DNA of 57,637 nt from a virus. The stretch covers positions 1-57,637 of IMG/VR virus record IMGVR_UViG_3300017605_000995; one strand, given 5' to 3'. Positions 1 to 57,637 of the stretch are shown here, piece by piece. Positions within the stretch are counted from its first letter, which is position 1, and each line of letters starts with the position of its first letter. A program made the translations under genes and the position numbers. Under the pieces are notes generated by a model that worked only from the letters and a program-made list of their open reading frames with translations, ran no database searches and was not told the origin of the DNA.

Positions 1-107
1 CAGGCGCGCGGCGCGCGACTTCTTCACGCCGTCGTTCAGATTCCGGCCCTCGGCCGCAGCCTCGGGTAGGGTCGACCGCATACCGCCTAGGGTATCGGCC
101 GCGCCCT
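1..107. repeat. Left copy of imperfect terminal overlap (partner 57529-57635)
   Basis: Aligns without gaps to 57529-57635. I count six mismatches, at 3, 16, 58, 64, 73 and 88. All are silent in the portal reading frame (Leu, Ser, Ala, Pro, Ser and Leu codons). Homology ends at 107. This closes the map into a circle but shows the two ends come from slightly different variants. Confidence 0.9.
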
Positions 108-1389
108 TCTGCGGATTCAGCTTCTGGAGCCCGTCGGCCATCGCATCCACGATCGACTTCCATTCGAAATCCTTGGCCGTCAGTCCGAGCCCACCGTTGA
201 ACTTCCCGCCGAGCGTGGCACCGAGGATGGACGTCCAGATCGTGTGCCATGGATCGATGACGAGCGTCTGGAACGCCATGATCGCGTTCGGCAGCTCGTT
301 CGCCGCACCCATCTTCCCGGGGATCAGGATGCCGGCGAGGATCGGCGGGACGCGGTGGGCCGACACGATCGTCGTGGCCAGGGCCTCGACCATCTTCGTA
401 TAGAAGTCTCCCTTGATGACCTCGTTGCTGTGCAGTTGTTCGAGCTGGATCTCGATGTTTTCGTCGATGATGTTGAACGCCGACGACTTGTGCGAATTGC
501 CGACGCCGACGTATGCCTGCATCGCATCGACGATCGCGTTCCAGGTGCCCGGCGCGACCTTGCCCCCGCGAAGGAAGAGAAGGAACTCAGGGACACCGCG
601 GTTGATGTGGAAATCGTATTGGTGCTGCCGGACGGCTTGGTTCAACTCCATATCCGCGACCGCCGCGAGCCAAGTGGGCACACCATACCAGCGCGACTGA
701 CCGCTCGGGTCGAAGATGTGGATGACCTCGCTGATCTTGTCGCTGTTGATTCCGTGCCGCCTCTTGAACTCTTCGAGCTGACCGAAGGGCGCCATGACCG
801 TCGAATTCGTAGCGGCCCCGAGCGACTCGACCTTGCCCCCGCGAACCTCGTAGTAGATGTTGACGAGATCCTGCGCCAACGCGACGCGGACGTCTTGGGC
901 GGGAAGGTGATGCAGCCCTACGATCTGGTCGCCCGCGCGCACGACCTCGATATAGGCATTCGCCACGTTCGCGAAATCCTCCGCGAGCTTCGCGCGCAGC
1001 ACGGCCCAGGTGACGGTGCAAATCGGATCGAGGACGCCGTCCGTCTTGTCGCTCGTGTGCCCGAGCCCGACGAGCGCGTTCTTCTTCGTGTCGACGCACG
1101 TCGAGTGATGGACGTTGTGGAGCTTCAGCCGGATCGCCGCGTCGAAGTTGAAGGGCAATCCCTTGGTGCCCGCCGAGGTCGGCGCGTTGGTCGGCTCGGC
1201 CTCGATGACGCCCTTTTTCAGGATCGCCTCCAGCATCGAGATTCGCTCATCCATCGCTGGCACCAGCTTCCTGATCTCCCGGGCGAAGACTTGGACCTGG
1301 GCTTGCTGGTCGTCGGTGAGCCCCTCCGGGCCGACCTTTCCGGGGACGGTGATCTTCTGGACAACGACAGCTTCTGGATCTTGACTCAT
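1..1389 (-). CDS. Portal protein, PBSX-type (N-terminal 463 residues; continues at the window's right end)
   Basis: The portal forms the ring at the head vertex through which DNA is packaged and where the neck attaches. The minus strand is open from an ATG at 1389 to the window edge. The motif SAHRVPPILAG near residue 350 is typical of PBSX/SPP1-like portals, preceded by a FLLFLRGG segment. The last residues seen here (LGGMRSTLPEAAAEGRNL and beyond) reappear identically at the other end of the window, where the gene finishes with a stop at 57491. The gene is therefore split by the linear representation of a circular map. It runs opposite to the capsid and terminase genes, which is unusual. 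Family assignment is by eye. Confidence 0.85.
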   Translation of the reverse strand, partial: MSQDPEAVVVQKITVPGKVGPEGLTDDQQAQVQVFAREIRKLVPAMDERISMLEAILKKGVIEAEPTNAPTSAGTKGLPFNFDAAIRLKLHNVHHSTCVDTKKNALVGLGHTSDKTDGVLDPICTVTWAVLRAKLAEDFANVANAYIEVVRAGDQIVGLHHLPAQDVRVALAQDLVNIYYEVRGGKVESLGAATNSTVMAPFGQLEEFKRRHGINSDKISEVIHIFDPSGQSRWYGVPTWLAAVADMELNQAVRQHQYDFHINRGVPEFLLFLRGGKVAPGTWNAIVDAMQAYVGVGNSHKSSAFNIIDENIEIQLEQLHSNEVIKGDFYTKMVEALATTIVSAHRVPPILAGILIPGKMGAANELPNAIMAFQTLVIDPWHTIWTSILGATLGGKFNGGLGLTAKDFEWKSIVDAMADGLQKLNPQKGAADTLGGMRSTLPEAAAEGRNLNDGVKKSRAARL

Positions 1390-1408
1390 GTTCTCAGTAT
1401 GATACACT
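1381..1408 (+). promoter_or_regulatory. Sigma70-like promoter for the capsid operon
   Basis: TTGACT (1381-1386) and TACACT (1403-1408) are separated by 16 bases. The start codon at 1419 is only 10 bases after the -10 box, so transcription would begin 3-4 bases before the ATG, giving a leaderless or nearly leaderless mRNA. The element overlaps the first codons of the divergent portal gene. Confidence 0.6.
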
Positions 1409-1418
1409 TCTGAACGTC

Positions 1419-2462
1419 ATGAGGCGATTCCTTCCCGCATTCCTTCGCAAGAGTCTGACCCCGGTCGCTCCTGTCGAGCCCCAGCCAGTGGAGAAGACTT
1501 CCAAGGCCAAGCGGAGAATCACCTACGCCAAGGTGACCCATGTCTCCCTCGTCAGCCGAGGCGCGAACAAGATGCCGGTTCTCCTGAAGTCAGGGAATCG
1601 GGTCGAGTTCAGCATGCTGTTCAAGACGGCACCGGAGGGACTGCTCCATACGTTGGTCTACTTGCCGGAGGAGAACGGCTCCGTGGATACGGAGGGAGAT
1701 GTCGCGCCTCGCACGGTCGTGAAGCAAATCGCCCACGATTTCATCGCGAATGGCGCCCACCTCGATATCGAGCACGACCTGCGAGTTCTGCCGGCGGAGA
1801 AGGCCCGCGTCGCGGAGACCTTCCTTGTGCAGAAGGGTGACGCCCGCTTTCAGGGTTGGACCGACAACTACGGCATGCCCGTGGATGCGACCGACGCCTG
1901 GGGCATGATTATCAAACTCGACCCTGAGTTGCAGAAGGCCGTCGCCGACGGTCGCATCGGCGGGGTTTCCCTGTTCGGTCTCGCGGAGGTCGAGCCGATC
2001 GTCAAGCAAGCCTCCATCTTGGAAAACATGAACGAAGCGCAACTGAAGGCGCTCCTGAGCGAGCAGGCTGCTTTGCAGACCGCCTCGCTCGTGGAAGCGA
2101 TCACGAAGGCCCTCAAGCCGGCCGCCCCCGTCACCCCCGCTCCGGCAGTGACGCCGGCTCCGGTCGCGACGCCCGCGATCAAGTTCGAGGGAGATCGCAA
2201 CGACCCGAAGGCGCTCGCCGCGCACAAGGAAGCGTTGTTCTTCGCCTCGCTCGATATGAGCAAGGTCGAGGACGTGACGAAGTGGGAGACCTATGTGGCG
2301 GCCAAGAGCGCGAAGCCGGCCGGCAAGGGTGCGGCTCCGTCGAACCAGCCGGCCCCGGAGGCCGACGAGGCTCTGGGCACCGAGGTCGAGAAGACCGAGG
2401 CCGAGCTGATGAAGGCCGGTTCGAGCTTCGGCCAGAAGATCAACAAGGTCTTGGGACGCTGA
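1419..2462 (+). CDS. XkdF-like prohead protease fused to a scaffold-like domain
   Basis: Predicted serine protease that matures the prohead, with a scaffolding tail, 347 aa. Residues about 35-195 resemble the XkdF putative phage serine protease domain: KVTHVSLVSRGANK, a His-rich stretch HLDIEHD and a later VSLFGLAEVEP block. After residue 204 comes a coiled-coil-prone region, a Pro/Ala linker (PVTPAP repeats) and a charged C-terminus, as expected for a scaffold. An in-frame ATG at 2028 sits behind a weak ribosome site (TTGGAAAAC) and could give a separate scaffold protein, as lambda C/Nu3 does. The gene heads the capsid operon, next to the portal. Confidence 0.75.
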   Translation: MRRFLPAFLRKSLTPVAPVEPQPVEKTSKAKRRITYAKVTHVSLVSRGANKMPVLLKSGNRVEFSMLFKTAPEGLLHTLVYLPEENGSVDTEGDVAPRTVVKQIAHDFIANGAHLDIEHDLRVLPAEKARVAETFLVQKGDARFQGWTDNYGMPVDATDAWGMIIKLDPELQKAVADGRIGGVSLFGLAEVEPIVKQASILENMNEAQLKALLSEQAALQTASLVEAITKALKPAAPVTPAPAVTPAPVATPAIKFEGDRNDPKALAAHKEALFFASLDMSKVEDVTKWETYVAAKSAKPAGKGAAPSNQPAPEADEALGTEVEKTEAELMKAGSSFGQKINKVLGR

Positions 2463-2521
2463 TCGCGCCCCGACAGCAGCAGACGCAGACAGCAACCCCA
2501 ACACTCAACTAGGAACCTACA

Positions 2522-2962
2522 ATGGCACTCGGAGCAAACGAACTTTTCGACAGCGCTGACCGTGGCGCTCACCCCCGCCTGGAGGCCCTCGCTACGAAGG
2601 TCGTCCACCTGGAGGACAACGCGGGCAGCGCGCCCGTGGAACTCCCGATCGGCACCCCGCTCGCTTTCGACACCTCCACCTCGCAGTGGTGTGTCTACGA
2701 GGACGCGGGCGCGAACGGTCGCGGCACGATCCGTGGCTTCATCTACGGCACCGCGCAGAGCGACGATGAGACCGATGACGTTCTCGCCGTGGTCCTCTAT
2801 CGTGGTCGCGTCCATCGCGATGACGTCAACACGGCAGCGATCCGCGCGGTCCTCGGCGGCGCTGGTGGCACTTCCGAAGCGGAACTCGACATCGCACTCA
2901 AGGTGCGCGGTCTCCGCGACATGGGCATCGACGTGGTCGGCTTGGCCGGCGTTGCTCCGTGA
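2522..2962 (+). CDS. Head decoration protein, lambda gpD-like
   Basis: Small (146 aa) protein between the protease/scaffold and the major capsid gene, the usual place for a capsid-stabilising decoration protein. It contains a short LPIGTPLAFDTST segment followed by beta-rich, acidic stretches, like HDPD/gpD proteins. AGGA lies 9 bases before the ATG at 2522. Function rests on context and overall pattern; sequence similarity is modest. Confidence 0.6.
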   Translation: MALGANELFDSADRGAHPRLEALATKVVHLEDNAGSAPVELPIGTPLAFDTSTSQWCVYEDAGANGRGTIRGFIYGTAQSDDETDDVLAVVLYRGRVHRDDVNTAAIRAVLGGAGGTSEAELDIALKVRGLRDMGIDVVGLAGVAP

Positions 2963-3019
2963 TCCTGACCTGAGCCAACCCCCAGACCTACAACCCCTAG
3001 ACACAAGTCAGATTTCAAC

Positions 3020-4102
3020 ATGAAGATCCCCAAGAACTTCTACCAGCTCCTCAAGGCCGAGACCATCGAGGTCTTGTCCTGGTCGTCGCTGACCGGCGTG
3101 GTCAACGAGATCAAGAGCCCCAACAGCTTCCTTCAGCGCCTCATCTTCGGCTCGCACGAGTCGAAGGAGACGGAGAAGATGGAGCTGGGCATCTACCGCC
3201 GCGGTCGCGTCATGGCGCCGTTCGTGCGGAAGAACGGCATGGCGCTGGAGATGTCCGGCGGCAGCCAGGAATTCCAGATGCTCCGTCCCCCGAAGATCCG
3301 GGTGAAGACGCACCTGGAGCCCTCGGAGCTGATGGACAACCGTCGGCCCGGCTTCTCGATCTTCCCCGCTGCGGGCGAAGTCGCGACGGCCGCCGAGCAG
3401 GAAATCGCTCGCAAGGCCGCTGTCCTCTCGGACGGCATCGCCGAGTCGATCGAGTATCTCTGCGCCCAGGCCCTTCGTGGCCAGCTCTCCTACTCGGCAG
3501 ACGAGGAGGAAGTCTTCCAGGTCACGTTCCCTGTCCCGTCCGGCAACACCTACACGCTCACGACCAAGTGGGATGATGTCGATTCGCTGCCGAGCCAGGA
3601 CTTCATGAACGCCCAGCAGGTTGCCAGTGACGAAGTCGGCCTCGGCCTGACGGACGTCATCATGGGCAAGCTCGCCGCGCAGGCTTTCATGGCCAACGAG
3701 GAAGTCCGCTTCCTGCTGACGGCCCCCGCTCAGATGAACGCGGGCGCCTTGAACCTCGCGGCCCAGTTCCGCGACGACGGTGCAGTGCTGCTCGGTGAGT
3801 TCTGCGGTGTCCGCGTGTGGCGCTACGGCCGCACCACGACCCTGCCGGACGGCACGAGCTACCAGCTCATCGAGGACAAGAAGGTCCACTTCCTGGCCTT
3901 GTCGGCCGCTGCCGAGAACAAGATGTATTTCGGCCCGATCCACGACCTCGAAGCCCTCCAGGGCCGCCAGTTCGTGGGCGAGCGGTTCGCCAAGCAGTGG
4001 ATCCAGCCCGACCCGAGCGTCATGTGGATGCTCGTCGAGTCGAACCCGATCCCGTGGCCGCGCCGGCCCGGCTCGATGGTTCACGTCCAAGTCCTGGCGT
4101 GA
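3020..4102 (+). CDS. Major capsid protein, lambda gpE-like family
   Basis: Main shell subunit, 360 aa, the usual length for the gpE-like (Phage_cap_E) HK97-fold group. Supporting features are the N-terminal TGVVNEIKSPNSFLQRLIFG segment, the RPPKIRVK motif followed by a loop region, and a C-terminal MWMLVESNPIPWPRRPG stretch typical of gpE relatives. It directly follows the decoration gene in one operon. A strong inverted repeat follows the stop codon and may limit read-through into later genes. Confidence 0.88.
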   Translation: MKIPKNFYQLLKAETIEVLSWSSLTGVVNEIKSPNSFLQRLIFGSHESKETEKMELGIYRRGRVMAPFVRKNGMALEMSGGSQEFQMLRPPKIRVKTHLEPSELMDNRRPGFSIFPAAGEVATAAEQEIARKAAVLSDGIAESIEYLCAQALRGQLSYSADEEEVFQVTFPVPSGNTYTLTTKWDDVDSLPSQDFMNAQQVASDEVGLGLTDVIMGKLAAQAFMANEEVRFLLTAPAQMNAGALNLAAQFRDDGAVLLGEFCGVRVWRYGRTTTLPDGTSYQLIEDKKVHFLALSAAAENKMYFGPIHDLEALQGRQFVGERFAKQWIQPDPSVMWMLVESNPIPWPRRPGSMVHVQVLA

Positions 4103-4118
4103 GCCGTCGGGATGTGGT

Positions 4119-4156
4119 AGTCTCACTCTGAGGCAATCCCGCCCAGAGTGAGACTA
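4119..4156 (+). promoter_or_regulatory. 13-bp inverted repeat covering the next gene's ribosome site and start
   Basis: TAGTCTCACTCTG (4119-4131) and CAGAGTGAGACTA (4144-4156) are a perfect inverted repeat with a 12-base loop. The right arm includes the GTGAG ribosome site and the A of the ATG at 4156. In RNA this hairpin would hide the start of the following gene, and it sits 16 bases after the capsid stop codon. There is no T-run, so it is not a standard terminator. Confidence 0.75.
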
Positions 4157-4551
4157 TGACAGAAACGACAGAACCCACCGAACCCCAACCACCCCCTCCC
4201 CCAATGACCCAGCAATTCTTCGTGGCCAAGGGCAAGAAAATCCATGGCCCTCAGACGGACAAGCGCGTCGAAGTCACCCGTGATGGGCGACAGTCGGCCA
4301 AGTGCCAACCCGGCGCGATCTACGGCTCGCATGACGCCAAGGGCAACCCCGTTCCACTTCCGAGCGGCCTTGTCGACTACGCGCAGAACAAGATCGAATC
4401 GAACGGCCAGAGCTGCTTGCAGAACTGGATCGAGAGCGGCTACGTCGTGCTGACGCCCGGCGCCGAATCTCCGGTCGATTTCGCGCAGGCATTGCCCGTC
4501 AACATGATCTCCAAGAACGGCGTGATCCGCGCGGACACGGCGAAGCGCTGA
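4156..4551 (+). CDS. Hypothetical head-region protein
   Basis: 131 aa, not recognised. The N-terminus is Pro/Glu-rich and probably disordered (residues 1-17); the rest is compact, with a GAIYGSHDAKGNPVPLP stretch. An internal Met at residue 17 (ATG 4204) is an alternative start but lacks a ribosome site, whereas GTGAG precedes 4156. It lies between the capsid and connector genes, where head-completion or minor head proteins are common. Confidence 0.6.
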   Translation: MTETTEPTEPQPPPPPMTQQFFVAKGKKIHGPQTDKRVEVTRDGRQSAKCQPGAIYGSHDAKGNPVPLPSGLVDYAQNKIESNGQSCLQNWIESGYVVLTPGAESPVDFAQALPVNMISKNGVIRADTAKR

Positions 4552-4552
4552 G

Positions 4553-5158
4553 ATGAGCCCGACTCCCCTGTTCCTGGACGACATGGCCGCGTTGCAAACT
4601 GCGCTCCGCCTCTCGGCGGTTCGCGCGGAGAGCGACGCTTTGGCCATCCTGGAACAGGCCCTGCGCGCGGCCCGGGTTCGCTTCTACCAGCGGCTCGGGA
4701 CCTCGGTCGTGCAGGAAATCGTGGAGATCGACTATGTCGAGGATCCCACGACCAACGACGAAATGCGGCGCTTCGTCGGCAACCTTTGCGAGGTTGAGCT
4801 GGTCCGTCTTCAGTTGATGGATCGCATGCCGCTGATCTTCATGGATGCCTCGGGCGCAGCCCGAGAAATCTACAACAACGAGGGCGCCTTCCGGTCCATG
4901 GATCCGGAAGTCCTCGCGCAGGCCCGCGAGCGCATCGAGGCGCAGATCGAGAACTGGCTGGCGTTCATGGCCGGCGAGATCGAGCTGGGCGATGACGAGC
5001 AGGTGCAAGCCTACACGCAGCAGAAGCCGACGCCGACGCCGATCCTGGGCGCGACGCCGTTCCTGGGGGCCGACGGGGTCTCCATGCCCTTCGGCCTGAG
5101 CCCGGGCTCGTTCGATGGCAACTTCATCGAGGATGATGAAATCCGGGAGGTCCCGTGA
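4553..5158 (+). CDS. Putative head-tail connector/adaptor protein
   Basis: 201 aa. The first 150 residues look helical (LQTALRLSAVRAESDALAIL; later RIEAQIENWLAFMAGEIELG), as in gp6-like adaptor proteins that bind below the portal. The C-terminus is Pro/Gly-rich. The gene starts one base after the previous stop and overlaps the next by four bases, indicating translational coupling. Its position between capsid and tail tube supports a neck role; the family is not certain. Confidence 0.5.
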   Translation: MSPTPLFLDDMAALQTALRLSAVRAESDALAILEQALRAARVRFYQRLGTSVVQEIVEIDYVEDPTTNDEMRRFVGNLCEVELVRLQLMDRMPLIFMDASGAAREIYNNEGAFRSMDPEVLAQARERIEAQIENWLAFMAGEIELGDDEQVQAYTQQKPTPTPILGATPFLGADGVSMPFGLSPGSFDGNFIEDDEIREVP

Positions 5159-5598
5159 CCGACGCCGTCCTCAGCTATGAGCCGCTCATCCAGAACCGCC
5201 TGATGGAGCTGGCCGAGGGCTTTGCATTCCCGCTCGTCGACTACGTTGAGGGGCGCATGGTCATCGACCCGCTCAAGGCGGGAACTGTCGACTCGGCTAC
5301 CGCACATGCGGAATCCTCGGTCTTCAGCGCGGGCCGCAACCGTCGCGCCCTCACCCTGGATCGGACGAGCTGGGTCTGGGTGCTGGAATTGACTTTCAAA
5401 GGCGACGTCTCCGTGCAGCAATTCGAGCGCGAACTTCGCCGTTCCCCGCCTGTGATTCTTCGGGATCGCACGGTGGGCCGCGACCAACAGGTCACTCTTC
5501 TTCTTCTTGGGTCCGCATACCAGCCGCCGCCAGAGGGTCAGCCGGCGGGCGGGATGAGGGCTATCTTCCGTTTCAACGCTCAACTGACCCCTTCCTAA
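5155..5598 (+). CDS. Putative tail completion/terminator-region protein
   Basis: 147 aa, starting with GTG at 5155 in a GTGA overlap with the preceding gene. It has an alpha/beta look, with a central segment LTLDRTSWVWVLELTFKG followed by VSVQQFERELRRSP. It immediately precedes the tail tube gene, the usual site of the tail terminator (lambda gpU-like) or minor tail protein. I do not recognise a specific family; function is inferred from order. Confidence 0.5.
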   Translation: MTDAVLSYEPLIQNRLMELAEGFAFPLVDYVEGRMVIDPLKAGTVDSATAHAESSVFSAGRNRRALTLDRTSWVWVLELTFKGDVSVQQFERELRRSPPVILRDRTVGRDQQVTLLLLGSAYQPPPEGQPAGGMRAIFRFNAQLTPS

Positions 5599-5610
5599 TT
5601 CGGAGCCACT

Positions 5611-6459
5611 ATGGGCCTCAACACGACTGGCAGTGCAAACACCAACGACTACGTCATCGGGCGCGGCATCATCCGCCTCGCCTCTATCGATGCCACCACG
5701 GGCCTCCCGCTGGGGCTGCGCGACCTGGGCAACTGCCCGGAGTTCAAGACCAACATGACCTCGGAGGAGCTGAAGCACTTCAGCTCGCGCCAGGGCCTCA
5801 AGGTCGTGGACAAGCGCGTCACGATCTCGCAGGAGATCAACTTCACGTTCCAACTCGACGAGATCAGCCAGCAGAACCTCGCGTTCGCTTTCGTCGGCAC
5901 GAATGCCTCGGTCACCAACCCGGCCGTGGCCGGCGTCGGCGCGATCGGCGACAAGCAGACCCTGACGCTCAGCGGTGATGTCGTGCAAGGCAACTGGTAT
6001 ATCCTCCGCGACGAGGATTCGCTGGTCCGCTGCTCGTTCTCCGACGGCTTCTCGGGCATCGTCATCTACAACGAGACGACCATGATGGCCGTCGCGAGCA
6101 CGGAATACGACTTCGACTACGAAGCCGGTCTCGTGTTCATCCACGCGGACGCGGCCGGCGTGGCCGACGGCGACAATCTGAGCTGGTATTCCTCGGCGGA
6201 CGCTTCGGCTCCGGCGAAGATCCAGAGCATGGAGGCCCTGGCTGGCGACGTCCAGGACTACTACATGGAGTTCGTCCAGATCAACCCGGCGAACGGCGAG
6301 GAGCAGCGCGTCTACCAGTTTCACTCGGTCAGCCTCGCGATCGACGGCGACTTCGATCTGGTCTCGGACGCCTTCGCGCTCCTGTCCTTCAAGGGCTCGG
6401 CGCAATCCAACGCCGTCACCGGCAAGACCCTCACGGTCGACACGCACGGCGCGGTGTGA
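5611..6459 (+). CDS. Major tail tube protein
   Basis: 282 aa, beta-rich, beginning MGLNTTGSANTNDYVIGRG. It contains a segment LGNCPEFKTNMTSEELKHFS followed by KRVTISQEINFTFQLDE, characteristic of siphovirus tail tube subunits (LGNxxxFxxxxxxExxxHxSS pattern). It has GGAG as ribosome site and is followed by a terminator at 6496-6521, so it ends the head/neck/tube transcription unit. The tail-assembly chaperone genes come next, as expected. Confidence 0.85.
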   Translation: MGLNTTGSANTNDYVIGRGIIRLASIDATTGLPLGLRDLGNCPEFKTNMTSEELKHFSSRQGLKVVDKRVTISQEINFTFQLDEISQQNLAFAFVGTNASVTNPAVAGVGAIGDKQTLTLSGDVVQGNWYILRDEDSLVRCSFSDGFSGIVIYNETTMMAVASTEYDFDYEAGLVFIHADAAGVADGDNLSWYSSADASAPAKIQSMEALAGDVQDYYMEFVQINPANGEEQRVYQFHSVSLAIDGDFDLVSDAFALLSFKGSAQSNAVTGKTLTVDTHGAV

Positions 6460-6495
6460 TCCGGGTCGTCCCGGAATGGGACTTCGTGGTATGCT

Positions 6496-6521
6496 AAAGA
6501 GCCGGCCAGTGCCGGCTCTTT
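6496..6521 (+). terminator. Rho-independent-type terminator after the tail tube gene
   Basis: AAAGAGCCGGC (6496-6506), loop CAGT, GCCGGCTCTTT (6511-6521): an 11-bp perfect stem whose right arm ends in three T's. A TATGCT box (6490-6495) touches the left arm and could belong to a promoter for the next unit. Confidence 0.75.
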
Positions 6522-6542
6522 CACTTCCTACCCACCAATACC

Positions 6543-7145
6543 ATGAGCATGTTCAAGTCGAAGTCCGTGATCTCGAAGGTCGGCGAGACCGATGTCGAGT
6601 TCTTTTCCCTCTCCTTCCCGACTCTCTTCGCGATGAAGTCTGCCGTCGGCCCGATCGCCAAAGTCCTCTCGGGGATCTTCAGCGGCCGTGGTCTCACTGG
6701 TCGCTTCGAGCAACACAAGGATGGCGAGACGATCGTCAACCAGCAGCCGCTCACGCCGGAGATGTTCAAGCTCCGCGCCGAGCAATCGGCCGCCACGATG
6801 CGCGACGCCGTCGAGGCGATCTTCTCGGACCAGAATCGGCTGCTGATCGGCCGAATTCTGATGGACAGCATGCGCGGTCTGCCGCAGTGCCCGCGCAAGC
6901 CGACCGTCCCGCAGATCGAGGAATTCCTCGCGGAACTGGATCTCGGGCAGATCATCGAGATGCTGAACGGGGTCTCGAAGGCCAACGCGGAGGTGTTCGG
7001 CCCTTTGGTCCAGGGCTGGCTGCGGAAAGCACAAAGCCAGTTGCGCGCCCGGGCTTTGTCCGCGTCTCCGAGTGGCGACGGCAGCGAGGCCAACGCCCCA
7101 GTGCCAAGCGCGCCGCCATCACCGCAGCTCACGCCGAAGGACTGA
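6543..7145 (+). CDS. Tail assembly chaperone, lambda gpG-like
   Basis: 200 aa. Read in zero frame this is the shorter of two tail-assembly chaperones that wrap the tape measure during tail growth. It lies directly between the tube gene and the tape measure gene, as G does in lambda. The C-terminal 45 residues are Ser/Pro/Ala-rich and look expendable. A canonical slippery heptamer CCCTTTG at 7001-7007 lies near its end, and the -1 frame is open through this whole gene. No family motif is recognised directly; the call rests on position and frameshift design. Confidence 0.8.
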   Translation: MSMFKSKSVISKVGETDVEFFSLSFPTLFAMKSAVGPIAKVLSGIFSGRGLTGRFEQHKDGETIVNQQPLTPEMFKLRAEQSAATMRDAVEAIFSDQNRLLIGRILMDSMRGLPQCPRKPTVPQIEEFLAELDLGQIIEMLNGVSKANAEVFGPLVQGWLRKAQSQLRARALSASPSGDGSEANAPVPSAPPSPQLTPKD

Positions 7146-7438
7146 ACGAAGACGCCTGGAAGGACTTGGAGGAATCGCTGGTGGAGGTTAGCATTGCCAC
7201 TTGCACCTCCACCGAGGCCATCGCGGACATGGACTCACTGTCCTTCCTGGCCTTGGCCGAAGTGGTCTCGCGAGTCAGTAACCGACAGAAGTATGAGAGT
7301 GCCTGGACGGCGATGATCGCCGCGCAGGGAACCAAGGAAGGCATGGAGAAGCTCACGAAGCCCTGGAAGAAGTCGAAGCCGAAGTCCGGCGAAGACTTCA
7401 TTCGTGCACTCAAGCTCCCAGGACGAGGAACGATCTGA
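6543..7438 (+). CDS. Tail assembly chaperone -1 frameshift product, gpGT-like
   Basis: Predicted product of a -1 ribosomal slip at CCCTTTG: 155 residues of the zero-frame protein, then 143 residues from the -1 frame starting at 7007 (GPGLAAESTKPVARPGF and onward), about 298 aa. The added part carries an acidic helical region (LNEDAWKDLEESLVEVSIAT) and a basic end rich in Lys. Its stop overlaps the tape measure start (TGATG at 7436-7440), which supports the -1 reading being real. The ratio of the two proteins usually matters for tail assembly. Confidence 0.78.
7001..7007 (+). promoter_or_regulatory. -1 programmed frameshift slippery heptamer CCCTTTG
   Basis: Codons GGC CCT TTG in zero frame allow CCT TTG to re-pair as CCC TTT one base back (X XXY YYZ). 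A GC-rich stretch follows immediately and may form the stimulating structure. I found no better heptamer in the frame overlap. Confidence 0.75.
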
Positions 7439-10400
7439 TGGCGACCACGGACCAAGGCGGCCTGAACTGGAATCTCAACGTCCAGGACAACTTCACTGGT
7501 CCGCTCCAGCAATTCACGCGGCTCGTCACCGAGGCGCGTCAGGCCATCGCCACCTTCCGAGGGGCCGGCAACGCCTTCAATCAGTCGGTAGATCAGATGC
7601 GCGCCCTGGCCGATTTGACCAGGGCGCAGACCGCAGCTACTCGGCAGGCACGAAGTCAACAGTCGCAAGCCGAGCGCGAGGAGATTCAGGCGCAACGCGA
7701 ATTGATTGCCCAGGTCAAGGAACGCAATCGCCTGGAGAAGGAGCGCGGGGCAATCATCCGCGCGCAGCGGGCAGAGCAGGCCCAGGCAGCCCGGGCTTCC
7801 CTCGCGCTCGATGCGGCCGTCGCCAAGACGAAGGGCGAGGTCGCTGCCGCAACCAAGAAGGTCGGCGATGAGTCGGGGAAGACTGCACCCAAGGCCCGCA
7901 CGCTCGCCAACGAGTTCAAGGGGCTCCGGCAGGCGCTGCTCGGCGGCGGTGAGGCCGGTAACCGGCTGGTCTTCACGCTGCGCAACATCATCGGCGTCGG
8001 CGCCGGCCTCGTCTTCATCCAGCAGATCCAGCAGAGCTTCACGGGGCTCGTGCGCGCGGGCATCGAATTCAACCAGCAGGTGGACGACTCGACTGTCGGG
8101 ATCGCCGGCCTGCTGTCCGCTGTCGCCAACGTCCGGGATGCGCAGGGTGGGCTCGTCACGGGCGCGGCAGCCTTCGCAGCCACGTTCGATGTCGCCGTGG
8201 AACAGGTCGAGAAACTGCGGCAGGCGACGCTGCGCACGACCGCGACGTTCCAGCAGCTCTCCGATACGTTCCAGGTCGCCGTTGCTCCGGGCCTCAAGGC
8301 CGGGCTCAACATCGACCAAATCCGCGAGCTGGCGATCTCCGTCTCGCAAGCGGCCGGTGCCCTCGGGGTGCCGACGAATCAGCTCTCGGAAGAAATCCGC
8401 GCGCTGCTGACCGGCACGATCCAGGCCCGCACGACGCGCATCGCGACCGCGCTCGGCATCACGCCCGACGACATCCGCCGCGCCAAGAACGATGTCGGCG
8501 GCCTCGCGAAGTTCCTCGACGACCGCTTCCGCGCGTTCGAGATCGCAGGAGAGAAGGCGGCCAACACGTTCACCGGAACGTTCCGCCGCGCGCAGACGGC
8601 AATCGCTCTCTCGTCCGGTGAAGCCTCGCGCACCCTCTTCAACGAACTCCGGACCAGCTTCGAGGAAGTCTTCGATCTGTTCACGACGCGAACCGCATTC
8701 GGCGAGGTGCTCCCCGATCCGCGGGCAGTGCAGGCCCTCAAGACGATCTTCGATGGGATCGCGGATGCGGTGCGGTCATTTCGGTCGAACATCCAGCAGA
8801 TCCGCTTCGACGCGATCCTGGAAGCCGGAAAATTCCTCGGCGATATCTTCCGAGGGCTCGGGCAAGCTCTGTCGGGGTTCGTCATCGGGGCCGTCAATAC
8901 CTTCGCCCTGCTTGGCCGCGTCTTCCGTCAAATCTTCGGCCCTGGCTCCGACTTCACCCGGGTGGCCGTCATCCTTGGGGAGATCGTCACCCTGGTCGGT
9001 GTGCTCGGGGCAGCCTTCGGCGGGCTGCGCGTGGTCATCAGCCTCCTGGTGATTCCATTCGCGGCCATCGTCAAGTCCGCCGAGACCCTGGTCGCCGTGC
9101 TGCGAACGGCCGCCCTGGCGACGCCCTTCTTCCTCATGCTGGGCGCGATCGTCGCCGCCGGCCTGGGTATCAAGGATCTCATCAAGCTGGAGGAAGACCT
9201 GGAGCGGATCCGGCAGCGCTCCACGGCGGAAGCCCAGCTCTCGAAGGCAGCCATTCTTCAAGGACAGCTCGCCGAGGCGTTGAAGAACCGCGCCGAATTG
9301 CAGAAGGTCGTCAACGACGAAGAAGCGAAGCAAGGCACAGGCGGTGCCGGCATTGGCCTCTTTGGTTTTGGTAATCAGCTCCAACGGCATATCGTCCGCT
9401 TGCAGCAGATCGATGAACTGATCGCCAAGCTGAAGGAGCAGAAGAAGGCACAAGAGGCAGCAGACAAGGCGGACCCCACTGCGGGAGGCCCACCTCCGGA
9501 ATTGCCGGAGCCGGATCAATCGTCCTTCCTCCAGAAGGGAATCGACGCGGCGAAGGACGTCCTCAAGGCGATTCAGGACACTTTCAACGGGGCCGACCCG
9601 CTGACGCCTCCGCCGATCAAGAAGCCGGAGATCGATCCGAAGGATCTGCCGTTCAGCTTCGTGATGACGGTCACGCCCAAGCCCGAGCTGGGTCCGTTCG
9701 AGAAGGCCCTCCAGAAGATGGGCGATCTGCTTGAAGGCGAACTACGCCTGATGCAGACGGCGATCACGGAATTCAGCAACTTCGTCGCCGACTCGATCGT
9801 GGACGCCTTCGACCCGACGAACGACACGAGCTTCCAGGAGCGCTTCGCACGCTTCCTCCAATCGATCGCGAAGCAGATCATCGCGACCTTGACGCAAATC
9901 GCGATCTCGAAGTTGCTGCTCTCGATCAGCACCAGCGCGGCCGGCTCCGCGGTCGACGGCGGCCTCGTGGAGGGTTTCGCGGAAGGCGGCCCGGTGGGTC
10001 AGCCGGCACCTTCCCTCAGCCATATGGGCATCAAGGCGCCGCGCCCGAAGGGACTGCACCCCACCGACACGGTGCCCGCATGGTTGGCGCCGGGGGAATT
10101 CGTTCACCGGGCCTCCGCGGTCGCGCGTTACGGCGCCGACTTCATGCAGGCCCTCAACAAAGGGCTGGTGAACCCGGCCGAGCTGCGGGCCTTTGCCGGC
10201 ATGTCGCAGCGCCGCACCAGCGAGGCCCGTCGGATCCGCAAGATCCGCGGCTACGCTGATGGTGGCCTTGTCTCCCAGCAGCTCGCCGCGAACAATGCGG
10301 CCCTGGCCGCCCGCGCTGAGAGTCCGACCCAAACGGCCCCGACGCCCGCCTTCATCGTCGGAAACGATCAAGCCGTCGACCGCTTCCTGCATGGAGGCAA

Positions 10401-10464
10401 GACGGCCTTCCTGAATTTCGCCAAAGATAATGCCCCCGCGTTGAAGGCCATCTTGGGGCAGTGA
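7438..10464 (+). CDS. Tape measure protein
   Basis: 1008 aa, the longest gene of the genome, placed right after the chaperones. It sets tail length and takes part in DNA passage. Residues about 30-150 are coiled coil rich in Gln/Ala/Arg (QRELIAQVKERNRLEKERGA). Hydrophobic, membrane-active-looking segments follow around 470-590 (IVTLVGVLGAAFGGL; LVIPFAAIVK). A Gly-rich C-terminal part contains LHPTDTVPAWLAPGEFVHRA, the TDTVPAMLTPGEFV-like motif common in tape measure proteins. At about 3 bases per residue of tail length rule, a tail of roughly 150 nm would be expected; that figure is inference. Confidence 0.92.
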   Translation: MATTDQGGLNWNLNVQDNFTGPLQQFTRLVTEARQAIATFRGAGNAFNQSVDQMRALADLTRAQTAATRQARSQQSQAEREEIQAQRELIAQVKERNRLEKERGAIIRAQRAEQAQAARASLALDAAVAKTKGEVAAATKKVGDESGKTAPKARTLANEFKGLRQALLGGGEAGNRLVFTLRNIIGVGAGLVFIQQIQQSFTGLVRAGIEFNQQVDDSTVGIAGLLSAVANVRDAQGGLVTGAAAFAATFDVAVEQVEKLRQATLRTTATFQQLSDTFQVAVAPGLKAGLNIDQIRELAISVSQAAGALGVPTNQLSEEIRALLTGTIQARTTRIATALGITPDDIRRAKNDVGGLAKFLDDRFRAFEIAGEKAANTFTGTFRRAQTAIALSSGEASRTLFNELRTSFEEVFDLFTTRTAFGEVLPDPRAVQALKTIFDGIADAVRSFRSNIQQIRFDAILEAGKFLGDIFRGLGQALSGFVIGAVNTFALLGRVFRQIFGPGSDFTRVAVILGEIVTLVGVLGAAFGGLRVVISLLVIPFAAIVKSAETLVAVLRTAALATPFFLMLGAIVAAGLGIKDLIKLEEDLERIRQRSTAEAQLSKAAILQGQLAEALKNRAELQKVVNDEEAKQGTGGAGIGLFGFGNQLQRHIVRLQQIDELIAKLKEQKKAQEAADKADPTAGGPPPELPEPDQSSFLQKGIDAAKDVLKAIQDTFNGADPLTPPPIKKPEIDPKDLPFSFVMTVTPKPELGPFEKALQKMGDLLEGELRLMQTAITEFSNFVADSIVDAFDPTNDTSFQERFARFLQSIAKQIIATLTQIAISKLLLSISTSAAGSAVDGGLVEGFAEGGPVGQPAPSLSHMGIKAPRPKGLHPTDTVPAWLAPGEFVHRASAVARYGADFMQALNKGLVNPAELRAFAGMSQRRTSEARRIRKIRGYADGGLVSQQLAANNAALAARAESPTQTAPTPAFIVGNDQAVDRFLHGGKTAFLNFAKDNAPALKAILGQ

Positions 10465-10483
10465 GCTACACTAGAGGAACACC

Positions 10484-11494
10484 ATGACACTCGCTTGGAC
10501 CGAGGGATTCGAAATCCATCAGAGCATGACCTACCTCGCCCGCAAGTATGCGGTCGGGTCGGGTTCTTTCTCCGCGCAGACCGGCCGACTCTTTGGCTCG
10601 GCCGGCAGTGGAACCAACTTGATCCTGACGACACCCAGCTTCGGTGTCGAGAACACCTGGGTCGTCGGATTCGGAATCAAGATCAACACGTCGGTTCCCA
10701 CGACGGCCATCACGCTCCTCTCGGGCGCCTCTGAACAGTGCAAGATCATTCCGACGTCCTCGGGCGGCGGCTACGTCTGGGTGCTCAAGCGAGGCTCCAC
10801 CACGATCGCCACGAGTGCCACGGTCCGCGACCTCGGGGTCTGGTATTACGTGGAGCTGAAGGTCACGGCCCGCACCGGCACGAACGGCGTCTACGAATTG
10901 CGAGTCGATGAGGTGACGGATATCTCGGGCTCGATGGTGAATCTCGCCAACACCGGCTCGGACGGCGTGGACGTGGTCATGTTCGCATCGGCCTCGACGA
11001 ACGTTCTCTGGGACGACATTTACATCCTCGACGACCAGGGAGGCCAGAACGACGATTTCCTCGGGGACTCCGCCGTCCGCGGCATCCTCCCGACCGCGGA
11101 AGGCGCGACGAACGCCTGGGTGCCCAGCACCGGCACGAACAACGCGGCGCTCGTGGACGACACGGCCACGACCCCGAACGACGCCGACTACGTGCGTGGC
11201 GTGAACAACGGGGACATCGACCTCTACGACTATGCGAATCTCGCCGGCCTGCTGAACGGCCCGATCGCGGGGATCATGGTCACGAGCGACATGAGAATGG
11301 AAACCACGGGGACGGCCGGTGTGCGCGTGAAGGTCCGCGAGGCCGGCGTGAACTACGACGAGGCCACCCACACCGTCAATGGCACGCCCGTGCGCGGCTA
11401 CACCCAGGTCATCGAGAACAGCCCCGACGACGGCCTGCCGTGGGAAGTGGCGGACATCGACGGGGCCCAGTTCGGCGTGGAGAAGGTGTCGTAA
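10484..11494 (+). CDS. Tail-associated jelly-roll-like protein, paralogue 1
   Basis: 336 aa, beta-rich. The first 190 residues look like a concanavalin/LamG jelly roll (WYYVELKVTARTGTNGVYELRVD, then WDDIYILDDQG), followed by a second domain with EGATNAWVPSTGTN and DDTATTPNDADYV. It begins TEGFEIHQSMTYLARK, which nearly matches the start of the next gene (TEGFETRQSSTYLARA), so the two are tandem duplicates. AGAGGA precedes the ATG, and a TACACT box lies at 10467-10472. Likely a distal tail or tail-side appendage protein; the exact role is unknown. Confidence 0.65.
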   Translation: MTLAWTEGFEIHQSMTYLARKYAVGSGSFSAQTGRLFGSAGSGTNLILTTPSFGVENTWVVGFGIKINTSVPTTAITLLSGASEQCKIIPTSSGGGYVWVLKRGSTTIATSATVRDLGVWYYVELKVTARTGTNGVYELRVDEVTDISGSMVNLANTGSDGVDVVMFASASTNVLWDDIYILDDQGGQNDDFLGDSAVRGILPTAEGATNAWVPSTGTNNAALVDDTATTPNDADYVRGVNNGDIDLYDYANLAGLLNGPIAGIMVTSDMRMETTGTAGVRVKVREAGVNYDEATHTVNGTPVRGYTQVIENSPDDGLPWEVADIDGAQFGVEKVS

Positions 11495-12534
11495 TGGCGA
11501 TCCGCATGACCGAGGGCTTCGAGACCCGTCAATCCTCGACCTACCTCGCCCGCGCGTGGCAGACGCTCGCGGGCGCCCTGACGGCATTCTCCGCCCAGCG
11601 CAAGGCCGGCAACGCCTCGGGCCAGGGGACGAACTTCACATTGACGTCATGGCCGCTCGTGCCGGCCGACTCGAACGTGTGGATCCTCGGCTTCGGCTAC
11701 TACATGAACGCGACGACGTGCGCGAGCACCGTCACGCTCATGAATGCTTCGGCGACGGCCCAACTCTCCCTCGTCTTCGCGACCGGGACCACGGCCAATA
11801 CATTCACGATCGCTGTCAAGCGAGGCGCCACGACGCTCGCGACGACCGGCGAGATCATGGGCCAGATGTGGCACTACATCGAGTTCAAGGCCACCGTGCG
11901 CACGGGCGCGAACGGGGCCTATGAGCTGAAGGTCGATGGAGTGTCGCTGCTCTCGGACGGCTCCGAGAACACGGCCAACACGGGCAGCGACGGCGCCAGT
12001 GTCTTCCAGTTCAACTGGGGCGGCGCTTCGTGCCGGTTCGACGACATCATGATTGCCGACAACACGGGCGGAATTCATGATGACTTCATGGGCGACAAGG
12101 TGGTCATGGGGATCCTGCCGGACGGCGACGGTGCCTCCAGCCAGTGGGTCCCGAGCACCGGCTCCGCTCACTCCGTCCTCGTGGACGACACGGCCGCCTC
12201 TCCGGACGACACCGACTATGTCAGCTCCAACACCGACGGTGACCTGGATCTCTACACCTTCGGTAATCTGACGGAGCTGGCCGCCGACGGCACGCTCGAC
12301 GCAGTGGTGGTGTTCCCGACGGCCGCGATGTTCTCGACCGGCGCCCGCGGGTGCAAGGTCCGCTTCCGCACCAGTGGAGGCTCGACCGCCGATTCGGCGC
12401 AATTCGATGTCGACTCGAAGACGCTCCGCATGTTCATCGTCCCGTTCGACGAGGATCCGGTCGCCGCAGCGGCCTGGACGAAGACCGCCCTGGACGGCGG
12501 CCAACTCGGAATTCTGGACGTCACGGAGGTCTAA
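11494..12534 (+). CDS. Tail-associated jelly-roll-like protein, paralogue 2
   Basis: 346 aa from the ATG at 11494, which overlaps the preceding stop (TAATG). The domain order is the same as in paralogue 1: a WHYIEFKATVRTGANGAYELK strand pair, a DDIMIADNTGG turn, then SQWVPSTGSA and DDTAASPDDTDYV. The C-terminus differs slightly (FDEDPVAAAAWT versus SPDDGLPWEV). Possibly the two assemble as a pair or show adaptive divergence for surface binding. Confidence 0.65.
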   Translation: MAIRMTEGFETRQSSTYLARAWQTLAGALTAFSAQRKAGNASGQGTNFTLTSWPLVPADSNVWILGFGYYMNATTCASTVTLMNASATAQLSLVFATGTTANTFTIAVKRGATTLATTGEIMGQMWHYIEFKATVRTGANGAYELKVDGVSLLSDGSENTANTGSDGASVFQFNWGGASCRFDDIMIADNTGGIHDDFMGDKVVMGILPDGDGASSQWVPSTGSAHSVLVDDTAASPDDTDYVSSNTDGDLDLYTFGNLTELAADGTLDAVVVFPTAAMFSTGARGCKVRFRTSGGSTADSAQFDVDSKTLRMFIVPFDEDPVAAAAWTKTALDGGQLGILDVTEV

Positions 12535-12537
12535 CCC

Positions 12538-14172
12538 GTGTCCGATTCCCGTCTCACTCGACAGGGCATCGAGGCCCTCCTCCAACCCGGTGCCGTGGTC
12601 TCCGTGCCGCGCGTCGAGGCGGAGGCCCTCGTCGACCCGGACGATGGGTCGGGTGCGGCACGCCTCACTCGCCAGGGGATCGAAGTCCTCTACACTCCAC
12701 CACCGACGGTCCTGCTGCCTCGCTTCGAGGCGGAGGCCCTCGTGGATCCCGATGACGGGACGGGTGCGACCCTGCTCACGCGCCAGGGGATCGAAGTTGT
12801 CTACTCGCCGCCTCCCTTTGTAGGCATTTTCCGCGCGGAGGCCGAGGCCCTCGTCGACCCCGATGACGGCACCGGAGCGGTCCGTCTGGTCCGACAGGGG
12901 ATCGAAGTCCTCTACCCGCGCCCGCCCGCGTCCCCGAGTCCGCTCGCGCTGCCGGCGAACTACGAGGTGTTCATCCACTCGTGGGAGACCGGCCTCTCGC
13001 TGTCGAATGCCTACCTGACTGATATCACCTTCAGCCCAGTGACCGGAGCGGAGGAGCGGCGCAGCCTGCGCGACAAGCCCAGCCGCACGATGCAGGCCCG
13101 CTACCTCAACACGACCAGGGCCATCATCGACCGGCTCATCGTCAATGCGAAGAAGTTGACGAACACCCGCGTGCCGTTCCCGCTCTACTGTGACGAGTCG
13201 ATCGGGACCGCCGATGCAGCCAGCGGGCAAACTTCTGTCCCGTGCGACACGACGCTCCGCCGATTTTTCCTGGGCGGCCGGGTGCTGATCGTCCCGCACC
13301 TCCCCGGTAATTTCGTGCCGATGGATCAGTTGGATACGGGGATCATCGAAGAGATCCACGACGACCATCTCGTCCTGGAGGGTAACCTCGCCCTCAACTT
13401 CACGGCCGGGAACTTCTCGGTCTACCCGCTGATCGACTGCGAGATCGTGCTGCGTCCGAAGGTGACCTTCGAGACGCACCAGATCGTGCGGTGGGAGTTG
13501 ATTGTCAAGGAAATCCTCGGAGCCAACACCCTGCCGGCCACGCGCTATGGAGCACCGCTCAATATGGCCAGCTTGGAGGGTATCCCGATCATGGTGCTGC
13601 CGGGCGGCAACGACTTCCAGCAGGGAGTGCCGATCGGTTACTTGCGCGACGGCGATTCCTTCGATCGCGGTCGCGGGACGGTCGTCAATCCGAACGAATA
13701 CCGCTACAAGCAGGTGACCGAGTGGAACCTGCTCGCACACACCCGCGAGACGGCCTGGGCAGTCGTGCAATTCCTGGACTGGGCGCGCGGTCGCGGCCGG
13801 GTCTTCTGGGCCATGGACGAAGAGGATCTCTGGTCCCCGATCGCCCTCGACCCGACATTCGTCGAGATTGATCCGCTGGGCGAATTCTCGGACTTCGAGG
13901 CGGACCTGGACGTGCTCGGGATCGAGATGATGGACGGGACGATCCACGCCCGCCGCGTCAACACGATCCAGGACCTGACGACCGTCTGGCGTGTCACGAC
14001 GACCGGCGACGACTGGCCCGCGCTCGACCTGACGCAGATCCGCCGCATCGCCCGCACGCGAGTGTCCCGCCTCGTGGATGACGAATTCACAGAGGACTGG
14101 CAAACGCTGGAGGTCTGCCGCTTCCAATTCGGGACTATCGAGGCCCTCGCCGAGGGTGAGGAGACGACGTGA
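12538..14172 (+). CDS. Tail tip protein (GTA gp12-position), with N-terminal 37-residue repeats
   Basis: 544 aa, starting with GTG at 12538, four bases after the previous stop. Residues 5-115 are three tandem 37-residue repeats (LTRQGIEVLY... EAEALVDPDDGTGA) plus a partial fourth, ending in a Pro-rich linker. The remaining part resembles tail-tip proteins: a region ITFSPVTGAEERRSLRDKP that in DUF2460-like/GTA gp12 proteins follows the N-terminus, and a C-terminal beta region. It sits directly upstream of the hub gene, as gp12 does in Rhodobacter GTA. The repeats probably lie outside the tail body. Confidence 0.65.
   Translation: MSDSRLTRQGIEALLQPGAVVSVPRVEAEALVDPDDGSGAARLTRQGIEVLYTPPPTVLLPRFEAEALVDPDDGTGATLLTRQGIEVVYSPPPFVGIFRAEAEALVDPDDGTGAVRLVRQGIEVLYPRPPASPSPLALPANYEVFIHSWETGLSLSNAYLTDITFSPVTGAEERRSLRDKPSRTMQARYLNTTRAIIDRLIVNAKKLTNTRVPFPLYCDESIGTADAASGQTSVPCDTTLRRFFLGGRVLIVPHLPGNFVPMDQLDTGIIEEIHDDHLVLEGNLALNFTAGNFSVYPLIDCEIVLRPKVTFETHQIVRWELIVKEILGANTLPATRYGAPLNMASLEGIPIMVLPGGNDFQQGVPIGYLRDGDSFDRGRGTVVNPNEYRYKQVTEWNLLAHTRETAWAVVQFLDWARGRGRVFWAMDEEDLWSPIALDPTFVEIDPLGEFSDFEADLDVLGIEMMDGTIHARRVNTIQDLTTVWRVTTTGDDWPALDLTQIRRIARTRVSRLVDDEFTEDWQTLEVCRFQFGTIEALAEGEETT
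12550..12882 (+). repeat. Three tandem 111-bp coding repeats (37 residues each)
   Basis: Units at 12550-12660, 12661-12771 and 12772-12882, with a partial fourth to about 12930. Each encodes RQGIE followed by EAEALVDPDDG. The amino acids are more conserved at these two blocks than in between, so the repeat is old and under selection. Confidence 0.85.
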
Positions 14173-15011
14173 CGAACCAAGCTGTCGAACAGAACGAGAA
14201 GCTCACCTATCAGCTTGTCCTCTTCACCTGGAACGACGCCACGGAGTCGGCGGCCTACACGGACTGGACGTCCGAGGTCGTGCTGGGCGGAGTCACCTAT
14301 CTCCCACGCCCGACGATGGAGGTCAACATCCCGAAAAACTCGGGCGACCTCGGGGACGATTCGCTGACCATCGATATGTCGCTGGAAGCGGGATTCCTCA
14401 CCGATATGTCGAACGGGCTCCCGCATGCCAAAGTGGAAGTGACGGTGGCGGAGATCGTCCGTCCAACAGACCCCGCCGTGGTCTCCAACAGTTACACCAC
14501 ATTCCAGGGCACCATCGTCCTCGGGACCCGCAACGTGAACGGCCGCAAGGGCAACGTCCGCCTGACGGGCAAGACCCCGAAGTGCTTGATGAACACTGCG
14601 ATGGGGCTGCCCGCGAATATCCAGTGCGGCAATGCACTCGGAGGCGGACGCTGCAACGTGGACATGAGCCTCGGGCAGAACTCGTTCTTCGCCACTCTCA
14701 CCTCGATCGACGGGCGCACCGTCACTGTGAACGTCACCGGGCACACCAACCCGGACCCGAAGTATTTCCACCGCGGCTACTTCACGTTCGCCGGCCTGCG
14801 GATCATGATTAGGGATTGGAACGACTTGGACCCGCTGACGTTCGTGCTCGTCCGCCAACCGCCGGCATCGTGGCTCAATGTCACGGTGCTGATTTCTTCC
14901 GGGTGCGACAAGTCCATCGAGACGTGCCGCAGTCGCTACAACAAGGAAGACCGCTTCAACGGAATTGGCTATGCCATGCCCGGCTACCTCCCGATCTTCG
15001 AGAGTTCATGA
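14169..15011 (+). CDS. Tail hub/baseplate protein, phage_BR0599 (DUF2163, GTA gp13-like)
   Basis: 280 aa, overlapping the previous stop by four bases (GTGA). The C-terminus, GCDKSIETCRSRYNKEDRFN then GIGYAMPGYLP, matches the conserved end of the BR0599/GTA hub family (Cys, Cys, N-F-G-G-x-P-G pattern). Further conserved Cys residues (QCGNALGGGRCN) fit the iron-sulphur or zinc-like site reported in that family. This protein forms the cap between tube and tip fibre in GTA-type tails. Confidence 0.8.
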   Translation: MTNQAVEQNEKLTYQLVLFTWNDATESAAYTDWTSEVVLGGVTYLPRPTMEVNIPKNSGDLGDDSLTIDMSLEAGFLTDMSNGLPHAKVEVTVAEIVRPTDPAVVSNSYTTFQGTIVLGTRNVNGRKGNVRLTGKTPKCLMNTAMGLPANIQCGNALGGGRCNVDMSLGQNSFFATLTSIDGRTVTVNVTGHTNPDPKYFHRGYFTFAGLRIMIRDWNDLDPLTFVLVRQPPASWLNVTVLISSGCDKSIETCRSRYNKEDRFNGIGYAMPGYLPIFESS

Positions 15012-15517
15012 GCGGAGTTCGTCTAGTCCCCTTGCCACTCCAGTGGCGCCGCGTCGCCGCCCCGTGGGTCGCCCGGCTGGGGGGCATCCTCCGGTCGTGG
15101 GAAGACACACCCTACAGCGCCGGCCAGCAGTGCAAGGGCCCGAAGGGTGGCGTGGACTGCATCCGCTTCGGCTGCGCCGTCCTCGACGAGCTGTATCGCC
15201 GACCGGAGACGGACCTCCCGCCCCGCGCCGCAGACGCCTCGATGCACGACCGCGAGGGCGCCTTCTCGGTGATGCGCGAGATCATGCGCCGCTACCCCGA
15301 CCACGTCGCCGTCACCAATGGCATGGTGGAGCCCGGCGACATCCTGGTCGTGGGCCCGACCGAGGGCGGCCCCGGTCACATGATGCTCGTGGGACACTCG
15401 CGCAACACGGTCTGGCAAGCGTCGGCAAGTAAGGTCCACTTCACCGGGCTTTACCTGCCCGCCTCTGCTACACTTTTCCGGGTCTACCGTATGGTGGATC
15501 GAGACCAATGGGCATGA
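15008..15517 (+). CDS. NlpC/P60-family tail peptidase (GTA gp14-like)
   Basis: 169 aa from an ATG at 15008 that overlaps the previous stop (ATGA). Catalytic Cys51 in GGVDCIRFGC and His124 in GPGHMMLVGH fit the NlpC/P60 papain-like fold. Its place between the hub and the J-like tip gene is the GTA/lambda-K order, so it probably cuts peptidoglycan peptides during entry or during tail-tip maturation. Signal peptide absent, as expected for a virion enzyme. Confidence 0.85.
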   Translation: MSGVRLVPLPLQWRRVAAPWVARLGGILRSWEDTPYSAGQQCKGPKGGVDCIRFGCAVLDELYRRPETDLPPRAADASMHDREGAFSVMREIMRRYPDHVAVTNGMVEPGDILVVGPTEGGPGHMMLVGHSRNTVWQASASKVHFTGLYLPASATLFRVYRMVDRDQWA

Positions 15518-18318
15518 AGAACCAACCTCTCCGGGCTCCCGAGCTGGCCTTTGGCTTTGCCGCGACGTGCCTGCTGGACTACTGGTTCCGTCGCCCCGAG
15601 GCGCCCCACGGTCCCGCCCTGGCCTGGGTGCAGATCGGGCTGCTCGTGCTGTCGATCGCGCTGAGCTATATCGCCGGCAAACTGCTGGCCGCGAAAGTCA
15701 AACCGAAGTTCGACGACCGCGTCACGACGATTGCCTCGCGAGGTGCCTACGTCCCGCGCCTGATCGGTCGCCGAAAAATCGGCTGCATCTTCGCCTGGGC
15801 GGGTGGCCGCTACACGAAGAAAGAGAAGGTGGATGGCGGCAAGGGTTCGTTGTTCGCCGGCCCGAAGGCCACCGTCTACGTTGAGCACGGCTGGCACATT
15901 CTGTGCATGGGCCCGGCCAGCAAGCTGCACAAGATCACGCAGAACGGTGAGGATCTCTTCACCGGCCCGATCACGTCCGACTCGCACCCGAGCGGCTCGA
16001 CGATCGATCTCGGACCCGAGGGCAGCTTCCGGATCTTCTGGGGCGAATTCGACCAGCCTATCAATACGTTCCTCGGGGACGCGGACCGCATTGGTATCTC
16101 CAGCCGGTGGCCCGGCTTCTGCTACGTTGAGTGGACGAACAAGCGGCTCGGCACGTCGGCCATCTGGCCGACCATCGAGTATGAGCTGGAGTGCGCGCCG
16201 CAGACGACGATCCTGACGAACACGCCGGCCTACATGCAGCCGACGCGGACCCTCGACGGGAATATCACCCCGGCGGTCTTCGACGTGGTGCCCGGAGCGG
16301 CGGATGTCGGCTACTTCGAGTTCGCCGGGAACATCACGTCGCAGTTCTTTCCGTCCCAGATTTTGCGCCTGACCAGCCACACCGGGATGGTCGATCAGGA
16401 CGTGACGCTTATCCGCACCGAGCTGCGGGTCGATCCTGTTTTCCTATTCACCTACGGCGGCCGGGATGTCTACCGCTACGACTACTACACCCAGTTCTAT
16501 CTGGACGTGGCCGTGGTCGGCAATACGAACGACGGACAGCTCCAGGGCTACACCGAGGCGCCGGACGACGGCTACAACCACGCCCACATCCTCGCCGAGT
16601 TGCTGTTCGCGGACGACGGCTATGGTATGAACCAGGACCAGGATCTCTACGATATGGACTCGCTGGAGGCCCTGGGAGAACTGTGCGTCACCGAAGGCGT
16701 GCGCGGCTCCGTGATCGGCCAGGACGGCACTACCTACCAGGAGTTGGTCGGCGGCATCCTGATCGACCTGGGCGTGTTCCTCACGGTGGACTACACGACG
16801 GGCCTGCTGACGTTCGTGCCGGTCCGCGAGCCGGTCGGAACTCTGCCGGTTGTCTCCTACGATCTTCAGACCGAACTGCCCGAAATCTCTGTCCAGCACG
16901 CGGACCTTCGGATCACGAACGTGGCCTACAGTTTCAAGGACCGCGTTCATCAATACGAAGACACGACGATCGGGGCGGACAATGACGGCGAATCGACGCA
17001 GACCGGCGTGCAGCGCACGGAGATCAACCAGATCATCTCTACCTGCAACCACCAGTCGGCGGGCGTCATGGCCGAGCGCCGGCAGCAGGAGGCCCTGGCC
17101 GGCGGCGCCCAGATCGTGTTCCCCGCGAACCGATCGACCCGGCAGCTCGTCCCCGGCTCCGCGATCTATGCGGATGGGATCGACGAGCGGCTGCGGCTGC
17201 TGACGGTCGAGGGTGACCCACTCTCGGGACAGGTGAAGCTCCAGGTCGTCACGGACTACTACGGGGCGCCGCTCACAGAATTCCAGCAGAATCCTGGGAT
17301 CCCGGAACCGACGGCCGACCCGACCGACCCGGACCCGCAAGTCGCCATCATCGAGGTGCCGGAGTATCTCCTCAACGGCCAGCAGGACATCACGCTGCTC
17401 ATCCCGCGCCTGCGCGACGACGAGAGTGTCCAGGGCACGGACCTCCACATCTCGCGCGACGACACGACGTTCACGATGATCGGCCGGGACCTATCGTTGA
17501 TGGCCGGCGGTATCCTCATCGACCCCATGACGGCCCTGGACTTCCAGGCCCCCGTCGGCAGCTACAACTTCACCGCCGTTGGACCGGACATCGACGACGT
17601 CCTCGACCTGTCGGCGGACCTGACGTCCTGGAGCAACGGCCGTCAGCTCGCCATCCTCGTCGACCCGGACTCGGCATCCTACGAAATCTGTCTCCTGAAG
17701 AAGGTGACGGCCGTCGGCGGCGGAGTCTACTCACTTGATGGGATCATCCGCGCCCGCTACGACACGCCGCAGCAAACCTTCGGCGCCGGGGCCTACGTCT
17801 TCATCCTCCAGAACGACGACGGTCTCATCATCCAGGACGTTCTCCTGGAGCCCCAGGTGGCCATCTTCGCTAAGTCCCAGCCGTTCGGCACTGGCGGTCA
17901 GCTCCCGCTCACCGAGGCCGGCAGCGTGGCCCTGGCGCTCTATGGGAAGGGCATCCGTCCGATCACTCCCGCCAACATCCGGATCGACGTCAACCTGACG
18001 ACCTGGACGGCCGGCGCGGACTTCGTGGTCCGGTGGGACTACTTCACGCCAAGGACGGTCGGCTCGGGCGCGGGCTTCCAGGGCGCGGGTTCGGCCTCCT
18101 CGGATGCTGCACCCGAGGGGGACTTCCTGGTCGAGATCCTGAACGCCAGCAACACCGTGATTCGCCAGTTCAACCAAGCGACGGCGACGTATACTTACAC
18201 CAACGCCCAGCGGGTCACCGACTTCGGTGCTGACCCGGCGTCCCTGAAGTTCCGCATCACCCAGCTCCGCGGAGGTTTCTCCTCGGACACCAACACCCAG
18301 ACCTTCACGAAAGTATGA
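15508..18318 (+). CDS. Host specificity/tip attachment protein, GTA gp15 / lambda J-like
   Basis: 936 aa. The N-terminus has two hydrophobic stretches (residues 13-28 and 42-60: VQIGLLVLSIALSYIAGKLL) and then the DDRVTTIASRGAYVPRLIGRRKIG segment common at the start of GTA gp15-like tips. The middle holds hub-like beta domains, and the C-terminal 250 residues look like fibronectin-type or fibre domains. It starts 10 bases before the peptidase gene stops. A TACACT box at 15469-15474 falls within that gene. This protein is the main candidate for receptor contact at the tail tip. Confidence 0.82.
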   Translation: MGMKNQPLRAPELAFGFAATCLLDYWFRRPEAPHGPALAWVQIGLLVLSIALSYIAGKLLAAKVKPKFDDRVTTIASRGAYVPRLIGRRKIGCIFAWAGGRYTKKEKVDGGKGSLFAGPKATVYVEHGWHILCMGPASKLHKITQNGEDLFTGPITSDSHPSGSTIDLGPEGSFRIFWGEFDQPINTFLGDADRIGISSRWPGFCYVEWTNKRLGTSAIWPTIEYELECAPQTTILTNTPAYMQPTRTLDGNITPAVFDVVPGAADVGYFEFAGNITSQFFPSQILRLTSHTGMVDQDVTLIRTELRVDPVFLFTYGGRDVYRYDYYTQFYLDVAVVGNTNDGQLQGYTEAPDDGYNHAHILAELLFADDGYGMNQDQDLYDMDSLEALGELCVTEGVRGSVIGQDGTTYQELVGGILIDLGVFLTVDYTTGLLTFVPVREPVGTLPVVSYDLQTELPEISVQHADLRITNVAYSFKDRVHQYEDTTIGADNDGESTQTGVQRTEINQIISTCNHQSAGVMAERRQQEALAGGAQIVFPANRSTRQLVPGSAIYADGIDERLRLLTVEGDPLSGQVKLQVVTDYYGAPLTEFQQNPGIPEPTADPTDPDPQVAIIEVPEYLLNGQQDITLLIPRLRDDESVQGTDLHISRDDTTFTMIGRDLSLMAGGILIDPMTALDFQAPVGSYNFTAVGPDIDDVLDLSADLTSWSNGRQLAILVDPDSASYEICLLKKVTAVGGGVYSLDGIIRARYDTPQQTFGAGAYVFILQNDDGLIIQDVLLEPQVAIFAKSQPFGTGGQLPLTEAGSVALALYGKGIRPITPANIRIDVNLTTWTAGADFVVRWDYFTPRTVGSGAGFQGAGSASSDAAPEGDFLVEILNASNTVIRQFNQATATYTYTNAQRVTDFGADPASLKFRITQLRGGFSSDTNTQTFTKV

Positions 18319-19439
18319 GCCGCCCCACCCGCACTGCACTCGTCAACGGCCAGCAAGCCTGGGATGCTACCGTCAACGACAATTTCAAGGTTCTCTTCAA
18401 TCGGCCGTTGCCCATCTGCATCCAGGAGGACGACGAGTCGACGACGCTGACCGAGGCGACGCTCCTCACGGAATACGCAGCGGCCAGCTACGCCGACTGC
18501 ATCGCGTGGGTGAACCATTCCGTCCGCGGGAAGACCCTCTACCGTTCGACCGGGACGGTGTGGCAAATCGTCCGCGGGACGCAGCCGCTCTATGAGCGTG
18601 CCATCTCCGCGCTCGCCACGGTCCAGGACTACGACGACGTCATCGTCTGCAACGGCACCACCTACACCGTCACACTGCCTGCTGCATCCGGGAATGCCGG
18701 CCGGGTCCTCTATATCAAGAGGAATTCGTCGGGCACCATCACGATCGACGGGAACGCCTCCGAGACGATCGACGGATCCCTGACCCTGTCGCTGTCGACC
18801 ACCCTGGCCTCCGCGGTCCTGGTTTGTGACGGCTCGAACTGGTTCACCTTCGGCGGGTCGAGCAGCAGCAGCCTCATCGTCATCGAGAGCATCTCAGGGG
18901 TGGCGTCGATCACGAACGGCACCGGCCTCGCGATCTGCTCTGGCACCACCTACACCGTCACGCTCCCGGCTGCGGCCACGGTCGGCGCGGGCTACCAGCT
19001 TTACGTCAAGCGGACGTCGAGCGGGAACATCACGATCGACGGGAACTCCACCGAGACGATCGACGGCTCCCTGACCTACGTCCTGCGCCAGACTCTCGAA
19101 GGGGTGAAGCTCGTCAGCGACGGCTCGAACTGGTCCGCCGTCGCGGCGATCAACGCCCGGCCCCCGGCCCTGACCCAGGAGAGTCTCTCCGGCGTCGGGA
19201 CGATCGGCGACTTCACCGACGTGGTGATCGCCAGCGGCACGACCTACACGCTGACCCTGCCGGCCGCTGCGACCTATGGCGCGGGCCGCATCATGAACAT
19301 CAAGCGCACGTCGAGCGGCAACATCACGATCGACGGGAACGCCTCCGAGACGATCGACGGGTCACTGACCTACGTCCTCACGGTCGCCTTGTCGAACTTG
19401 ACTCTCTACTGCGACGGCTCCAACTGGAACATCCTGTGA
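18315..19439 (+). CDS. Tail fibre/appendage protein with three ~95-residue repeats
   Basis: 374 aa, overlapping the tip gene by four bases. After a helical N-terminal anchor (ALVNGQQAWDATVNDNFKVL) come three repeats. Each contains GTTYTVTLPAA, then IKRTSSGNITIDGN, SETIDGSL and DGSNW, consistent with stacked beta-helix or beta-prism units in a trimeric fibre. The gene lies in the appendage cluster right after the tip protein. Receptor binding is inferred. Confidence 0.75.
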   Translation: MSRPTRTALVNGQQAWDATVNDNFKVLFNRPLPICIQEDDESTTLTEATLLTEYAAASYADCIAWVNHSVRGKTLYRSTGTVWQIVRGTQPLYERAISALATVQDYDDVIVCNGTTYTVTLPAASGNAGRVLYIKRNSSGTITIDGNASETIDGSLTLSLSTTLASAVLVCDGSNWFTFGGSSSSSLIVIESISGVASITNGTGLAICSGTTYTVTLPAAATVGAGYQLYVKRTSSGNITIDGNSTETIDGSLTYVLRQTLEGVKLVSDGSNWSAVAAINARPPALTQESLSGVGTIGDFTDVVIASGTTYTLTLPAAATYGAGRIMNIKRTSSGNITIDGNASETIDGSLTYVLTVALSNLTLYCDGSNWNIL

Positions 19440-20416
19440 CCTACATCCCACTCGCGGCATCTGGCTCGGACAAGCAAGTCCAATACAACGACGGCGGCGC
19501 AGTCCTCGGCTCCGAGGCCGCGCTGGCCTACGACAAGGCCACCAACCAGCTCACCCCCGGGGACAGCCAGCTCCTGTCGGAGCAGAGCACCAACCCTGCG
19601 ACCCCGGCCGCGAACAAGGTCACGCTGTTCGCGTCGGACAAGATGGCGTCGGCGATGCCGGCGTGGCTCAACGAGGACGGCACCCTGAACTTCGTGCAGA
19701 CCAGCTTCGCGAAGCGGCACATCTTCGAGTTCACACAATGGGCGCGTGCCGATGCGGCCTCCACGGTCAACGCGCAGTGGCGAGGCGGTGGGGTATTCGC
19801 GGGCGCAGGCGCCTCGACGTCGCAGCCGGCGCGAGCCACAACGAACGTCCATACCAAGATCCCGGGCGTCCACCGGGTCACGGGTGCCACCACCGATAGC
19901 GCCCAGGTGGCTTACTACGGCACCAACCTGTTCGCGTTGTGCGCCAGCGGAATGTTCTGTAGCATCCGCTTCGCGGTGAACGCGACGCCGACGAACCTGA
20001 AGATGTTCTTCGGGATGACGGCCGTCCAGCCCCCGGTCGGCACCGACGTCCCGAGCACCCTGCTGCGTGGCTTCGGGATTGGCTGCGACGCGGCTGCGAC
20101 GACGCTGCACATCTACAACAACGACTCCTCGGGTGGCGCGTCGGACGCGGATCTGGGCGCCAACTTCCCGTCGCGTGATACCACCACGGCCTACGACGTC
20201 TTCCTCTTCCTGCGGCCGGGCGGCACCGTCTTCGACTACTACGTCGTGAACCTGGGGACCGGCAACACGGCCTCGGGAAGCATCAGCAGCAACCTGCCAC
20301 CCACCACGGACTTCATGACCCCCATCGTATGGATGAGCAACGGGGCGTCGGCAGGCGGCGTGGCCGCGCAGATGGATGTGGCCAGGATCTACCTGGAGGT
20401 CTTCGACCCCTCGTGA
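19436..20416 (+). CDS. Tail fibre/receptor-binding candidate
   Basis: 326 aa, GTG start at 19436 overlapping the previous stop (GTGA). Residues 8-40 resemble the short collar found before fibre heads (SGSDKQVQYNDGGAVLGSEAALAYDKATNQL). The remaining 270 residues are beta-rich, aromatic and Gly/Thr/Asn-rich, as in jelly-roll receptor-binding heads. It ends with VARIYLEVFDPS. No specific family recognised; role inferred from neighbours. Confidence 0.65.
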   Translation: MTYIPLAASGSDKQVQYNDGGAVLGSEAALAYDKATNQLTPGDSQLLSEQSTNPATPAANKVTLFASDKMASAMPAWLNEDGTLNFVQTSFAKRHIFEFTQWARADAASTVNAQWRGGGVFAGAGASTSQPARATTNVHTKIPGVHRVTGATTDSAQVAYYGTNLFALCASGMFCSIRFAVNATPTNLKMFFGMTAVQPPVGTDVPSTLLRGFGIGCDAAATTLHIYNNDSSGGASDADLGANFPSRDTTTAYDVFLFLRPGGTVFDYYVVNLGTGNTASGSISSNLPPTTDFMTPIVWMSNGASAGGVAAQMDVARIYLEVFDPS

Positions 20417-20473
20417 TATACTGGTAGTGCTTGCAAGCAAGTTTTCTTCAACCCCTAGCTAGGACACCACAAC
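20417..20473 (+). promoter_or_regulatory. Promoter and leader of the distal appendage genes
   Basis: TATACT at 20417-20422 is a good -10 box. It overlaps the end of the preceding gene and is followed by the palindrome TGCTTGCAAGCA (20428-20439) and a leader with TAGGA before the ATG at 20474. The -35 is poor. The leader is about 45 bases, unlike the leaderless starts elsewhere. Confidence 0.45.
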
Positions 20474-21034
20474 ATGGCCATTGGCCCTTTCTCCCCTGAT
20501 TACAAGCTCCGCAGCCACATCGACACGGAGCTTCCCCCGGACATCGCTTCCTTGCAGTCCGACGTCTCCGACCTCCAGGATGAGGTCGAGACCGCAGTGA
20601 CCGGCCTGTTGGACCGGACGACTGCCGCCGAGGCGGATGTCATCGCCGCGCAGGCGGATGCCGACACGGCCCAGGCCGCGGTCGACGCCGTCGAGCTGAA
20701 CCAGAAGTTCGTCGCCGGTCCGCAGACGCTGAGCGAGTCTACCTTCCTCACGGCGCCGCTCCTGCGCAAGGTCATCACGGTGGCCGCGGGTCCGAATGCC
20801 AGCACGGTCAACACCGCGCACGGCATCACGACCCCGACGAAGATCGTGAGCTGCACGATCCAGCTCACCAACGGCACGAACCACCTCTGCTTCTCGCAGG
20901 GCGGCATGCTGTCGGACACGATCGCCCATTCGATCCAGGTCGCGATCGATGGCACGAACGTCGTCATGACGTCCGGCGCGGGTGGTGACTACAGCCTCTA
21001 CGCTGGCAGCATCATCCTCGTCTACGTCGACTGA
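20474..21034 (+). CDS. Virion appendage protein with N-terminal coiled coil
   Basis: 186 aa. Residues 20-75 form a predicted coiled coil (IASLQSDVSDLQDEVETAV; AADVIAAQADADTAQ-type heptads). A beta-rich C-terminal head follows, with GPNASTVNTAHGITTPTKI and a final IILVYVD. This layout suits a short trimeric fibre or a chaperone-like cap. It lies immediately upstream of the collagen-like gene, so the two may form one appendage. Not assigned to a family. Confidence 0.6.
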   Translation: MAIGPFSPDYKLRSHIDTELPPDIASLQSDVSDLQDEVETAVTGLLDRTTAAEADVIAAQADADTAQAAVDAVELNQKFVAGPQTLSESTFLTAPLLRKVITVAAGPNASTVNTAHGITTPTKIVSCTIQLTNGTNHLCFSQGGMLSDTIAHSIQVAIDGTNVVMTSGAGGDYSLYAGSIILVYVD

Positions 21035-21040
21035 TCGATC

Positions 21041-22300
21041 GTGCAGGACACCCATGCTATCCTGGCCGCCTTGTATAAGGCACTGGCAAATCCTCAGAAC
21101 AAGGATTTGCCAGTCCAGGAGACTCTCCGCCAACTGATCGAGAAGATCAAGGAGCTGGAAAAGCTCGGGTTCGGCGGGGGAGGAGGTGGGGCCGGGCGAC
21201 CGGGGGCAACCGGACCCCAGGGACCGCAGGGTGATCCCGGACCCACTGGCGCGACCGGAGCGACCGGCCCGCAGGGTGACCCAGGACCGCAGGGGCCGCA
21301 AGGCGATCCCGGAGCGACTGGCGCGACGGGGGCCACGGGTGCGACCGGAGCAACTGGCGCCACAGGGCCGCAGGGACCACAAGGCGACCCGGGAGCCACT
21401 GGTGCGACGGGAGCTACTGGTGCAACGGGCGCGACCGGACCCCAGGGTCCGCAAGGTGATCCGGGCCCGACGGGCGCCACAGGTGCAACGGGTGCGACGG
21501 GAGCCACTGGAGCGCCAGGGGCGCCGGGCGCCACGGGTGCGACGGGAGCCACCGGCCCGCAGGGCGATCCGGGAGCGACTGGGGCCACCGGACCGCAAGG
21601 CCCCCAGGGTGAACCCGGAGAACAAGGTCCGCAGGGCGAGATTGGTCCGACTGGAGCCACAGGCGCGACCGGCGCGACCGGGCCGCAAGGCCCCCAGGGG
21701 GAACCGGGAGAGACTGGGGAGCTAGGCCCCAGGGGCCAGACTGGAGCGACTGGTGCAACGGGTGCGACCGGGCCGGCCGGAGCGGATGGCGCGGACGGCC
21801 CACAAATCTTCATCGACTCGGCGGGTGGAGGAACTTCCGTCCCCGTCGCGGTCTCCCTCGAACACAGCGACACTCACACTGCTGCCGCGCCGGTTGATGA
21901 GACCTACGGCAACACCCGATGGGATCTCAACACCGACAATCCTGACCTGTATCTTCTTCAGGTGTTCGGGGTCCCCTATGTCGGTGCCTCGCTGTTCGAC
22001 AATGGCGTCGCGGGTGTCGTGCCTCCCGCACCCGCCGGCCAGCAGAATTATGTGCTGCCGGGCGGTGGGGTCTGGACGAAGGTCGTCGACCTAATCACCT
22101 CGGGGGAGGTCACGCTCGGGATGATCCAGACGATCAGTGCCAACAAGATCCTCGGCTCAGTGGCCGGAGGAGCCGTCTCACAACTCGACTGCACCGCTGC
22201 GGGACGTGCTATCCTTGATGATGCCGACGCGGCGGCGCAGCTCGCCACGCTCGGTGCCATGTCCCAGGCCCAAGTCCTCGCGAGGTGTTGCGGATGCTAG
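21041..22300 (+). CDS. Collagen-like appendage protein
   Basis: 419 aa, GTG start at 21041. Residues 1-44 are helical and probably trimerise ([16 protein letters not shown]). A Gly-run then leads into about 67 Gly-X-Y triplets (residues 52-253), mostly GATGAT and GPQGDP. The C-terminal 165 residues form a globular end with [20 protein letters not shown], a motif seen in phage fibre tips. Phage collagen repeats make rod-like shafts. The end of the gene overlaps the next start. Confidence 0.88.
21194..21799 (+). repeat. Collagen triplet coding repeat (about 67 Gly-X-Y units)
   Basis: Nine-base quasi-repeats of GGN-GCN-ACN and GGN-CCN-CAG types. The third bases vary, which keeps the DNA copies from being identical and may limit slippage. 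Triplet number is a likely place for length variants. Confidence 0.9.
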
Positions 22301-23211
22301 CTCTCACTGCCACTACTGACAACATTCAGGTCGTGCTCGCCGGCAACGTCGCCACGAACCAGCTCCAGTGCTTCAGCGTCTGGCGCGACATCACCACGAC
22401 GGCCTACACTCCGGGCCGCACGGGGATCAATACCAACAACACGACCGACGTCAATGTGGTTGGGTCGCCGGGCAGTAGCACCCAGCGGGTGATCGACTTC
22501 ATCAGCGTCTACAACAACGACACGGCTGCCGCCACGGTGACGGTGAAGGCAGACCTGAACGGCACCGAATACATCCTCTACAAGACCACCCTCCAGACCG
22601 GCGAGACCCTGACGTGGTCGCCGGAACTTGGGTGGGCGATCTACAACTCCGCGGGGATCCTGAAGAGTTCCCCCACGACGTCGGCCAACTCCTCGGCCGT
22701 GATGACGCAGCCCGGCTTTGGCACGGCAGCCCTGACCGGCACCCGGACGATCACCACGACGAACACGATGGCGGTCTACATGGGCAAGGCACCGCGGGCC
22801 TTGACCAGCGTCCAGATGCGCCTGCGAGTGACGCAGGCGATCACGGCCACAATCACTTGGGCGGAGGTCGCGATCGGCAAAGGCGCGATCGTCGTCGGCG
22901 GCAACCCGACCATCACCCCGGTTGGCTTCCTCGACGTCTCCGCGTCGCACAACTCCCTCGGCCAGAAGACCCACACGATCAACGTCAGCTCCGGGCAGTC
23001 CATCAACGAGGGTGACGATCTCTGGGCCTTGATCGGCTGTGCTACATCCGGCACCGTCACCGCAGTGCGGGCCACGACGATGGCGGACGACATTCAGGTG
23101 GGCACCCAGGCAGCGGCCGTGGTGCGCCCAAGCACGACCATCGGAACCGGAACCGTTTACACTATCGACGGCGCGACCGTCCTGGCCCCCTGGGTGGCAC
23201 TCATCGTATGA
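22294..23211 (+). CDS. Virion-associated beta-rich protein
   Basis: 305 aa from ATG 22294, chosen over an in-frame GTG at 22285 because GAGG lies 9-12 bases upstream and the ATG overlaps the previous stop. The sequence is rich in Thr/Val/Ala strands. An N-terminal 110-residue domain ([38 protein letters not shown]) resembles the separate small protein of the next gene, and the C-terminal domain ends VAPWVALIV-like. Probably part of the tail appendage or capsid surface. No known family. Confidence 0.6.
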
Positions 23212-23480
23212 TCCAATTCCTTTCGGTCTCCTCTGTCGTCGCCATCACCGTCGGGAATCCTCTCACGAGGACTACGACCGGCAACGAAAGTCTCGTCGCG
23301 AACTTCTACAACTCCGCTGTTGCGCAGCGGACTGTGACGGTCACGGCCGGCAGCAACATTTTCTCTGTGACCCTGGCGGCTGGTGCCTCGGGCAGCATCG
23401 CCCTCATCCGTGAGGGCAACCTCTCGATCGTCGCCGACAACTCAGGTGTCTTCGGCTGGATTGGGAAGCACGCGAACTAG
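23208..23480 (+). CDS. Small virion-like beta protein
   Basis: 90 aa, ATGA overlap with the previous gene. Its pattern (VANFYNSAVAQRTVTVTAGSN; then GSIALIREGNLSIVADNSG) parallels the N-terminal domain of the upstream 305-residue protein ([20 protein letters not shown]), suggesting a domain duplicate. Function unknown. Confidence 0.6.
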   Translation: MIQFLSVSSVVAITVGNPLTRTTTGNESLVANFYNSAVAQRTVTVTAGSNIFSVTLAAGASGSIALIREGNLSIVADNSGVFGWIGKHAN

Positions 23481-23487
23481 GTTAGTT

Positions 23488-23862
23488 ATGCAAAACAAAG
23501 CGTTTCGTTTTGGTCCTGTGGCTCTGAGCAACACGCTCACCACGAACATCCTCAACCCCAATGTCACCTCGGTGGCCGGCCCCGTCGGCTTCACGATGAC
23601 GCAGCCCTACATCATCCTGAAGCACATCAGGATCGTCAACAAGACGGGCGGGGCGGTGACGTTCTCGCTTTATCTGGGCGCGACCGGCGCGAATGCGGCG
23701 GGCACGGAAGTCATCGGCACTGCGATGAGTGTGGCAGCGAACAGCGCCTTCGACTGGTATGGTTCGCTGCGCATCGACGCGGCCGACTTCCTGGTCGGCG
23801 GAGCATCTGCGGCCACCTCTCTCACCATCCAAGGTGAGGGCGAGATCGGGGTCAGCGGCTAG
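23488..23862 (+). CDS. Small virion-like beta protein, last gene of the plus-strand tail block
   Basis: 124 aa from ATG 23488, just after the preceding stop. The segment ILKHIRIVNKTGGAVTFSLYLGATGANAAG resembles decorating or fibre-associated proteins of the preceding two genes (I-R-I-V-N strand followed by a Gly/Ala loop). It converges with the MuF-like gene on the other strand, overlapping it by four bases. Confidence 0.65.
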   Translation: MQNKAFRFGPVALSNTLTTNILNPNVTSVAGPVGFTMTQPYIILKHIRIVNKTGGAVTFSLYLGATGANAAGTEVIGTAMSVAANSAFDWYGSLRIDAADFLVGGASAATSLTIQGEGEIGVSG

Positions 23863-24656
23863 GGCTGGACCGACAGGCGGACCGGCACGTTGCGCGTCCG
23901 GCACCCGTGGTGGAACGGCGCAAGCCCGCCCCGAGCGATGGCTGCATCCACGTCCGCCTGGGTGGCCCGGTCCGGCCGATCGATGAAGGGCGCGGCGAGG
24001 CGCAGGGCCTCGACATCCCCCGAGAGTGTGGCTGCCTCGATCGCCGCAAGCTGACCCAGGGCGACCGCCATCGGCACGACCCGGCCGTCGACCAGCCGGC
24101 AGAACATCGTCGTGTTCTCATCGATCTTCGCCTGGAGCTGGATGAAGTTGTGGCCGTCGGCCGCAGCAGCCCGGATCGAGGCGGCGTTGAAGGTCTGATA
24201 GGCCCACCCATCGACTAGCGGTCTGAGGGCCTGCTCGGCATCCAAGGCCGCCTCCAGCTCGCGCCGGAGCGCCTCGGGTGACGCCAGGGAGCCGGGCGTC
24301 GAGAGGGCCGGCACGGCCTCGGCAGCGGTCTTGGTGACCAGATCCTGGAGCTGGAGCTGGAGCTGCCGGGCGGCTAGGTTCGCCTGAGCAGAGATGTCCG
24401 CCGGCAGTGGAAGCCCGTTCAGCTCGGAGGCGGCTGTCGCGAGGCTGCTGGCCGCGCGCTCCACGGTCTGGAGGGCCTCCGCGGACAGGGGCGGGAAGGG
24501 AGACCCGACCAGGGCGGCCAGCAGGGCCGCCACATAGGCGTCCCGCACGAGACTCAGCAGCAGGACGATGACCGCCTCGACCTCGGGGACATCCGCATCG
24601 GCCTTGCAGCAGGTGCAGGCAACCTGGAAGGCGCGGTCCCAGTCGAGGAGGGGCAT
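23859..24656 (-). CDS. MuF/SPP1 gp7-like minor head protein
   Basis: 265 aa. The C-terminal third matches the MuF domain: NAASIRAAAADGHNFIQLQA, then KIDENTTMFCRLVDGRVVP and finally APFHHGCRTRNVP (pattern W/I-x-T-x-D-x-x-T-x-x-C-x-x-L-D-G and P-x-H-x-x-C-R). MuF proteins are injected or placed inside the head, near the portal. The N-terminal half is helical with a hydrophobic stretch (AVIVLLLSLVRDAYVAALLAALVG). It lies 24 kb from the portal, whereas the two are usually neighbours. Confidence 0.75.
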   Translation of the reverse strand: MPLLDWDRAFQVACTCCKADADVPEVEAVIVLLLSLVRDAYVAALLAALVGSPFPPLSAEALQTVERAASSLATAASELNGLPLPADISAQANLAARQLQLQLQDLVTKTAAEAVPALSTPGSLASPEALRRELEAALDAEQALRPLVDGWAYQTFNAASIRAAAADGHNFIQLQAKIDENTTMFCRLVDGRVVPMAVALGQLAAIEAATLSGDVEALRLAAPFIDRPDRATQADVDAAIARGGLAPFHHGCRTRNVPVRLSVQP

Positions 24657-24660
24657 TGGA

Positions 24661-25164
24661 TCAGGCCGTGAGCTGGCCGCGCTTCGTGCCGAGCGCGAGA
24701 ACCTTCACGAGCACGAGGTTCGAGAGGTCATCGTTGAACTTCACTTCGAGCCGGGACGGCGTGTCACCGTTCAGGGTGATCCCATCCGGGAATCGCAGGA
24801 TGAACACCGCGAACTTGTTGGTGCCCGCTGCGGCCTGCGTCGAGTCGACGATCTGTTCCCCGCCCAGCCCGGCCAGATCACCGAGCCTCTTGATGGGGGC
24901 GCCCGCGTCGATGTTCAGCAGCGAGACATCGTCATCATCCAGAACCTGGATGCGGATACCGTTCGTCAGCGCCGCCGTGCCGAAGGTGTCGTATTTCAGG
25001 GCGGCATTGTCTTCGACGAGGACGATGATCCGATCGATCTTGTAGGTCTGCCCGGCCGCGGGGGAGACCTTGAGCTTGACTGCGACCGAGCTGGAGTCGG
25101 ACGCGCCGGTCACGGTGCCGGTGCCATCACCGACGGTGGAAGCGAACTGACGAAGGAGAGCCAT
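24661..25164 (-). CDS. Small beta-rich structural protein
   Basis: 167 aa. The start is taken at 25164 (MALLRQFASTVGDGTG), with CCAGGA five bases upstream, and not at an in-frame codon 33 bases earlier. It shows alternating strands with a TYKIDRIIVLVEDNAALKYD segment and a C-terminal LEVKFNDDLSNLVLVKVLALG. Such proteins with SSVAVKLKV-type starts occur among phage virion components. Four bases separate it from the MuF-like gene, so the two are probably co-expressed. Confidence 0.6.
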   Translation of the reverse strand: MALLRQFASTVGDGTGTVTGASDSSSVAVKLKVSPAAGQTYKIDRIIVLVEDNAALKYDTFGTAALTNGIRIQVLDDDDVSLLNIDAGAPIKRLGDLAGLGGEQIVDSTQAAAGTNKFAVFILRFPDGITLNGDTPSRLEVKFNDDLSNLVLVKVLALGTKRGQLTA

Positions 25165-25223
25165 GATATCCTGGAGAAAGAGAAGGTGACCGGCCACCGT
25201 GCGGGACTTGTGTGACCCGCATT

Positions 25224-25243
25224 CCCTAGCCGATCGGCTAGGG
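25224..25243. promoter_or_regulatory. Perfect 20-bp palindrome
   Basis: CCCTAGCCGATCGGCTAGGG is a perfect uninterrupted palindrome covering the stop codon of the RuvC-like gene (stop at 25238-25240). No T-run follows on either strand, so it is not a standard terminator. It could be a protein-binding or cleavage site. Confidence 0.7.
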
Positions 25244-25846
25244 TCCTACCTTGGATGAACGGCTCCGGTCGTGGACTGGAAGTTTACACTGCCGGATGTA
25301 GCGGGACAAGCTACTATCCTGTTGTTTCCCCCAGAGCGCCAGTCCGATCGCGTCGATGGCGTTCGATGCCTTGCCCGAGAACTCCCTCGCGAAGCGCCCG
25401 AGACTCGCGGGGACTGGGATGCCGGCGCGCTCCAGCGCGAAGCGGACGCGGTCGAGGCCCGCGAGCGCCACGATCCGGTTGTGCTTGATGTGCTTCGGCA
25501 CCTGACCCTTCCACTCATCGGGGGTGGGGGTGAAGACGGTCAGGTTCGAGAAGCACCCCTGGATGGCGCCCATCGCGAGCCCGGCGAACGCCGACAGGTC
25601 CGAGATGTTCTTCGGCCGCTTGTCACCCGGCAGCGGCCGTTGCCACTCGACGACGAGCAGCGCAGCGTCCTCGGGGAGGGTGAGGGCCTTGATGGCACCC
25701 CGCGCGGCCGGCGCGGCGACGATGGTCCGGCTGCGGGCGTCGCCGTCCTTGCCGCAATCGATGGTCGCGACACGGAGGTCGTCGGGCAGCAGGGCCGCCA
25801 GGACCATGTTGTCCTTCGTGCCCGGATCGAGGCCGAGGTAGATCAT
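25238..25846 (-). CDS. RuvC-like (RNase H-fold) Holliday junction resolvase
   Basis: 202 aa from ATG 25846. The start MIYLGLDPGTKDNMVLA gives the first acidic residue (D7) of a RuvC active site. LLVVEWQRP supplies the Glu and SNAIDAIGLALWG the last Asp pair. It would trim branched DNA before packaging. Its start overlaps the DUF4406 gene's stop (ATGA), forming a chain of coupled genes with the dNMP kinase. Length is close to the family's usual 160-200 aa. Confidence 0.75.
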   Translation of the reverse strand: MIYLGLDPGTKDNMVLAALLPDDLRVATIDCGKDGDARSRTIVAAPAARGAIKALTLPEDAALLVVEWQRPLPGDKRPKNISDLSAFAGLAMGAIQGCFSNLTVFTPTPDEWKGQVPKHIKHNRIVALAGLDRVRFALERAGIPVPASLGRFAREFSGKASNAIDAIGLALWGKQQDSSLSRYIRQCKLPVHDRSRSSKVGP

Positions 25847-26469
25847 GACAGATCGGCCTCGACGACCGCAGGCGACTTGACCGGCGTGGGTGGCGCCCAG
25901 GTCAAGCTCGACGTCCAGCCACGCAGATATGTAAGTTCCATGTCGGAGTTCAACCGAAGGATATGCTTGCCTGTCATCATGGCGACGTAGGCTTCCGCCT
26001 TCGCTCCCTCGGAATTCTCCCACCCGTCGAGCAGGATGATCCCATCGGCCTTGCAGACCTCTTGGAAATCGTAGGCCAGCCCGGCCTGATCGAACGGCAT
26101 GTTGATCTTCGTGTCGCCGGGCTTCAGCGGGTCGATGCCGCGCGAGAAGTCATTCTCGGCCGGCGAAATGATCTTGAATCCCTTGCCGCGCAGGAACGCG
26201 GTGGCGAAGAGGAACATCGGGTAGTTGCGGAACTTGATCCCGCGCATCGGACCAGCGAGGTAGTAGGAGCCCAGATCATGTGTCAAACGCAGCTCTCTGT
26301 TCTTGGGCTTTGCTTCGACGGCCATGAACAGAGAACGATCGTAGAGGACGATCGTTCCGATAGGTAGGGCTTCGTTATGCACTACCTCGGTGCCTGTCAA
26401 CAGCTTGACGCTCTTGTTGTCATTGCCCCCGGCGAAGTCGCCGTTGACATAGATGTTGAAAGTGCTCAT
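25843..26469 (-). CDS. DUF4406 / nucleoside 2-deoxyribosyltransferase-like protein
   Basis: 208 aa from ATG 26469. The central part holds YYLAGPMRGIKFRNYPMFLF, then LRGKGFKIISPAEND and ADGIILLDGWENSEGAKAEA, the hallmark of DUF4406/deoxyribosyltransferase-like phage proteins (Y-L-A-G-P-M-R-G, P-x-E, D-G-W-x-x-S-x-G-A). Such proteins are thought to act on nucleosides or nucleotides. The first 90 residues are an extra beta domain (MSTFNIYVNGDF; LPIGTIVLYDRSLFMAVEAK) not usual in the family. Both ends overlap neighbours by four bases. Confidence 0.75.
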   Translation of the reverse strand: MSTFNIYVNGDFAGGNDNKSVKLLTGTEVVHNEALPIGTIVLYDRSLFMAVEAKPKNRELRLTHDLGSYYLAGPMRGIKFRNYPMFLFATAFLRGKGFKIISPAENDFSRGIDPLKPGDTKINMPFDQAGLAYDFQEVCKADGIILLDGWENSEGAKAEAYVAMMTGKHILRLNSDMELTYLRGWTSSLTWAPPTPVKSPAVVEADLS

Positions 26470-27065
26470 GACTGCACCGCCTGGGCGGCGCCGAACAGAG
26501 CCGCGACACAAGCATCGAGAGCAACGAGATTGTCCCCGAGATTCATGCCCAAGGTCCGGACGCCCGGCAGCTCGATATAGCCGCGGGAGTCCCCGGTGAA
26601 ATCGTAGCCGTCGCGCTTGAGACGGACGAGCAGGACGTTGTCGGCACCGAAGTGATCGACGACGGCCTTGGCCTCGGGCGCGAACCCGGAGTCGGACACG
26701 AGGTAGAAATCGGCGCCCGGCTCCCCGTCGGACTTCGCTACCTCTTCGAGCACGACGATCTCGTTGACGAGCATCTGGCCGAAGACGGCGTCGCCGAAGA
26801 TGGGCTTCATCAGCAATTCGCTGAAGCCGATGTAGAGGTTGCGCGGCGTCTCGCCGAACAACTGCGGGAGCCGCTGGTCCTTGACCGCCTCCTGGGAGTC
26901 GTGGCGCTCGGGCAGGCCGAACGCACGATGGACCATCTCCTTGAGAGGCCCGGCGAACTTGACGACCTCGGCCTTCATGCCGAGTTCGTTGGTGAACTTC
27001 GTGAACGCCTGAGCGAGACTGTCTTTCCCGGAACGCGCCGGGCCGTTGATGAGGATGATTTTCAT
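26466..27065 (-). CDS. Deoxynucleoside monophosphate kinase
   Basis: 199 aa. A Walker A motif at residues 8-16 (GPARSGKDS) starts a P-loop kinase of the phage dNMP kinase type (I-I-x-I-N-G-x-x-x-S-G-K-D). Expected later motifs are present: GFAPEAKAVVDHFGADNVLLV, with the Arg-rich lid LVRLKRDGYDFTGDSRGYI. It would feed dNDP to replication. It is the first gene of the kinase-DUF4406-resolvase run. A 107-bp gap upstream shows nothing clear. Confidence 0.85.
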   Translation of the reverse strand: MKIILINGPARSGKDSLAQAFTKFTNELGMKAEVVKFAGPLKEMVHRAFGLPERHDSQEAVKDQRLPQLFGETPRNLYIGFSELLMKPIFGDAVFGQMLVNEIVVLEEVAKSDGEPGADFYLVSDSGFAPEAKAVVDHFGADNVLLVRLKRDGYDFTGDSRGYIELPGVRTLGMNLGDNLVALDACVAALFGAAQAVQS

Positions 27066-27172
27066 GAGGGATGAGGGTGAAGTGTGCGGCCCGGCTTTCC
27101 GCTCGGCGTTTCGAGTGGGCGCAACGAGGCGCCGCGGACTTCCGCACAGGGCAGACTACCCCACGAACGCGA

Positions 27173-27865
27173 TCAGCGCCCGATATTTTCGCGAAGCCAG
27201 TCCCGGAATGATTCGACCGGAACGATGATCGACATGGTCTCGATCAGGTCGCCCGTCCGGTGGTCACGGTAGAGCCCCTTGCAGAGCCCAACGATCTTGC
27301 CGTCGGCGAGGATCGGACCGCCCGAGCAGCCGAAGTAGAGCGGCGCCGAGGTCCAGAGGTTCCCGTCCTCGTCCTTGTCGCCGATCACCCCGCGGGACAT
27401 CCAGAGGCACGAGATGCGTCTCGGGAATCCGGCCGATAGGATATCGACTCCGGCGACCGCGTGATCCCCGATCTCCAGCGGGACGATCGGCAGCGCCGGG
27501 TTCGACGTGGTCCAGAGCAGCGCGATGTCCGCGTCCGGATGGGACGTGACCCCGAGGATCGGCAGCGTGTCTCCGTTGCGCAGCTTGACCACTGAGGGCA
27601 CTTCGTCCGCGACGACATGCTGGCACGTCAACCACGCGATGCGAGTGCCGACCACGGCGACCGGGGAGCACGAGCCGAGTCCTCGCTCGCCGTCCATCAC
27701 GCGCGCCGCCTTCAGGGCCTGCTCGATCGAGGTCGGAGGCGGCGCGGGCTTCGGCGGGGTTGGGTCCTGCTGGTGGCACAAGGGTGCCGCAAACATCAAT
27801 GCGATGCAGACGAAAGCGATCAGCAGGCCAGCGGCGGGAGAGGATCTCTGGAATCGTGGTTGCAT
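27173..27865 (-). CDS. Secreted trypsin-like serine protease
   Basis: 230 aa from ATG 27865. A signal peptide (residues 1-30, core AAGLLIAFVCIALMFAAPL) directs export. The remaining domain has a trypsin-like triad: His83 in TCQHVV, Asp113 in HPDADIALL and Ser181 in GCSGGPI. The fold looks like the Trypsin_2/DegP-like group, without PDZ. The start is fixed by a leaderless-type promoter box (TAGGAT, 27874-27879) eight bases before the ATG. An exported protease is not a usual phage gene. It may act in the periplasm, in lysis or against a competitor. Confidence 0.8.
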   Translation of the reverse strand: MQPRFQRSSPAAGLLIAFVCIALMFAAPLCHQQDPTPPKPAPPPTSIEQALKAARVMDGERGLGSCSPVAVVGTRIAWLTCQHVVADEVPSVVKLRNGDTLPILGVTSHPDADIALLWTTSNPALPIVPLEIGDHAVAGVDILSAGFPRRISCLWMSRGVIGDKDEDGNLWTSAPLYFGCSGGPILADGKIVGLCKGLYRDHRTGDLIETMSIIVPVESFRDWLRENIGR

Positions 27866-27879
27866 ACTTGACAATCCTA
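27866..27879 (-). promoter_or_regulatory. Leaderless-type promoter of the secreted protease gene
   Basis: TAGGAT reads on the minus strand from 27879 to 27874, eight bases before the ATG at 27865. It sits just after the terminator of the preceding minus-strand unit, so a new transcript begins here. Confidence 0.55.
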
Positions 27880-27884
27880 CCACG

Positions 27885-27924
27885 AAAAAGAGCCGGCTAC
27901 GAGCGTTTCCCTCGTAGCCGGCTC
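27885..27924 (-). terminator. Minus-strand rho-independent terminator
   Basis: Stem GAGCCGGCTACGAG / CTCGTAGCCGGCTC (27890-27903 and 27911-27924) with a 7-base loop. It is followed on the minus strand by TTTTT (27889-27885, the C of the stem being followed by the T-run). A perfect 14-bp stem makes this the strongest terminator in the window. Confidence 0.88.
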
Positions 27925-28069
27925 CGCGTCTCGTCCGCCCATGCACCGGGCGAGCCGCTGTCCCTCACCATCCGAAGACCAAGCCGCTGGCCCATCGCGC
28001 GTGTCGATGCCCTCGTGAGGGAGTCGTTCTGCGCTCAGGGTTAGCCCAGCGGGAGGTAAAAGCTAAAGG

Positions 28070-28132
28070 GGCCGTCAGCAGTCTCCGTCGCAGCAGCTCA
28101 GTTACGGCGTTTCTGCCGGTCCACTGACGGCC
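28070..28132 (-). repeat. Inverted repeat closing the 5' domain of the ncRNA candidate
   Basis: GGCCGTCAG and CTGACGGCC form a perfect 9-bp stem around a 45-base interior with smaller possible helices (GCCGT/ACGG; CAG/CTG). On the minus strand the right arm is followed by CCTTTAGCTTTT, so it could also act as a weak early terminator. Confidence 0.8.
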
Positions 28133-28138
28133 ACGGGA

Positions 28139-28167
28139 AGTGTAGCCTACGCTACAGCCGGTGTCCA
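28139..28167 (-). promoter_or_regulatory. Strong promoter for the ncRNA candidate
   Basis: TGGACA (28167-28162) and TACACT (28144-28139) with a 17-base spacer: the best -35/-10 pair found in this window. It lies inside the last codons of the polymerase gene. Confidence 0.7.
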
Positions 28168-30369
28168 GATCGTGAGGCGACCGTTCTCGAAGCGCGGCTC
28201 GGCATCCTTGTGCCATGAGCGCATCAGCACCGGCTCGGCCTTGATCGGAACGTCCGGGCAGATCAGGCGCATGCCCTCCACCATCAGCTCGGCGATCCGC
28301 TGGGCGCGCTCGTGCATCAGGCCGTCCTCGGGGATCTCGACGATGATCTCATCGTGGACGAACAGGACCGGCCGGCAGCCGAACAGGACAGAGTCGCGGG
28401 TGACGTCGCGGCACTCCCGATTTATCATGAACACCGCGGCCTTCGCGCCCTCGGCGGCCGGCGACTGGAGGCCCAGGCCGTTCGAGACTGACGGGAACGT
28501 GCAGCCGCGCCGGAGCGCCCCGAGCGGCGTCTCATAGGCATAGAGCTGGATCGCCTTGCCCTCGCCGTCGCGGGCGATGTTGTGCTCGTCGACCAGGGCT
28601 TTCGTGATGTAGTCGAAGTAGGTCCGCATCTCCGGGTAAATCTCGAACCAGACCCGGCGGAGTTCGAGCGCGAGCCCGATCGCCTTGAGTGTCGGCGACC
28701 ACGAGAAGGCGTCGTCCTCCAACCCGGTCAGCTTCTTGTGGTGGTAGAGGAGCGAGCCGTTCAGCGGACCGTCGAAGATTTCGGCGAAGAACTCCGGCGG
28801 GAGCTGGAGGGCCATCGCCTTTACGTCGACCCAGTAGGGCTTCTTCTTCGCGAGCGAGATGAACTTCACCGGCCCGAGGCCGCCGGGGTTGCCGAGGCCG
28901 GTCGGCTTTGCGAGACCGCGCCAGTGCTTGTAGAGTTTCTTGTCCTCGGGCTTGTCGGACTTCTTCAGCGGGGCGAGCGTGTCGTGCATCGCCTCGTTCG
29001 ACAGACCAGAGAGAACCACGCGCAGTCCGGGGTCGAGACGGCGGGCCAGCGGTCCGGCGAGGTAGAGGTGGTTGTCGCGGCCGGCGAGGATCACATCGCG
29101 ATGCGTCGATTTCCCGAAGAGGGTGAAGCATGTCTGGCCGAGCGTGACGAGTTCGAGGGTGGAGAAGTCGGCGCCGCAGAGAACCTTCCCCTCGCGGGCG
29201 CGGTAGACTGGCTTCGCCCGCGGGTCGACGTTCTGGCCGTTTGACGACGGGTAGCCGTCGGTGGCCATCGAGGACGTGCGCGTGGTCTCGACGAGCGCGT
29301 TGTAGGGGAAGTGGACGACGTTCGCGAGGCGCGGCCCGCGGCCGTCCTCGTAGTCCCACTTCATGCGGGGGATTTCGGTCTTCTTGATCTGACCGACGGC
29401 CTGCCGGTCCTGATACTCCGAGAGCGCTTCGTCGTAGTCGGCGACCGAGTCGATCACCTCGGCGTCGCAGCAGACCTCGCCGGTCGCCGTCTTCTTCACC
29501 GGGATGCGCGCGAGCCGGCAGGCACGCTCCACGTTCGCGCGGAGCGCCATCATATTGATCGACGCCTCCTTGCCCTTCGTGAAGGTGCCATCCTTCTTCG
29601 GCTTCGGCGCGACGGCCTCGCGCAGGATGCCCGACTCGATCAGATTGCGCTGCTTGTCGGGGTGCAGGGCCTCCGCCACCATCTCGACCATCTTGTCGAA
29701 CTGCGCGGGATCAGTAGGCAGTCCGTGCTCGGTCATGCAGAAGAGGGCGAAGGCCGCAGCGGTGTTGAATTCCTGGGTCGTCATCCGGCCGCCCCGGGCT
29801 GCGCAGGCGGACTCCTGAGCGAGGTAGAGGCGGCAGCCGATGCGGACGTCGTTCAGGGCATACTCGCGGTGCCGGGGTGGATACATGGCGGCCGGCTGGC
29901 CGTCGAGCATTCCGAACGAATTGCGCGGGGAGCCCGGGTCGTTCTTCTCGGCCGACAGATCCACCCCGAGGTGCTTCAGGGCCATGTCCTCCATCGAGTA
30001 GCCGATGCGCAGCGTGTTGCCATCCGGCAACTCGGCGAACGAGAGCTTCCCCGTAGTGGAGAGGTTCAGCAGCTTCTCGCGGATGATGAGGCACTGCACT
30101 TCGCCGGCCTCCAGCTTCGCCCAGATCAGCGGCTCCAGCGCCGGGAAGGCGTTGGCCACGACGCGAAGGTCGTAGGGGATATTCACGCCGGTCAGGATAT
30201 GCCCGGGCTGGAGCAGGGCCTCCCACTGCGCCTCCAGCTCCAGGTCGCCGTTCCCGAGGATGTAGGCTTCCTCCTCGTCGACCCACTTCCAGGTGGTGCA
30301 GACGAGCTTGGGGGCGACCTGTTCGGGGCCGAAGGGAAACGTCTCGGTGTCAGGTGAGCAGACTCTCAT
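28147..30369 (-). CDS. Family A DNA polymerase with 3'-5' exonuclease domain
   Basis: Main replicative polymerase, 740 aa. The N-terminal exonuclease domain has DTE at residues 7-9 (SPDTETF), NIPYDLRV and YALNDV. Polymerase motif A is ADFSTLELV (near residue 398). Motif B is RGLAKPTGLGNPGGLG, in place of the RxxxKxxxxxxxYG form (near 480). Motif C is VHDEIIVEI (near 672). It resembles T7-type polymerases. It starts four bases inside the small upstream gene (ATGA), so is translated as part of a long minus-strand operon. The last codons contain the promoter of the ncRNA candidate. Confidence 0.92.
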   Translation of the reverse strand: MRVCSPDTETFPFGPEQVAPKLVCTTWKWVDEEEAYILGNGDLELEAQWEALLQPGHILTGVNIPYDLRVVANAFPALEPLIWAKLEAGEVQCLIIREKLLNLSTTGKLSFAELPDGNTLRIGYSMEDMALKHLGVDLSAEKNDPGSPRNSFGMLDGQPAAMYPPRHREYALNDVRIGCRLYLAQESACAARGGRMTTQEFNTAAAFALFCMTEHGLPTDPAQFDKMVEMVAEALHPDKQRNLIESGILREAVAPKPKKDGTFTKGKEASINMMALRANVERACRLARIPVKKTATGEVCCDAEVIDSVADYDEALSEYQDRQAVGQIKKTEIPRMKWDYEDGRGPRLANVVHFPYNALVETTRTSSMATDGYPSSNGQNVDPRAKPVYRAREGKVLCGADFSTLELVTLGQTCFTLFGKSTHRDVILAGRDNHLYLAGPLARRLDPGLRVVLSGLSNEAMHDTLAPLKKSDKPEDKKLYKHWRGLAKPTGLGNPGGLGPVKFISLAKKKPYWVDVKAMALQLPPEFFAEIFDGPLNGSLLYHHKKLTGLEDDAFSWSPTLKAIGLALELRRVWFEIYPEMRTYFDYITKALVDEHNIARDGEGKAIQLYAYETPLGALRRGCTFPSVSNGLGLQSPAAEGAKAAVFMINRECRDVTRDSVLFGCRPVLFVHDEIIVEIPEDGLMHERAQRIAELMVEGMRLICPDVPIKAEPVLMRSWHKDAEPRFENGRLTIWTPAVA

Positions 30370-30632
30370 GATATTTCATCCAGCCACTTGTCGCAGCACT
30401 CAAGACAGAGACGGTAGCCGCCCCAGTGGCCTTCTACAAGGGCCTTCTGCACTAGCATGCGCTCGCCTTTCGGAACAGCGTGGCGGCCATCGGGCGAGTT
30501 ACTCATGCAAGGCTGCACCTTGGCGTTGCGGGCGATCCACTGGCGATGGCACTCGATCACAATGTCTCGATCACTGTCGTTCCAGTTCGTCTTCAGGTAG
30601 ACGGTGTCGGCTCGTTTTGCTTGATAGGTCAT
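30366..30632 (-). CDS. Small Cys-containing protein upstream of the polymerase
   Basis: 88 aa, unrecognised. Paired Cys residues at the end (LCLECCDKW) and ECHRQW earlier suggest metal binding. Both ends overlap neighbours by four bases (ATGA), so it is co-translated with the polymerase. Perhaps a replication accessory factor. Confidence 0.6.
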   Translation of the reverse strand: MTYQAKRADTVYLKTNWNDSDRDIVIECHRQWIARNAKVQPCMSNSPDGRHAVPKGERMLVQKALVEGHWGGYRLCLECCDKWLDEIS

Positions 30633-30889
30633 GCGAATTCAAAGTCCCCTTCGCCTTCATAGGTGGAATCGAGCTGGTCGAAGGCGGGTTCCTCGACCTG
30701 GATATCCTCGCGGCGAACCGAGAACACCTTGGCGGGGACGTCGCCTTCGAAGAGGGGGCGGACGACGACACGTTCTTCGAGGGCGCGGGGATGCACGGCC
30801 GACAAGACTACCACACGGATCCATTGGGAGCCGTTCTGGTGTCTGTAGTTCGTCCAGACTACGTCGCCTTCTGCGAGGCCGAGGATCAC
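30629..30889 (-). CDS. Small hypothetical protein of the replication operon
   Basis: 86 aa, unrecognised. It looks like a small beta-barrel (GDVVWTNYRHQNGSQWIRVVVL followed by RVVVRPLFEGDVPAKVFSVR) with an acidic tail. SH3- or Tudor-like folds have such patterns. It is linked to both neighbours by ATGA overlaps. Confidence 0.55.
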   Translation of the reverse strand: MILGLAEGDVVWTNYRHQNGSQWIRVVVLSAVHPRALEERVVVRPLFEGDVPAKVFSVRREDIQVEEPAFDQLDSTYEGEGDFEFA

Positions 30890-31218
30890 CGCGGGTCTCC
30901 CTTGTCATTCTGGATCTTCAAATCAGGATTGTTCATGGCGTGGCGCAGCGCCTTCGCGAACTCCTCACTCATCTTGATCCGGGCCTCCCTCTGGCGGCGG
31001 GCAAACTCCTGCTTCAACCGCCCGAGGCGGCGAGATGCGGCGAAGAGTTCCTCGCGGAGATCGTTGATATCTTCGGGGAATCCCGGGGCCTCTACGGTCT
31101 TGCGTAGCTCGCAGTCCGCTGTATGACCATCTGATCCTGGGTGACCAACAATCCCGCAGAAATCACAAGCATAGCATTCCTCGTAGACCTTGCGGAGCAT
31201 TGTGAGAAGGTTGCCCAC
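30886..31218 (-). CDS. Small zinc-finger/coiled-coil protein
   Basis: 110 aa. A Cys/His-rich N-terminal segment (CYACDFCGIVGHPGSD, then HTADCEL) can bind zinc. The rest is a charged helix (LREELFAASRRLGRLKQEFARRQ). It lies just behind the ligase gene, separated by one base. Possibly a DNA-binding accessory protein; no known family. Confidence 0.6.
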   Translation of the reverse strand: MGNLLTMLRKVYEECYACDFCGIVGHPGSDGHTADCELRKTVEAPGFPEDINDLREELFAASRRLGRLKQEFARRQREARIKMSEEFAKALRHAMNNPDLKIQNDKGDPR

Positions 31219-31219
31219 G

Positions 31220-32134
31220 TCAGTCCTCCCGGAAGCAGAGGAACACGGCGCCGCGCGGGACGTTCGACTCGGCGATCCGGCCGAGGTGCTTGAACTTCAC
31301 CTGATCGACCCGATCCAGGATCGTCGCACGGTTCGCCCAGATGGCTTCCCGCTCCAGATCCGTCCAGCCGGTCCCGATTTCGAATTCGACACCGTCGTCG
31401 GTCCGACAGACGAGGGTCCCCATCATTCCGAGACCCTTCCGGCCGTCCTTCGTCTTCGACCGCTTCGTGTATCCGCGCGCGTCGACCTCGGCCACGTTGG
31501 TGTTCTCCATGGCCTCGACGACCCCGATCACGGTGGCCTCCTCATCGAACCAGGGCTTGATCTTGCAGAGGATTCCTTCCTTCAGGGTGCTGCGGCCGAA
31601 CTTGTAGCGGCCGTGCAGGGAGCGCACCATGGTGCCCTCGTAGCCGTGTTCGAGGTGGGAGTCGATCACGGCCTGGAGTTCCTCCGGATCCTCGACCTGG
31701 ACGTGGGGGACGAGGGCGAGGTGGTGGGCGCCGGGGCCGACCCATGCCTTCAGGTCTGCGAAGCGTTCCTCGAAGGGTGCCTCGGGAGGGCGGGCACCGG
31801 GCTCACCCCCATCCTCGTTGATCCAGTCGAACGCATGGAACACGAAGTCCGGTTCCCCGGTTCGAGACATGACGGCCGAATTCACCTGTTGCAGCGGGAT
31901 GCGATGATCGCGGAGCATCAGCTCCCCGTCGATCCCGTCGGGGAGGTTGGTCTCGACCCACTCACGGATCGAGGCGTTCGGGATCGGCTTCAGCTTCCGC
32001 GTCAGGGCCTTCCCGTCCAGCTTGACGCAGCGGATGCCGTCCAGCTTCGGCGAGGCCAGGAGCGGGTATCGCAGTTTTGCGATGTCCGCCACGAGACAGG
32101 TCGCGGACAGGAGAGGTTGGAAGGACTTGGTCAC
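31220..32134 (-). CDS. ATP-dependent DNA ligase
   Basis: 304 aa, GTG start at 32134, preceded by GGAGG and overlapping the previous stop. The adenylation motif is SPKLDGIR with Lys30 as nucleophile. Later motifs are HAFDWI, YEGTMVR and LCKIKPW, in the order expected for motifs III-V. It matches short phage ligases of T7 type (about 300-360 aa), with a short OB domain at the end. It seals nicks during replication and sits between the MazG-like unit and the polymerase. Confidence 0.88.
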   Translation of the reverse strand: MTKSFQPLLSATCLVADIAKLRYPLLASPKLDGIRCVKLDGKALTRKLKPIPNASIREWVETNLPDGIDGELMLRDHRIPLQQVNSAVMSRTGEPDFVFHAFDWINEDGGEPGARPPEAPFEERFADLKAWVGPGAHHLALVPHVQVEDPEELQAVIDSHLEHGYEGTMVRSLHGRYKFGRSTLKEGILCKIKPWFDEEATVIGVVEAMENTNVAEVDARGYTKRSKTKDGRKGLGMMGTLVCRTDDGVEFEIGTGWTDLEREAIWANRATILDRVDQVKFKHLGRIAESNVPRGAVFLCFRED

Positions 32135-32529
32135 ACTGACCTCCGATCGACGACCCTGCGACCACTCTCGAACGTCGTCAACTCCTGACGGTCTTGCCGG
32201 AATTCCTGCCACCGCTTGGCCCAGGGGCCGCGGATCGACAGGGCCCACGTCCGCTTGATTGGCCGGACTTTGTGGAAGCAGGACCGCGGGGTGAACTTCG
32301 GAAACAGCGACGGACGCCAGCACTGGACCGAACCGTCCTTGTGGATCTCATGGACCTTGCCGGACAGCCACCACGTCAGTGCGTTGAAGGCGTGGGAGTG
32401 GAAAGCCTCGCGGGTCTCGCCCTCGAAGCGGAGAAGGACGATCGAGAACAGCCACTTGATCTCGATGAACCAGAATCCGAAGACGGAAGATTTCGGGCCT
32501 CCGTCGCGGCCCCAGGAGAAGAGTTTCAT
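32131..32529 (-). CDS. Cupin-like hypothetical protein
   Basis: 132 aa. The segment EAFHSHAFNALTWWLSGKVHE has two spaced His residues and a Gly turn typical of cupin barrels, and it is preceded by a hydrophobic stretch (IKWLFSIVLLRFEG). Similar short proteins occur in many phages without known role. It is tied to the ligase by a GTGA overlap. A metal-binding or oxygenase-type role is only a guess. Confidence 0.6.
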   Translation of the reverse strand: MKLFSWGRDGGPKSSVFGFWFIEIKWLFSIVLLRFEGETREAFHSHAFNALTWWLSGKVHEIHKDGSVQCWRPSLFPKFTPRSCFHKVRPIKRTWALSIRGPWAKRWQEFRQDRQELTTFESGRRVVDRRSV

Positions 32530-32531
32530 GA

Positions 32532-32816
32532 CTAGCACCCCCCTGGTCGACTGTTCCACCGCTTGCGACGTTCGACGAACTCCAGCCGGTCGCAGACATC
32601 GCTGCGCTCGAACTTCCGGCGCTCCGTGCTCGTGGGCTCGAAGACGTGGATGTGGAAGTAGCACGAGAAGGCGTTTAGGTGATGGGCGGCCTCCCACTTC
32701 TCTCGGCACTGGGCGCGCAGCCGCTCGCCGGCCGCCTCGGCCTCCTCCCGCGTGGTGAATGGAATGGTAACAGCCTCGGGGTAGTCGTTCTTGCAGACGA
32801 CGGCGACGAAGGTCAC
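32532..32816 (-). CDS. Small hypothetical protein
   Basis: 94 aa, GTG start at 32816 with GGAGG-like sequence upstream, overlapping the MazG-like stop (GTGA). It has an alpha/beta pattern (FVAVVCKNDYPEAVTIPFTT; REEAEAAGERLRAQCREK) with a basic C-terminus. Not recognised. The basic tail (ERRKFERSD, VERRKR) recalls a similar tail in the preceding MazG-like protein. Confidence 0.6.
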   Translation of the reverse strand: MTFVAVVCKNDYPEAVTIPFTTREEAEAAGERLRAQCREKWEAAHHLNAFSCYFHIHVFEPTSTERRKFERSDVCDRLEFVERRKRWNSRPGGC

Positions 32817-33322
32817 GACTTCCTCCGCTCCAGGACCGTCGCATCCCGACGGCCGACGAGGCCGTAGTTGCGCTTCGCTACCCGGCGCTCGGTGAAGGGT
32901 GCCTCGGGGTTGCCCGTGTTCCCGATTCGACGCCCGTCGTTCTGGCGTCGTTCCTGGCCCTTGCGTCGCTCGGTGGACACACGGCCGAACCACGCATTGC
33001 GGTCACCGCATTCCAACATGGCGACGAGGACCGAAGTGGACTGCTCCAGTTCCTTGCGGAACATCTCGCCACGTTCGGCGAGGGTGATGATGTCGGGAGC
33101 CTTCCCTTCGCGGGCAGCACCTTCGGCTTCGACGAGGGCGAAGTTCAGCTTGAGGTAGGCCTGCGAGGCCTCGCCGATCTCTTCCATGAGGATGGCAAGC
33201 CAGACAGGGAAGTCGTGATTCTGCTCACCCCACTTGGCGTCCTGACGGCTGCGCTCGGTGGTGATCTGGGAAATGATCGCCTTGAAGCGATCGACTTGGG
33301 ATTGGAGGGACTTCGGATTCAT
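32813..33322 (-). CDS. MazG-like nucleotide pyrophosphohydrolase
   Basis: 169 aa from ATG 33322. The segment ERSRQDAKWGEQNHDFPVWL, then AILMEEIGEASQAYLKLN, carries the E-E-x-x-E metal-binding pattern of MazG-like all-alpha NTP pyrophosphatases. In phages such enzymes hydrolyse NTPs or (p)ppGpp to keep the host in a growing state. The C-terminus is an unusual Arg-rich extension (RRKGQERRQNDGRR, LERRKS), perhaps nucleic-acid binding. The start codon is placed eight bases after a TACACT box. Confidence 0.78.
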   Translation of the reverse strand: MNPKSLQSQVDRFKAIISQITTERSRQDAKWGEQNHDFPVWLAILMEEIGEASQAYLKLNFALVEAEGAAREGKAPDIITLAERGEMFRKELEQSTSVLVAMLECGDRNAWFGRVSTERRKGQERRQNDGRRIGNTGNPEAPFTERRVAKRNYGLVGRRDATVLERRKS

Positions 33323-33330
33323 GGTGCAGG

Positions 33331-33336
33331 AGTGTA
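33331..33336 (-). promoter_or_regulatory. Leaderless-type promoter box of the MazG-like/ligase/polymerase operon
   Basis: TACACT reads on the minus strand from 33336 to 33331. The ATG is at 33322, eight bases later. The terminator of the upstream unit ends only seven bases before the box. Confidence 0.6.
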
Positions 33337-33342
33337 GCTCAG

Positions 33343-33371
33343 AAAACGAGAACGGGCCGAAGCCCGTTCTC
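33343..33371 (-). terminator. Minus-strand terminator between two operons
   Basis: GAGAACGGGC, loop TTCG, GCCCGTTCTC (33371-33348 on the minus strand) followed by GTTTT. The TTCG tetraloop makes the hairpin very stable. Confidence 0.88.
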
Positions 33372-33391
33372 AAATCAGTCTCGGACCGGGA

Positions 33392-33970
33392 TCACTTGGC
33401 TTCGTTGGCGGCCATGTCCTCCAGTGCAGTGCCGGCGAACAGCTTCGCCTTCACGGCCGGGTCGATCACCTGCAACAACCGCGCGGCCGAGACCGGCCGG
33501 AGGTAGTTGATGTAGGTGAACGGCTTCGGCTGCTTCTTGGTCATGCCGGGGACGGCGTTGACCTCGACGAACACCCCTCCGAGCGGGTTGTCCGGACCGC
33601 AGGCGGCCTCACCATCCGCGTCGTCGATCGACGACTCGGGCTGGCCGGTGGCGCCCATCAGGAAGCCCTTGAAGGCCGCCCGCGCCATCTCGTCCTTCAT
33701 CTTGTCGCCACCCTTGAAGATGTGCGCGACGCTCTGACCGGCCTCGTTGAGCGGCACCTTCGTGCCGTTCGGGTAGGCCGGACCGTTGCCGGTGGAGTCC
33801 GGCTTCGTGAACTGGACGAGAACCGTCTGCTCGACGGCGACGTATTCGACGCCGTCCTGCGCCGACGTCTGCTTCTTGACGCGATCGATGCGCACGATCA
33901 TGTGACCGGGCGCGATGTTGGCACTGCGCGTGTTCGCCTTGGTGCCCTTCATGCCTGAGAAGAAACCCAT
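33392..33970 (-). CDS. Putative recombination/ssDNA-binding-type protein
   Basis: 192 aa. It is rich in beta strands (GHMIVRIDRVKKQTSAQDGV; VAVEQTVLVQF) followed by a helical end. The position upstream of a polymerase operon and downstream of a helicase and nuclease fits an SSB-like or DUF669-like protein. The ribosome site is GAGG, eight bases before the ATG. It ends at the strong terminator 33343-33371. The family is not certain. Confidence 0.5.
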   Translation of the reverse strand: MGFFSGMKGTKANTRSANIAPGHMIVRIDRVKKQTSAQDGVEYVAVEQTVLVQFTKPDSTGNGPAYPNGTKVPLNEAGQSVAHIFKGGDKMKDEMARAAFKGFLMGATGQPESSIDDADGEAACGPDNPLGGVFVEVNAVPGMTKKQPKPFTYINYLRPVSAARLLQVIDPAVKAKLFAGTALEDMAANEAK

Positions 33971-33995
33971 ATCTAAACCTCTGTCTCTGTCGTTG

Positions 33996-34907
33996 TTACT
34001 GCCGGCGGGACAGCGAAGTGCTGACCGCTAGCGAGTTTGGTTGAGTTTTCTTTCTGCCTGGAGCATAGGCCCCGGCGAGTTCGATTAGTTTATCCGTCGG
34101 TAATGACTCTGCGACTTCTCGAAAGTCTTTGTGGTGGCACAAGAGGAGCGGGCGCATCCATTCCTCTTCCGGGAGTAGCCGTTTTACTAGGTAGGCACGC
34201 AGCTCTCCAAGGAACTTATGTGCGGCGTCCCCGAACGCAAAGGGAGGACAGAAAGCCAAGCGGGGCACCCACCATCGCACCTGACCGAAGGAGAGAGAAA
34301 GGTCGTCGAACAATAGGTCTCTGAGTTTTCGCTGGCGCGCGGCACGTTGATTCTTTGAATCCCCTAGGCGGGCCCGCACTGCGTCAACGAGCTGCCTTTT
34401 CTCTTCACGCGCCTCTACCTCGCGGTAATAGCGATCGACAGCGGCTTCAACTTCTACTTCATACTGAGCGTAATTGAACCCGATCTGATGACAGTCGCGT
34501 TCTAGTTGCCACTGCTGATTCATTGTAAGTCCTTCGCCGCGTTTGACGGCCAGAAGGCGCGAGCTGATACTCCTCTGAATTCGAGCTAATCTGCCTTCAC
34601 TGCGGAGGCGCTCCAATCTCTGCTCTAGGTTTTTCTGTCTGGCCTTCTCTTTCCTGCCTTCCTTCGAGCGGGCACGTAGCAGCTCTCGGAGCTTGTCGTC
34701 GAGACCATAACACTTGACGGTCTGGGCCGAGAACTCCCTCGGCATATAAACGCCAGCAAGGTTGCAATCGAACAGGACCGTGGTTTCGTCTAGTATCGCC
34801 TCTCGAAAATCACAGTGAGAGAGGTCGCACTGCTCGAAGCTCCAATCACGCAGGTCTTGTCCTGCGAATGATTGATTGATGAAGCTCTTGCGAACGTGCG
34901 TGGTCAC
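33996..34907 (-). CDS. Low-G+C pentapeptide-repeat and coiled-coil protein
   Basis: 303 aa. Residues 9-55 show pentapeptide repeats (SFAGQDLRDWSFEQCDLSHCDF), then long helices and coiled coil (residues about 75-200) and a C-terminal domain with LPEEEWMRPLLLCHHKDF. The local G+C is about 50 percent in sampled lines against about 63 percent next door, and codon use differs. It overlaps the helicase stop by four bases, so insertion was neat. Probably a horizontally acquired accessory gene. Pentapeptide proteins can mimic DNA (gyrase inhibitors); that role is not shown here. Confidence 0.65.
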   Translation of the reverse strand: MTTHVRKSFINQSFAGQDLRDWSFEQCDLSHCDFREAILDETTVLFDCNLAGVYMPREFSAQTVKCYGLDDKLRELLRARSKEGRKEKARQKNLEQRLERLRSEGRLARIQRSISSRLLAVKRGEGLTMNQQWQLERDCHQIGFNYAQYEVEVEAAVDRYYREVEAREEKRQLVDAVRARLGDSKNQRAARQRKLRDLLFDDLSLSFGQVRWWVPRLAFCPPFAFGDAAHKFLGELRAYLVKRLLPEEEWMRPLLLCHHKDFREVAESLPTDKLIELAGAYAPGRKKTQPNSLAVSTSLSRRQ

Positions 34908-36901
34908 AGCTTGTATTTCCCGTATTTCTCTTGCAGCATTGCGCGCTGCGTGTCCGTCAACTGTTCGGGCTGGAGCCCGCGCTCCCGCAGGAACTCAGGG
35001 GAGAATATCACAGGCAGCGGATCGTGGTCGGCGAAAAGCAACTTCTGTGAAGTGCCGAGATGTTGCTGGACGAAGATCGCGTCGTTGATGCAGGCGGCGA
35101 AGTCGAGGTGGTCGGCCTCGGTCGTGCGAATCGTCTCGACCATGACCTCGTCCTCCTTCTGCCCGGTGCGGTGCGTGCGGCCCATCATCTGCTCGGCGAC
35201 GCTGGCATCCCGCGGCCACTGGAGCACGAACTGCTCGTTGAATCCGCGACCGACTTCGCCCTGCATATTCTTGCCGACGTGGTGTGCCCCGATCGACGCG
35301 ACGCAGATTTGGTCGTAGGTCGACGGTTCGAGGAACAGATCGTTCTCGCCGGCCGGCGCGTAGACCACTGGCAGCCCGGCTGCGCGCAGAGCCTCGCAGG
35401 CCCAGTCACCCATCGCCTTGTGCCAGACCCAGACGAGGCCACGCCCGCGCGTGACCGCCCACTCGACGCAGCGACGAACCTTGAAATCGTCGACCCGGAT
35501 CGCCTCACCCTGGCGCTCCAGCATCTCGGGGAACTCCATCGCCTTCGCCGCGAGGTAGAGCCCCACCAGATCCGAGGGAAGGTTGTCGTCCCCGTGCCTC
35601 TTGATCTCGTTCGAGATCATCAGCGGGGTATCGAGACCCGGCGGACTGTCCTTCAGATAGGTGCGCAGGACGCGGTGGTATTCCTGGAGAACCTTGTGGT
35701 GCTCCTGCGACCGCGTCAGGAGGGACTTCGCGGTCCCCTCGTCGACCTTCTTGAACTTCTTGATCCACTCGATCGTGGGCCAAGCCAGCTTGTTCCAGAA
35801 GCCCGCGGACAGCTCGGTGGTCCACTTGTGGCAGTGGATCGCGTAGTCGATCTCGTCCCCGTTCGGCGTCGTGTAGGTGTTCAGGACCCGCTGGATCAGA
35901 CCATCGAGTTCCGCGTTCGGAGTGTCGGCCGGCGCGTTGCGGAGCGTCAGCGAGCAATCGATCTGGTCATCTCCCGAGGCGACGACTCCGGGCGCCGTCG
36001 TGAAGCGGTGACGGAACGCGCGGCGGTAGGTCTCGACCTGATCGGAGGGGAATTGCTCGTCGGGGTGCCGCTCCTGCGCCCACTGGACGATCGGGCGCAT
36101 GACGTGGTTGAGCTGGGGCGGGGCCTCGGTCGCCGAGGATTGGATCAGCTCGTTCCAGAAGTAGGACATCGATGGCGTCCGCGGGAGCGGCGAGCGATCC
36201 TTCAACGCGAGCGTCGCGAGATGGTGGTATTCCATCATCGTCTTCTTCGCGAGAGTGCCGTCCATCGCGACGAACATCGGGGTCGGCTTCAGCACCTCTT
36301 CCAGGAAGTGCATGAGCCGCTTGGTGCGCGCGGCGCGGTAGTTCTTCAGCAGGTGCGCCTCGTCGGCGATCACGAGCTGCGGGGCGATAGCGGCGATCAG
36401 GTCCATCGCGTCCGGCTGCGAGAGCAGCGAATAGGGCATGACGAAGCAAGCCGGCGCCTTCGAACTGGCGATGCGCATGCGGTCGCCCTTCGAGAGTCGA
36501 TGCAGGTAGCGGAACGTCGCGGCCGACATCGGAATTCGCTTGCGCCAGAAACGCACGGCCACCTCGAACTGCGGGCAGACCGACGGGGGCATCATCAGCA
36601 GCGAGCGCTTCACACCCATGTCGCGATGCGCGATCTCGGCGCACCCGATCGAGACTCCAGTCTTCCCGCGGCCGACGCGGATCGGGAACAGGCCGCCTCC
36701 GATCGCGGCGAAGACGCGCAGCGCTTCGGCCTGCTCGGGGAGGAAGCGCTCGCCTTCCAGGAACGCCTCGGTGAGCATCTTCTCGGCGCAGAAGATTTCA
36801 TGCGCCTCCGCGTCCATCGGTTCCCACTCGGGGAGCAGACAGATGCGGAGCATCTCGGTTTGGTCCGGCGAGGGACCTTTCTTGATGCGACCGAGAACCA
36901 T
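34904..36901 (-). CDS. SNF2/DEAD-type superfamily 2 helicase
   Basis: 665 aa. Motif I is RVGRGKTGVS, motif II IADEAH and motif VI EQMMGRTHRTGQ, the last typical of SNF2-family helicases. It lies in the replication block beside the nuclease and primase-helicase genes and may remodel forks or recombination intermediates. The helicase overlaps the pentapeptide gene (four bases) and follows a small acidic protein. A long open frame on the opposite strand (35060-37291) is a shadow. Confidence 0.85.
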   Translation of the reverse strand: MVLGRIKKGPSPDQTEMLRICLLPEWEPMDAEAHEIFCAEKMLTEAFLEGERFLPEQAEALRVFAAIGGGLFPIRVGRGKTGVSIGCAEIAHRDMGVKRSLLMMPPSVCPQFEVAVRFWRKRIPMSAATFRYLHRLSKGDRMRIASSKAPACFVMPYSLLSQPDAMDLIAAIAPQLVIADEAHLLKNYRAARTKRLMHFLEEVLKPTPMFVAMDGTLAKKTMMEYHHLATLALKDRSPLPRTPSMSYFWNELIQSSATEAPPQLNHVMRPIVQWAQERHPDEQFPSDQVETYRRAFRHRFTTAPGVVASGDDQIDCSLTLRNAPADTPNAELDGLIQRVLNTYTTPNGDEIDYAIHCHKWTTELSAGFWNKLAWPTIEWIKKFKKVDEGTAKSLLTRSQEHHKVLQEYHRVLRTYLKDSPPGLDTPLMISNEIKRHGDDNLPSDLVGLYLAAKAMEFPEMLERQGEAIRVDDFKVRRCVEWAVTRGRGLVWVWHKAMGDWACEALRAAGLPVVYAPAGENDLFLEPSTYDQICVASIGAHHVGKNMQGEVGRGFNEQFVLQWPRDASVAEQMMGRTHRTGQKEDEVMVETIRTTEADHLDFAACINDAIFVQQHLGTSQKLLFADHDPLPVIFSPEFLRERGLQPEQLTDTQRAMLQEKYGKYKL

Positions 36902-36904
36902 GGC

Positions 36905-37099
36905 TCAGCGCCGGAGCTGGATGACGAGAGTGCCGTCTTCGAGCTGCTCGACCATGAACAGCTTGGTCGTGGCTTGCTCGAACATCTCCTTGGAGATGCG
37001 CAGCTCGGTGATGCCCTGAGACAGCATCGCGCCGATGACGAATTGCATTGCGAGCCCGGTCTCGGGCTCGTCGATGTTCACTACGTTTTCGTTTTCCAT
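36905..37099 (-). CDS. Small acidic hypothetical protein
   Basis: 64 aa from ATG 37099 (MENENVVNIDEPETGL). A longer in-frame start at 37153 has a basic, unlikely N-terminus. GAGATCGA precedes the chosen ATG. The protein is amphipathic and acidic, with a MFEQATTKLFMVEQLEDGTL segment. Not recognised. Three bases separate it from the helicase gene. Confidence 0.6.
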   Translation of the reverse strand: MENENVVNIDEPETGLAMQFVIGAMLSQGITELRISKEMFEQATTKLFMVEQLEDGTLVIQLRR

Positions 37100-37188
37100 G
37101 TTCGATCTCGATGTAGAAAGGGTCCGCTGGGCCCTCTCGCGCGCTCCGTCCATGCCCTCTCGCTAGCGTGCGACTTCCCAGCGTCCCA

Positions 37189-37194
37189 AGTGTA
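37189..37194 (-). promoter_or_regulatory. TACACT promoter box with a normal leader
   Basis: TACACT (minus, 37194-37189) directly abuts the stop of the nuclease gene. The leader to the next ATG at 37099 is about 80 bases, so this transcript would not be leaderless. No convincing -35. Confidence 0.4.
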
Positions 37195-39099
37195 TCACGA
37201 AGTCCCGAGGATGACGAACCCGGCGAAGGGCTTGAGGGCTTGCACGAGCGCGTCCTGGTCGGGACCGGAGCGCGGTGCGACGATGAAGTAGCCGTGCAGA
37301 CGAGCGGCCAGATCGGGCGCCATCTTCGCGAGCGCGTCGCGGCGCTCGAAGGCGTTCAGGGACCAGAAGTCCTTCCCGCTGGCCTCTCCGACGAGCTTGG
37401 CGGCCTCTGCGAACACGTCGGCCATCGAGGCGGCCTTGTAGTAGGCCGGGATCTTCTCGGGGCTGGAGCCGCAGAGGAGGCCCAGGGGGAGCTTGGCTAT
37501 CGCTGCCATCTCCTGGAGCGCCTTCTCCTCGATCTTGACCATCGTTGGTCCGTAAGGCTCGGCTGCGCCGGTCGGCATTTCGACACCGGGGTTGGAGGGG
37601 AGCTGCACGTCCGCGGCGACCTCGGGGGCCTTCTTCGGGCGAGGCTTCGTGGTCTTCTTCTCGATCGGCTGTTCGATCGTCGGGACAGCCGGCTGCGCGA
37701 CGGGCGCGGTGACCGGGGCGATTGCCTCGACGACTCCGAGGGTGCCGTCCTTGGCCTTCCACACGAGGCTACCGTCGGTGCTGTAGCTGATCTCGAACGC
37801 CTCGTCGGTCGGCTGCTTGAGCAGCATCTTGGTCGTCCGGCAGCCCTTGCAGGGCTTCTTCTCCTTGGGGTGCATGCCGGTGCCCTTGCACGCCTTGCAG
37901 CCCGGGTGGGCCCACGGCGGGGCTCCAACGACCGGCTGCGCGGCCTCCGGCTTCTTGAGCTGGACGAGGGTGACAGGTGCTTGTCCGGCCGTGACCGGAG
38001 CCGGCGAAGGTGCCGGAGCCGTCACGGCCGGGGTCGCCTCTGCGACCGGAGCCTGCGCAGCCGGCCCTGGAGTGGTTGGCGGCGACGCTGGCGGAATGGT
38101 GTTGCGGCGAGCGAAGATCGAGGTGCGCGGCGCGGGGGCAGCGGAAGAAGGAATGCTACCAGCCGGCTTGCTCACGACGGGAGGCGCCGGGGGCGGCGTT
38201 GGAACAACAACAGCATCAGGAGTAATTGTCGTGGCGGGAGCCGGGCTGGCAGCGGTGTTCGTCTTATTGAAGATACCCATAGGTGGTTGTGGCTTGTTGG
38301 CGAGGATGCGAGCAATTCTAGCACGGAATTGAGCAGGCTGCTCGACTCGTCCACAAATCGTGGCGTAGGGGCAACCCGCGAACTTGCGGCAGACGTCTTG
38401 GGATTTCGGCCCTTCGACCTGTTCCCATTGTTCGTCGGTCAGATTCTGATTTGCCACGGCGACCATGGCGCGGACGGTGGGCAGCAATTCCTTGCGCTTG
38501 AAGTGCTCGACGACCTCGCGGTTCACGAGGACTTCGACCGGCCAAGTCTCAGGCTTGGACGGATCCTTCAGAAAGTAGTTGTAGCGCATGCGGACCTGGA
38601 TCGCGTCCGCGTTGCGCTTGCACCACTCGACCGCGTAGAACAGCATGGCGGAATCGCTGGCCAGCCCTTCCTCGTCCTTCGCCCACTTCCTGGCGCTCGT
38701 GGATTTGTGGTCCTCGAAGCCGGTCGGATCCATGACGTCCAGCTTGCCCGTGAGCTGCACGACGTCGTCGTCCACGAGGATCGGGGTGTTCATCCACTCC
38801 TCGACCTTGCGGCCGGCCCGGCGAACCAGATGGCCCTTGTCGATCGCGGCCTGCACGAGTAGTCGAACGAGCGCGGATTCCGCCGCGTCGAGCCCGTCGT
38901 TCCAGCCGGCGGGATACAGCTCGGGGCCGTTCCCGCGGTCATCGGCGAGCAGGAAGCGCTCACAGACGCCGTGCAGGGCGGAGCCAAAGGCCGCACCCTT
39001 GATCTCCTTGCCCTCGGGCATGTCGCGGACTTCCTTCCACCACCACTTGCGCATGCAGTCGTCGTGGGCTGTCTCGAATGAGGAGGCGGAGATTTTCAT
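37195..39099 (-). CDS. PD-(D/E)XK nuclease fused to a zinc knuckle and a Pro-rich linker
   Basis: 634 aa. The N-terminal 260 residues match RecB/Cas4-like exonucleases: MKISASSFETAHDDCMRKWW, then GKLDVMD and GFEDHKSTS (D...E-D-H-K) and a terminal Cys set (DVCRKFAGCPYATIC) that could hold an iron-sulphur cluster. A Pro/Ala/Thr-rich linker (residues about 280-395) follows. Next comes a DnaJ-like CKACKGTGMHPKEKKPCKGC knuckle, a Lys-rich segment and a 130-residue C-terminal domain with no recognised fold. Such fusions are uncommon. The gene overlaps the primase-helicase stop. Confidence 0.8.
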   Translation of the reverse strand: MKISASSFETAHDDCMRKWWWKEVRDMPEGKEIKGAAFGSALHGVCERFLLADDRGNGPELYPAGWNDGLDAAESALVRLLVQAAIDKGHLVRRAGRKVEEWMNTPILVDDDVVQLTGKLDVMDPTGFEDHKSTSARKWAKDEEGLASDSAMLFYAVEWCKRNADAIQVRMRYNYFLKDPSKPETWPVEVLVNREVVEHFKRKELLPTVRAMVAVANQNLTDEQWEQVEGPKSQDVCRKFAGCPYATICGRVEQPAQFRARIARILANKPQPPMGIFNKTNTAASPAPATTITPDAVVVPTPPPAPPVVSKPAGSIPSSAAPAPRTSIFARRNTIPPASPPTTPGPAAQAPVAEATPAVTAPAPSPAPVTAGQAPVTLVQLKKPEAAQPVVGAPPWAHPGCKACKGTGMHPKEKKPCKGCRTTKMLLKQPTDEAFEISYSTDGSLVWKAKDGTLGVVEAIAPVTAPVAQPAVPTIEQPIEKKTTKPRPKKAPEVAADVQLPSNPGVEMPTGAAEPYGPTMVKIEEKALQEMAAIAKLPLGLLCGSSPEKIPAYYKAASMADVFAEAAKLVGEASGKDFWSLNAFERRDALAKMAPDLAARLHGYFIVAPRSGPDQDALVQALKPFAGFVILGTS

Positions 39100-41705
39100 G
39101 GGGATTTCTTGGCGATGTGGGCGGAGAGCTGGGGAGCGAGCGTCGCGAGGCGGCCGATGATCGGCACGAGTCGATCATACGTCATGACGAAGAACCGAGC
39201 GGAGACGTTATCGATCGTCGTGTTGTGAATGTCGTAGCACAGGGCCTTCGCGGCGCGTCGCCACTCCGAAGGCTTCAGGGGCTTGCCCGGGCCGCAGAGG
39301 CGATTCTTCAACTGCTCGGGCGGGACGTAGATTCCGTTGTCCTTCAGGATCGCCTGTCCGCTGCGGATCATGTCGTTGACAGTCGCGGCGATCTCGGGGA
39401 TATACGGGTCGTTCCCGTCGATCGTCTCCTGGACGAGGCCATCGGGCTTCCCTTCGTAGAGGAGGCGCCGGCCGCGTTTGACGGGGACGCCGTTCTCCCA
39501 CCGCAGCGTGTTGCGGAAGTGCCAGAGGAAGTGCTTCGCGATCGTGTATTTCGACGGCGCTCCGTTGTCGCCCGCGATCCACCCGCGGGTGTCGATGCGC
39601 CCCAGGTAGTCGGCGGCGCGCTTCTGGAGGTTGAACACCACGAGGCGCTCCGAGATCGCGTCCAGGTCGTCCTGCGTGCGCGGAGCATCCTCACCCAGCT
39701 TCGAGATCGCCTCGTAGTTGTTCGCGGTGATGAGGACGCGGTGGACGCCGGCCACCTCGATGATCTCCTTGTTCTTCGGCTCGACCGACAGCTTGCCGCC
39801 GGTCACGAGATTTCGGAAGTTGTCTGCGAAGTCGATCCCGTCCTTGCCGCGCGGCAGGCCCTCGTCGATCCAGACGATCGGGGACTTCATCAACGAGGCG
39901 TTGAAGCGCGAGACGAGCGCGCGGCCGGGGCAGCACTGGAGTGTGTTGATGCACTCCGCGAGCCCGGTGGCGATCAGCTTCTTGCCGACCGAGCGCGGGC
40001 CGATGAGGGCCAGAGCGGCCGTCGGGCCATACTGGAAGGCCAGCAAGCAGCCGAGGGCATACATGAGATCCTCGGAGCGGCCGTCCTCCGCCGCGAGCTG
40101 GAGCCACTCCTCGACCTGATCGTTGAAGACCTCGTCCATGTCCCGCAACCAGAATGGCGAGATGATGAACTGGGTGTTGCCGGCCTCGTCCTGCGACAGG
40201 TAGTTCCCGCGATGGACGCAGAGGATCTTCGCCGAGGCATACGTCCGGGAATCCTCGTCGAGGAATTGCGGCCACGTCCGCTTGACGACCTTAGGCTGGC
40301 CCTTGTTGTCCTTGCCCTCGAATTCGGTCTGCACGAGCCACTCCATCTCCGACTCGCGGATGCGCAGCGACAGCTTCTCGGGCGAGACCGGGTAGGGAGC
40401 GTAGAATCCGTTCGGCTGGATCAGATAGTTGTGGTTTCCCTCCTGACTCGTGGCGATGGCGAGGCTGGCGCTCTTGACCATCTCGACGACGGCCTCGTCG
40501 TCCTGCCCGACCGCGTCTGGAAACCACTGGCGGACGCCGTTGCAGAAGGCCGTGAGTTTGCTGGGCGGCGGAGGGGCGGCCTTCTCTTCCACCTCCGCCT
40601 TCACCTCGACGTTGCGCGCGGCCTGCTCGGCGCGGTCCTGCGCGATGTAGTCGCAGATCATCCCCCAGAGCTTGTCCAGCCACGGCTCGTCGTCGCCAAG
40701 CTCGGCGATCTTCGGCGCGAGCAGGGCATAGAGGAATTGCTCCGAGGCCCAGGGGTGGCCGACGCAGCGCTTCGTGAGGCGGCCGACGAGGCGGGTCAGA
40801 GCGGTGTGGCGCCCGCCCTCTGCGGCCATGAACGGCACGGACGGGTTGAAGCAGAGACCGTGCAGCTCGGGGTCGCCGCGGAGCGCATGACTCGCGAGCA
40901 GCCCATCGGGGGTGAGAGTGTTGCCGTGTTCGATCGCCTCGCGGGCGTGGGAGACTTCGAGGCGTGCCTCGGCGGTGATATCCCCCGCATAGCCGACGGC
41001 CGGCGCGGTGGTGACTTCCTCGGGCGTCACGATCGTCACCGCGTCTGGAGTCCAGGTCAGGTCGAACCAGGGCTGCTGGTCGGTGACGGTCCCATCCTCC
41101 AGCGTGCAGCGGGGGACCTTGAAGCACCGCGTCCAGTCGAAGCACGAGGCGTCGACCGTGAGGCCCGCCTTCGCGTAGATGGGGGCGAGGCGCCGGTAGA
41201 GGAGTTCGAGCCCGGCGACCGTGACAGGCTCGTGGAACAGGTGGACAAACCGCAGCCCGTTCTTCGAGCGGTAGTAGCAAATCGGGTATGCGTCCTCCGC
41301 GGCCAGGGCGTCCAGCACGGACGCGGTGCGGCCCATGATGATCTCGGTGCGCTCCTCTCCGAGCGCAGTCCAGGACAGCTTCCCCTTGACGCCGAACTGT
41401 GCGTTCAGGTCGAGGTCGAACGCGCCGTAGTCGCAGACGAGATCGATGCGCCCCTCGCAGGCTTTCGTGAGGCGCGGGAGCGGACCACCCGAGCGGCGCC
41501 GGTAGCAGACGAACATCGCCTCTGCCGGCGCGGTGTCCCCGAACACCTCATCGATCGGCGCCGCGTGCAGCGGGTAGATGATGTCCTTCCCCTTCTTCGA
41601 GGTGCCGAAGGGCTCGCCGCCCTGGGGATCGAGTGTGGCGATCTTGTAAAGGGCCTGCGCGCCGATGAACGGCATGCAGTGAATGATCGGAAGGGAGGGG
41701 AGCAT
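39096..41705 (-). CDS. Archaeo-eukaryotic-type primase fused to SF3 helicase
   Basis: 869 aa. The primase active-site pair is in GAFDLDLN (Asp97 and Asp99), and a later block ASCFDWTRCFKVPRC carries conserved Asp/Arg/Cys. The C-terminal half is an SF3 (D5-like) helicase: Walker A GPRSVGKK (about residue 570), Walker B IVWIDEG (about 608), motif C VLITANN (about 656). It would unwind the origin and prime synthesis. It starts its operon: a TAGGCT box lies 13 bases before the ATG. The nearby iterons at 43320 are a plausible loading site. Confidence 0.88.
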   Translation of the reverse strand: MLPSLPIIHCMPFIGAQALYKIATLDPQGGEPFGTSKKGKDIIYPLHAAPIDEVFGDTAPAEAMFVCYRRRSGGPLPRLTKACEGRIDLVCDYGAFDLDLNAQFGVKGKLSWTALGEERTEIIMGRTASVLDALAAEDAYPICYYRSKNGLRFVHLFHEPVTVAGLELLYRRLAPIYAKAGLTVDASCFDWTRCFKVPRCTLEDGTVTDQQPWFDLTWTPDAVTIVTPEEVTTAPAVGYAGDITAEARLEVSHAREAIEHGNTLTPDGLLASHALRGDPELHGLCFNPSVPFMAAEGGRHTALTRLVGRLTKRCVGHPWASEQFLYALLAPKIAELGDDEPWLDKLWGMICDYIAQDRAEQAARNVEVKAEVEEKAAPPPPSKLTAFCNGVRQWFPDAVGQDDEAVVEMVKSASLAIATSQEGNHNYLIQPNGFYAPYPVSPEKLSLRIRESEMEWLVQTEFEGKDNKGQPKVVKRTWPQFLDEDSRTYASAKILCVHRGNYLSQDEAGNTQFIISPFWLRDMDEVFNDQVEEWLQLAAEDGRSEDLMYALGCLLAFQYGPTAALALIGPRSVGKKLIATGLAECINTLQCCPGRALVSRFNASLMKSPIVWIDEGLPRGKDGIDFADNFRNLVTGGKLSVEPKNKEIIEVAGVHRVLITANNYEAISKLGEDAPRTQDDLDAISERLVVFNLQKRAADYLGRIDTRGWIAGDNGAPSKYTIAKHFLWHFRNTLRWENGVPVKRGRRLLYEGKPDGLVQETIDGNDPYIPEIAATVNDMIRSGQAILKDNGIYVPPEQLKNRLCGPGKPLKPSEWRRAAKALCYDIHNTTIDNVSARFFVMTYDRLVPIIGRLATLAPQLSAHIAKKSP

Positions 41706-41718
41706 GTCGAGCAGGAAC

Positions 41719-41724
41719 AGCCTA
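41719..41724 (-). promoter_or_regulatory. Promoter box of the primase-helicase operon
   Basis: TAGGCT (minus, 41724-41719) stands 13 bases before the ATG at 41705, so the leader would be about six bases. It matches the TAnnnT series seen at other operon starts. Confidence 0.45.
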
Positions 41725-41757
41725 CCACACGAACGGGGAAGATGCTAGCGAAGGCGA

Positions 41758-42372
41758 CTACTCGCAGCCCTTCTTGAGGGTGCCACCCTTGCTCCGTCCG
41801 GACCGCAGGAGCTTCAACTCCTCGACCCGGTCCGCCGCCTCCGCGTAGCGGTTCATCCAGGCCACCTCGCGGGCATGGGCGGCCTTCAGCTCCGAGTCCC
41901 GCTGCTGCACCTCGTTCACGAGTTGCGCCATACGCTGGGCGTCCTGGACCATCGGAGTGTTCTGGAGCGCCTCCAGTTGCTGGCGTAGGGCCTTGAGCTG
42001 TTGGTCGCGACCGGCGAGGATTCGCTGGAGCCGCTCGCGCTCCTCGGTCAAGGTCGCGTTCAGCTTCTCGTTCGAATCCAGTCGTTGCTGGGCGAGGGCC
42101 TTCCAGTCGTCGGCCTGCTTCATCCAGACGTCCCGCGCACGGCGAAGACGCTCCGCATCGGCGGCCGGGTCTTTCAGCTTGGCAACCTCGGCCACCAGCG
42201 CGGCGAGTCGTTGTTCCAGCGAATTGAGACGGTCCCGAATGCTGGTGTTCGTCTGTCCCTGTGTCTCGCTGAGGCGGTCGATCCGTCGACTCAGGGTATC
42301 GAGGTCGGGTTTGATGAGGGCAGCGAGTGCGGGTAGTGTCGTCTTGATCGTTCTGGTGGTCTTCTTGGTCAT
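41758..42372 (-). CDS. Coiled-coil protein
   Basis: 204 aa from ATG 42372 (MTKKTTRTIKTTLPALAALI). An upstream Met at 42390 is excluded because the promoter/hairpin 42373-42402 covers it. About residues 30-190 are heptad-rich coiled coil (LDTLSRRIDRLSETQGQTNT; ERLQRILAGRDQQLKALRQQ). It ends with a basic tail. Possible roles are a structural bridge, an exclusion factor or a DNA-organising protein; none is shown by the sequence. Confidence 0.65.
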   Translation of the reverse strand: MTKKTTRTIKTTLPALAALIKPDLDTLSRRIDRLSETQGQTNTSIRDRLNSLEQRLAALVAEVAKLKDPAADAERLRRARDVWMKQADDWKALAQQRLDSNEKLNATLTEERERLQRILAGRDQQLKALRQQLEALQNTPMVQDAQRMAQLVNEVQQRDSELKAAHAREVAWMNRYAEAADRVEELKLLRSGRSKGGTLKKGCE

Positions 42373-42402
42373 GGTCCTGGAGTCTAACACGACTCCAGGA
42401 CC
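42373..42402 (-). promoter_or_regulatory. Promoter and perfect 12-bp inverted repeat at the coiled-coil gene start
   Basis: GGTCCTGGAGTC (42373-42384) and GACTCCAGGACC (42391-42402) flank a 6-base loop. On the minus strand the TAGACT box (42386-42381) lies in the loop/right arm, and the ATG begins one base after the repeat. A bound repressor would cover -10 box and start at once. Confidence 0.65.
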
Positions 42403-42418
42403 GAGGTCGGGGAATTCT

Positions 42419-42625
42419 TCAGTCTCCGTTCACCATCTGGAGGAATTCGCTCCTCGACACGGTCCGGGCCCCGACGGCGGGGTTGCGGCTTGGCTTCGAC
42501 CCGTTCGTGTTGACGAACGTGATCTCGCGGGACGTGACCCCCTTGATGAGGCGGTAGCCGAACTTGGCTCCCACCTTGAGGTCGGAATTGGTGATGCGAA
42601 CGCGGGTAGCAGTTGAGGTTGTCAT
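42419..42625 (-). CDS. Small basic protein, first gene of the leftward early unit
   Basis: 68 aa, basic (MTTSTATRVRITNSDLKVGA; RTVSRSEFLQMVNGD end). The ATG at 42625 lies 10 bases after a TACTCT box. It looks like a small DNA-binding protein, with beta strands followed by a helix, but I cannot name a family. It diverges from the plus-strand gene at 42708. Confidence 0.6.
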   Translation of the reverse strand: MTTSTATRVRITNSDLKVGAKFGYRLIKGVTSREITFVNTNGSKPSRNPAVGARTVSRSEFLQMVNGD

Positions 42626-42635
42626 AGGTGCCAGA

Positions 42636-42701
42636 AGAGTAGCATCGATTTGGGAGCGAGGCGAAGATTTCTCGTCCTCTTTTCTCCGGGTGGGATATCA
42701 T
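42636..42701. promoter_or_regulatory. Divergent promoter region
   Basis: Two boxes: minus TACTCT (42641-42636), 10 bases before ATG 42625, and plus TATCAT (42696-42701), six bases before ATG 42708. Between them is an A/T-richer stretch with no gene. Both would give leaderless or nearly leaderless mRNAs. Confidence 0.5.
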
Positions 42702-42707
42702 GAAGGC

Positions 42708-42935
42708 ATGAAACCCTCTCTCAAATTCCTCGGCGTCTACCGGATCCAGAACAGCGGCCGATATCCTGCTGGTCTGGATGGGACTGTCATTCGTCTTTGC
42801 ACCCCGAGCGGCCTCCTTCGCGACATCGAGGTGACTGCTGCGCAGTTGCTCCAGATCATCGGGCAATGCCAGCAGATCCTCACCCGGATGGGTCCGCAGT
42901 TGATGCTCGCAGAATGGGAGAAGCCCAATGAGTGA
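42708..42935 (+). CDS. Small hypothetical protein
   Basis: 75 aa from ATG 42708, taken in place of upstream in-frame codons because the TATCAT box and GAAGG lie just before it. A beta-rich start (MKPSLKFLGVYRIQNSGRYP) is followed by a helix (VTAAQLLQIIGQCQQILTRM). Overlaps the next gene by eight bases. Function unknown; it lies next to the candidate origin. Confidence 0.6.
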   Translation: MKPSLKFLGVYRIQNSGRYPAGLDGTVIRLCTPSGLLRDIEVTAAQLLQIIGQCQQILTRMGPQLMLAEWEKPNE

Positions 42936-43179
42936 CCCCAACAAGTCCACCATGGACTCGGCCGTCGTCCGTCAACTCTTCAAAGACCTCGCCGTGCTCC
43001 TGGCCCTGTCCGGCTACCTCGCCGCCGATCGGCCGGAGCCGACACCCGAGGAACTCCGCGCCCTCCGGGCCGCTGCGCGGAACGCGGACATGCTCGAACT
43101 CGGGCAGCTCTTGTTCGAGGCGAAGTCCGACAAGGAGCGCGAGATCCTCCAGGAAGAGATCCGCAAGAGGGGACTGTGA
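42928..43179 (+). CDS. Small helical protein
   Basis: 83 aa, all-helical with an acidic middle (ADRPEPTPEELRALRAAARN) and basic end (EEIRKRGL). Not recognised. It overlaps both neighbours, which points to tight coupling. A role in regulating replication is possible only from its place. Confidence 0.55.
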   Translation: MSDPNKSTMDSAVVRQLFKDLAVLLALSGYLAADRPEPTPEELRALRAAARNADMLELGQLLFEAKSDKEREILQEEIRKRGL

Positions 43180-43328
43180 TCCACCGCGATATCGAGATCC
43201 AAGAAATCCTCGCCGTGCCTGTCCGCAACGGTCAGCTCATCCACTCGGAGAGAATTGTGCTGGACCGACAGGTCATAGTGGTCGTGACGGACACGACAGC
43301 AGACGACGAATTGATGGCCGAGTCCTGA
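43176..43328 (+). CDS. Very small protein running into the iterons
   Basis: 50 aa, GTG start at 43176 (GTGA overlap with the previous gene). The protein is beta-rich and acidic (MIHRDIEIQEILAVPVRNGQ ... DDELMAES). The end of the gene carries the first GAGTCC repeat, so coding and repeat sequence overlap. Function unknown. Confidence 0.5.
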   Translation: MIHRDIEIQEILAVPVRNGQLIHSERIVLDRQVIVVVTDTTADDELMAES

Positions 43329-43453
43329 ATTCGAGTCCTAAAGTCCAGTCCCGAACGGACCGATACAATTCGATCCGTATGCGAACGGACTATCGATGGC
43401 CGAGTCCCAAAATCGAGTCCTGAATTCGAGTCCCAGATTCGAGTCCCAGAAAA
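43320..43453. repeat. 13-bp iterons (about seven copies in two groups), candidate replication origin
   Basis: Units of the form GAGTCCYRRAWTC occur at 43320, 43333, a degenerate 43346 and 43402, 43415, 43428, 43441, exactly 13 bases apart in each group. The 20-mer CGAGTCCTGAATTCGAGTCC occurs twice (43319-43338 and 43414-43433). The groups are separated by about 45 bases that hold two GAACGGAC copies (43353, 43383). Regular 13-base spacing with AT-rich centres is typical of iterons bound by initiator proteins. Primase-helicase genes lie to the left. Confidence 0.7.
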
Positions 43454-43655
43454 CAGTCACGATTTGCGGGAGGGAGCGCGGGCCCGGGCTCGCGCCGGCC
43501 GGAGCGCGGCCGGCCTGACAAACTGTCACTGCCAAAATGGCAGTCTCAAAATGAGACACTGCCAAAAAGACAGCCACCTGACAGAATGACAGGTGTCTCG
43601 GACTGAGACGATCCGGCGTGCCAACCGGCCGGTAGGCATGCGAGGAAATTCTCCC
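43329..43655. other. Gene-free control region (about 330 bp)
   Basis: Between the 50-residue gene and the cassette end. It contains the iterons (to 43453), a G+C-rich stretch with GGGCCC and CGCGCCGGCC-type repeats (43480-43515), and the palindrome array. I see no protein-coding frame with a good start. Confidence 0.6.
43516..43609. promoter_or_regulatory. Array of short palindromes, candidate operators
   Basis: At least five dyads with 3-9-base centres: TGACA-AAC-TGTCA (43516-43528), ACTGCCA-AAA-TGGCAGT (43528-43544), GTCTCA-AAA-TGAGAC (43543-43557), CACCTG ... CAGGTG (43575-43595), GTCTC-GGACT-GAGAC (43595-43609), plus a degenerate CTGCCAAAAAGACAG. The CTGCCA/TGGCAG dyad recurs at 48797-48811 beyond the cassette. 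They lie downstream of the iterons and before the end of the minus-strand cassette. Confidence 0.7.
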
Positions 43656-43952
43656 CTACCACCCTGGTAGCAACCGGCCAGGGAAGGGCCCGACGTTCGC
43701 GCGGAACGGCAAAGGCCGTTCGTCGGCATCCGGCGCAATCTGGCCCGACGGCGGATAGGCTAGAGCGTGATACTCGCGCCGGGCCCTACAGCGCTTCCGC
43801 CATGCGTTCCGGATTTCAGGGGACCACCGGTCGCTATCGTGCCGATCGGGCCCGGTTTCGCAACCGAACGCGGACCGTAGCGCCGCGTTGAAAGCATCAT
43901 CGGCCGCGCAGAATTCAAGGAAGGCGCTTTCTAGCGCCGAATTCGTGTTCAT
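43656..43952 (-). CDS. Cassette gene 22 (last), hypothetical
   Basis: 98 aa, last gene of the leftward cassette. The N-terminal half is helical and acidic (LESAFLEFCAADDAFNAAL), with Arg-rich part RKRCRARREYHALAYPP. Overlaps the preceding gene by four bases. It ends inside a small hairpin (CTACC-ACCCT-GGTAG at 43656-43670). Not recognised. Confidence 0.55.
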   Translation of the reverse strand: MNTNSALESAFLEFCAADDAFNAALRSAFGCETGPDRHDSDRWSPEIRNAWRKRCRARREYHALAYPPSGQIAPDADERPLPFRANVGPFPGRLLPGW

Positions 43953-44350
43953 TGGGTGAAACCCTCGCGCCGACGTTCGCGGCCGTAGCGCGCAACGCGG
44001 GACAGGTAGCGAACGAAAGGGCCCGGATCATCCGTGCCGAAAACAATTTCCGTTCCGCTTCCGCCCCATGATCCGGACCAACGGCCATCGCCGAAATGGT
44101 AGCGGCTAGTGCGCGGTTCACGGTAGAACGTTACCGTATGGTCTCCGCGGCGGAACGTATGGTGCAACACGTTCCGCCCTACCGGATGCACAACGGCCGT
44201 TGTGTGCGAATAGATCCAACCGGCCCGCACAACACGCCAACCGTAGGGGACTAATTCGGCGTCTGGGTGTCTACCCTGTCCGCACGTATTCGGATTCTGG
44301 ATTCCAAGGGAAAGCGCTTTCTGTTGCGCATACGTCAGTGTTTGGTCCAT
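43949..44350 (-). CDS. Cassette gene 21, hypothetical
   Basis: 133 aa, rich in His, Tyr and Arg (VVRAGWIYSHTTAVVHPVGR; GDHTVTFYREPRTSRYHFGD). A beta-rich domain, perhaps RNA- or ligand-binding. Start ATG 44350 lies inside the last codons of the 42-residue membrane protein gene (16-bp overlap). Unknown family. Confidence 0.55.
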   Translation of the reverse strand: MDQTLTYAQQKALSLGIQNPNTCGQGRHPDAELVPYGWRVVRAGWIYSHTTAVVHPVGRNVLHHTFRRGDHTVTFYREPRTSRYHFGDGRWSGSWGGSGTEIVFGTDDPGPFVRYLSRVARYGRERRREGFTQ

Positions 44351-44463
44351 AGGTTTCTAGCGAGACAGTAGAGAAGGAAGGTTACCGCCGCAACGATAAT
44401 GCGCCATGCGGCTACGTTAGGATTGAAGGGCCCGCGCGGGCCCGAACTATGGTGGCGTCTCAT
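44335..44463 (-). CDS. Cassette gene 20, small membrane protein
   Basis: 42 aa from ATG 44463 with one hydrophobic helix (residues 20-36: WRIIVAAVTFLLYCLARN). It starts inside the preceding gene's end (ATGA). Too short for the usual annotation cutoff, but its start, overlap and helix are consistent. Confidence 0.55.
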   Translation of the reverse strand: MRRHHSSGPRGPFNPNVAAWRIIVAAVTFLLYCLARNLWTKH

Positions 44464-44873
44464 TCCTTTGGCCACCATACAAAAGCGGGCCGGGGATCCG
44501 GACCGTGCGGTAACCGTTCCCGGTGCTTTCCGGACACCATGAAAACGGTAGCGCCATTCTCTTCGGTGAAGTATCCGCCAACGTGTTGTCCGCGGAATCG
44601 CGTGCATGCTGGCACGGAAAAGAAACTGTCCGCGTAGCCGGTTGCGTAGCACGTTAGCCGCAATCCGGTATCTACGCTGGCCCATTGTCCGCAACCAACG
44701 GCCCCCGGTTCGTAATGCTCGCGACCGGGATAGGGGAACCATTCGAGCCGGACAAGTGGGCAGTTTTCTACCTTTGCGTAGGGCCCTAAGCAATCGAACG
44801 GGCCCCCCGGGCGCCAACCGACGGCGCCGTTAGAGAATGAGAAGCGCTCGCGCGCAATGAATTTCTGGCCCAT
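44460..44873 (-). CDS. Cassette gene 19, hypothetical
   Basis: 137 aa from ATG 44873 (MGQKFIARERFSFSNGAVGW). AGGATATCCTA precedes the start, which overlaps the previous stop (TAATG). The protein is rich in Gly, Pro and aromatic residues, with several Cys (FDCLGPYAKVENCPLVRLEW; GCGQWASVDTGLRLTCYATG). It looks like a compact domain with disulphides or metal sites. Unknown. Confidence 0.55.
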   Translation of the reverse strand: MGQKFIARERFSFSNGAVGWRPGGPFDCLGPYAKVENCPLVRLEWFPYPGREHYEPGAVGCGQWASVDTGLRLTCYATGYADSFFSVPACTRFRGQHVGGYFTEENGATVFMVSGKHRERLPHGPDPRPAFVWWPKE

Positions 44874-45100
44874 TAGGATATCCTCCGTGCGGTTCCCCAT
44901 TGTTGCCGTTCCCCGTAGGCTATCGCGTCCCGCATCGTGCGAAACGGATCCGACGTCACAAGCCCGAGAGCCGGAGTAAGGTAGCGGCCGTCGGCCGTCC
45001 AGTAGAGACGGAAACCCTTTTCTTCCGCAAGCCCGGTAACGTTGCGGACCACAAGATAGCAAAGCGCGCTTGTGCCGTCGCTCCAGTGCATCGTTTTCAT
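44873..45100 (-). CDS. Cassette gene 18, hypothetical
   Basis: 75 aa. Alternating strands and helix (GTSALCYLVVRNVTGLAEEK; DPFRTMRDAIAYGERQQWGT) suggest a small alpha/beta domain. The start overlaps the previous stop (ATGA) and its own stop overlaps the next start (TAATG). Confidence 0.55.
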   Translation of the reverse strand: MKTMHWSDGTSALCYLVVRNVTGLAEEKGFRLYWTADGRYLTPALGLVTSDPFRTMRDAIAYGERQQWGTARRIS

Positions 45101-45273
45101 GGTGCCTTTTCCTTTTTGAATCCGCGGGCCCGTAGCTTTCGCACGTAGCGCGCTAGCCTTTCAGGTCGACAGACCGCAACGGCTATTGTGTGGTCGGGAC
45201 ATTGGGCCCGCAGAATCCAGCGGGCCCAAACGTAGCGGCTAGATGATAGCCGCGCTACGCTGTAGTATTTCAT
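45097..45273 (-). CDS. Cassette gene 17, small basic protein
   Basis: 58 aa from ATG 45273, with GAGG 12-9 bases upstream. Strongly basic end (RPERLARYVRKLRARGFKKE), perhaps nucleic-acid binding. Overlaps the next gene by four bases. Confidence 0.5.
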   Translation of the reverse strand: MKYYSVARLSSSRYVWARWILRAQCPDHTIAVAVCRPERLARYVRKLRARGFKKEKAP

Positions 45274-45419
45274 CGTTGGTGCCTCATGTATCGGCCGCAG
45301 TGTAGCGGGATCCAAACAACGGTAGCATACTGGCGCACAACGGCGCCGCAACACGCGCAACGGTAGACGTCGATTGCGCCGATACCGCGCGGTTGCCTGT
45401 ATTCCGGACGCGGTTTCAT
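45270..45419 (-). CDS. Cassette gene 16, small Cys-containing protein
   Basis: 49 aa from ATG 45419, which lies in the repeated junction sequence (see the 45413-45571 repeat). CACCGAV and a final HCGRY give Cys/His residues suited to a zinc ribbon. Unknown. Confidence 0.5.
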   Translation of the reverse strand: MKPRPEYRQPRGIGAIDVYRCACCGAVVRQYATVVWIPLHCGRYMRHQR

Positions 45420-45571
45420 TGGGTCACCGTTCGTGCGCCATCGTTTTCCGCTTGTTCGGCATGCGCGGCGCAGAGCGCTTCCGTAACGAAGGGGCCCGGG
45501 AATTCGCCCCAATGGGCCCAGTAGCTAGCCGGTTCCTCGCATTGTGCGCAGAGTTTCATTGGGTCACCGTT
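45413..45571. repeat. Duplicate 19-bp gene-junction sequence
   Basis: GTTTCATTGGGTCACCGTT is identical at 45413-45431 and 45553-45571. It covers a stop/start overlap in both cases (ACGGTGACCCAATGA on the minus strand; proteins end TVTQ). A shorter relative (GGTGACCCGATGA) is at 48070-48082. Confidence 0.8.
45416..45559 (-). CDS. Cassette gene 15, zinc-ribbon-like small protein
   Basis: 47 aa from ATG 45559 (MKLCAQCEEPASYWAHWGEF). CAQC plus a later CAAH give a four-ligand site (CxxC...CxxH), as in small zinc ribbons. It begins and ends in the duplicated junction sequence. Not reported in usual length-limited calls. Confidence 0.55.
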   Translation of the reverse strand: MKLCAQCEEPASYWAHWGEFPGPFVTEALCAAHAEQAENDGARTVTQ

Positions 45572-45819
45572 TCTTCCCAAATCACAAGACGGGTTCGCTT
45601 GTCCGTGATACGCAACACGGTCGACAGACCATCGGCCGAACCGATTGCGTCTACGGTGAACACGGAAACCGCTTCACCCTTGATTCGCGCGAGGATTTCG
45701 ACAGACAGGCTACCGGAACGGCCGCGCGGGCCGGTTCCTTTCCAGAATGGTTCCGGGCCGTTGTCGCTTTCGGATTTCGAAACCTTGACCCAAGACGGAC
45801 GGACGAATCGCATGCCCAT
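45556..45819 (-). CDS. Cassette gene 14, hypothetical
   Basis: 87 aa from ATG 45819 (MGMRFVRPSWVKVSKSESDN). GGGGAA lies upstream. The protein is mostly beta (SLSVEILARIKGEAVSVFTV; STVLRITDKRTRLVIWEETV). Unknown function. It ends TVTQ in the duplicated junction. Confidence 0.5.
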   Translation of the reverse strand: MGMRFVRPSWVKVSKSESDNGPEPFWKGTGPRGRSGSLSVEILARIKGEAVSVFTVDAIGSADGLSTVLRITDKRTRLVIWEETVTQ

Positions 45820-45820
45820 A

Positions 45821-46078
45821 CTAGTTTCCCCTGTAGACGGTAACGAACGGTTTGAAGCATCCATCTAAGTAGGTTAGACGGAACGAACGGCCGCGATGCT
45901 CGAATGGTCGATACCATTCGGTTAGCGCGGGCCCTTCGAATACGTAGCGATGCACGACAGGCCCAAGGGACGAACGTCCGCGGCGCCCGAATTCCGGCGG
46001 AATGACAATGTAGCCTTTCCGCGCGAGCGCTTTCAGCGTGCGCCGATCGGTAACGACAGACCAACCGTTGCCGATCAT
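45821..46078 (-). CDS. Cassette gene 13, hypothetical
   Basis: 85 aa from ATG 46078 (MIGNGWSVVTDRRTLKALAR), overlapping the previous stop (ATGA). Predicted alpha/beta, basic. A Gly/Arg/Ser loop (FGRRGRSSLG) and a terminal RGN. Unknown. Confidence 0.5.
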   Translation of the reverse strand: MIGNGWSVVTDRRTLKALARKGYIVIPPEFGRRGRSSLGPVVHRYVFEGPALTEWYRPFEHRGRSFRLTYLDGCFKPFVTVYRGN

Positions 46079-46329
46079 TCGCAACCATCCTGCGCATCGG
46101 CTAGCGCTTCCGCTTCCGTTTCGAAGGGGCCGATAGGCTCGCTATCGGGAAGGCAACCGGGCATGCACGACCACCAATACCAACCAACGGCTAGCGGTTC
46201 ATCGTCCGTGCCGAAAGCGGCCCGTTCGGAATTCTCGTGCGCATCATCGTCCCCTAGATAGAACGTCTCGACGTCGGGAAGGGAATACGGGTCGGATTCG
46301 CGGGCCGGATTTGAATAGGCTTGCGTCAT
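46075..46329 (-). CDS. Cassette gene 12, acidic hypothetical
   Basis: 84 aa from ATG 46329 (MTQAYSNPARESDPYSLPDV). Strongly acidic (FYLGDDDAHENSERAAFGTD; ETEAEALADAQDGCE), so could mimic DNA or bind metal. Unknown. Overlaps at both ends by four bases. Confidence 0.5.
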   Translation of the reverse strand: MTQAYSNPARESDPYSLPDVETFYLGDDDAHENSERAAFGTDDEPLAVGWYWWSCMPGCLPDSEPIGPFETEAEALADAQDGCE

Positions 46330-46619
46330 GGTTTCACCAATTCGAATACGGGGACAGGTTCCGCCGTCATCAAAACGGATTCTTGCGCGAACGATTCGGC
46401 TAGTTGCTTTGCGCAACGTGCTACGGCGTCCGTCTCTAGTCCTGTCTTGTTTGGTAAGATGGTTTCGAAAACCAACGTAGCTTCGCGTTGGCCTTTCCAG
46501 AATCCTGTCGCGTCGAATGCCGAGAACGCATCGAAATACAAGGATACGATTTCGACCGCGCGACCGTAGTCGTGCGGGGACCCTAAGTAGAGCCGGAACC
46601 GAATGTATGGCGGGATCAT
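46326..46619 (-). CDS. Cassette gene 11, hypothetical
   Basis: 97 aa (MIPPYIRFRLYLGSPHDYGR), alpha/beta. Seven of its eight Glu codons are GAA, unlike the GAG-rich phage core. Ends FELVKP. Unknown. Confidence 0.5.
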   Translation of the reverse strand: MIPPYIRFRLYLGSPHDYGRAVEIVSLYFDAFSAFDATGFWKGQREATLVFETILPNKTGLETDAVARCAKQLAESFAQESVLMTAEPVPVFELVKP

Positions 46620-46620
46620 G

Positions 46621-47055
46621 TTAGAAACCCCTCGAAAGGTAGGAAAGGTCGAAAGCGATTTGGTCCGGCGCGAACGTTCCGGTAGCTACGGCTAGCTCCG
46701 CCTGTCCGTAGATTTCTGCGCGCAGGATCGGGCCGAACCGGCGCCGGAGACGGTTGGGAAGGCGCCCGACGAATTCCGCGCATGCGTCCCGTTCCCCTTG
46801 CAACGTGAAATCCGAACCGCTTTCGGCGTGTTGGATATCGTGCAACGCCCGGAAAGCGTAGTTAGCCGCGGGCCCGCTGTAGATTGTCCGATCGGATCCA
46901 CCGGACCATATGGCCATACGGCCCGTGCGGAGACAGGCGGAATACGCTGCGCGCATGCTCGCGACCGAATCCGGGCCGGTTGCCAGCGGAAGCGGGATTA
47001 CTCCGCGGCGGAGTAATTCGTTGCCGATCCAGTTTTCAAGCGCGCGAATGTTCAT
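46621..47055 (-). CDS. Cassette gene 10, largest of the cassette
   Basis: 144 aa from ATG 47055 (MNIRALENWIGNELLRRGVI). Helical, with HDIQHAESGSDFTLQGERDA in the middle, where two His and several acidic residues could coordinate a metal. Related in look to small phage proteins with a HDxxH motif. Unknown function; no closer match by eye. Confidence 0.5.
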   Translation of the reverse strand: MNIRALENWIGNELLRRGVIPLPLATGPDSVASMRAAYSACLRTGRMAIWSGGSDRTIYSGPAANYAFRALHDIQHAESGSDFTLQGERDACAEFVGRLPNRLRRRFGPILRAEIYGQAELAVATGTFAPDQIAFDLSYLSRGF

Positions 47056-47231
47056 CGGGTCCGCGTTCCTGCGCCGGGAAGGTAGCCGCAACGCACGAAC
47101 GCGCAGCATTCCAGCGTGCCGAACAGACGCAACGCAAGGGCCCGCGCGGCCCGCATGGTTGAACGGTAGGCAACGTGTCGCCATGTTCCGACGGAATTGC
47201 AATAGCGGATTTCGACGGTTCGAGTGTTCAC
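47052..47231 (-). CDS. Cassette gene 9, hypothetical
   Basis: 59 aa, GTG start at 47231, four bases after the preceding stop. Basic and Cys-containing (NSVGTWRHVAYRSTMRAARA; LECCAFVRCGYL). Overlaps the next gene by four bases. Unknown. Confidence 0.45.
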   Translation of the reverse strand: MNTRTVEIRYCNSVGTWRHVAYRSTMRAARALALRLFGTLECCAFVRCGYLPGAGTRTR

Positions 47232-47235
47232 GGGA

Positions 47236-47403
47236 CTACCGAACCGGCATCGGGTAGGTCTGTTGGACGAACAGGCGGATAGCCGCGTTGCGGGCCCGTT
47301 GAGTCTGTTCGAACGTGCGGACCCAGGATCCGCGCAGGATGCGCAGGAGACGGGCCCGGGCCCTACGGACATGCGTCCGTTTCATTTGAGCGATGATGCC
47401 CAT
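47236..47403 (-). CDS. Cassette gene 8, Arg-rich small protein
   Basis: 55 aa from ATG 47403 (MGIIAQMKRTHVRRARARLL). Strongly basic and helical, so nucleic-acid binding is likely. Start overlaps the previous stop (TAATG). Confidence 0.5.
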   Translation of the reverse strand: MGIIAQMKRTHVRRARARLLRILRGSWVRTFEQTQRARNAAIRLFVQQTYPMPVR

Positions 47404-47567
47404 TAGGCTACACCCAGTATCGAGGACGCAACGGACGGACGGACACCGCAACGGCGAAGTAGATCGTCCGACGGCATTTCACCGGCCAGCACCATACGCA
47501 TGGCCTGCATGGTGAATCGGTCACGCGGAAGGCGGCGCAGGATCGACAGAAGGGTTTCGAGGTTCAT
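47403..47567 (-). CDS. Cassette gene 7, small helical protein
   Basis: 54 aa from ATG 47567 (MNLETLLSILRRLPRDRFTM). The segment GEMPSDDLLRRCGVRPSVAS resembles a helix-turn-helix hairpin. A small DNA-binding regulator is possible. TAA overlaps the next ATG. Confidence 0.5.
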   Translation of the reverse strand: MNLETLLSILRRLPRDRFTMQAMRMVLAGEMPSDDLLRRCGVRPSVASSILGVA

Positions 47568-47571
47568 AGGA

Positions 47572-47697
47572 CTAGTGTGCCAGTGCGGAGACGACGGCCA
47601 GCGAAAGGGCCAATGCGAACACGGTAGCGAGAAAGGACAGACTCAGAAGGCGCGAGGCGGACATGCGAGATACTTCGGACGTTTCTAGGGAAAACAT
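47572..47697 (-). CDS. Cassette gene 6, small membrane protein
   Basis: 41 aa from ATG 47697 with one hydrophobic helix (residues 14-38: RLLSLSFLATVFALALSLAV). Four bases to the next gene. No known family. Confidence 0.5.
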   Translation of the reverse strand: MFSLETSEVSRMSASRLLSLSFLATVFALALSLAVVSALAH

Positions 47698-47720
47698 TAG
47701 CGGAAGTATCGATTTCTTGT

Positions 47721-47915
47721 CTAGGATCGGGACAAGGGCGGAATCGGACCGCCGTCATCGTAGGACAGGATAGCGCGCAAAGGCGCTAGGATGCTCCGGG
47801 CCGGTTCGATTTCGTCCGATGCTCCGCCGTCCAAGGGACGCGGTAATTCGGCCAGAATCCGCTCTACGGCGGTTTCTATGGCCAACCGGACACGGACAGG
47901 GAGTTTCCTTTTCAT
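47721..47915 (-). CDS. Cassette gene 5, small protein
   Basis: 64 aa from ATG 47915 (MKRKLPVRVRLAIETAVERI). Helical N-terminal half, Pro-rich end (YDDGGPIPPLSRS). Overlaps the previous stop (ATGA). Unknown. Confidence 0.5.
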   Translation of the reverse strand: MKRKLPVRVRLAIETAVERILAELPRPLDGGASDEIEPARSILAPLRAILSYDDGGPIPPLSRS

Positions 47916-48073
47916 CGGCCTTCCCGCAGGATCGTCCGACCATCGGAGACGTAGACGTCGGTTGCTTTGGGGTTGCGAAAGCGCGCTTGTGCCAGAAGGG
48001 CCCACAAAGGCCGATCGGTCCGAAGGGTTTGCCAGTATTGGCCATTGACGAACACGAAAACAGAGCGGATCAT
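47912..48073 (-). CDS. Cassette gene 4, small protein
   Basis: 53 aa from ATG 48073 (MIRSVFVFVNGQYWQTLRTD). Beta-alpha pattern. The start lies in the shorter relative of the junction repeat. Unknown. Confidence 0.5.
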   Translation of the reverse strand: MIRSVFVFVNGQYWQTLRTDRPLWALLAQARFRNPKATDVYVSDGRTILREGR

Positions 48074-48168
48074 CGGGTCACCATGAGGAAAGCGAACGCG
48101 ATACCGGCAAACGTAGCCGACATGGCGCACGCGAGAAGGCGGGACAGGGACGGGAAGCGGGTTACCAT
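48070..48168 (-). CDS. Cassette gene 3, 32-residue membrane peptide
   Basis: 32 aa from ATG 48168, with a single hydrophobic helix (LLACAMSATFAGIAFAFLMV). Starts seven bases inside the end of the preceding gene and ends MVTR in GGTGACCCGATGA. Confidence is limited by length. Confidence 0.42.
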   Translation of the reverse strand: MVTRFPSLSRLLACAMSATFAGIAFAFLMVTR

Positions 48169-48443
48169 TGGTTCACCTTGCGTGCCGCGCGCTTCGCTTG
48201 CACGTTCGGGCAGTAGGACGAATTTACTTCGCACGGAAGGGTTTCCTCCGTTGCAAGGTTTCGTGCTGCGTTGTGCCACCAAAAGCGAGCGTCAAGGGCC
48301 GCGGAAAGCGCATTTTCCCGGGCCATAAATCCTTCCGCCGCAAGGAAGGTTGAGCGGGCCGCTTCATACGTAGCGAGATTCTCGCGCAGCACCTTACGCA
48401 GCGTGCGAAGCCGGTTCGGGTTTGTGATGGTTCGGCCTTGCAT
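48162..48443 (-). CDS. Cassette gene 2, helical protein
   Basis: 93 aa (MQGRTITNPNRLRTLRKVLR), basic and helical with a central FWWHNAARNLATEE segment and Cys-bearing end. Could bind nucleic acid. Six bases separate it from the first cassette gene. Confidence 0.55.
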   Translation of the reverse strand: MQGRTITNPNRLRTLRKVLRENLATYEAARSTFLAAEGFMARENALSAALDARFWWHNAARNLATEETLPCEVNSSYCPNVQAKRAARKVNQW

Positions 48444-48449
48444 TGGATT

Positions 48450-48659
48450 TCAGCGGGACAGGATGGCGGAGACGCGGGCCGAGATTTGGCCCTTGATTTC
48501 GCGCAACGCGAACGCGCACGTAGCGGCGCTACTGCCGAATTGCGCGAGGAATTGCCGGGCCAGCAATTCATAGTGGAATACCACGGCCGGATCGGTGAAC
48601 ACGGATGCAAGGATTTGCACCCTGCGCAGGAAGCGGAGACGCGGTTGACGGGACGCCAT
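48450..48659 (-). CDS. Cassette gene 1 (promoter-proximal), helical protein
   Basis: 69 aa from ATG 48659 (MASRQPRLRFLRRVQILASV). Helical, basic N-terminus. An upstream in-frame Met at 48740 would extend it by 27 residues through the operator region and is less likely. It leads the leftward cassette, with the promoter expected in 48660-48760. Confidence 0.5.
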   Translation of the reverse strand: MASRQPRLRFLRRVQILASVFTDPAVVFHYELLARQFLAQFGSSAATCAFALREIKGQISARVSAILSR

Positions 48660-48727
48660 AGGGGAGATATCGGAAAGGTAGCGCGAAACATGAGGAAAAG
48701 ACGGAAGAAGTAGGGAGAAAGGTGCCT

Positions 48728-48742
48728 CATTGTGAGACAATG
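48728..48742. promoter_or_regulatory. Dyad CATTGT-GAG-ACAATG beside the cassette promoter
   Basis: Perfect 6-bp arms with a three-base centre. It lies right after a minus-strand TACAGT box (48748-48743), where it would overlap the transcription start of the cassette and so act as an operator. Confidence 0.55.
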
Positions 48743-48796
48743 CACTGTAACGCCCATACCAAGGGAGCTATAGAAGCGCGCACGTCTAGCGGTCGA

Positions 48797-48811
48797 CTGC
48801 CATTTTGGCAG
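48797..48811. promoter_or_regulatory. Dyad CTGCCA-TTT-TGGCAG, twin of a site beyond the cassette
   Basis: Same half-sites as ACTGCCA-AAA-TGGCAGT at 43528-43544. The pair brackets the 22-gene cassette, so one protein could bind both ends. Confidence 0.65.
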
Positions 48812-48848
48812 GTCGTGCGTTTCGTTGGATGCTGTCGTCAGGAACCTA

Positions 48849-49094
48849 CCATACCATGGGCCATACAACACTACAACATAACAACGTCTAGTCTAATGAG
48901 GGGATAGGGAAAGGCCAGTATGGAGGCTAGTATAGGGGCTGCGTACTGGCGGGGCCGCTTTTTTGTCGTTTCCGATGTATCCCCCATGGTATGGTCATTG
49001 TGCGACTAACAAAAGTGCGTGTCCCCCATGGTATGGGCTAGTGTGCTATATCCCCCATGGTATGGGCTAGTGTGCTATATCCCCCATGGTATGG
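48849..49094. repeat. Five CCCAT-GGT-ATGGG-type dyads (operators or initiator sites)
   Basis: CCCCCATGGTATGG occurs at 48981, 49023, 49052 and 49081, the last three 29 bases apart, and an inverted copy CCATACCATGGG at 48849-48860. Three copies contain the full CCCAT-GGT-ATGGG dyad. The 29-base unit includes GTGCTATAT, a good -10 box. The last copy covers the ATG of the HTH gene at 49086. Confidence 0.85.
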
Positions 49095-49682
49095 GATGTC
49101 TCAAAGTGGGACGAGGTGGCTACGTCCCGCTTTGAGAAAAAATATACCTCTGGTGCCCTCGCCAAAATTTTCGCCAAACCGTATATCACAACTTTCCTGA
49201 GAAACTTCCATCCTGCTCCTCGTGCATGTGCTACCTTTCTGCATATGGCACGTTCCCGCAACTGGTCGATCGAGGACACGCTCGAAGTCCTCATCCGTCA
49301 CTCCACCTTCCACCAGAGCTACGCCGAGATCGCCCGAGCGATGTCGAGGCTCTCCTACCAACAGGTCCGCAACTTCCTCTTGGAGAATCAGCTCCAAGAA
49401 AACCCGCCTGCCGAGTGGCAGCAGAAGATGCAGGCAGAAATCACCGATCGGATCAGGGGTGAAATCGCGCAGAATATCGTCGATTCCGTCTCCACCGGAC
49501 AGGCCCCGGTAAAACCACCCCGCCGAAGAGTATTTGTAGTGCTCCCACCGGAGCTTCGAATCTCTTACAACGAGGAGGTCGAGGGCTGCATCCGCGAAGT
49601 GAAGAAGGCAGCGGCCCAATTTGGGCTTTCGGCGCGAAGGTTTTTGCACGATTGCATCACCCATCCGGATTCCGTGGGGTAA
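49086..49682 (+). CDS. HTH-like regulator, probably leaderless and autoregulated
   Basis: 198 aa. The segment SYAEIARAMSRLSYQQVRNF (residues about 79-98) fits a helix-turn-helix, preceded by WSIEDTLEVLIRHSTFH. The remainder is helical with a basic middle (KPPRRRVFVVLPPELRISYN). The ATG at 49086 is inside the fourth CCCAT-GGT-ATGGG repeat and only five bases after CTATAT, so the mRNA would start at or next to the ATG. A protein bound at its own start would shut itself off, like a phage repressor. No match to a named repressor family. Confidence 0.68.
   Translation: MVWDVSKWDEVATSRFEKKYTSGALAKIFAKPYITTFLRNFHPAPRACATFLHMARSRNWSIEDTLEVLIRHSTFHQSYAEIARAMSRLSYQQVRNFLLENQLQENPPAEWQQKMQAEITDRIRGEIAQNIVDSVSTGQAPVKPPRRRVFVVLPPELRISYNEEVEGCIREVKKAAAQFGLSARRFLHDCITHPDSVG
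49100..49136 (+). promoter_or_regulatory. 14-bp hairpin within the first codons of the HTH gene
   Basis: CTCAAAGTGGGACG and CGTCCCGCTTTGAG pair over 14 bp with one G-U in RNA and a 9-base loop, followed by six A's. It lies 14 bases after the ATG, where it could slow or control a leaderless start. Confidence 0.65.
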
Positions 49683-49694
49683 GCTCCCTCAGTC

Positions 49695-50021
49695 ATGAAA
49701 CCCCCACAAATCACCGTCCATAGGTGGCCCCTGACCCAAGGCATCATGGTCCAGGCCACCGCGGAGGCGTTCGTCGAGAACCAGCTCCGTCCCTTCATCA
49801 CCAAGCGGCCTCGCCCATCGAGAACCAAACTCGATCGGCAGCTCTGGGAACTGGTCGGACTCGCGATCGGTATTCGGACCTCCGAGGCGATCACGGAAGC
49901 GGTCGGTTGGGTGAAGGACACCCTCGGTTCCCTCATCGGTCACCGCACCTCCTGGGCCAGCGCCCGTCCCGCCCTCATGACAGACGTCATCATCCTCGTC
50001 AACCGTCTCAGCCACCAATGA
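49695..50021 (+). CDS. Hypothetical helical protein
   Basis: 108 aa. The ATG at 49695 is nine bases after a TAAGCT box. Basic start (MKPPQITVHRWPLTQGIMVQ) and helical rest (IRTSEAITEAVGWVKDTLGS). Overlaps the next gene by four bases. Unknown. Confidence 0.55.
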   Translation: MKPPQITVHRWPLTQGIMVQATAEAFVENQLRPFITKRPRPSRTKLDRQLWELVGLAIGIRTSEAITEAVGWVKDTLGSLIGHRTSWASARPALMTDVIILVNRLSHQ

Positions 50022-50209
50022 AATCCCTCGTCCTCCTCCAGCGTAACTGGGTCTGTCTGACCCTCAACCTCCTCCACTTCAGTCTCGGGTTCAACTTCTC
50101 GACCATCGATATCCCTCGTGGTCGGCGGTTGAAACTCGTCTCCCTGATGGTCCCCTTCTGGACCCTCACCTTCTCGTGGGTGCCCCGCCCGCGACTCGTC
50201 CTCAAGTGA
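50018..50209 (+). CDS. Small membrane-like protein
   Basis: 63 aa (MKSLVLLQRNWVCLTLNLLH). Hydrophobic, basic and aromatic, with a possible helix in residues 5-25 and a second in 47-57 (LVSLMVPFWTLTFSW). Overlaps both neighbours (ATGA, GTGA). Confidence 0.52.
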   Translation: MKSLVLLQRNWVCLTLNLLHFSLGFNFSTIDIPRGRRLKLVSLMVPFWTLTFSWVPRPRLVLK

Positions 50210-50409
50210 TCCCTCCCCCTCCACCCACCGTCTTCTACCTCTCCAACACCGACAAGATCCGTCTGCTGGCGGTGCTCCAGACCGAGCGAGACTTCTTCTG
50301 GTCGTGCTACGACCGAGCCAAGAAGAAGGTGTCGCAGGATATCTACTTCGCGAAACTCACCCAGATCCAAGAACAGATCACCTCCCTCCTCACCTACCTC
50401 AACCAATGA
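50206..50409 (+). CDS. Small hypothetical protein
   Basis: 67 aa, GTG start at 50206 (GTGATC). A Pro-rich start is followed by a helical domain (DKIRLLAVLQTERDFFWSCY; KLTQIQEQITSLLTYLNQ). Overlaps the next gene. Unknown. Confidence 0.5.
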   Translation: MIPPPPPTVFYLSNTDKIRLLAVLQTERDFFWSCYDRAKKKVSQDIYFAKLTQIQEQITSLLTYLNQ

Positions 50410-50786
50410 GAGCCAAGAAAGCCAAAGCCCTGCGTCGTGCTGCCCGCAAAATCGCGGAGCAGTTTCCCGATGTCCACTCGAAGGACACCTACCAGAACAT
50501 CGTCCGCGAACTCATCGAGAAGCGGACCGTGAAGATCCCAGATCGATTCCTCGCCAAGCTGGGGCGACTCTTCACCCGGAAGAAGTTCGTCCCCCAGACG
50601 AAGGAAATCGAGGTCGTCAAGAAGCGGTCCTACCAGACCGTCCTTGCCTCGGGCCCGAAGTTCATCCTTCGCCGCCTGAAGGCAGCCGTCCGCCGGCAGG
50701 ATCTCGTCATCCTCCCGAACGGTCAACTCCAAACCAACCCCGTCGACCCTCTCCAACACGTCCAGAAGATCGTAGCCAAGCTGTGA
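50406..50786 (+). CDS. Small basic hypothetical protein
   Basis: 126 aa from ATG 50406, very Lys/Arg-rich (MRAKKAKALRRAARKIAEQF; KFILRRLKAAVRRQDLVILP). It could bind RNA or DNA. It is followed by two membrane peptides in GTGA/ATGA overlap. Unknown. Confidence 0.55.
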   Translation: MRAKKAKALRRAARKIAEQFPDVHSKDTYQNIVRELIEKRTVKIPDRFLAKLGRLFTRKKFVPQTKEIEVVKKRSYQTVLASGPKFILRRLKAAVRRQDLVILPNGQLQTNPVDPLQHVQKIVAKL

Positions 50787-50947
50787 AAACCCCCACTCTC
50801 TACCGCCCCGCTCCCCCGGCCCGCTCCAGATCCCGTCGGCGTCCCCAGACGTCGGACGGTCTGGGGTGGGTCATCCCCACCATCCTCCTGTCCCTGCTGG
50901 CCTTCTGGGTCGGCCTGGGCCTGCTGACCTCCCACATGATGAGATGA
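50783..50947 (+). CDS. Small single-span membrane protein
   Basis: 54 aa, GTG start at 50783. A basic N-terminus (RSRSRRRPQTSD) is followed by one hydrophobic helix (GWVIPTILLSLLAFWVGLGL). This topology is common in pinholin-like or regulatory peptides. No known family. Confidence 0.55.
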   Translation: MKTPTLYRPAPPARSRSRRRPQTSDGLGWVIPTILLSLLAFWVGLGLLTSHMMR

Positions 50948-51057
50948 TCGGACAAGACCTGGGCCTGCTACTGATCTGGGCAGTAGTGGTGTCCATCATC
51001 GTCTGGAGCCCAGTTCCCAAATCTGACAACCCCCGCAACCGACACTTCTGGAAATAG
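50944..51057 (+). CDS. 37-residue membrane peptide
   Basis: 37 aa, ATG 50944 overlapping the previous stop. One hydrophobic helix (LGLLLIWAVVVSIIVWSPV) and a basic tail. Ends directly before the next gene. Too short for most gene calls. Confidence 0.5.
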   Translation: MIGQDLGLLLIWAVVVSIIVWSPVPKSDNPRNRHFWK

Positions 51058-51058
51058 A

Positions 51059-51430
51059 ATGCCCTACATCTCCCGAGAAGACCGCGAAGTCCTCCAGGAC
51101 TTCACTCACACCCCCGCCAACGCGGGACAGCTCAACTTCCTCGTCACCACTCTGGTCGACGACTACATCTCCGCTCGCGGACTCTCCTACACCGTCCTCA
51201 ACGAGGCCATCGGCGTCCTGGAGTGCGCGAAGCTGGAACTCTACCGCCGCCTCGCCGCGCCCTACGAGACGATCAAGATGGCGCAGAACGGCGACGTCTA
51301 CAAGACCCAGGTCCCGGGATTCACGAAACCTCTGACTCCCTATCAGAGGATCCCGCCGCGGGAGACTCCGCCCGCGAATCAGCCACCTCCGCCTCCCGCC
51401 CCAGAATCCGAAGCCAGCCCGCCGAAGTAA
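51059..51430 (+). CDS. DUF6899-like conserved phage protein
   Basis: 123 aa (MPYISREDREVLQDFTHTPA). It has the conserved pattern ISREDR ... GQLNFLVTTLVDDYI ... GLSYTVLNEAIGVLECAKLE ... YRR ... GDVY, recurring in many phages as a small unassigned protein. A Pro-rich C-terminus follows. It overlaps the divergent/antisense gene (51321-51722) over 110 bases at its 3' end. Confidence 0.72.
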   Translation: MPYISREDREVLQDFTHTPANAGQLNFLVTTLVDDYISARGLSYTVLNEAIGVLECAKLELYRRLAAPYETIKMAQNGDVYKTQVPGFTKPLTPYQRIPPRETPPANQPPPPPAPESEASPPK

Positions 51431-51722
51431 TCTTCGCCCCGAGCACGAAGAACTCCCCGCCCTGAAATTGGAGCGGCCAGAAGACCACTCCTTCCAGGGC
51501 GAGCCTCTCAGCGATCCGGGCCTCCAGCCTCTCCGAGAACTTCGGATCGATGGCTAGATCAGCCCATGAGACCAATTCCCCGTCGGCCCAACCCGACGGC
51601 CCCTGCTGGACGAACGTGACATCCTTCAGCAGCAACGCCTGGGCGTGACCGACCCGGCGCCCGTCGGCGGCCTGAACAGTCCATCTGTGGCGGTTATGGT
51701 CCCTATTGATCCGGACTCGCAT
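51321..51722 (-). CDS. Small hypothetical protein divergent from the terminase unit
   Basis: 133 aa (MRVRINRDHNRHRWTVQAAD). Beta-rich N-terminus and a helical middle (FSERLEARIAERLALEGVVF). Its own promoter box TAGCAT (51734-51729) is six bases before the ATG in the shared palindrome, which strongly supports the gene. It ends antisense to the DUF6899-like gene. No family recognised. Confidence 0.62.
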   Translation of the reverse strand: MRVRINRDHNRHRWTVQAADGRRVGHAQALLLKDVTFVQQGPSGWADGELVSWADLAIDPKFSERLEARIAERLALEGVVFWPLQFQGGEFFVLGAKITSAGWLRILGREAEVADSRAESPAAGSSDRESEVS

Positions 51723-51739
51723 GGTAGAATGCTACCATG
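51720..51739. promoter_or_regulatory. 20-bp palindrome with two divergent leaderless promoters
   Basis: CATGGTAG-AATG-CTACCATG. Plus strand: TAGAAT (51725-51730), six bases, ATG 51737. Minus strand: TAGCAT (51734-51729), six bases, ATG 51722. Both start codons are the palindrome ends, so the element is simultaneously an operator-like dyad, two -10 boxes and two start codons. Confidence 0.82.
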
Positions 51740-52318
51740 CTCCCCCCGGACAGTTACTTCGCCGACCCTGACTTCCAGCGGGTCGAGCCCTACTTTCACG
51801 ACTGGGTGGCCCAAGGCCAGGGCCGGAACGCGGCCTGGGTCGCCGGCCGCGCCGGCCTCCCCATCGCCACCGTCGGCCGCGCCATGGTCGCCGGAATGTG
51901 GCTCCAGCGGCTCCGGGCGATCGACAAGGATGCGGCCACGCTGACCCACAAGAAGCTCGTGGGCGACGTCTCAGGGCTCAACGAGGCCGACGTGGCCATC
52001 TTGTCCGAGGCGATCGACCTCGCCTGGGCGAAGCTCAAGGCCGCGATCGAGGCCGATCAGGTCCCGCCGGCCCTACTCTGGAAGATCGTGGACTCGGGCA
52101 TCGAGACTCGCGCGGAGCGGCTGGGCATGGGCCAGGGAGGGGAAGGTGACATCGTCCGACGGATGCAGAAGGTGCTGGAGGCAGCCAGCTCGCAGGAGGC
52201 CAAGCCCTTTGTGCTGGACCCTCTGAAGCTGGAGTCACCGCCGGATCTGCCGGCGATGCCTGGGATGACGAGCGATGAAGACGCACCACCCGAGGAAGGC
52301 GATGGTCAGGACGATTGA
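51737..52318 (+). CDS. Terminase small subunit (putative)
   Basis: 193 aa. A HTH-like N-terminal region (YFHDWVAQGQGRNAAWVAGR, then AGLPIATVGRAMVAGMW) and helical oligomerisation segment (LNEADVAILSEAIDLAWAKL) fit a DNA-recognising small subunit. It is immediately upstream of, and overlaps, the large subunit. Start is fixed by the TAGAAT box six bases upstream. The acidic C-terminus would interact with the motor. Family match is by context. Confidence 0.72.
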   Translation: MLPPDSYFADPDFQRVEPYFHDWVAQGQGRNAAWVAGRAGLPIATVGRAMVAGMWLQRLRAIDKDAATLTHKKLVGDVSGLNEADVAILSEAIDLAWAKLKAAIEADQVPPALLWKIVDSGIETRAERLGMGQGGEGDIVRRMQKVLEAASSQEAKPFVLDPLKLESPPDLPAMPGMTSDEDAPPEEGDGQDD

Positions 52319-53834
52319 TAAAAGGGCTCTCTTCAAGCAGCTCAACTATATCCCCCATCCGGGACAGGAGCAAATTCATGCCGCGCTTTCGATGCCCGGC
52401 ATCGACTATGTTCTCGGGCTCTGCGGCACGCGCTTCGGCAAGACCTGGGCAGCGGCCTACGAGATGGTCTACCACGCGATGCTCCCGCGCGCCGAGTTCC
52501 TCGGCTGGTGTGTGGCCCCGCAGCGAGCACTCGCCGACATCGTTTTCGATCAGGTCAGTCGCCTGATCCACGAGATCCATGGCAACAACGTCCGCTTCGA
52601 CCGGAACGAAGGTATCCTCGAATTCAAGAACTTCGGCGGCGGGCGCTCGCGCGTGATGCGGAAGTCCTGTGACGGCGCGGAGGGCAAGGGCAAGCTGGCC
52701 GGTGCGGGCGTCGACTTCATGGTGATCGACGAGGCCAGCTCCCCGACGATCAAGGACGCCATCTGGGTGTCGGAGTTGAGCACGCGCCTGAACGCGGGCT
52801 CGAAGCTGCTCGCGATCTCCACTCCCCGCGGCCAGCGCGGCTGGTTCATCCACCTCTACCGGCAGGCGCAGCGGGCCGGGTCATCGAATCGCACTATCGC
52901 GATCAACCTTCCGAGCTGGACGAACACCTACCGCTTCCCGGGCGGGTGGGAGAACGAGGAAATTCAGGCGCACTACCACCGCAAACCCCTGCGCGACTTC
53001 TTGCAGGAATACGGCGCGAAGCCGATGTCCGCCGAGGGCGCCTTCTTCGATCCAGAGATCGTCGACCCGAACTGCGTCATCGAAGAGTGGGAGGAGCCGA
53101 TCGCCGCCGGGGAATATGCATCGGGCCTCGACCTCGGCCTGAAGCGCGACAGCTCGATCCACACGATCGTGCGGGCGCCGCTCGGCTTCAAGAATTCCGA
53201 CCCCGCGGCGAAGGTCGTCTTCGTGCGGCGGATGCATCGCATGCCGGTGGAGGAGCAGCTCGAACTCGTTCTCCGGGACCAGGAGCGCTACGGAATTCAG
53301 AGCATCTACACGGACGGCACCGGGATCGGCGAACCGATCATCCAGCAGGCGAAGAACATGGGCATCTACGTGCGCTCAGTGGTCTTCACGAACGCCAGCA
53401 AGATGAAGATGCTCACGAACCTCTGGGGCCTGCTCCAGCAAGGGAAGCTGCGGCTGCCGAGCGCGCAGCTCTGCCCGACGCTGCGCGATCAGCTCCTGAC
53501 GTTCGCCTGGGCGAAGAACGGGAAAACCGCGAGCGCCCCGGACGGCTTCCACGACGACTACGTCTGCTCCCTCGCGCTCGCGGGCAAGTTCTTCCCGGCG
53601 ATCATGTCGGTCGGGGAGGGCCAGAGCTTCCACGTCAACAAGCCCCAGGGCGAGCGCCCCGCGCCGCCGAAGACCCAACCGAAGCCCGAGGAGCCGATGT
53701 TGAAGGTCCGCTCGATCAAGACGGTGAAGACCGAGGAAGAGGTCCGGGCCTTCACGACGGGCCGACCGCGGCGTCAGGAGGGCGGCGGCGGGAAACTTCG
53801 CTGGGGCAATGACGTAGTCGGCGGCGGGTGGTAG
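52302..53834 (+). CDS. terL: Terminase large subunit
   Basis: 510 aa from ATG 52302 (ribosome site GAGGAAGG); an in-frame ATG at 52275 would add nine residues. It is the packaging ATPase and nuclease. Walker A is GTRFGKT (about residue 42-48), Walker B FMVIDEAS (about 145) and the coupling motif STPRGQ. The nuclease domain has GLDLGLKRD, followed by TDGTGIGEP and FHDDYV. The Pro/Lys-rich end (PAPPKTQPKPEEP) is a disordered tail. Overlaps the small subunit by 17 bases. Confidence 0.93.
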   Translation: MVRTIDKRALFKQLNYIPHPGQEQIHAALSMPGIDYVLGLCGTRFGKTWAAAYEMVYHAMLPRAEFLGWCVAPQRALADIVFDQVSRLIHEIHGNNVRFDRNEGILEFKNFGGGRSRVMRKSCDGAEGKGKLAGAGVDFMVIDEASSPTIKDAIWVSELSTRLNAGSKLLAISTPRGQRGWFIHLYRQAQRAGSSNRTIAINLPSWTNTYRFPGGWENEEIQAHYHRKPLRDFLQEYGAKPMSAEGAFFDPEIVDPNCVIEEWEEPIAAGEYASGLDLGLKRDSSIHTIVRAPLGFKNSDPAAKVVFVRRMHRMPVEEQLELVLRDQERYGIQSIYTDGTGIGEPIIQQAKNMGIYVRSVVFTNASKMKMLTNLWGLLQQGKLRLPSAQLCPTLRDQLLTFAWAKNGKTASAPDGFHDDYVCSLALAGKFFPAIMSVGEGQSFHVNKPQGERPAPPKTQPKPEEPMLKVRSIKTVKTEEEVRAFTTGRPRRQEGGGGKLRWGNDVVGGGW

Positions 53835-53837
53835 ACT
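53832..53837 (+). promoter_or_regulatory. Leaderless-type promoter box before the lipoprotein gene
   Basis: TAGACT overlaps the terminase stop codon and lies seven bases before the ATG at 53845. Confidence 0.5.
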
Positions 53838-53844
53838 TCCCATC

Positions 53845-54204
53845 ATGAAGACCTTGCTCCCACTTCTGTTCCTCTTGTCTGGCTGCGGCTACCTCCAGGG
53901 GCTGGAGCAGAACAAGAAGCTCGACGTCGTCACCCAGGCCCTCCAGGACGTGGACGCGGAGCTGGAGACCCTGAAGCGGATCCAGGCCGAAGCACGCGCG
54001 AAGGCGGACCAGGACGGGGACGGCAAACTCTCGGGCCTGGAGAAGGTCAACTACCTGAGTCTGGTGCTTGCCGGGCTCACGGCAGAGGCCGGCCGCCGCA
54101 AGGCGAAGGCCCTCGACGAGAAGCACAAGGACTCCGCCGAGCACCGCCAAGACCTGGAGTTGCAACTCGCGACGCTGAAGGCGAAGCTCGATGCGAAAGC
54201 GTAA
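53845..54204 (+). CDS. Lipoprotein with EF-hand-like loop
   Basis: 119 aa. Signal peptide of about 14 residues ending in the lipobox LLSGCG (lipid at Cys14). It holds a long helix and a calcium-loop sequence DQDGDGKLSGLE (about residue 55), as in EF-hand and dockerin loops. A second helix (EHRQDLELQLATLKAKL) follows. In Gram-negative phages such a lipoprotein can be an outer-membrane spanin partner or an exclusion factor. Function is not proved. Confidence 0.72.
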   Translation: MKTLLPLLFLLSGCGYLQGLEQNKKLDVVTQALQDVDAELETLKRIQAEARAKADQDGDGKLSGLEKVNYLSLVLAGLTAEAGRRKAKALDEKHKDSAEHRQDLELQLATLKAKLDAKA

Positions 54205-54367
54205 GGGCATCGCGGCCCTGGCGCTCCTACTCTGCGGAGGCTGCGCACAGATGATGCCGAACACGGCAGCGGCCATCGCTCCGGCCACCCTCAATGATCT
54301 TTTTGTGGGTCTCGGGGCAGACGTTGAACAACTCGTCAGCTTTTTGTTGATGTTCCTGGGGATCTGA
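54191..54367 (+). CDS. Small lipoprotein or membrane peptide
   Basis: 58 aa, overlapping the previous gene by 14 bases. The start MRKRKGIAALALLLCGGC resembles a lipoprotein signal (Cys at the end of a hydrophobic core), with a less ideal lipobox. A C-terminal hydrophobic stretch (VSFLLMFLGI) ends the protein. The pair of adjacent lipoproteins suits a spanin-like lysis cassette. Not previously called by length-limited methods. Confidence 0.55.
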   Translation: MRKRKGIAALALLLCGGCAQMMPNTAAAIAPATLNDLFVGLGADVEQLVSFLLMFLGI

Positions 54368-54567
54368 TGTTCAACTTGCTCAGTGACCTTCTGTCGGTGC
54401 CCTTGCGGCTGTGTCAGATCCCGGCCGATCTCATTGCCGAGGCAGCCAGCACGATCGACCCGAACGACGACGCGGCCATCCGTTCCACGGCCCGCCAACT
54501 CGCGAACGTCTACAACCTTCCATTCCAAGCCACCGAGCACGCCCTGCGGCGGGCGTTGAGGAGCTGA
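54367..54567 (+). CDS. Small helical protein
   Basis: 66 aa (MFNLLSDLLSVPLRLCQIPA), start overlapping the previous stop (TGATG). Amphipathic helix at the start and an acidic-polar rest. Lies between the lipoproteins and the XhlA-like protein, so lysis-linked role is possible. Unknown. Confidence 0.55.
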   Translation: MFNLLSDLLSVPLRLCQIPADLIAEAASTIDPNDDAAIRSTARQLANVYNLPFQATEHALRRALRS

Positions 54568-54570
54568 CCG

Positions 54571-54807
54571 ATGAGTCTTCAAGTGCAACTCGCCGAACTT
54601 CGGACGCTCCTGGCTGGCGTGGCCGACGACGTCAAGGAAATCAAGACCGACCTCAAGGAGGGCGCGACGGTGATGAGCGACCACAACCTCCGCATCGACC
54701 GGCTGGAGCAGAAGCAGAAGGCCCGGTCGAAGCTGTTCTGGGCCGCCGCGACGTCCTGGGTCGGACTCGCCGCAGCCGGGATCTGGGATCGACTGACACG
54801 GCGGTGA
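54571..54807 (+). CDS. XhlA-like membrane protein (holin-associated)
   Basis: 78 aa. Residues 20-55 form a coiled coil (DDVKEIKTDLKEGATVMSDH; RIDRLEQKQKARSK), and one transmembrane helix lies at the end (LFWAAATSWVGLAAAGIW). This is the layout of XhlA/hemolysin-type phage proteins that help a holin. It is the only recognisable lysis-type protein here. Confidence 0.62.
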   Translation: MSLQVQLAELRTLLAGVADDVKEIKTDLKEGATVMSDHNLRIDRLEQKQKARSKLFWAAATSWVGLAAAGIWDRLTRR

Positions 54808-54810
54808 GCC

Positions 54811-55362
54811 GTGTTCGGCCGCAAGTGGAACCTGGACGATTACCGGGGGGATATCCTCCTGTTCTGCGCCCTGCTCGGGGCGCGAGAGTGGACTCCTAGC
54901 CCGAAGGCTCTGGCCTTCCTGCGCGGGGTGCAGCGCAACTACCGCCGGGTGGGGCTCGCAGACGCCCCCGACGGCTACCGCGCGCTCGCAGCCGCCTGCA
55001 TCTGGCGAGCCTGCTGCTGCCCCGGCCACATTCAGTTCGTGGCAGCAGGGTCCACGAAAAACGGAAAAAGTTGGGTCCGTTTCCTGAAGACGGTCGCGAG
55101 CGAGAGTGTGGACATGATCCGAGAGAAGCTGCTGTTCGCGGATGACGACAGCTCGATCATGACTCCCTACTCGGACGAGCCCGTGCTCGCCGTCCTGGGC
55201 CCCGAGCATCTCGTCGGCTTCTCCAAGATCCGCAACGGGCGCCCGACCGTTCTGGCAGTGCCGAACGTCGACTGGGTGCCGCTTGAACAGATGGGGCCGC
55301 TGGCGTCTTTTGTCTCAGGACAGGACGATCAGTGGCTTGTTCTCTCTCCTTCGAAAAAGTAG
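54811..55362 (+). CDS. Hypothetical protein
   Basis: 183 aa, GTG start at 54811. Helical first half with a Cys-rich segment (ACIWRACCCPGHIQF) and a beta-rich second half (EPVLAVLGPEHLVGFSKIRN; VLAVPNVDWVPLEQMG). I do not recognise an endolysin or any enzyme motif. It sits between the XhlA-like and phosphoesterase genes, a usual place for lysis genes. Confidence 0.6.
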   Translation: MFGRKWNLDDYRGDILLFCALLGAREWTPSPKALAFLRGVQRNYRRVGLADAPDGYRALAAACIWRACCCPGHIQFVAAGSTKNGKSWVRFLKTVASESVDMIREKLLFADDDSSIMTPYSDEPVLAVLGPEHLVGFSKIRNGRPTVLAVPNVDWVPLEQMGPLASFVSGQDDQWLVLSPSKK

Positions 55363-55364
55363 GC

Positions 55365-55370
55365 TACACT
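55365..55370 (+). promoter_or_regulatory. Leaderless-type promoter box before the phosphoesterase gene
   Basis: TACACT is six bases before the ATG at 55377, and directly after the previous stop codon (55360-55362). It decides the start codon: an in-frame GTG at 55332 would place the box in coding sequence. Confidence 0.6.
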
Positions 55371-55376
55371 CTCAAC

Positions 55377-56663
55377 ATGACGTCCCCCGATCGCAAAGAA
55401 CTCCTCGCCCGATTTCAGTCCGCCTGCGCTTCGGCCGCAGCGGAACAGTCCATCAAGAAGAGTCTCCGCAAGGAACTCGCGGCCCAGCCCGAGGCGCTCC
55501 GAGCGGCCCTGATCGACGACCTGAAGCGGGTCTTCGAAAGCCCGGACAACCCCTTCAAGGGCTTCGCCGCCAGCCGCCAGCGATACCGCCAGCTCGGCTA
55601 CTTCCCCGAAATCCTCGTCGTCGATGCGTTCGGCAACCACGAGGAATTCCTGCGCGAGGCCGGACTCCGCGACAAGCGCAACACCACGCGGGTCCGGAAC
55701 AAGGCCGCGCTGCTGAACACCCACCAGAACGTGGCGGCCTATGCCGAACGCGAGCTGGCGCCCTTCCACGGCGCGTTCCAGAATTCTCTTCCGGATGGCG
55801 TCTTCCATGCCGCGGTCGGCAGCGACTTCCATTCCTGGTTCGCAGACCCCTTCGCCCTGCGGGTCTGGTTCGAGGTGCTGAAGATCGTGAAGCCCGCCCA
55901 GGTAGTGCTGAACGGAGACGTCGTCGACTTCCCGCAGATCAGCCGGCACCGGAAGCTGCCGGGCCACTTCAACCTCAACCTCCAGCAGGAGATCGATTTC
56001 GCGCGCCGGGAGATCCTCATGCCGACCCGCGCGGCTGCCCCGGACGCAAATATGCTGCTGACGGTCGGCAACCACGAGTATCGATTCGTGAACTACCTCG
56101 CCGACACGGCGCCGGACCTTGCCGCTTTGTCGGTCTACGACGACAAGGGGAACGAGATCCCGGTCACGTTCGAGAGCCTGTTCGGCCTGAAGGCCCTGAA
56201 GATCGGGCTCGTCTGCCGCCAGAACTTCCTCGCGCCCTACGATCGTCTGAAGAAGCGCGAGCTGCAAGAGAACTGGATCGTGCTCGCGGATACCCTCGTG
56301 GTCACGCACGGCATCTCCTGCGCGAAATTCGCGGCAGACGAGCAGCTCAAGCGCTACCAGAAGTCAGGCACGAGCGGCCACACTCACCGCCCCCAGATCA
56401 TCACCGGCAACAGCCTCGGGACCGGCGCCCTTTCCTGGACGTCGACTCCGATGATGGCCGGGTTCGCCGTCGGCCGCGACTACGTCAGCGAGCCGAGCGT
56501 CTGGAACATGGGCTTCTCGATCTTCACGATCGACACGAAGAACCGCCGCGTGGTGCCCCAGCTCGTCCTCGTGCATGAGGACTTCGCGACGTTCGCCGGC
56601 CACGTCTGGCGGCCGACCGCAGAGGAATTGGCCCGGCGCGAGGAGCAGTGGGGGCGCGGGTAA
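55377..56663 (+). CDS. Calcineurin-like metallophosphoesterase
   Basis: 428 aa from ATG 55377. Metal-binding motifs of the metallophosphoesterase fold appear in order: GSDFH (D-x-H), LNGDVVDF (G-D-x-x-D), VGNHEYR (G-N-H-E), VTHG and GHTHRPQ (G-H-T-H). The N-terminal 140 residues are helical and basic and probably form a DNA-binding or oligomer domain. Phage members act on DNA ends or nucleotides. It lies downstream of terminase and upstream of a SprT-like gene. Confidence 0.85.
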   Translation: MTSPDRKELLARFQSACASAAAEQSIKKSLRKELAAQPEALRAALIDDLKRVFESPDNPFKGFAASRQRYRQLGYFPEILVVDAFGNHEEFLREAGLRDKRNTTRVRNKAALLNTHQNVAAYAERELAPFHGAFQNSLPDGVFHAAVGSDFHSWFADPFALRVWFEVLKIVKPAQVVLNGDVVDFPQISRHRKLPGHFNLNLQQEIDFARREILMPTRAAAPDANMLLTVGNHEYRFVNYLADTAPDLAALSVYDDKGNEIPVTFESLFGLKALKIGLVCRQNFLAPYDRLKKRELQENWIVLADTLVVTHGISCAKFAADEQLKRYQKSGTSGHTHRPQIITGNSLGTGALSWTSTPMMAGFAVGRDYVSEPSVWNMGFSIFTIDTKNRRVVPQLVLVHEDFATFAGHVWRPTAEELARREEQWGRG

Positions 56664-56664
56664 C

Positions 56665-57003
56665 ATGGACCTTCAAAAGAAGGCCGAGCGGATCCTTCGT
56701 CGACTCCTCCGGGTGCGCCCCCTGATCCGGCACCCGGTCGAGATCGTCTGGAAGGAGATCAGTGGCTGCGCCGAAGTCACTTTCGACGCGAAGAGGCAAG
56801 TGGCAGTGATTTACCTGAGCCCGTCACGCATCACGACGCGCTACGAGCTTCTCGACAGTATGATCCACGAGGTCGCCCACATCCGGGTCATGGGGACGAC
56901 CGTGCCCCACGGGAGCGCCTGGGGGATCGACGTGGGACGCCTCTGGAAGGCATGGGGTGTCGATATGGCGAAGCTCTATCGAGCCTACCACCGCACGCGC
57001 TAG
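56665..57003 (+). CDS. SprT-like metallopeptidase domain protein
   Basis: 112 aa. HEVAH (His68, Glu69 and His72) is the zincin motif, with a third possible ligand in VPHGSAW. The length is short, close to the SprT-like core. Such proteins are usually linked to DNA-protein adduct repair. It starts one base after the phosphoesterase stop and converges with the gp10-like gene, overlapping by four bases. Confidence 0.72.
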   Translation: MDLQKKAERILRRLLRVRPLIRHPVEIVWKEISGCAEVTFDAKRQVAVIYLSPSRITTRYELLDSMIHEVAHIRVMGTTVPHGSAWGIDVGRLWKAWGVDMAKLYRAYHRTR

Positions 57004-57494
57004 ACCGTCGTGCTGATCGAGATGTTGAGCAAGGGGCCGAGAGCGGCCCGCGTCAAATCGGACGCAGCCTGAGCCGAGGCATCGGCCACGCGCGGCCCGG
57101 CCGCGAGTGTTAGGTTGTCGCCCATGAACTGGTTCGGGCCTGCGGGCCCAACGCGCTCCGCGACGATCAGCTTGCCGGCACGCAAATCGCGGTAGAACTC
57201 CGCCCGCGTCAGCCGACGAACTTCGGATAGCCGCACCGGGTAACCTCCCGAGATGCGCGGGTCGTCGCTGGGGTCCTTGTAGTAGACGAGCTTGTGCCCC
57301 GGGCGAGCAGTGACCGGCCCGCGGCCGTCGTGGAACCACTGGGCCCAATAATGGGGCACCGTGATCTGGAGGCCATTCTCGTTGCGCGTGACGCGCAGGG
57401 CATCGCGCAGCGTGCGCGAGGTGCAGGCCGCCCGGGCCGTCTCCAGCAGGGGCAAGGCAACCGCCTCGGTGATCCGGTCGACGATCTCAGTCAT
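57000..57494 (-). CDS. HK97 gp10-like neck/head-tail joining protein (putative)
   Basis: 164 aa. Start and length suit the gp10-like group: ITEAVALPLLETARAACTSR helix, then WFHDGRGPVTARPGHKLVYY and SEVRRLTRAEFYRDLRAGKL. It directly follows the portal gene on the minus strand; the portal stop and this start overlap (ATGACTGA). Neck proteins of this class join tail and head. The family match is by pattern. Confidence 0.6.
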   Translation of the reverse strand: MTEIVDRITEAVALPLLETARAACTSRTLRDALRVTRNENGLQITVPHYWAQWFHDGRGPVTARPGHKLVYYKDPSDDPRISGGYPVRLSEVRRLTRAEFYRDLRAGKLIVAERVGPAGPNQFMGDNLTLAAGPRVADASAQAASDLTRAALGPLLNISISTTV

Positions 57495-57637
57495 TGCCGT
57501 CCGCCAGCAGTTCCCCGAGCAACGCCGTCAAGCGCGCGGCGCGGGACTTCTTCACGCCGTCGTTCAGATTCCGGCCCTCGGCCGCTGCCTCTGGTAGGGT
57601 AGACCGCATACCGCCCAGGGTATCGGCCGCGCCCTGA
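57491..57637 (-). CDS. Portal protein, C-terminal end (continues from 1-1389)
   Basis: Minus-strand reading enters at the window end and stops at 57491 (TGA). It encodes the same LGGMRSTLPEAAAEGRNL stretch as bases 1-107, followed by TALLGELLADGND. Joining both parts gives a portal of about 475-480 residues. The last two bases of the window (57636-57637) do not align with the left end. Confidence 0.85.
   Translation of the reverse strand, partial: SGRGRYPGRYAVYPTRGSGRGPESERRREEVPRRALDGVARGTAGGRQ
57529..57635. repeat. Right copy of imperfect terminal overlap (partner 1-107)
   Basis: 101 of 107 positions match the left end. All six differences are silent in the portal frame, so this is a genuine homologous copy and not an assembly error of a random kind. 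Confidence 0.9.

Follow-up and report, generated by a model that had tools for sequence, protein, structure and literature searches.

In E. coli, it is established that symmetric −10 elements drive divergent transcription (PMC12825309, where it cites Warman, Grainger and colleagues, Nat Microbiol 2021). In these bidirectional promoters, pseudo-symmetric −10 elements on opposite strands overlap between the divergent transcription starts, which are most commonly 18, 10, or 23 bp apart, with small variations possible, and one polymerase is accommodated at a time (PMC12825309). At basal levels, activity is usually insufficient for the two directions to compete, and strong activation one way can repress the other (PMC12825309). 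The leaderless genes of bacteria are the other close comparison. They carry a TANNNT signal whose first T lies about 12 bp before the start codon (PMC3160421), a TANNNT-type −12 signal is likewise found in leaderless genes of Deinococcus (PMC12340547), and these genes, together with those described in Mycobacterium (PMC3898074), have the start-codon purine at +1 and no Shine-Dalgarno sequence. Here we describe a 14-bp interval between two divergent phage genes that is likely to be a bidirectional promoter with overlapping −10 boxes, yielding two leaderless or near-leaderless mRNAs, in which a conspicuous palindrome is mainly a by-product of packing. The interval lies in a 57.6-kb IMG/VR virus record that was analyzed over its whole length (the window).

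Results

The sequence CATGGTAGAATGCTACCATG occupies exactly positions 51720-51739 of the window and is unique, with no other match within three mismatches in the window or the record (0.06 expected from shuffles). It is a 20-bp inverted repeat made of two back-to-back promoter/start-codon units. On the plus strand, the −10 box TAGAAT (51725-51730) is followed by the six bases GCTACC and by the ATG at 51737, the first codon of a 193-aa ORF; on the minus strand, TAGCAT (51734-51729) is followed by the six bases TCTACC and by the ATG at 51722, the first codon of a 133-aa ORF. The whole gap between the two divergent start codons (51737-51739 on the plus strand and 51720-51722 on the minus strand) is 14 bp. 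The arms of the palindrome are 8 bp long around the center AATG, or 9 bp when the pair G51719-C51740 is added. A first-pass annotation of this DNA had singled out the 20-mer with its two boxes, six-base spacings, and two ATGs, and all of these are confirmed on both strands.

The plus-strand ORF (51737-52318) is a terminase small subunit-like gene, terS, placed directly before the terminase large subunit gene terL (52275-53834, plus strand; Pfam Terminase_6N, PHROG 2). "Terminase small subunit," the name used in the first-pass annotation, is a fair one for a gene that adjoins terL and whose product has a weak PHROG match (E 0.08) and a low-confidence, all-helical structure model. The minus-strand ORF (51321-51722) is an uncharacterized conserved phage gene; its 133-aa product matched no Pfam or PHROG family and gave a low-confidence, β-rich model without a helix-turn-helix. 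Searches of IMG/VR and named phages with TerS and the leftward protein returned only one contig, IMGVR_UViG_3300044699_000148 (hereafter L002), under two locus numbers, and this is the sole close relative found. A search of GTDB genomes with terL gave no match, and its relatives among named phages (Thermus, Tunturiibacter, Microbacterium, and enteric phages) are distant, all below 30% identity among the matches listed, so that the host is not fixed by terL. The 3′ end of the leftward gene overlaps a convergent rightward DUF6899 gene (51059-51430) tail to tail by 110 bp (51321-51430); in L002, two other small predicted genes stand between them instead.

Each −10 box opens with a TAG that is in frame with its own ATG and four codons before it (51725-51727 on the plus strand and 51734-51732 on the minus strand), and neither gene can therefore start further upstream. 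Aligned with L002, TerS is conserved from its first methionine, and the leftward protein is conserved from its first residues once the L002 ATG at 4001 is taken as the start. Third codon positions of the two genes diverge most from L002 (0.53 and 0.49, against 0.21-0.34 at positions 1 and 2). Judged by these comparisons, both ORFs are real genes and both ATGs are real starts.

The first T of the TANNNT motif lies exactly 12 bases before the ATG on both strands (51725 and 51734). The six-base spacing had been proposed as the right placement for leaderless transcription, and it does match the published signal, with its first T at about −12 (PMC3160421). The boxes on opposite strands overlap by 2 bp (51729-51730). 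Both are extended −10 elements, TGG-TAGAAT (TGG at 51722-51724) and TGG-TAGCAT (TGG at 51735-51737), in which the T of each TG falls within the complement of the opposite start codon and the G complements the base preceding that codon. The predicted transcription starts are A51737 for terS and A51722 for the leftward gene, the first base of either start codon; if so placed, the two +1 positions are 15 bp apart, a value that is not one of the commonest E. coli separations given above. No Shine-Dalgarno sequence was found in reach of either ATG (20 nt upstream, both strands); the minus strand does have GGGGGGAG, but at about 20 nt from the ATG, too far for a Shine-Dalgarno interaction. No convincing −35 element was found for either promoter.

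In L002 the divergent gene order is the same, with amino acid identities of 67% for the leftward protein, 55% for TerS, and 62% for TerL. The interval between the L002 starts is 25 bp, GGTAATGGAGTATACTTCCCACACC, and contains AGTATACT, which reads TATACT on both strands (TATACT/AGTATA) at 8 and 9 nt from the ATGs. L002 thus keeps both genes, both start codons, the ACC before each ATG, and a two-way −10, and what remains of the dyad is only CATGGT...ACCATG, mostly start codon and ACC context. The expectation that relatives would conserve the palindrome and the six-base spacings did not hold, as L002 retains the genes and loses both. Because its spacings are 8 and 9 nt, the L002 mRNAs may, on this sequence, carry leaders of 2-3 nt. 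L002 being the only relative found, these statements on conservation rest on one relative.

Start regions across the phage were surveyed with simple purpose-made gene calls and Shine-Dalgarno scoring, applied to this phage and the L002 contig. Shine-Dalgarno words are rarer in the first genes of transcription units (6/36) than in internal genes (18/39; p = 0.007). ACC directly precedes the ATG in 7 of 36 first genes, compared with 48 of 2163 background ATGs (2.2%; p = 2e-5), and the enrichment persists when the present site is left out (5/34, p = 0.001). TANNNT was found 10-18 bp upstream of 12 called starts, where about 2.5 were expected; other likely starts of this type are at 33322(−), 42372(−), and 53845(+).

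The phage carries several further repeats. A cluster at 48970-49100 comprises three full copies and a partial copy of TCCCCCATGGTATGGG around two possible divergent starts, two of the copies forming a perfect 29-bp tandem with CTAGTGTGCTATA, and inverted copies of TCCCCCATGGTATGGG are also present at 48752-48773 and 48844-48871. From its sequence, the cluster looks like a repeated promoter/operator or an origin array. At 42363-42402, a perfect 12-bp inverted repeat, GGTCCTGGAGTC-GTGTTA-GACTCCAGGACC, abuts the ATG of the leftward gene 41758-42372 and overlaps a TAGACT box; a partly similar sequence is found at position 8910 of locus L013. An array of 13-bp tandem units, CGAGTCC(C/T)NAANN, with at least six units in two blocks, occupies 43310-43465 within a poorly coding stretch of about 43.3-49 kb.

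The geometry of the site recurs in cellular genomes. The pattern CATGGTANNATNNTACCATG matched 82 stretches among 84,980 GTDB species genomes, and 81 sites in 80 loci were examined. ORFs of at least 100 codons run in both directions from both ATGs at 7 of the 81 pattern sites and at none of 190 other CAT-N14-ATG sites taken from the same loci as controls (p = 2e-4). These seven sites represent five independent gene pairs, some being the same pair in two species. The exact pattern separates murC and tsaE in two Saccharibacteria, a tRNA nucleotidyltransferase gene and an AP-endonuclease-like gene in Peregrinibacteria, a chlorite dismutase-like gene and an Rce1-like protease gene in ANGP1 (70% GC), and a pair including an O-methyltransferase gene in two Gastranaerophilales; one further pair is from Saccharibacteria. 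Among the shorter or truncated cases are relA|yggU and a pairing of lepB with the gene for a small membrane protein, and the flanking proteins at the GTDB sites belong mostly to known families.

Variants of these pairs separate the geometry from the symmetry. A third murC|tsaE pair from Saccharibacteria, CATGGTATAATTATACAATG, keeps the geometry with one outer base pair broken, and a fourth has a longer, different interval. In one lepB pair (L189, CATGCTATGATGATAATATG), the geometry is intact and the palindrome is gone; the proteins encoded on either side are homologous to those of a second lepB locus, L082. The −10/ATG arrangement therefore recurs, and the palindrome is dispensable to it. The lepB|small membrane protein loci, L082 (3265-3986) and L189 (1201-2048), are a conserved divergent pair from two Patescibacteria and have starts 14 bp apart with −10 boxes on both strands, which makes this pair a good cellular test case for such a promoter design.

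The exact double-unit pattern was found in 63 IMG/VR stretches, mostly redundant AT-rich coding sequence, none of which has two real divergent genes; one stretch (L076) is a one-sided case. With a relaxed pattern, the phylum sampled around an Acidobacteria-titled genome, that central genome excluded, gave 11 matches against 0 for a reversed control, with no clear divergent pairs, and a Patescibacteria sample gave a slight excess (20 against 15 for the reversed control). In two Acidobacteria-titled genomes, at L118 (3922-3941) and L133 (2570-2589), a single short gene begins at the exact pattern and lacks a clear divergent partner; the L118 gene resembles, by eye, a VapB-type antitoxin.

Nearly all of the symmetry can be assigned to the two units. 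Three of the eight arm pairs are start codons, three are ACC context (one of them doubling as the T of TANNNT), and one is the A of TA; G51727-C51732 is the only pair that two TANNNT...ACC-ATG units leave unexplained. On this sequence decomposition, the palindrome is probably for the most part a consequence of packing two promoter/start units together, not an operator in its own right.

By analogy with the E. coli bidirectional promoters, host RNA polymerase would bind the 14-bp core in either orientation, and each extended −10 would set the transcription start about 7 bp downstream, at or next to the A of the ATG. Both terS and the leftward 133-aa gene would then be transcribed as leaderless or near-leaderless mRNAs devoid of a Shine-Dalgarno sequence, which the host presumably uses. 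Because polymerase could not occupy both orientations at once, strong firing one way would occlude the other. If the E. coli rule applies here, the leftward gene would be turned down when terS is activated late, or terS when the leftward gene is activated. The start sites, leaderless translation, and occlusion are what we infer from this arrangement. Two divergent leaderless promoters had been proposed in the first-pass annotation; of that proposal, the shared 14-bp promoter pair stands as the best reading, given the −12 boxes, the Shine-Dalgarno and TANNNT statistics of the phage, and the recurrence elsewhere, and its conserved dyad and spacings and its protein-bound dyad are not supported.

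Four other accounts of the site were weighed. TANNNT is a short motif that may match by chance, and upstream transcription could in principle reach terS, which would then be translated from longer transcripts begun elsewhere with no promoter at the site. We consider this unlikely: a genome of 64% GC makes two boxes exactly at −12 improbable (from base composition, about 0.6% for each), L002 has a two-way TATACT at the same place, neither side has a Shine-Dalgarno sequence, and the lone leftward gene needs a promoter of its own. Longer transcripts enter differently into an RNA switch, in which read-through RNA would fold the dyad into a hairpin hiding the AUG and only AUG-starting mRNAs would be translated. 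The 20-mer has predicted folding energies of −9.9 (plus strand) and −9.1 kcal/mol (minus strand), and a 91-nt read-through RNA folds at −36.6 kcal/mol (shuffles, −21.8 kcal/mol; z = −4.8) and holds the AUG within a 9-bp stem. From this modeling, a hairpin that blocks translation of longer transcripts is a real possibility. However, such a hairpin is unavoidable wherever ACC-ATG/−10 units stand back to back, the matching stretch of L002 shows no more stable folding than shuffled sequence (z −0.9 and −0.5), and the read-through RNA is itself putative; we regard a switch as quite an improbable account of the site. An outer stem, TCCGG...CCGGA, around the dyad was a further candidate RNA element and was dropped, L002 having no comparable folding.

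A dimeric repressor of phage or host origin, possibly TerS or the leftward product, could instead cover both −10 boxes and silence both genes. Arms of 8-9 bp that sit on both boxes suit a dimer site, and there are other dyads at starts in this phage, for example the one abutting the start of 41758-42372(−). Against this, the dyad is not kept in the one relative, its arms owe only G51727-C51732 to anything beyond the two units, and like sequence is found in several bacterial groups, where it separates unrelated housekeeping genes. The site is also single-copy in the genome, on which ground a multi-copy operator was rejected. The neighbors of the dyad have no match to a regulator family (Pfam, PHROG), and their structure models are of low confidence, that of the leftward protein lacking a helix-turn-helix. 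The proposal that a protein bound to the dyad blocks both genes is accordingly not upheld for a single-copy site with no regulator identified beside it and with its symmetry nearly all accounted for; a dedicated operator there is possible, at a probability that we put low. The adjoining terS raises one more possibility, that the dyad belongs to a pac or cos site recognized by TerS. Such sites are often near terS, and pac lies near or in terS in SPP1 and P22. This would leave two exact −12 boxes and the cellular recurrence of the geometry unexplained, and the dyad is not conserved in L002; we consider this reading very improbable.

Discussion

The bidirectional leaderless promoter that we favor at this site carries a caution: a palindrome may lie between divergent starts and yet not be an operator. 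It also raises the tentative and rather speculative idea that leaderless-prone lineages repeatedly use zero-leader bidirectional promoters as a minimal form of divergent control, in which occupancy alone would make two genes compete with no regulator. If that were true, packaging, through terS, would be set against a conserved leftward gene in this phage. A defined 20-bp sequence allows testing of whether polymerase orientation alone couples two genes, and further examples may be sought where the pairs recur, in Saccharibacteria, other Patescibacteria, and Gastranaerophilales. The leaderless late promoters of P23-45 were considered as a precedent and not used as evidence.

Several known elements resemble the site in part. 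The Start-Associated Sequences of cluster K mycobacteriophages are conserved elements that likewise hug phage start codons, but they are many-copy and asymmetric (GGGATAGGAGCCC), some with upstream 17-bp inverted repeats (PMC3203893). Identity with them was rejected, as this phage has no repeated GGGATAGGAGCCC-like element and its single-copy site differs in sequence. The 17-bp dyad repeats of cluster O mycobacteriophages are short inverted repeats too, and many lie between genes, but they are present in more than 30 invariant copies per genome and are not tied to starts (PMC4351075). In divergent restriction-modification systems such as EcoRV, overlapping divergent core promoters of CR and M couple two genes as they may here, but under the control of C protein and with a C transcript that is not leaderless (PMC5333194).

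Leaderless mRNAs and symmetric two-way promoters are each known; we found no description in the open-licence literature of their combination in a promoter that fills the whole interval between two leaderless starts. The site shares the −12 TANNNT, the start-codon purine at the predicted +1, and the lack of a Shine-Dalgarno sequence with known leaderless genes, and differs from them in placing two such starts back to back with overlapping −10 boxes. It shares overlapping opposite-strand −10 boxes with the E. coli bidirectional promoters, and unlike them its predicted +1 positions coincide with the start codons, which would leave no 5′ UTRs and a gap that is promoter only. Two known ideas would thus be joined in the smallest divergent control region that we identified, 14 bp between two start codons.
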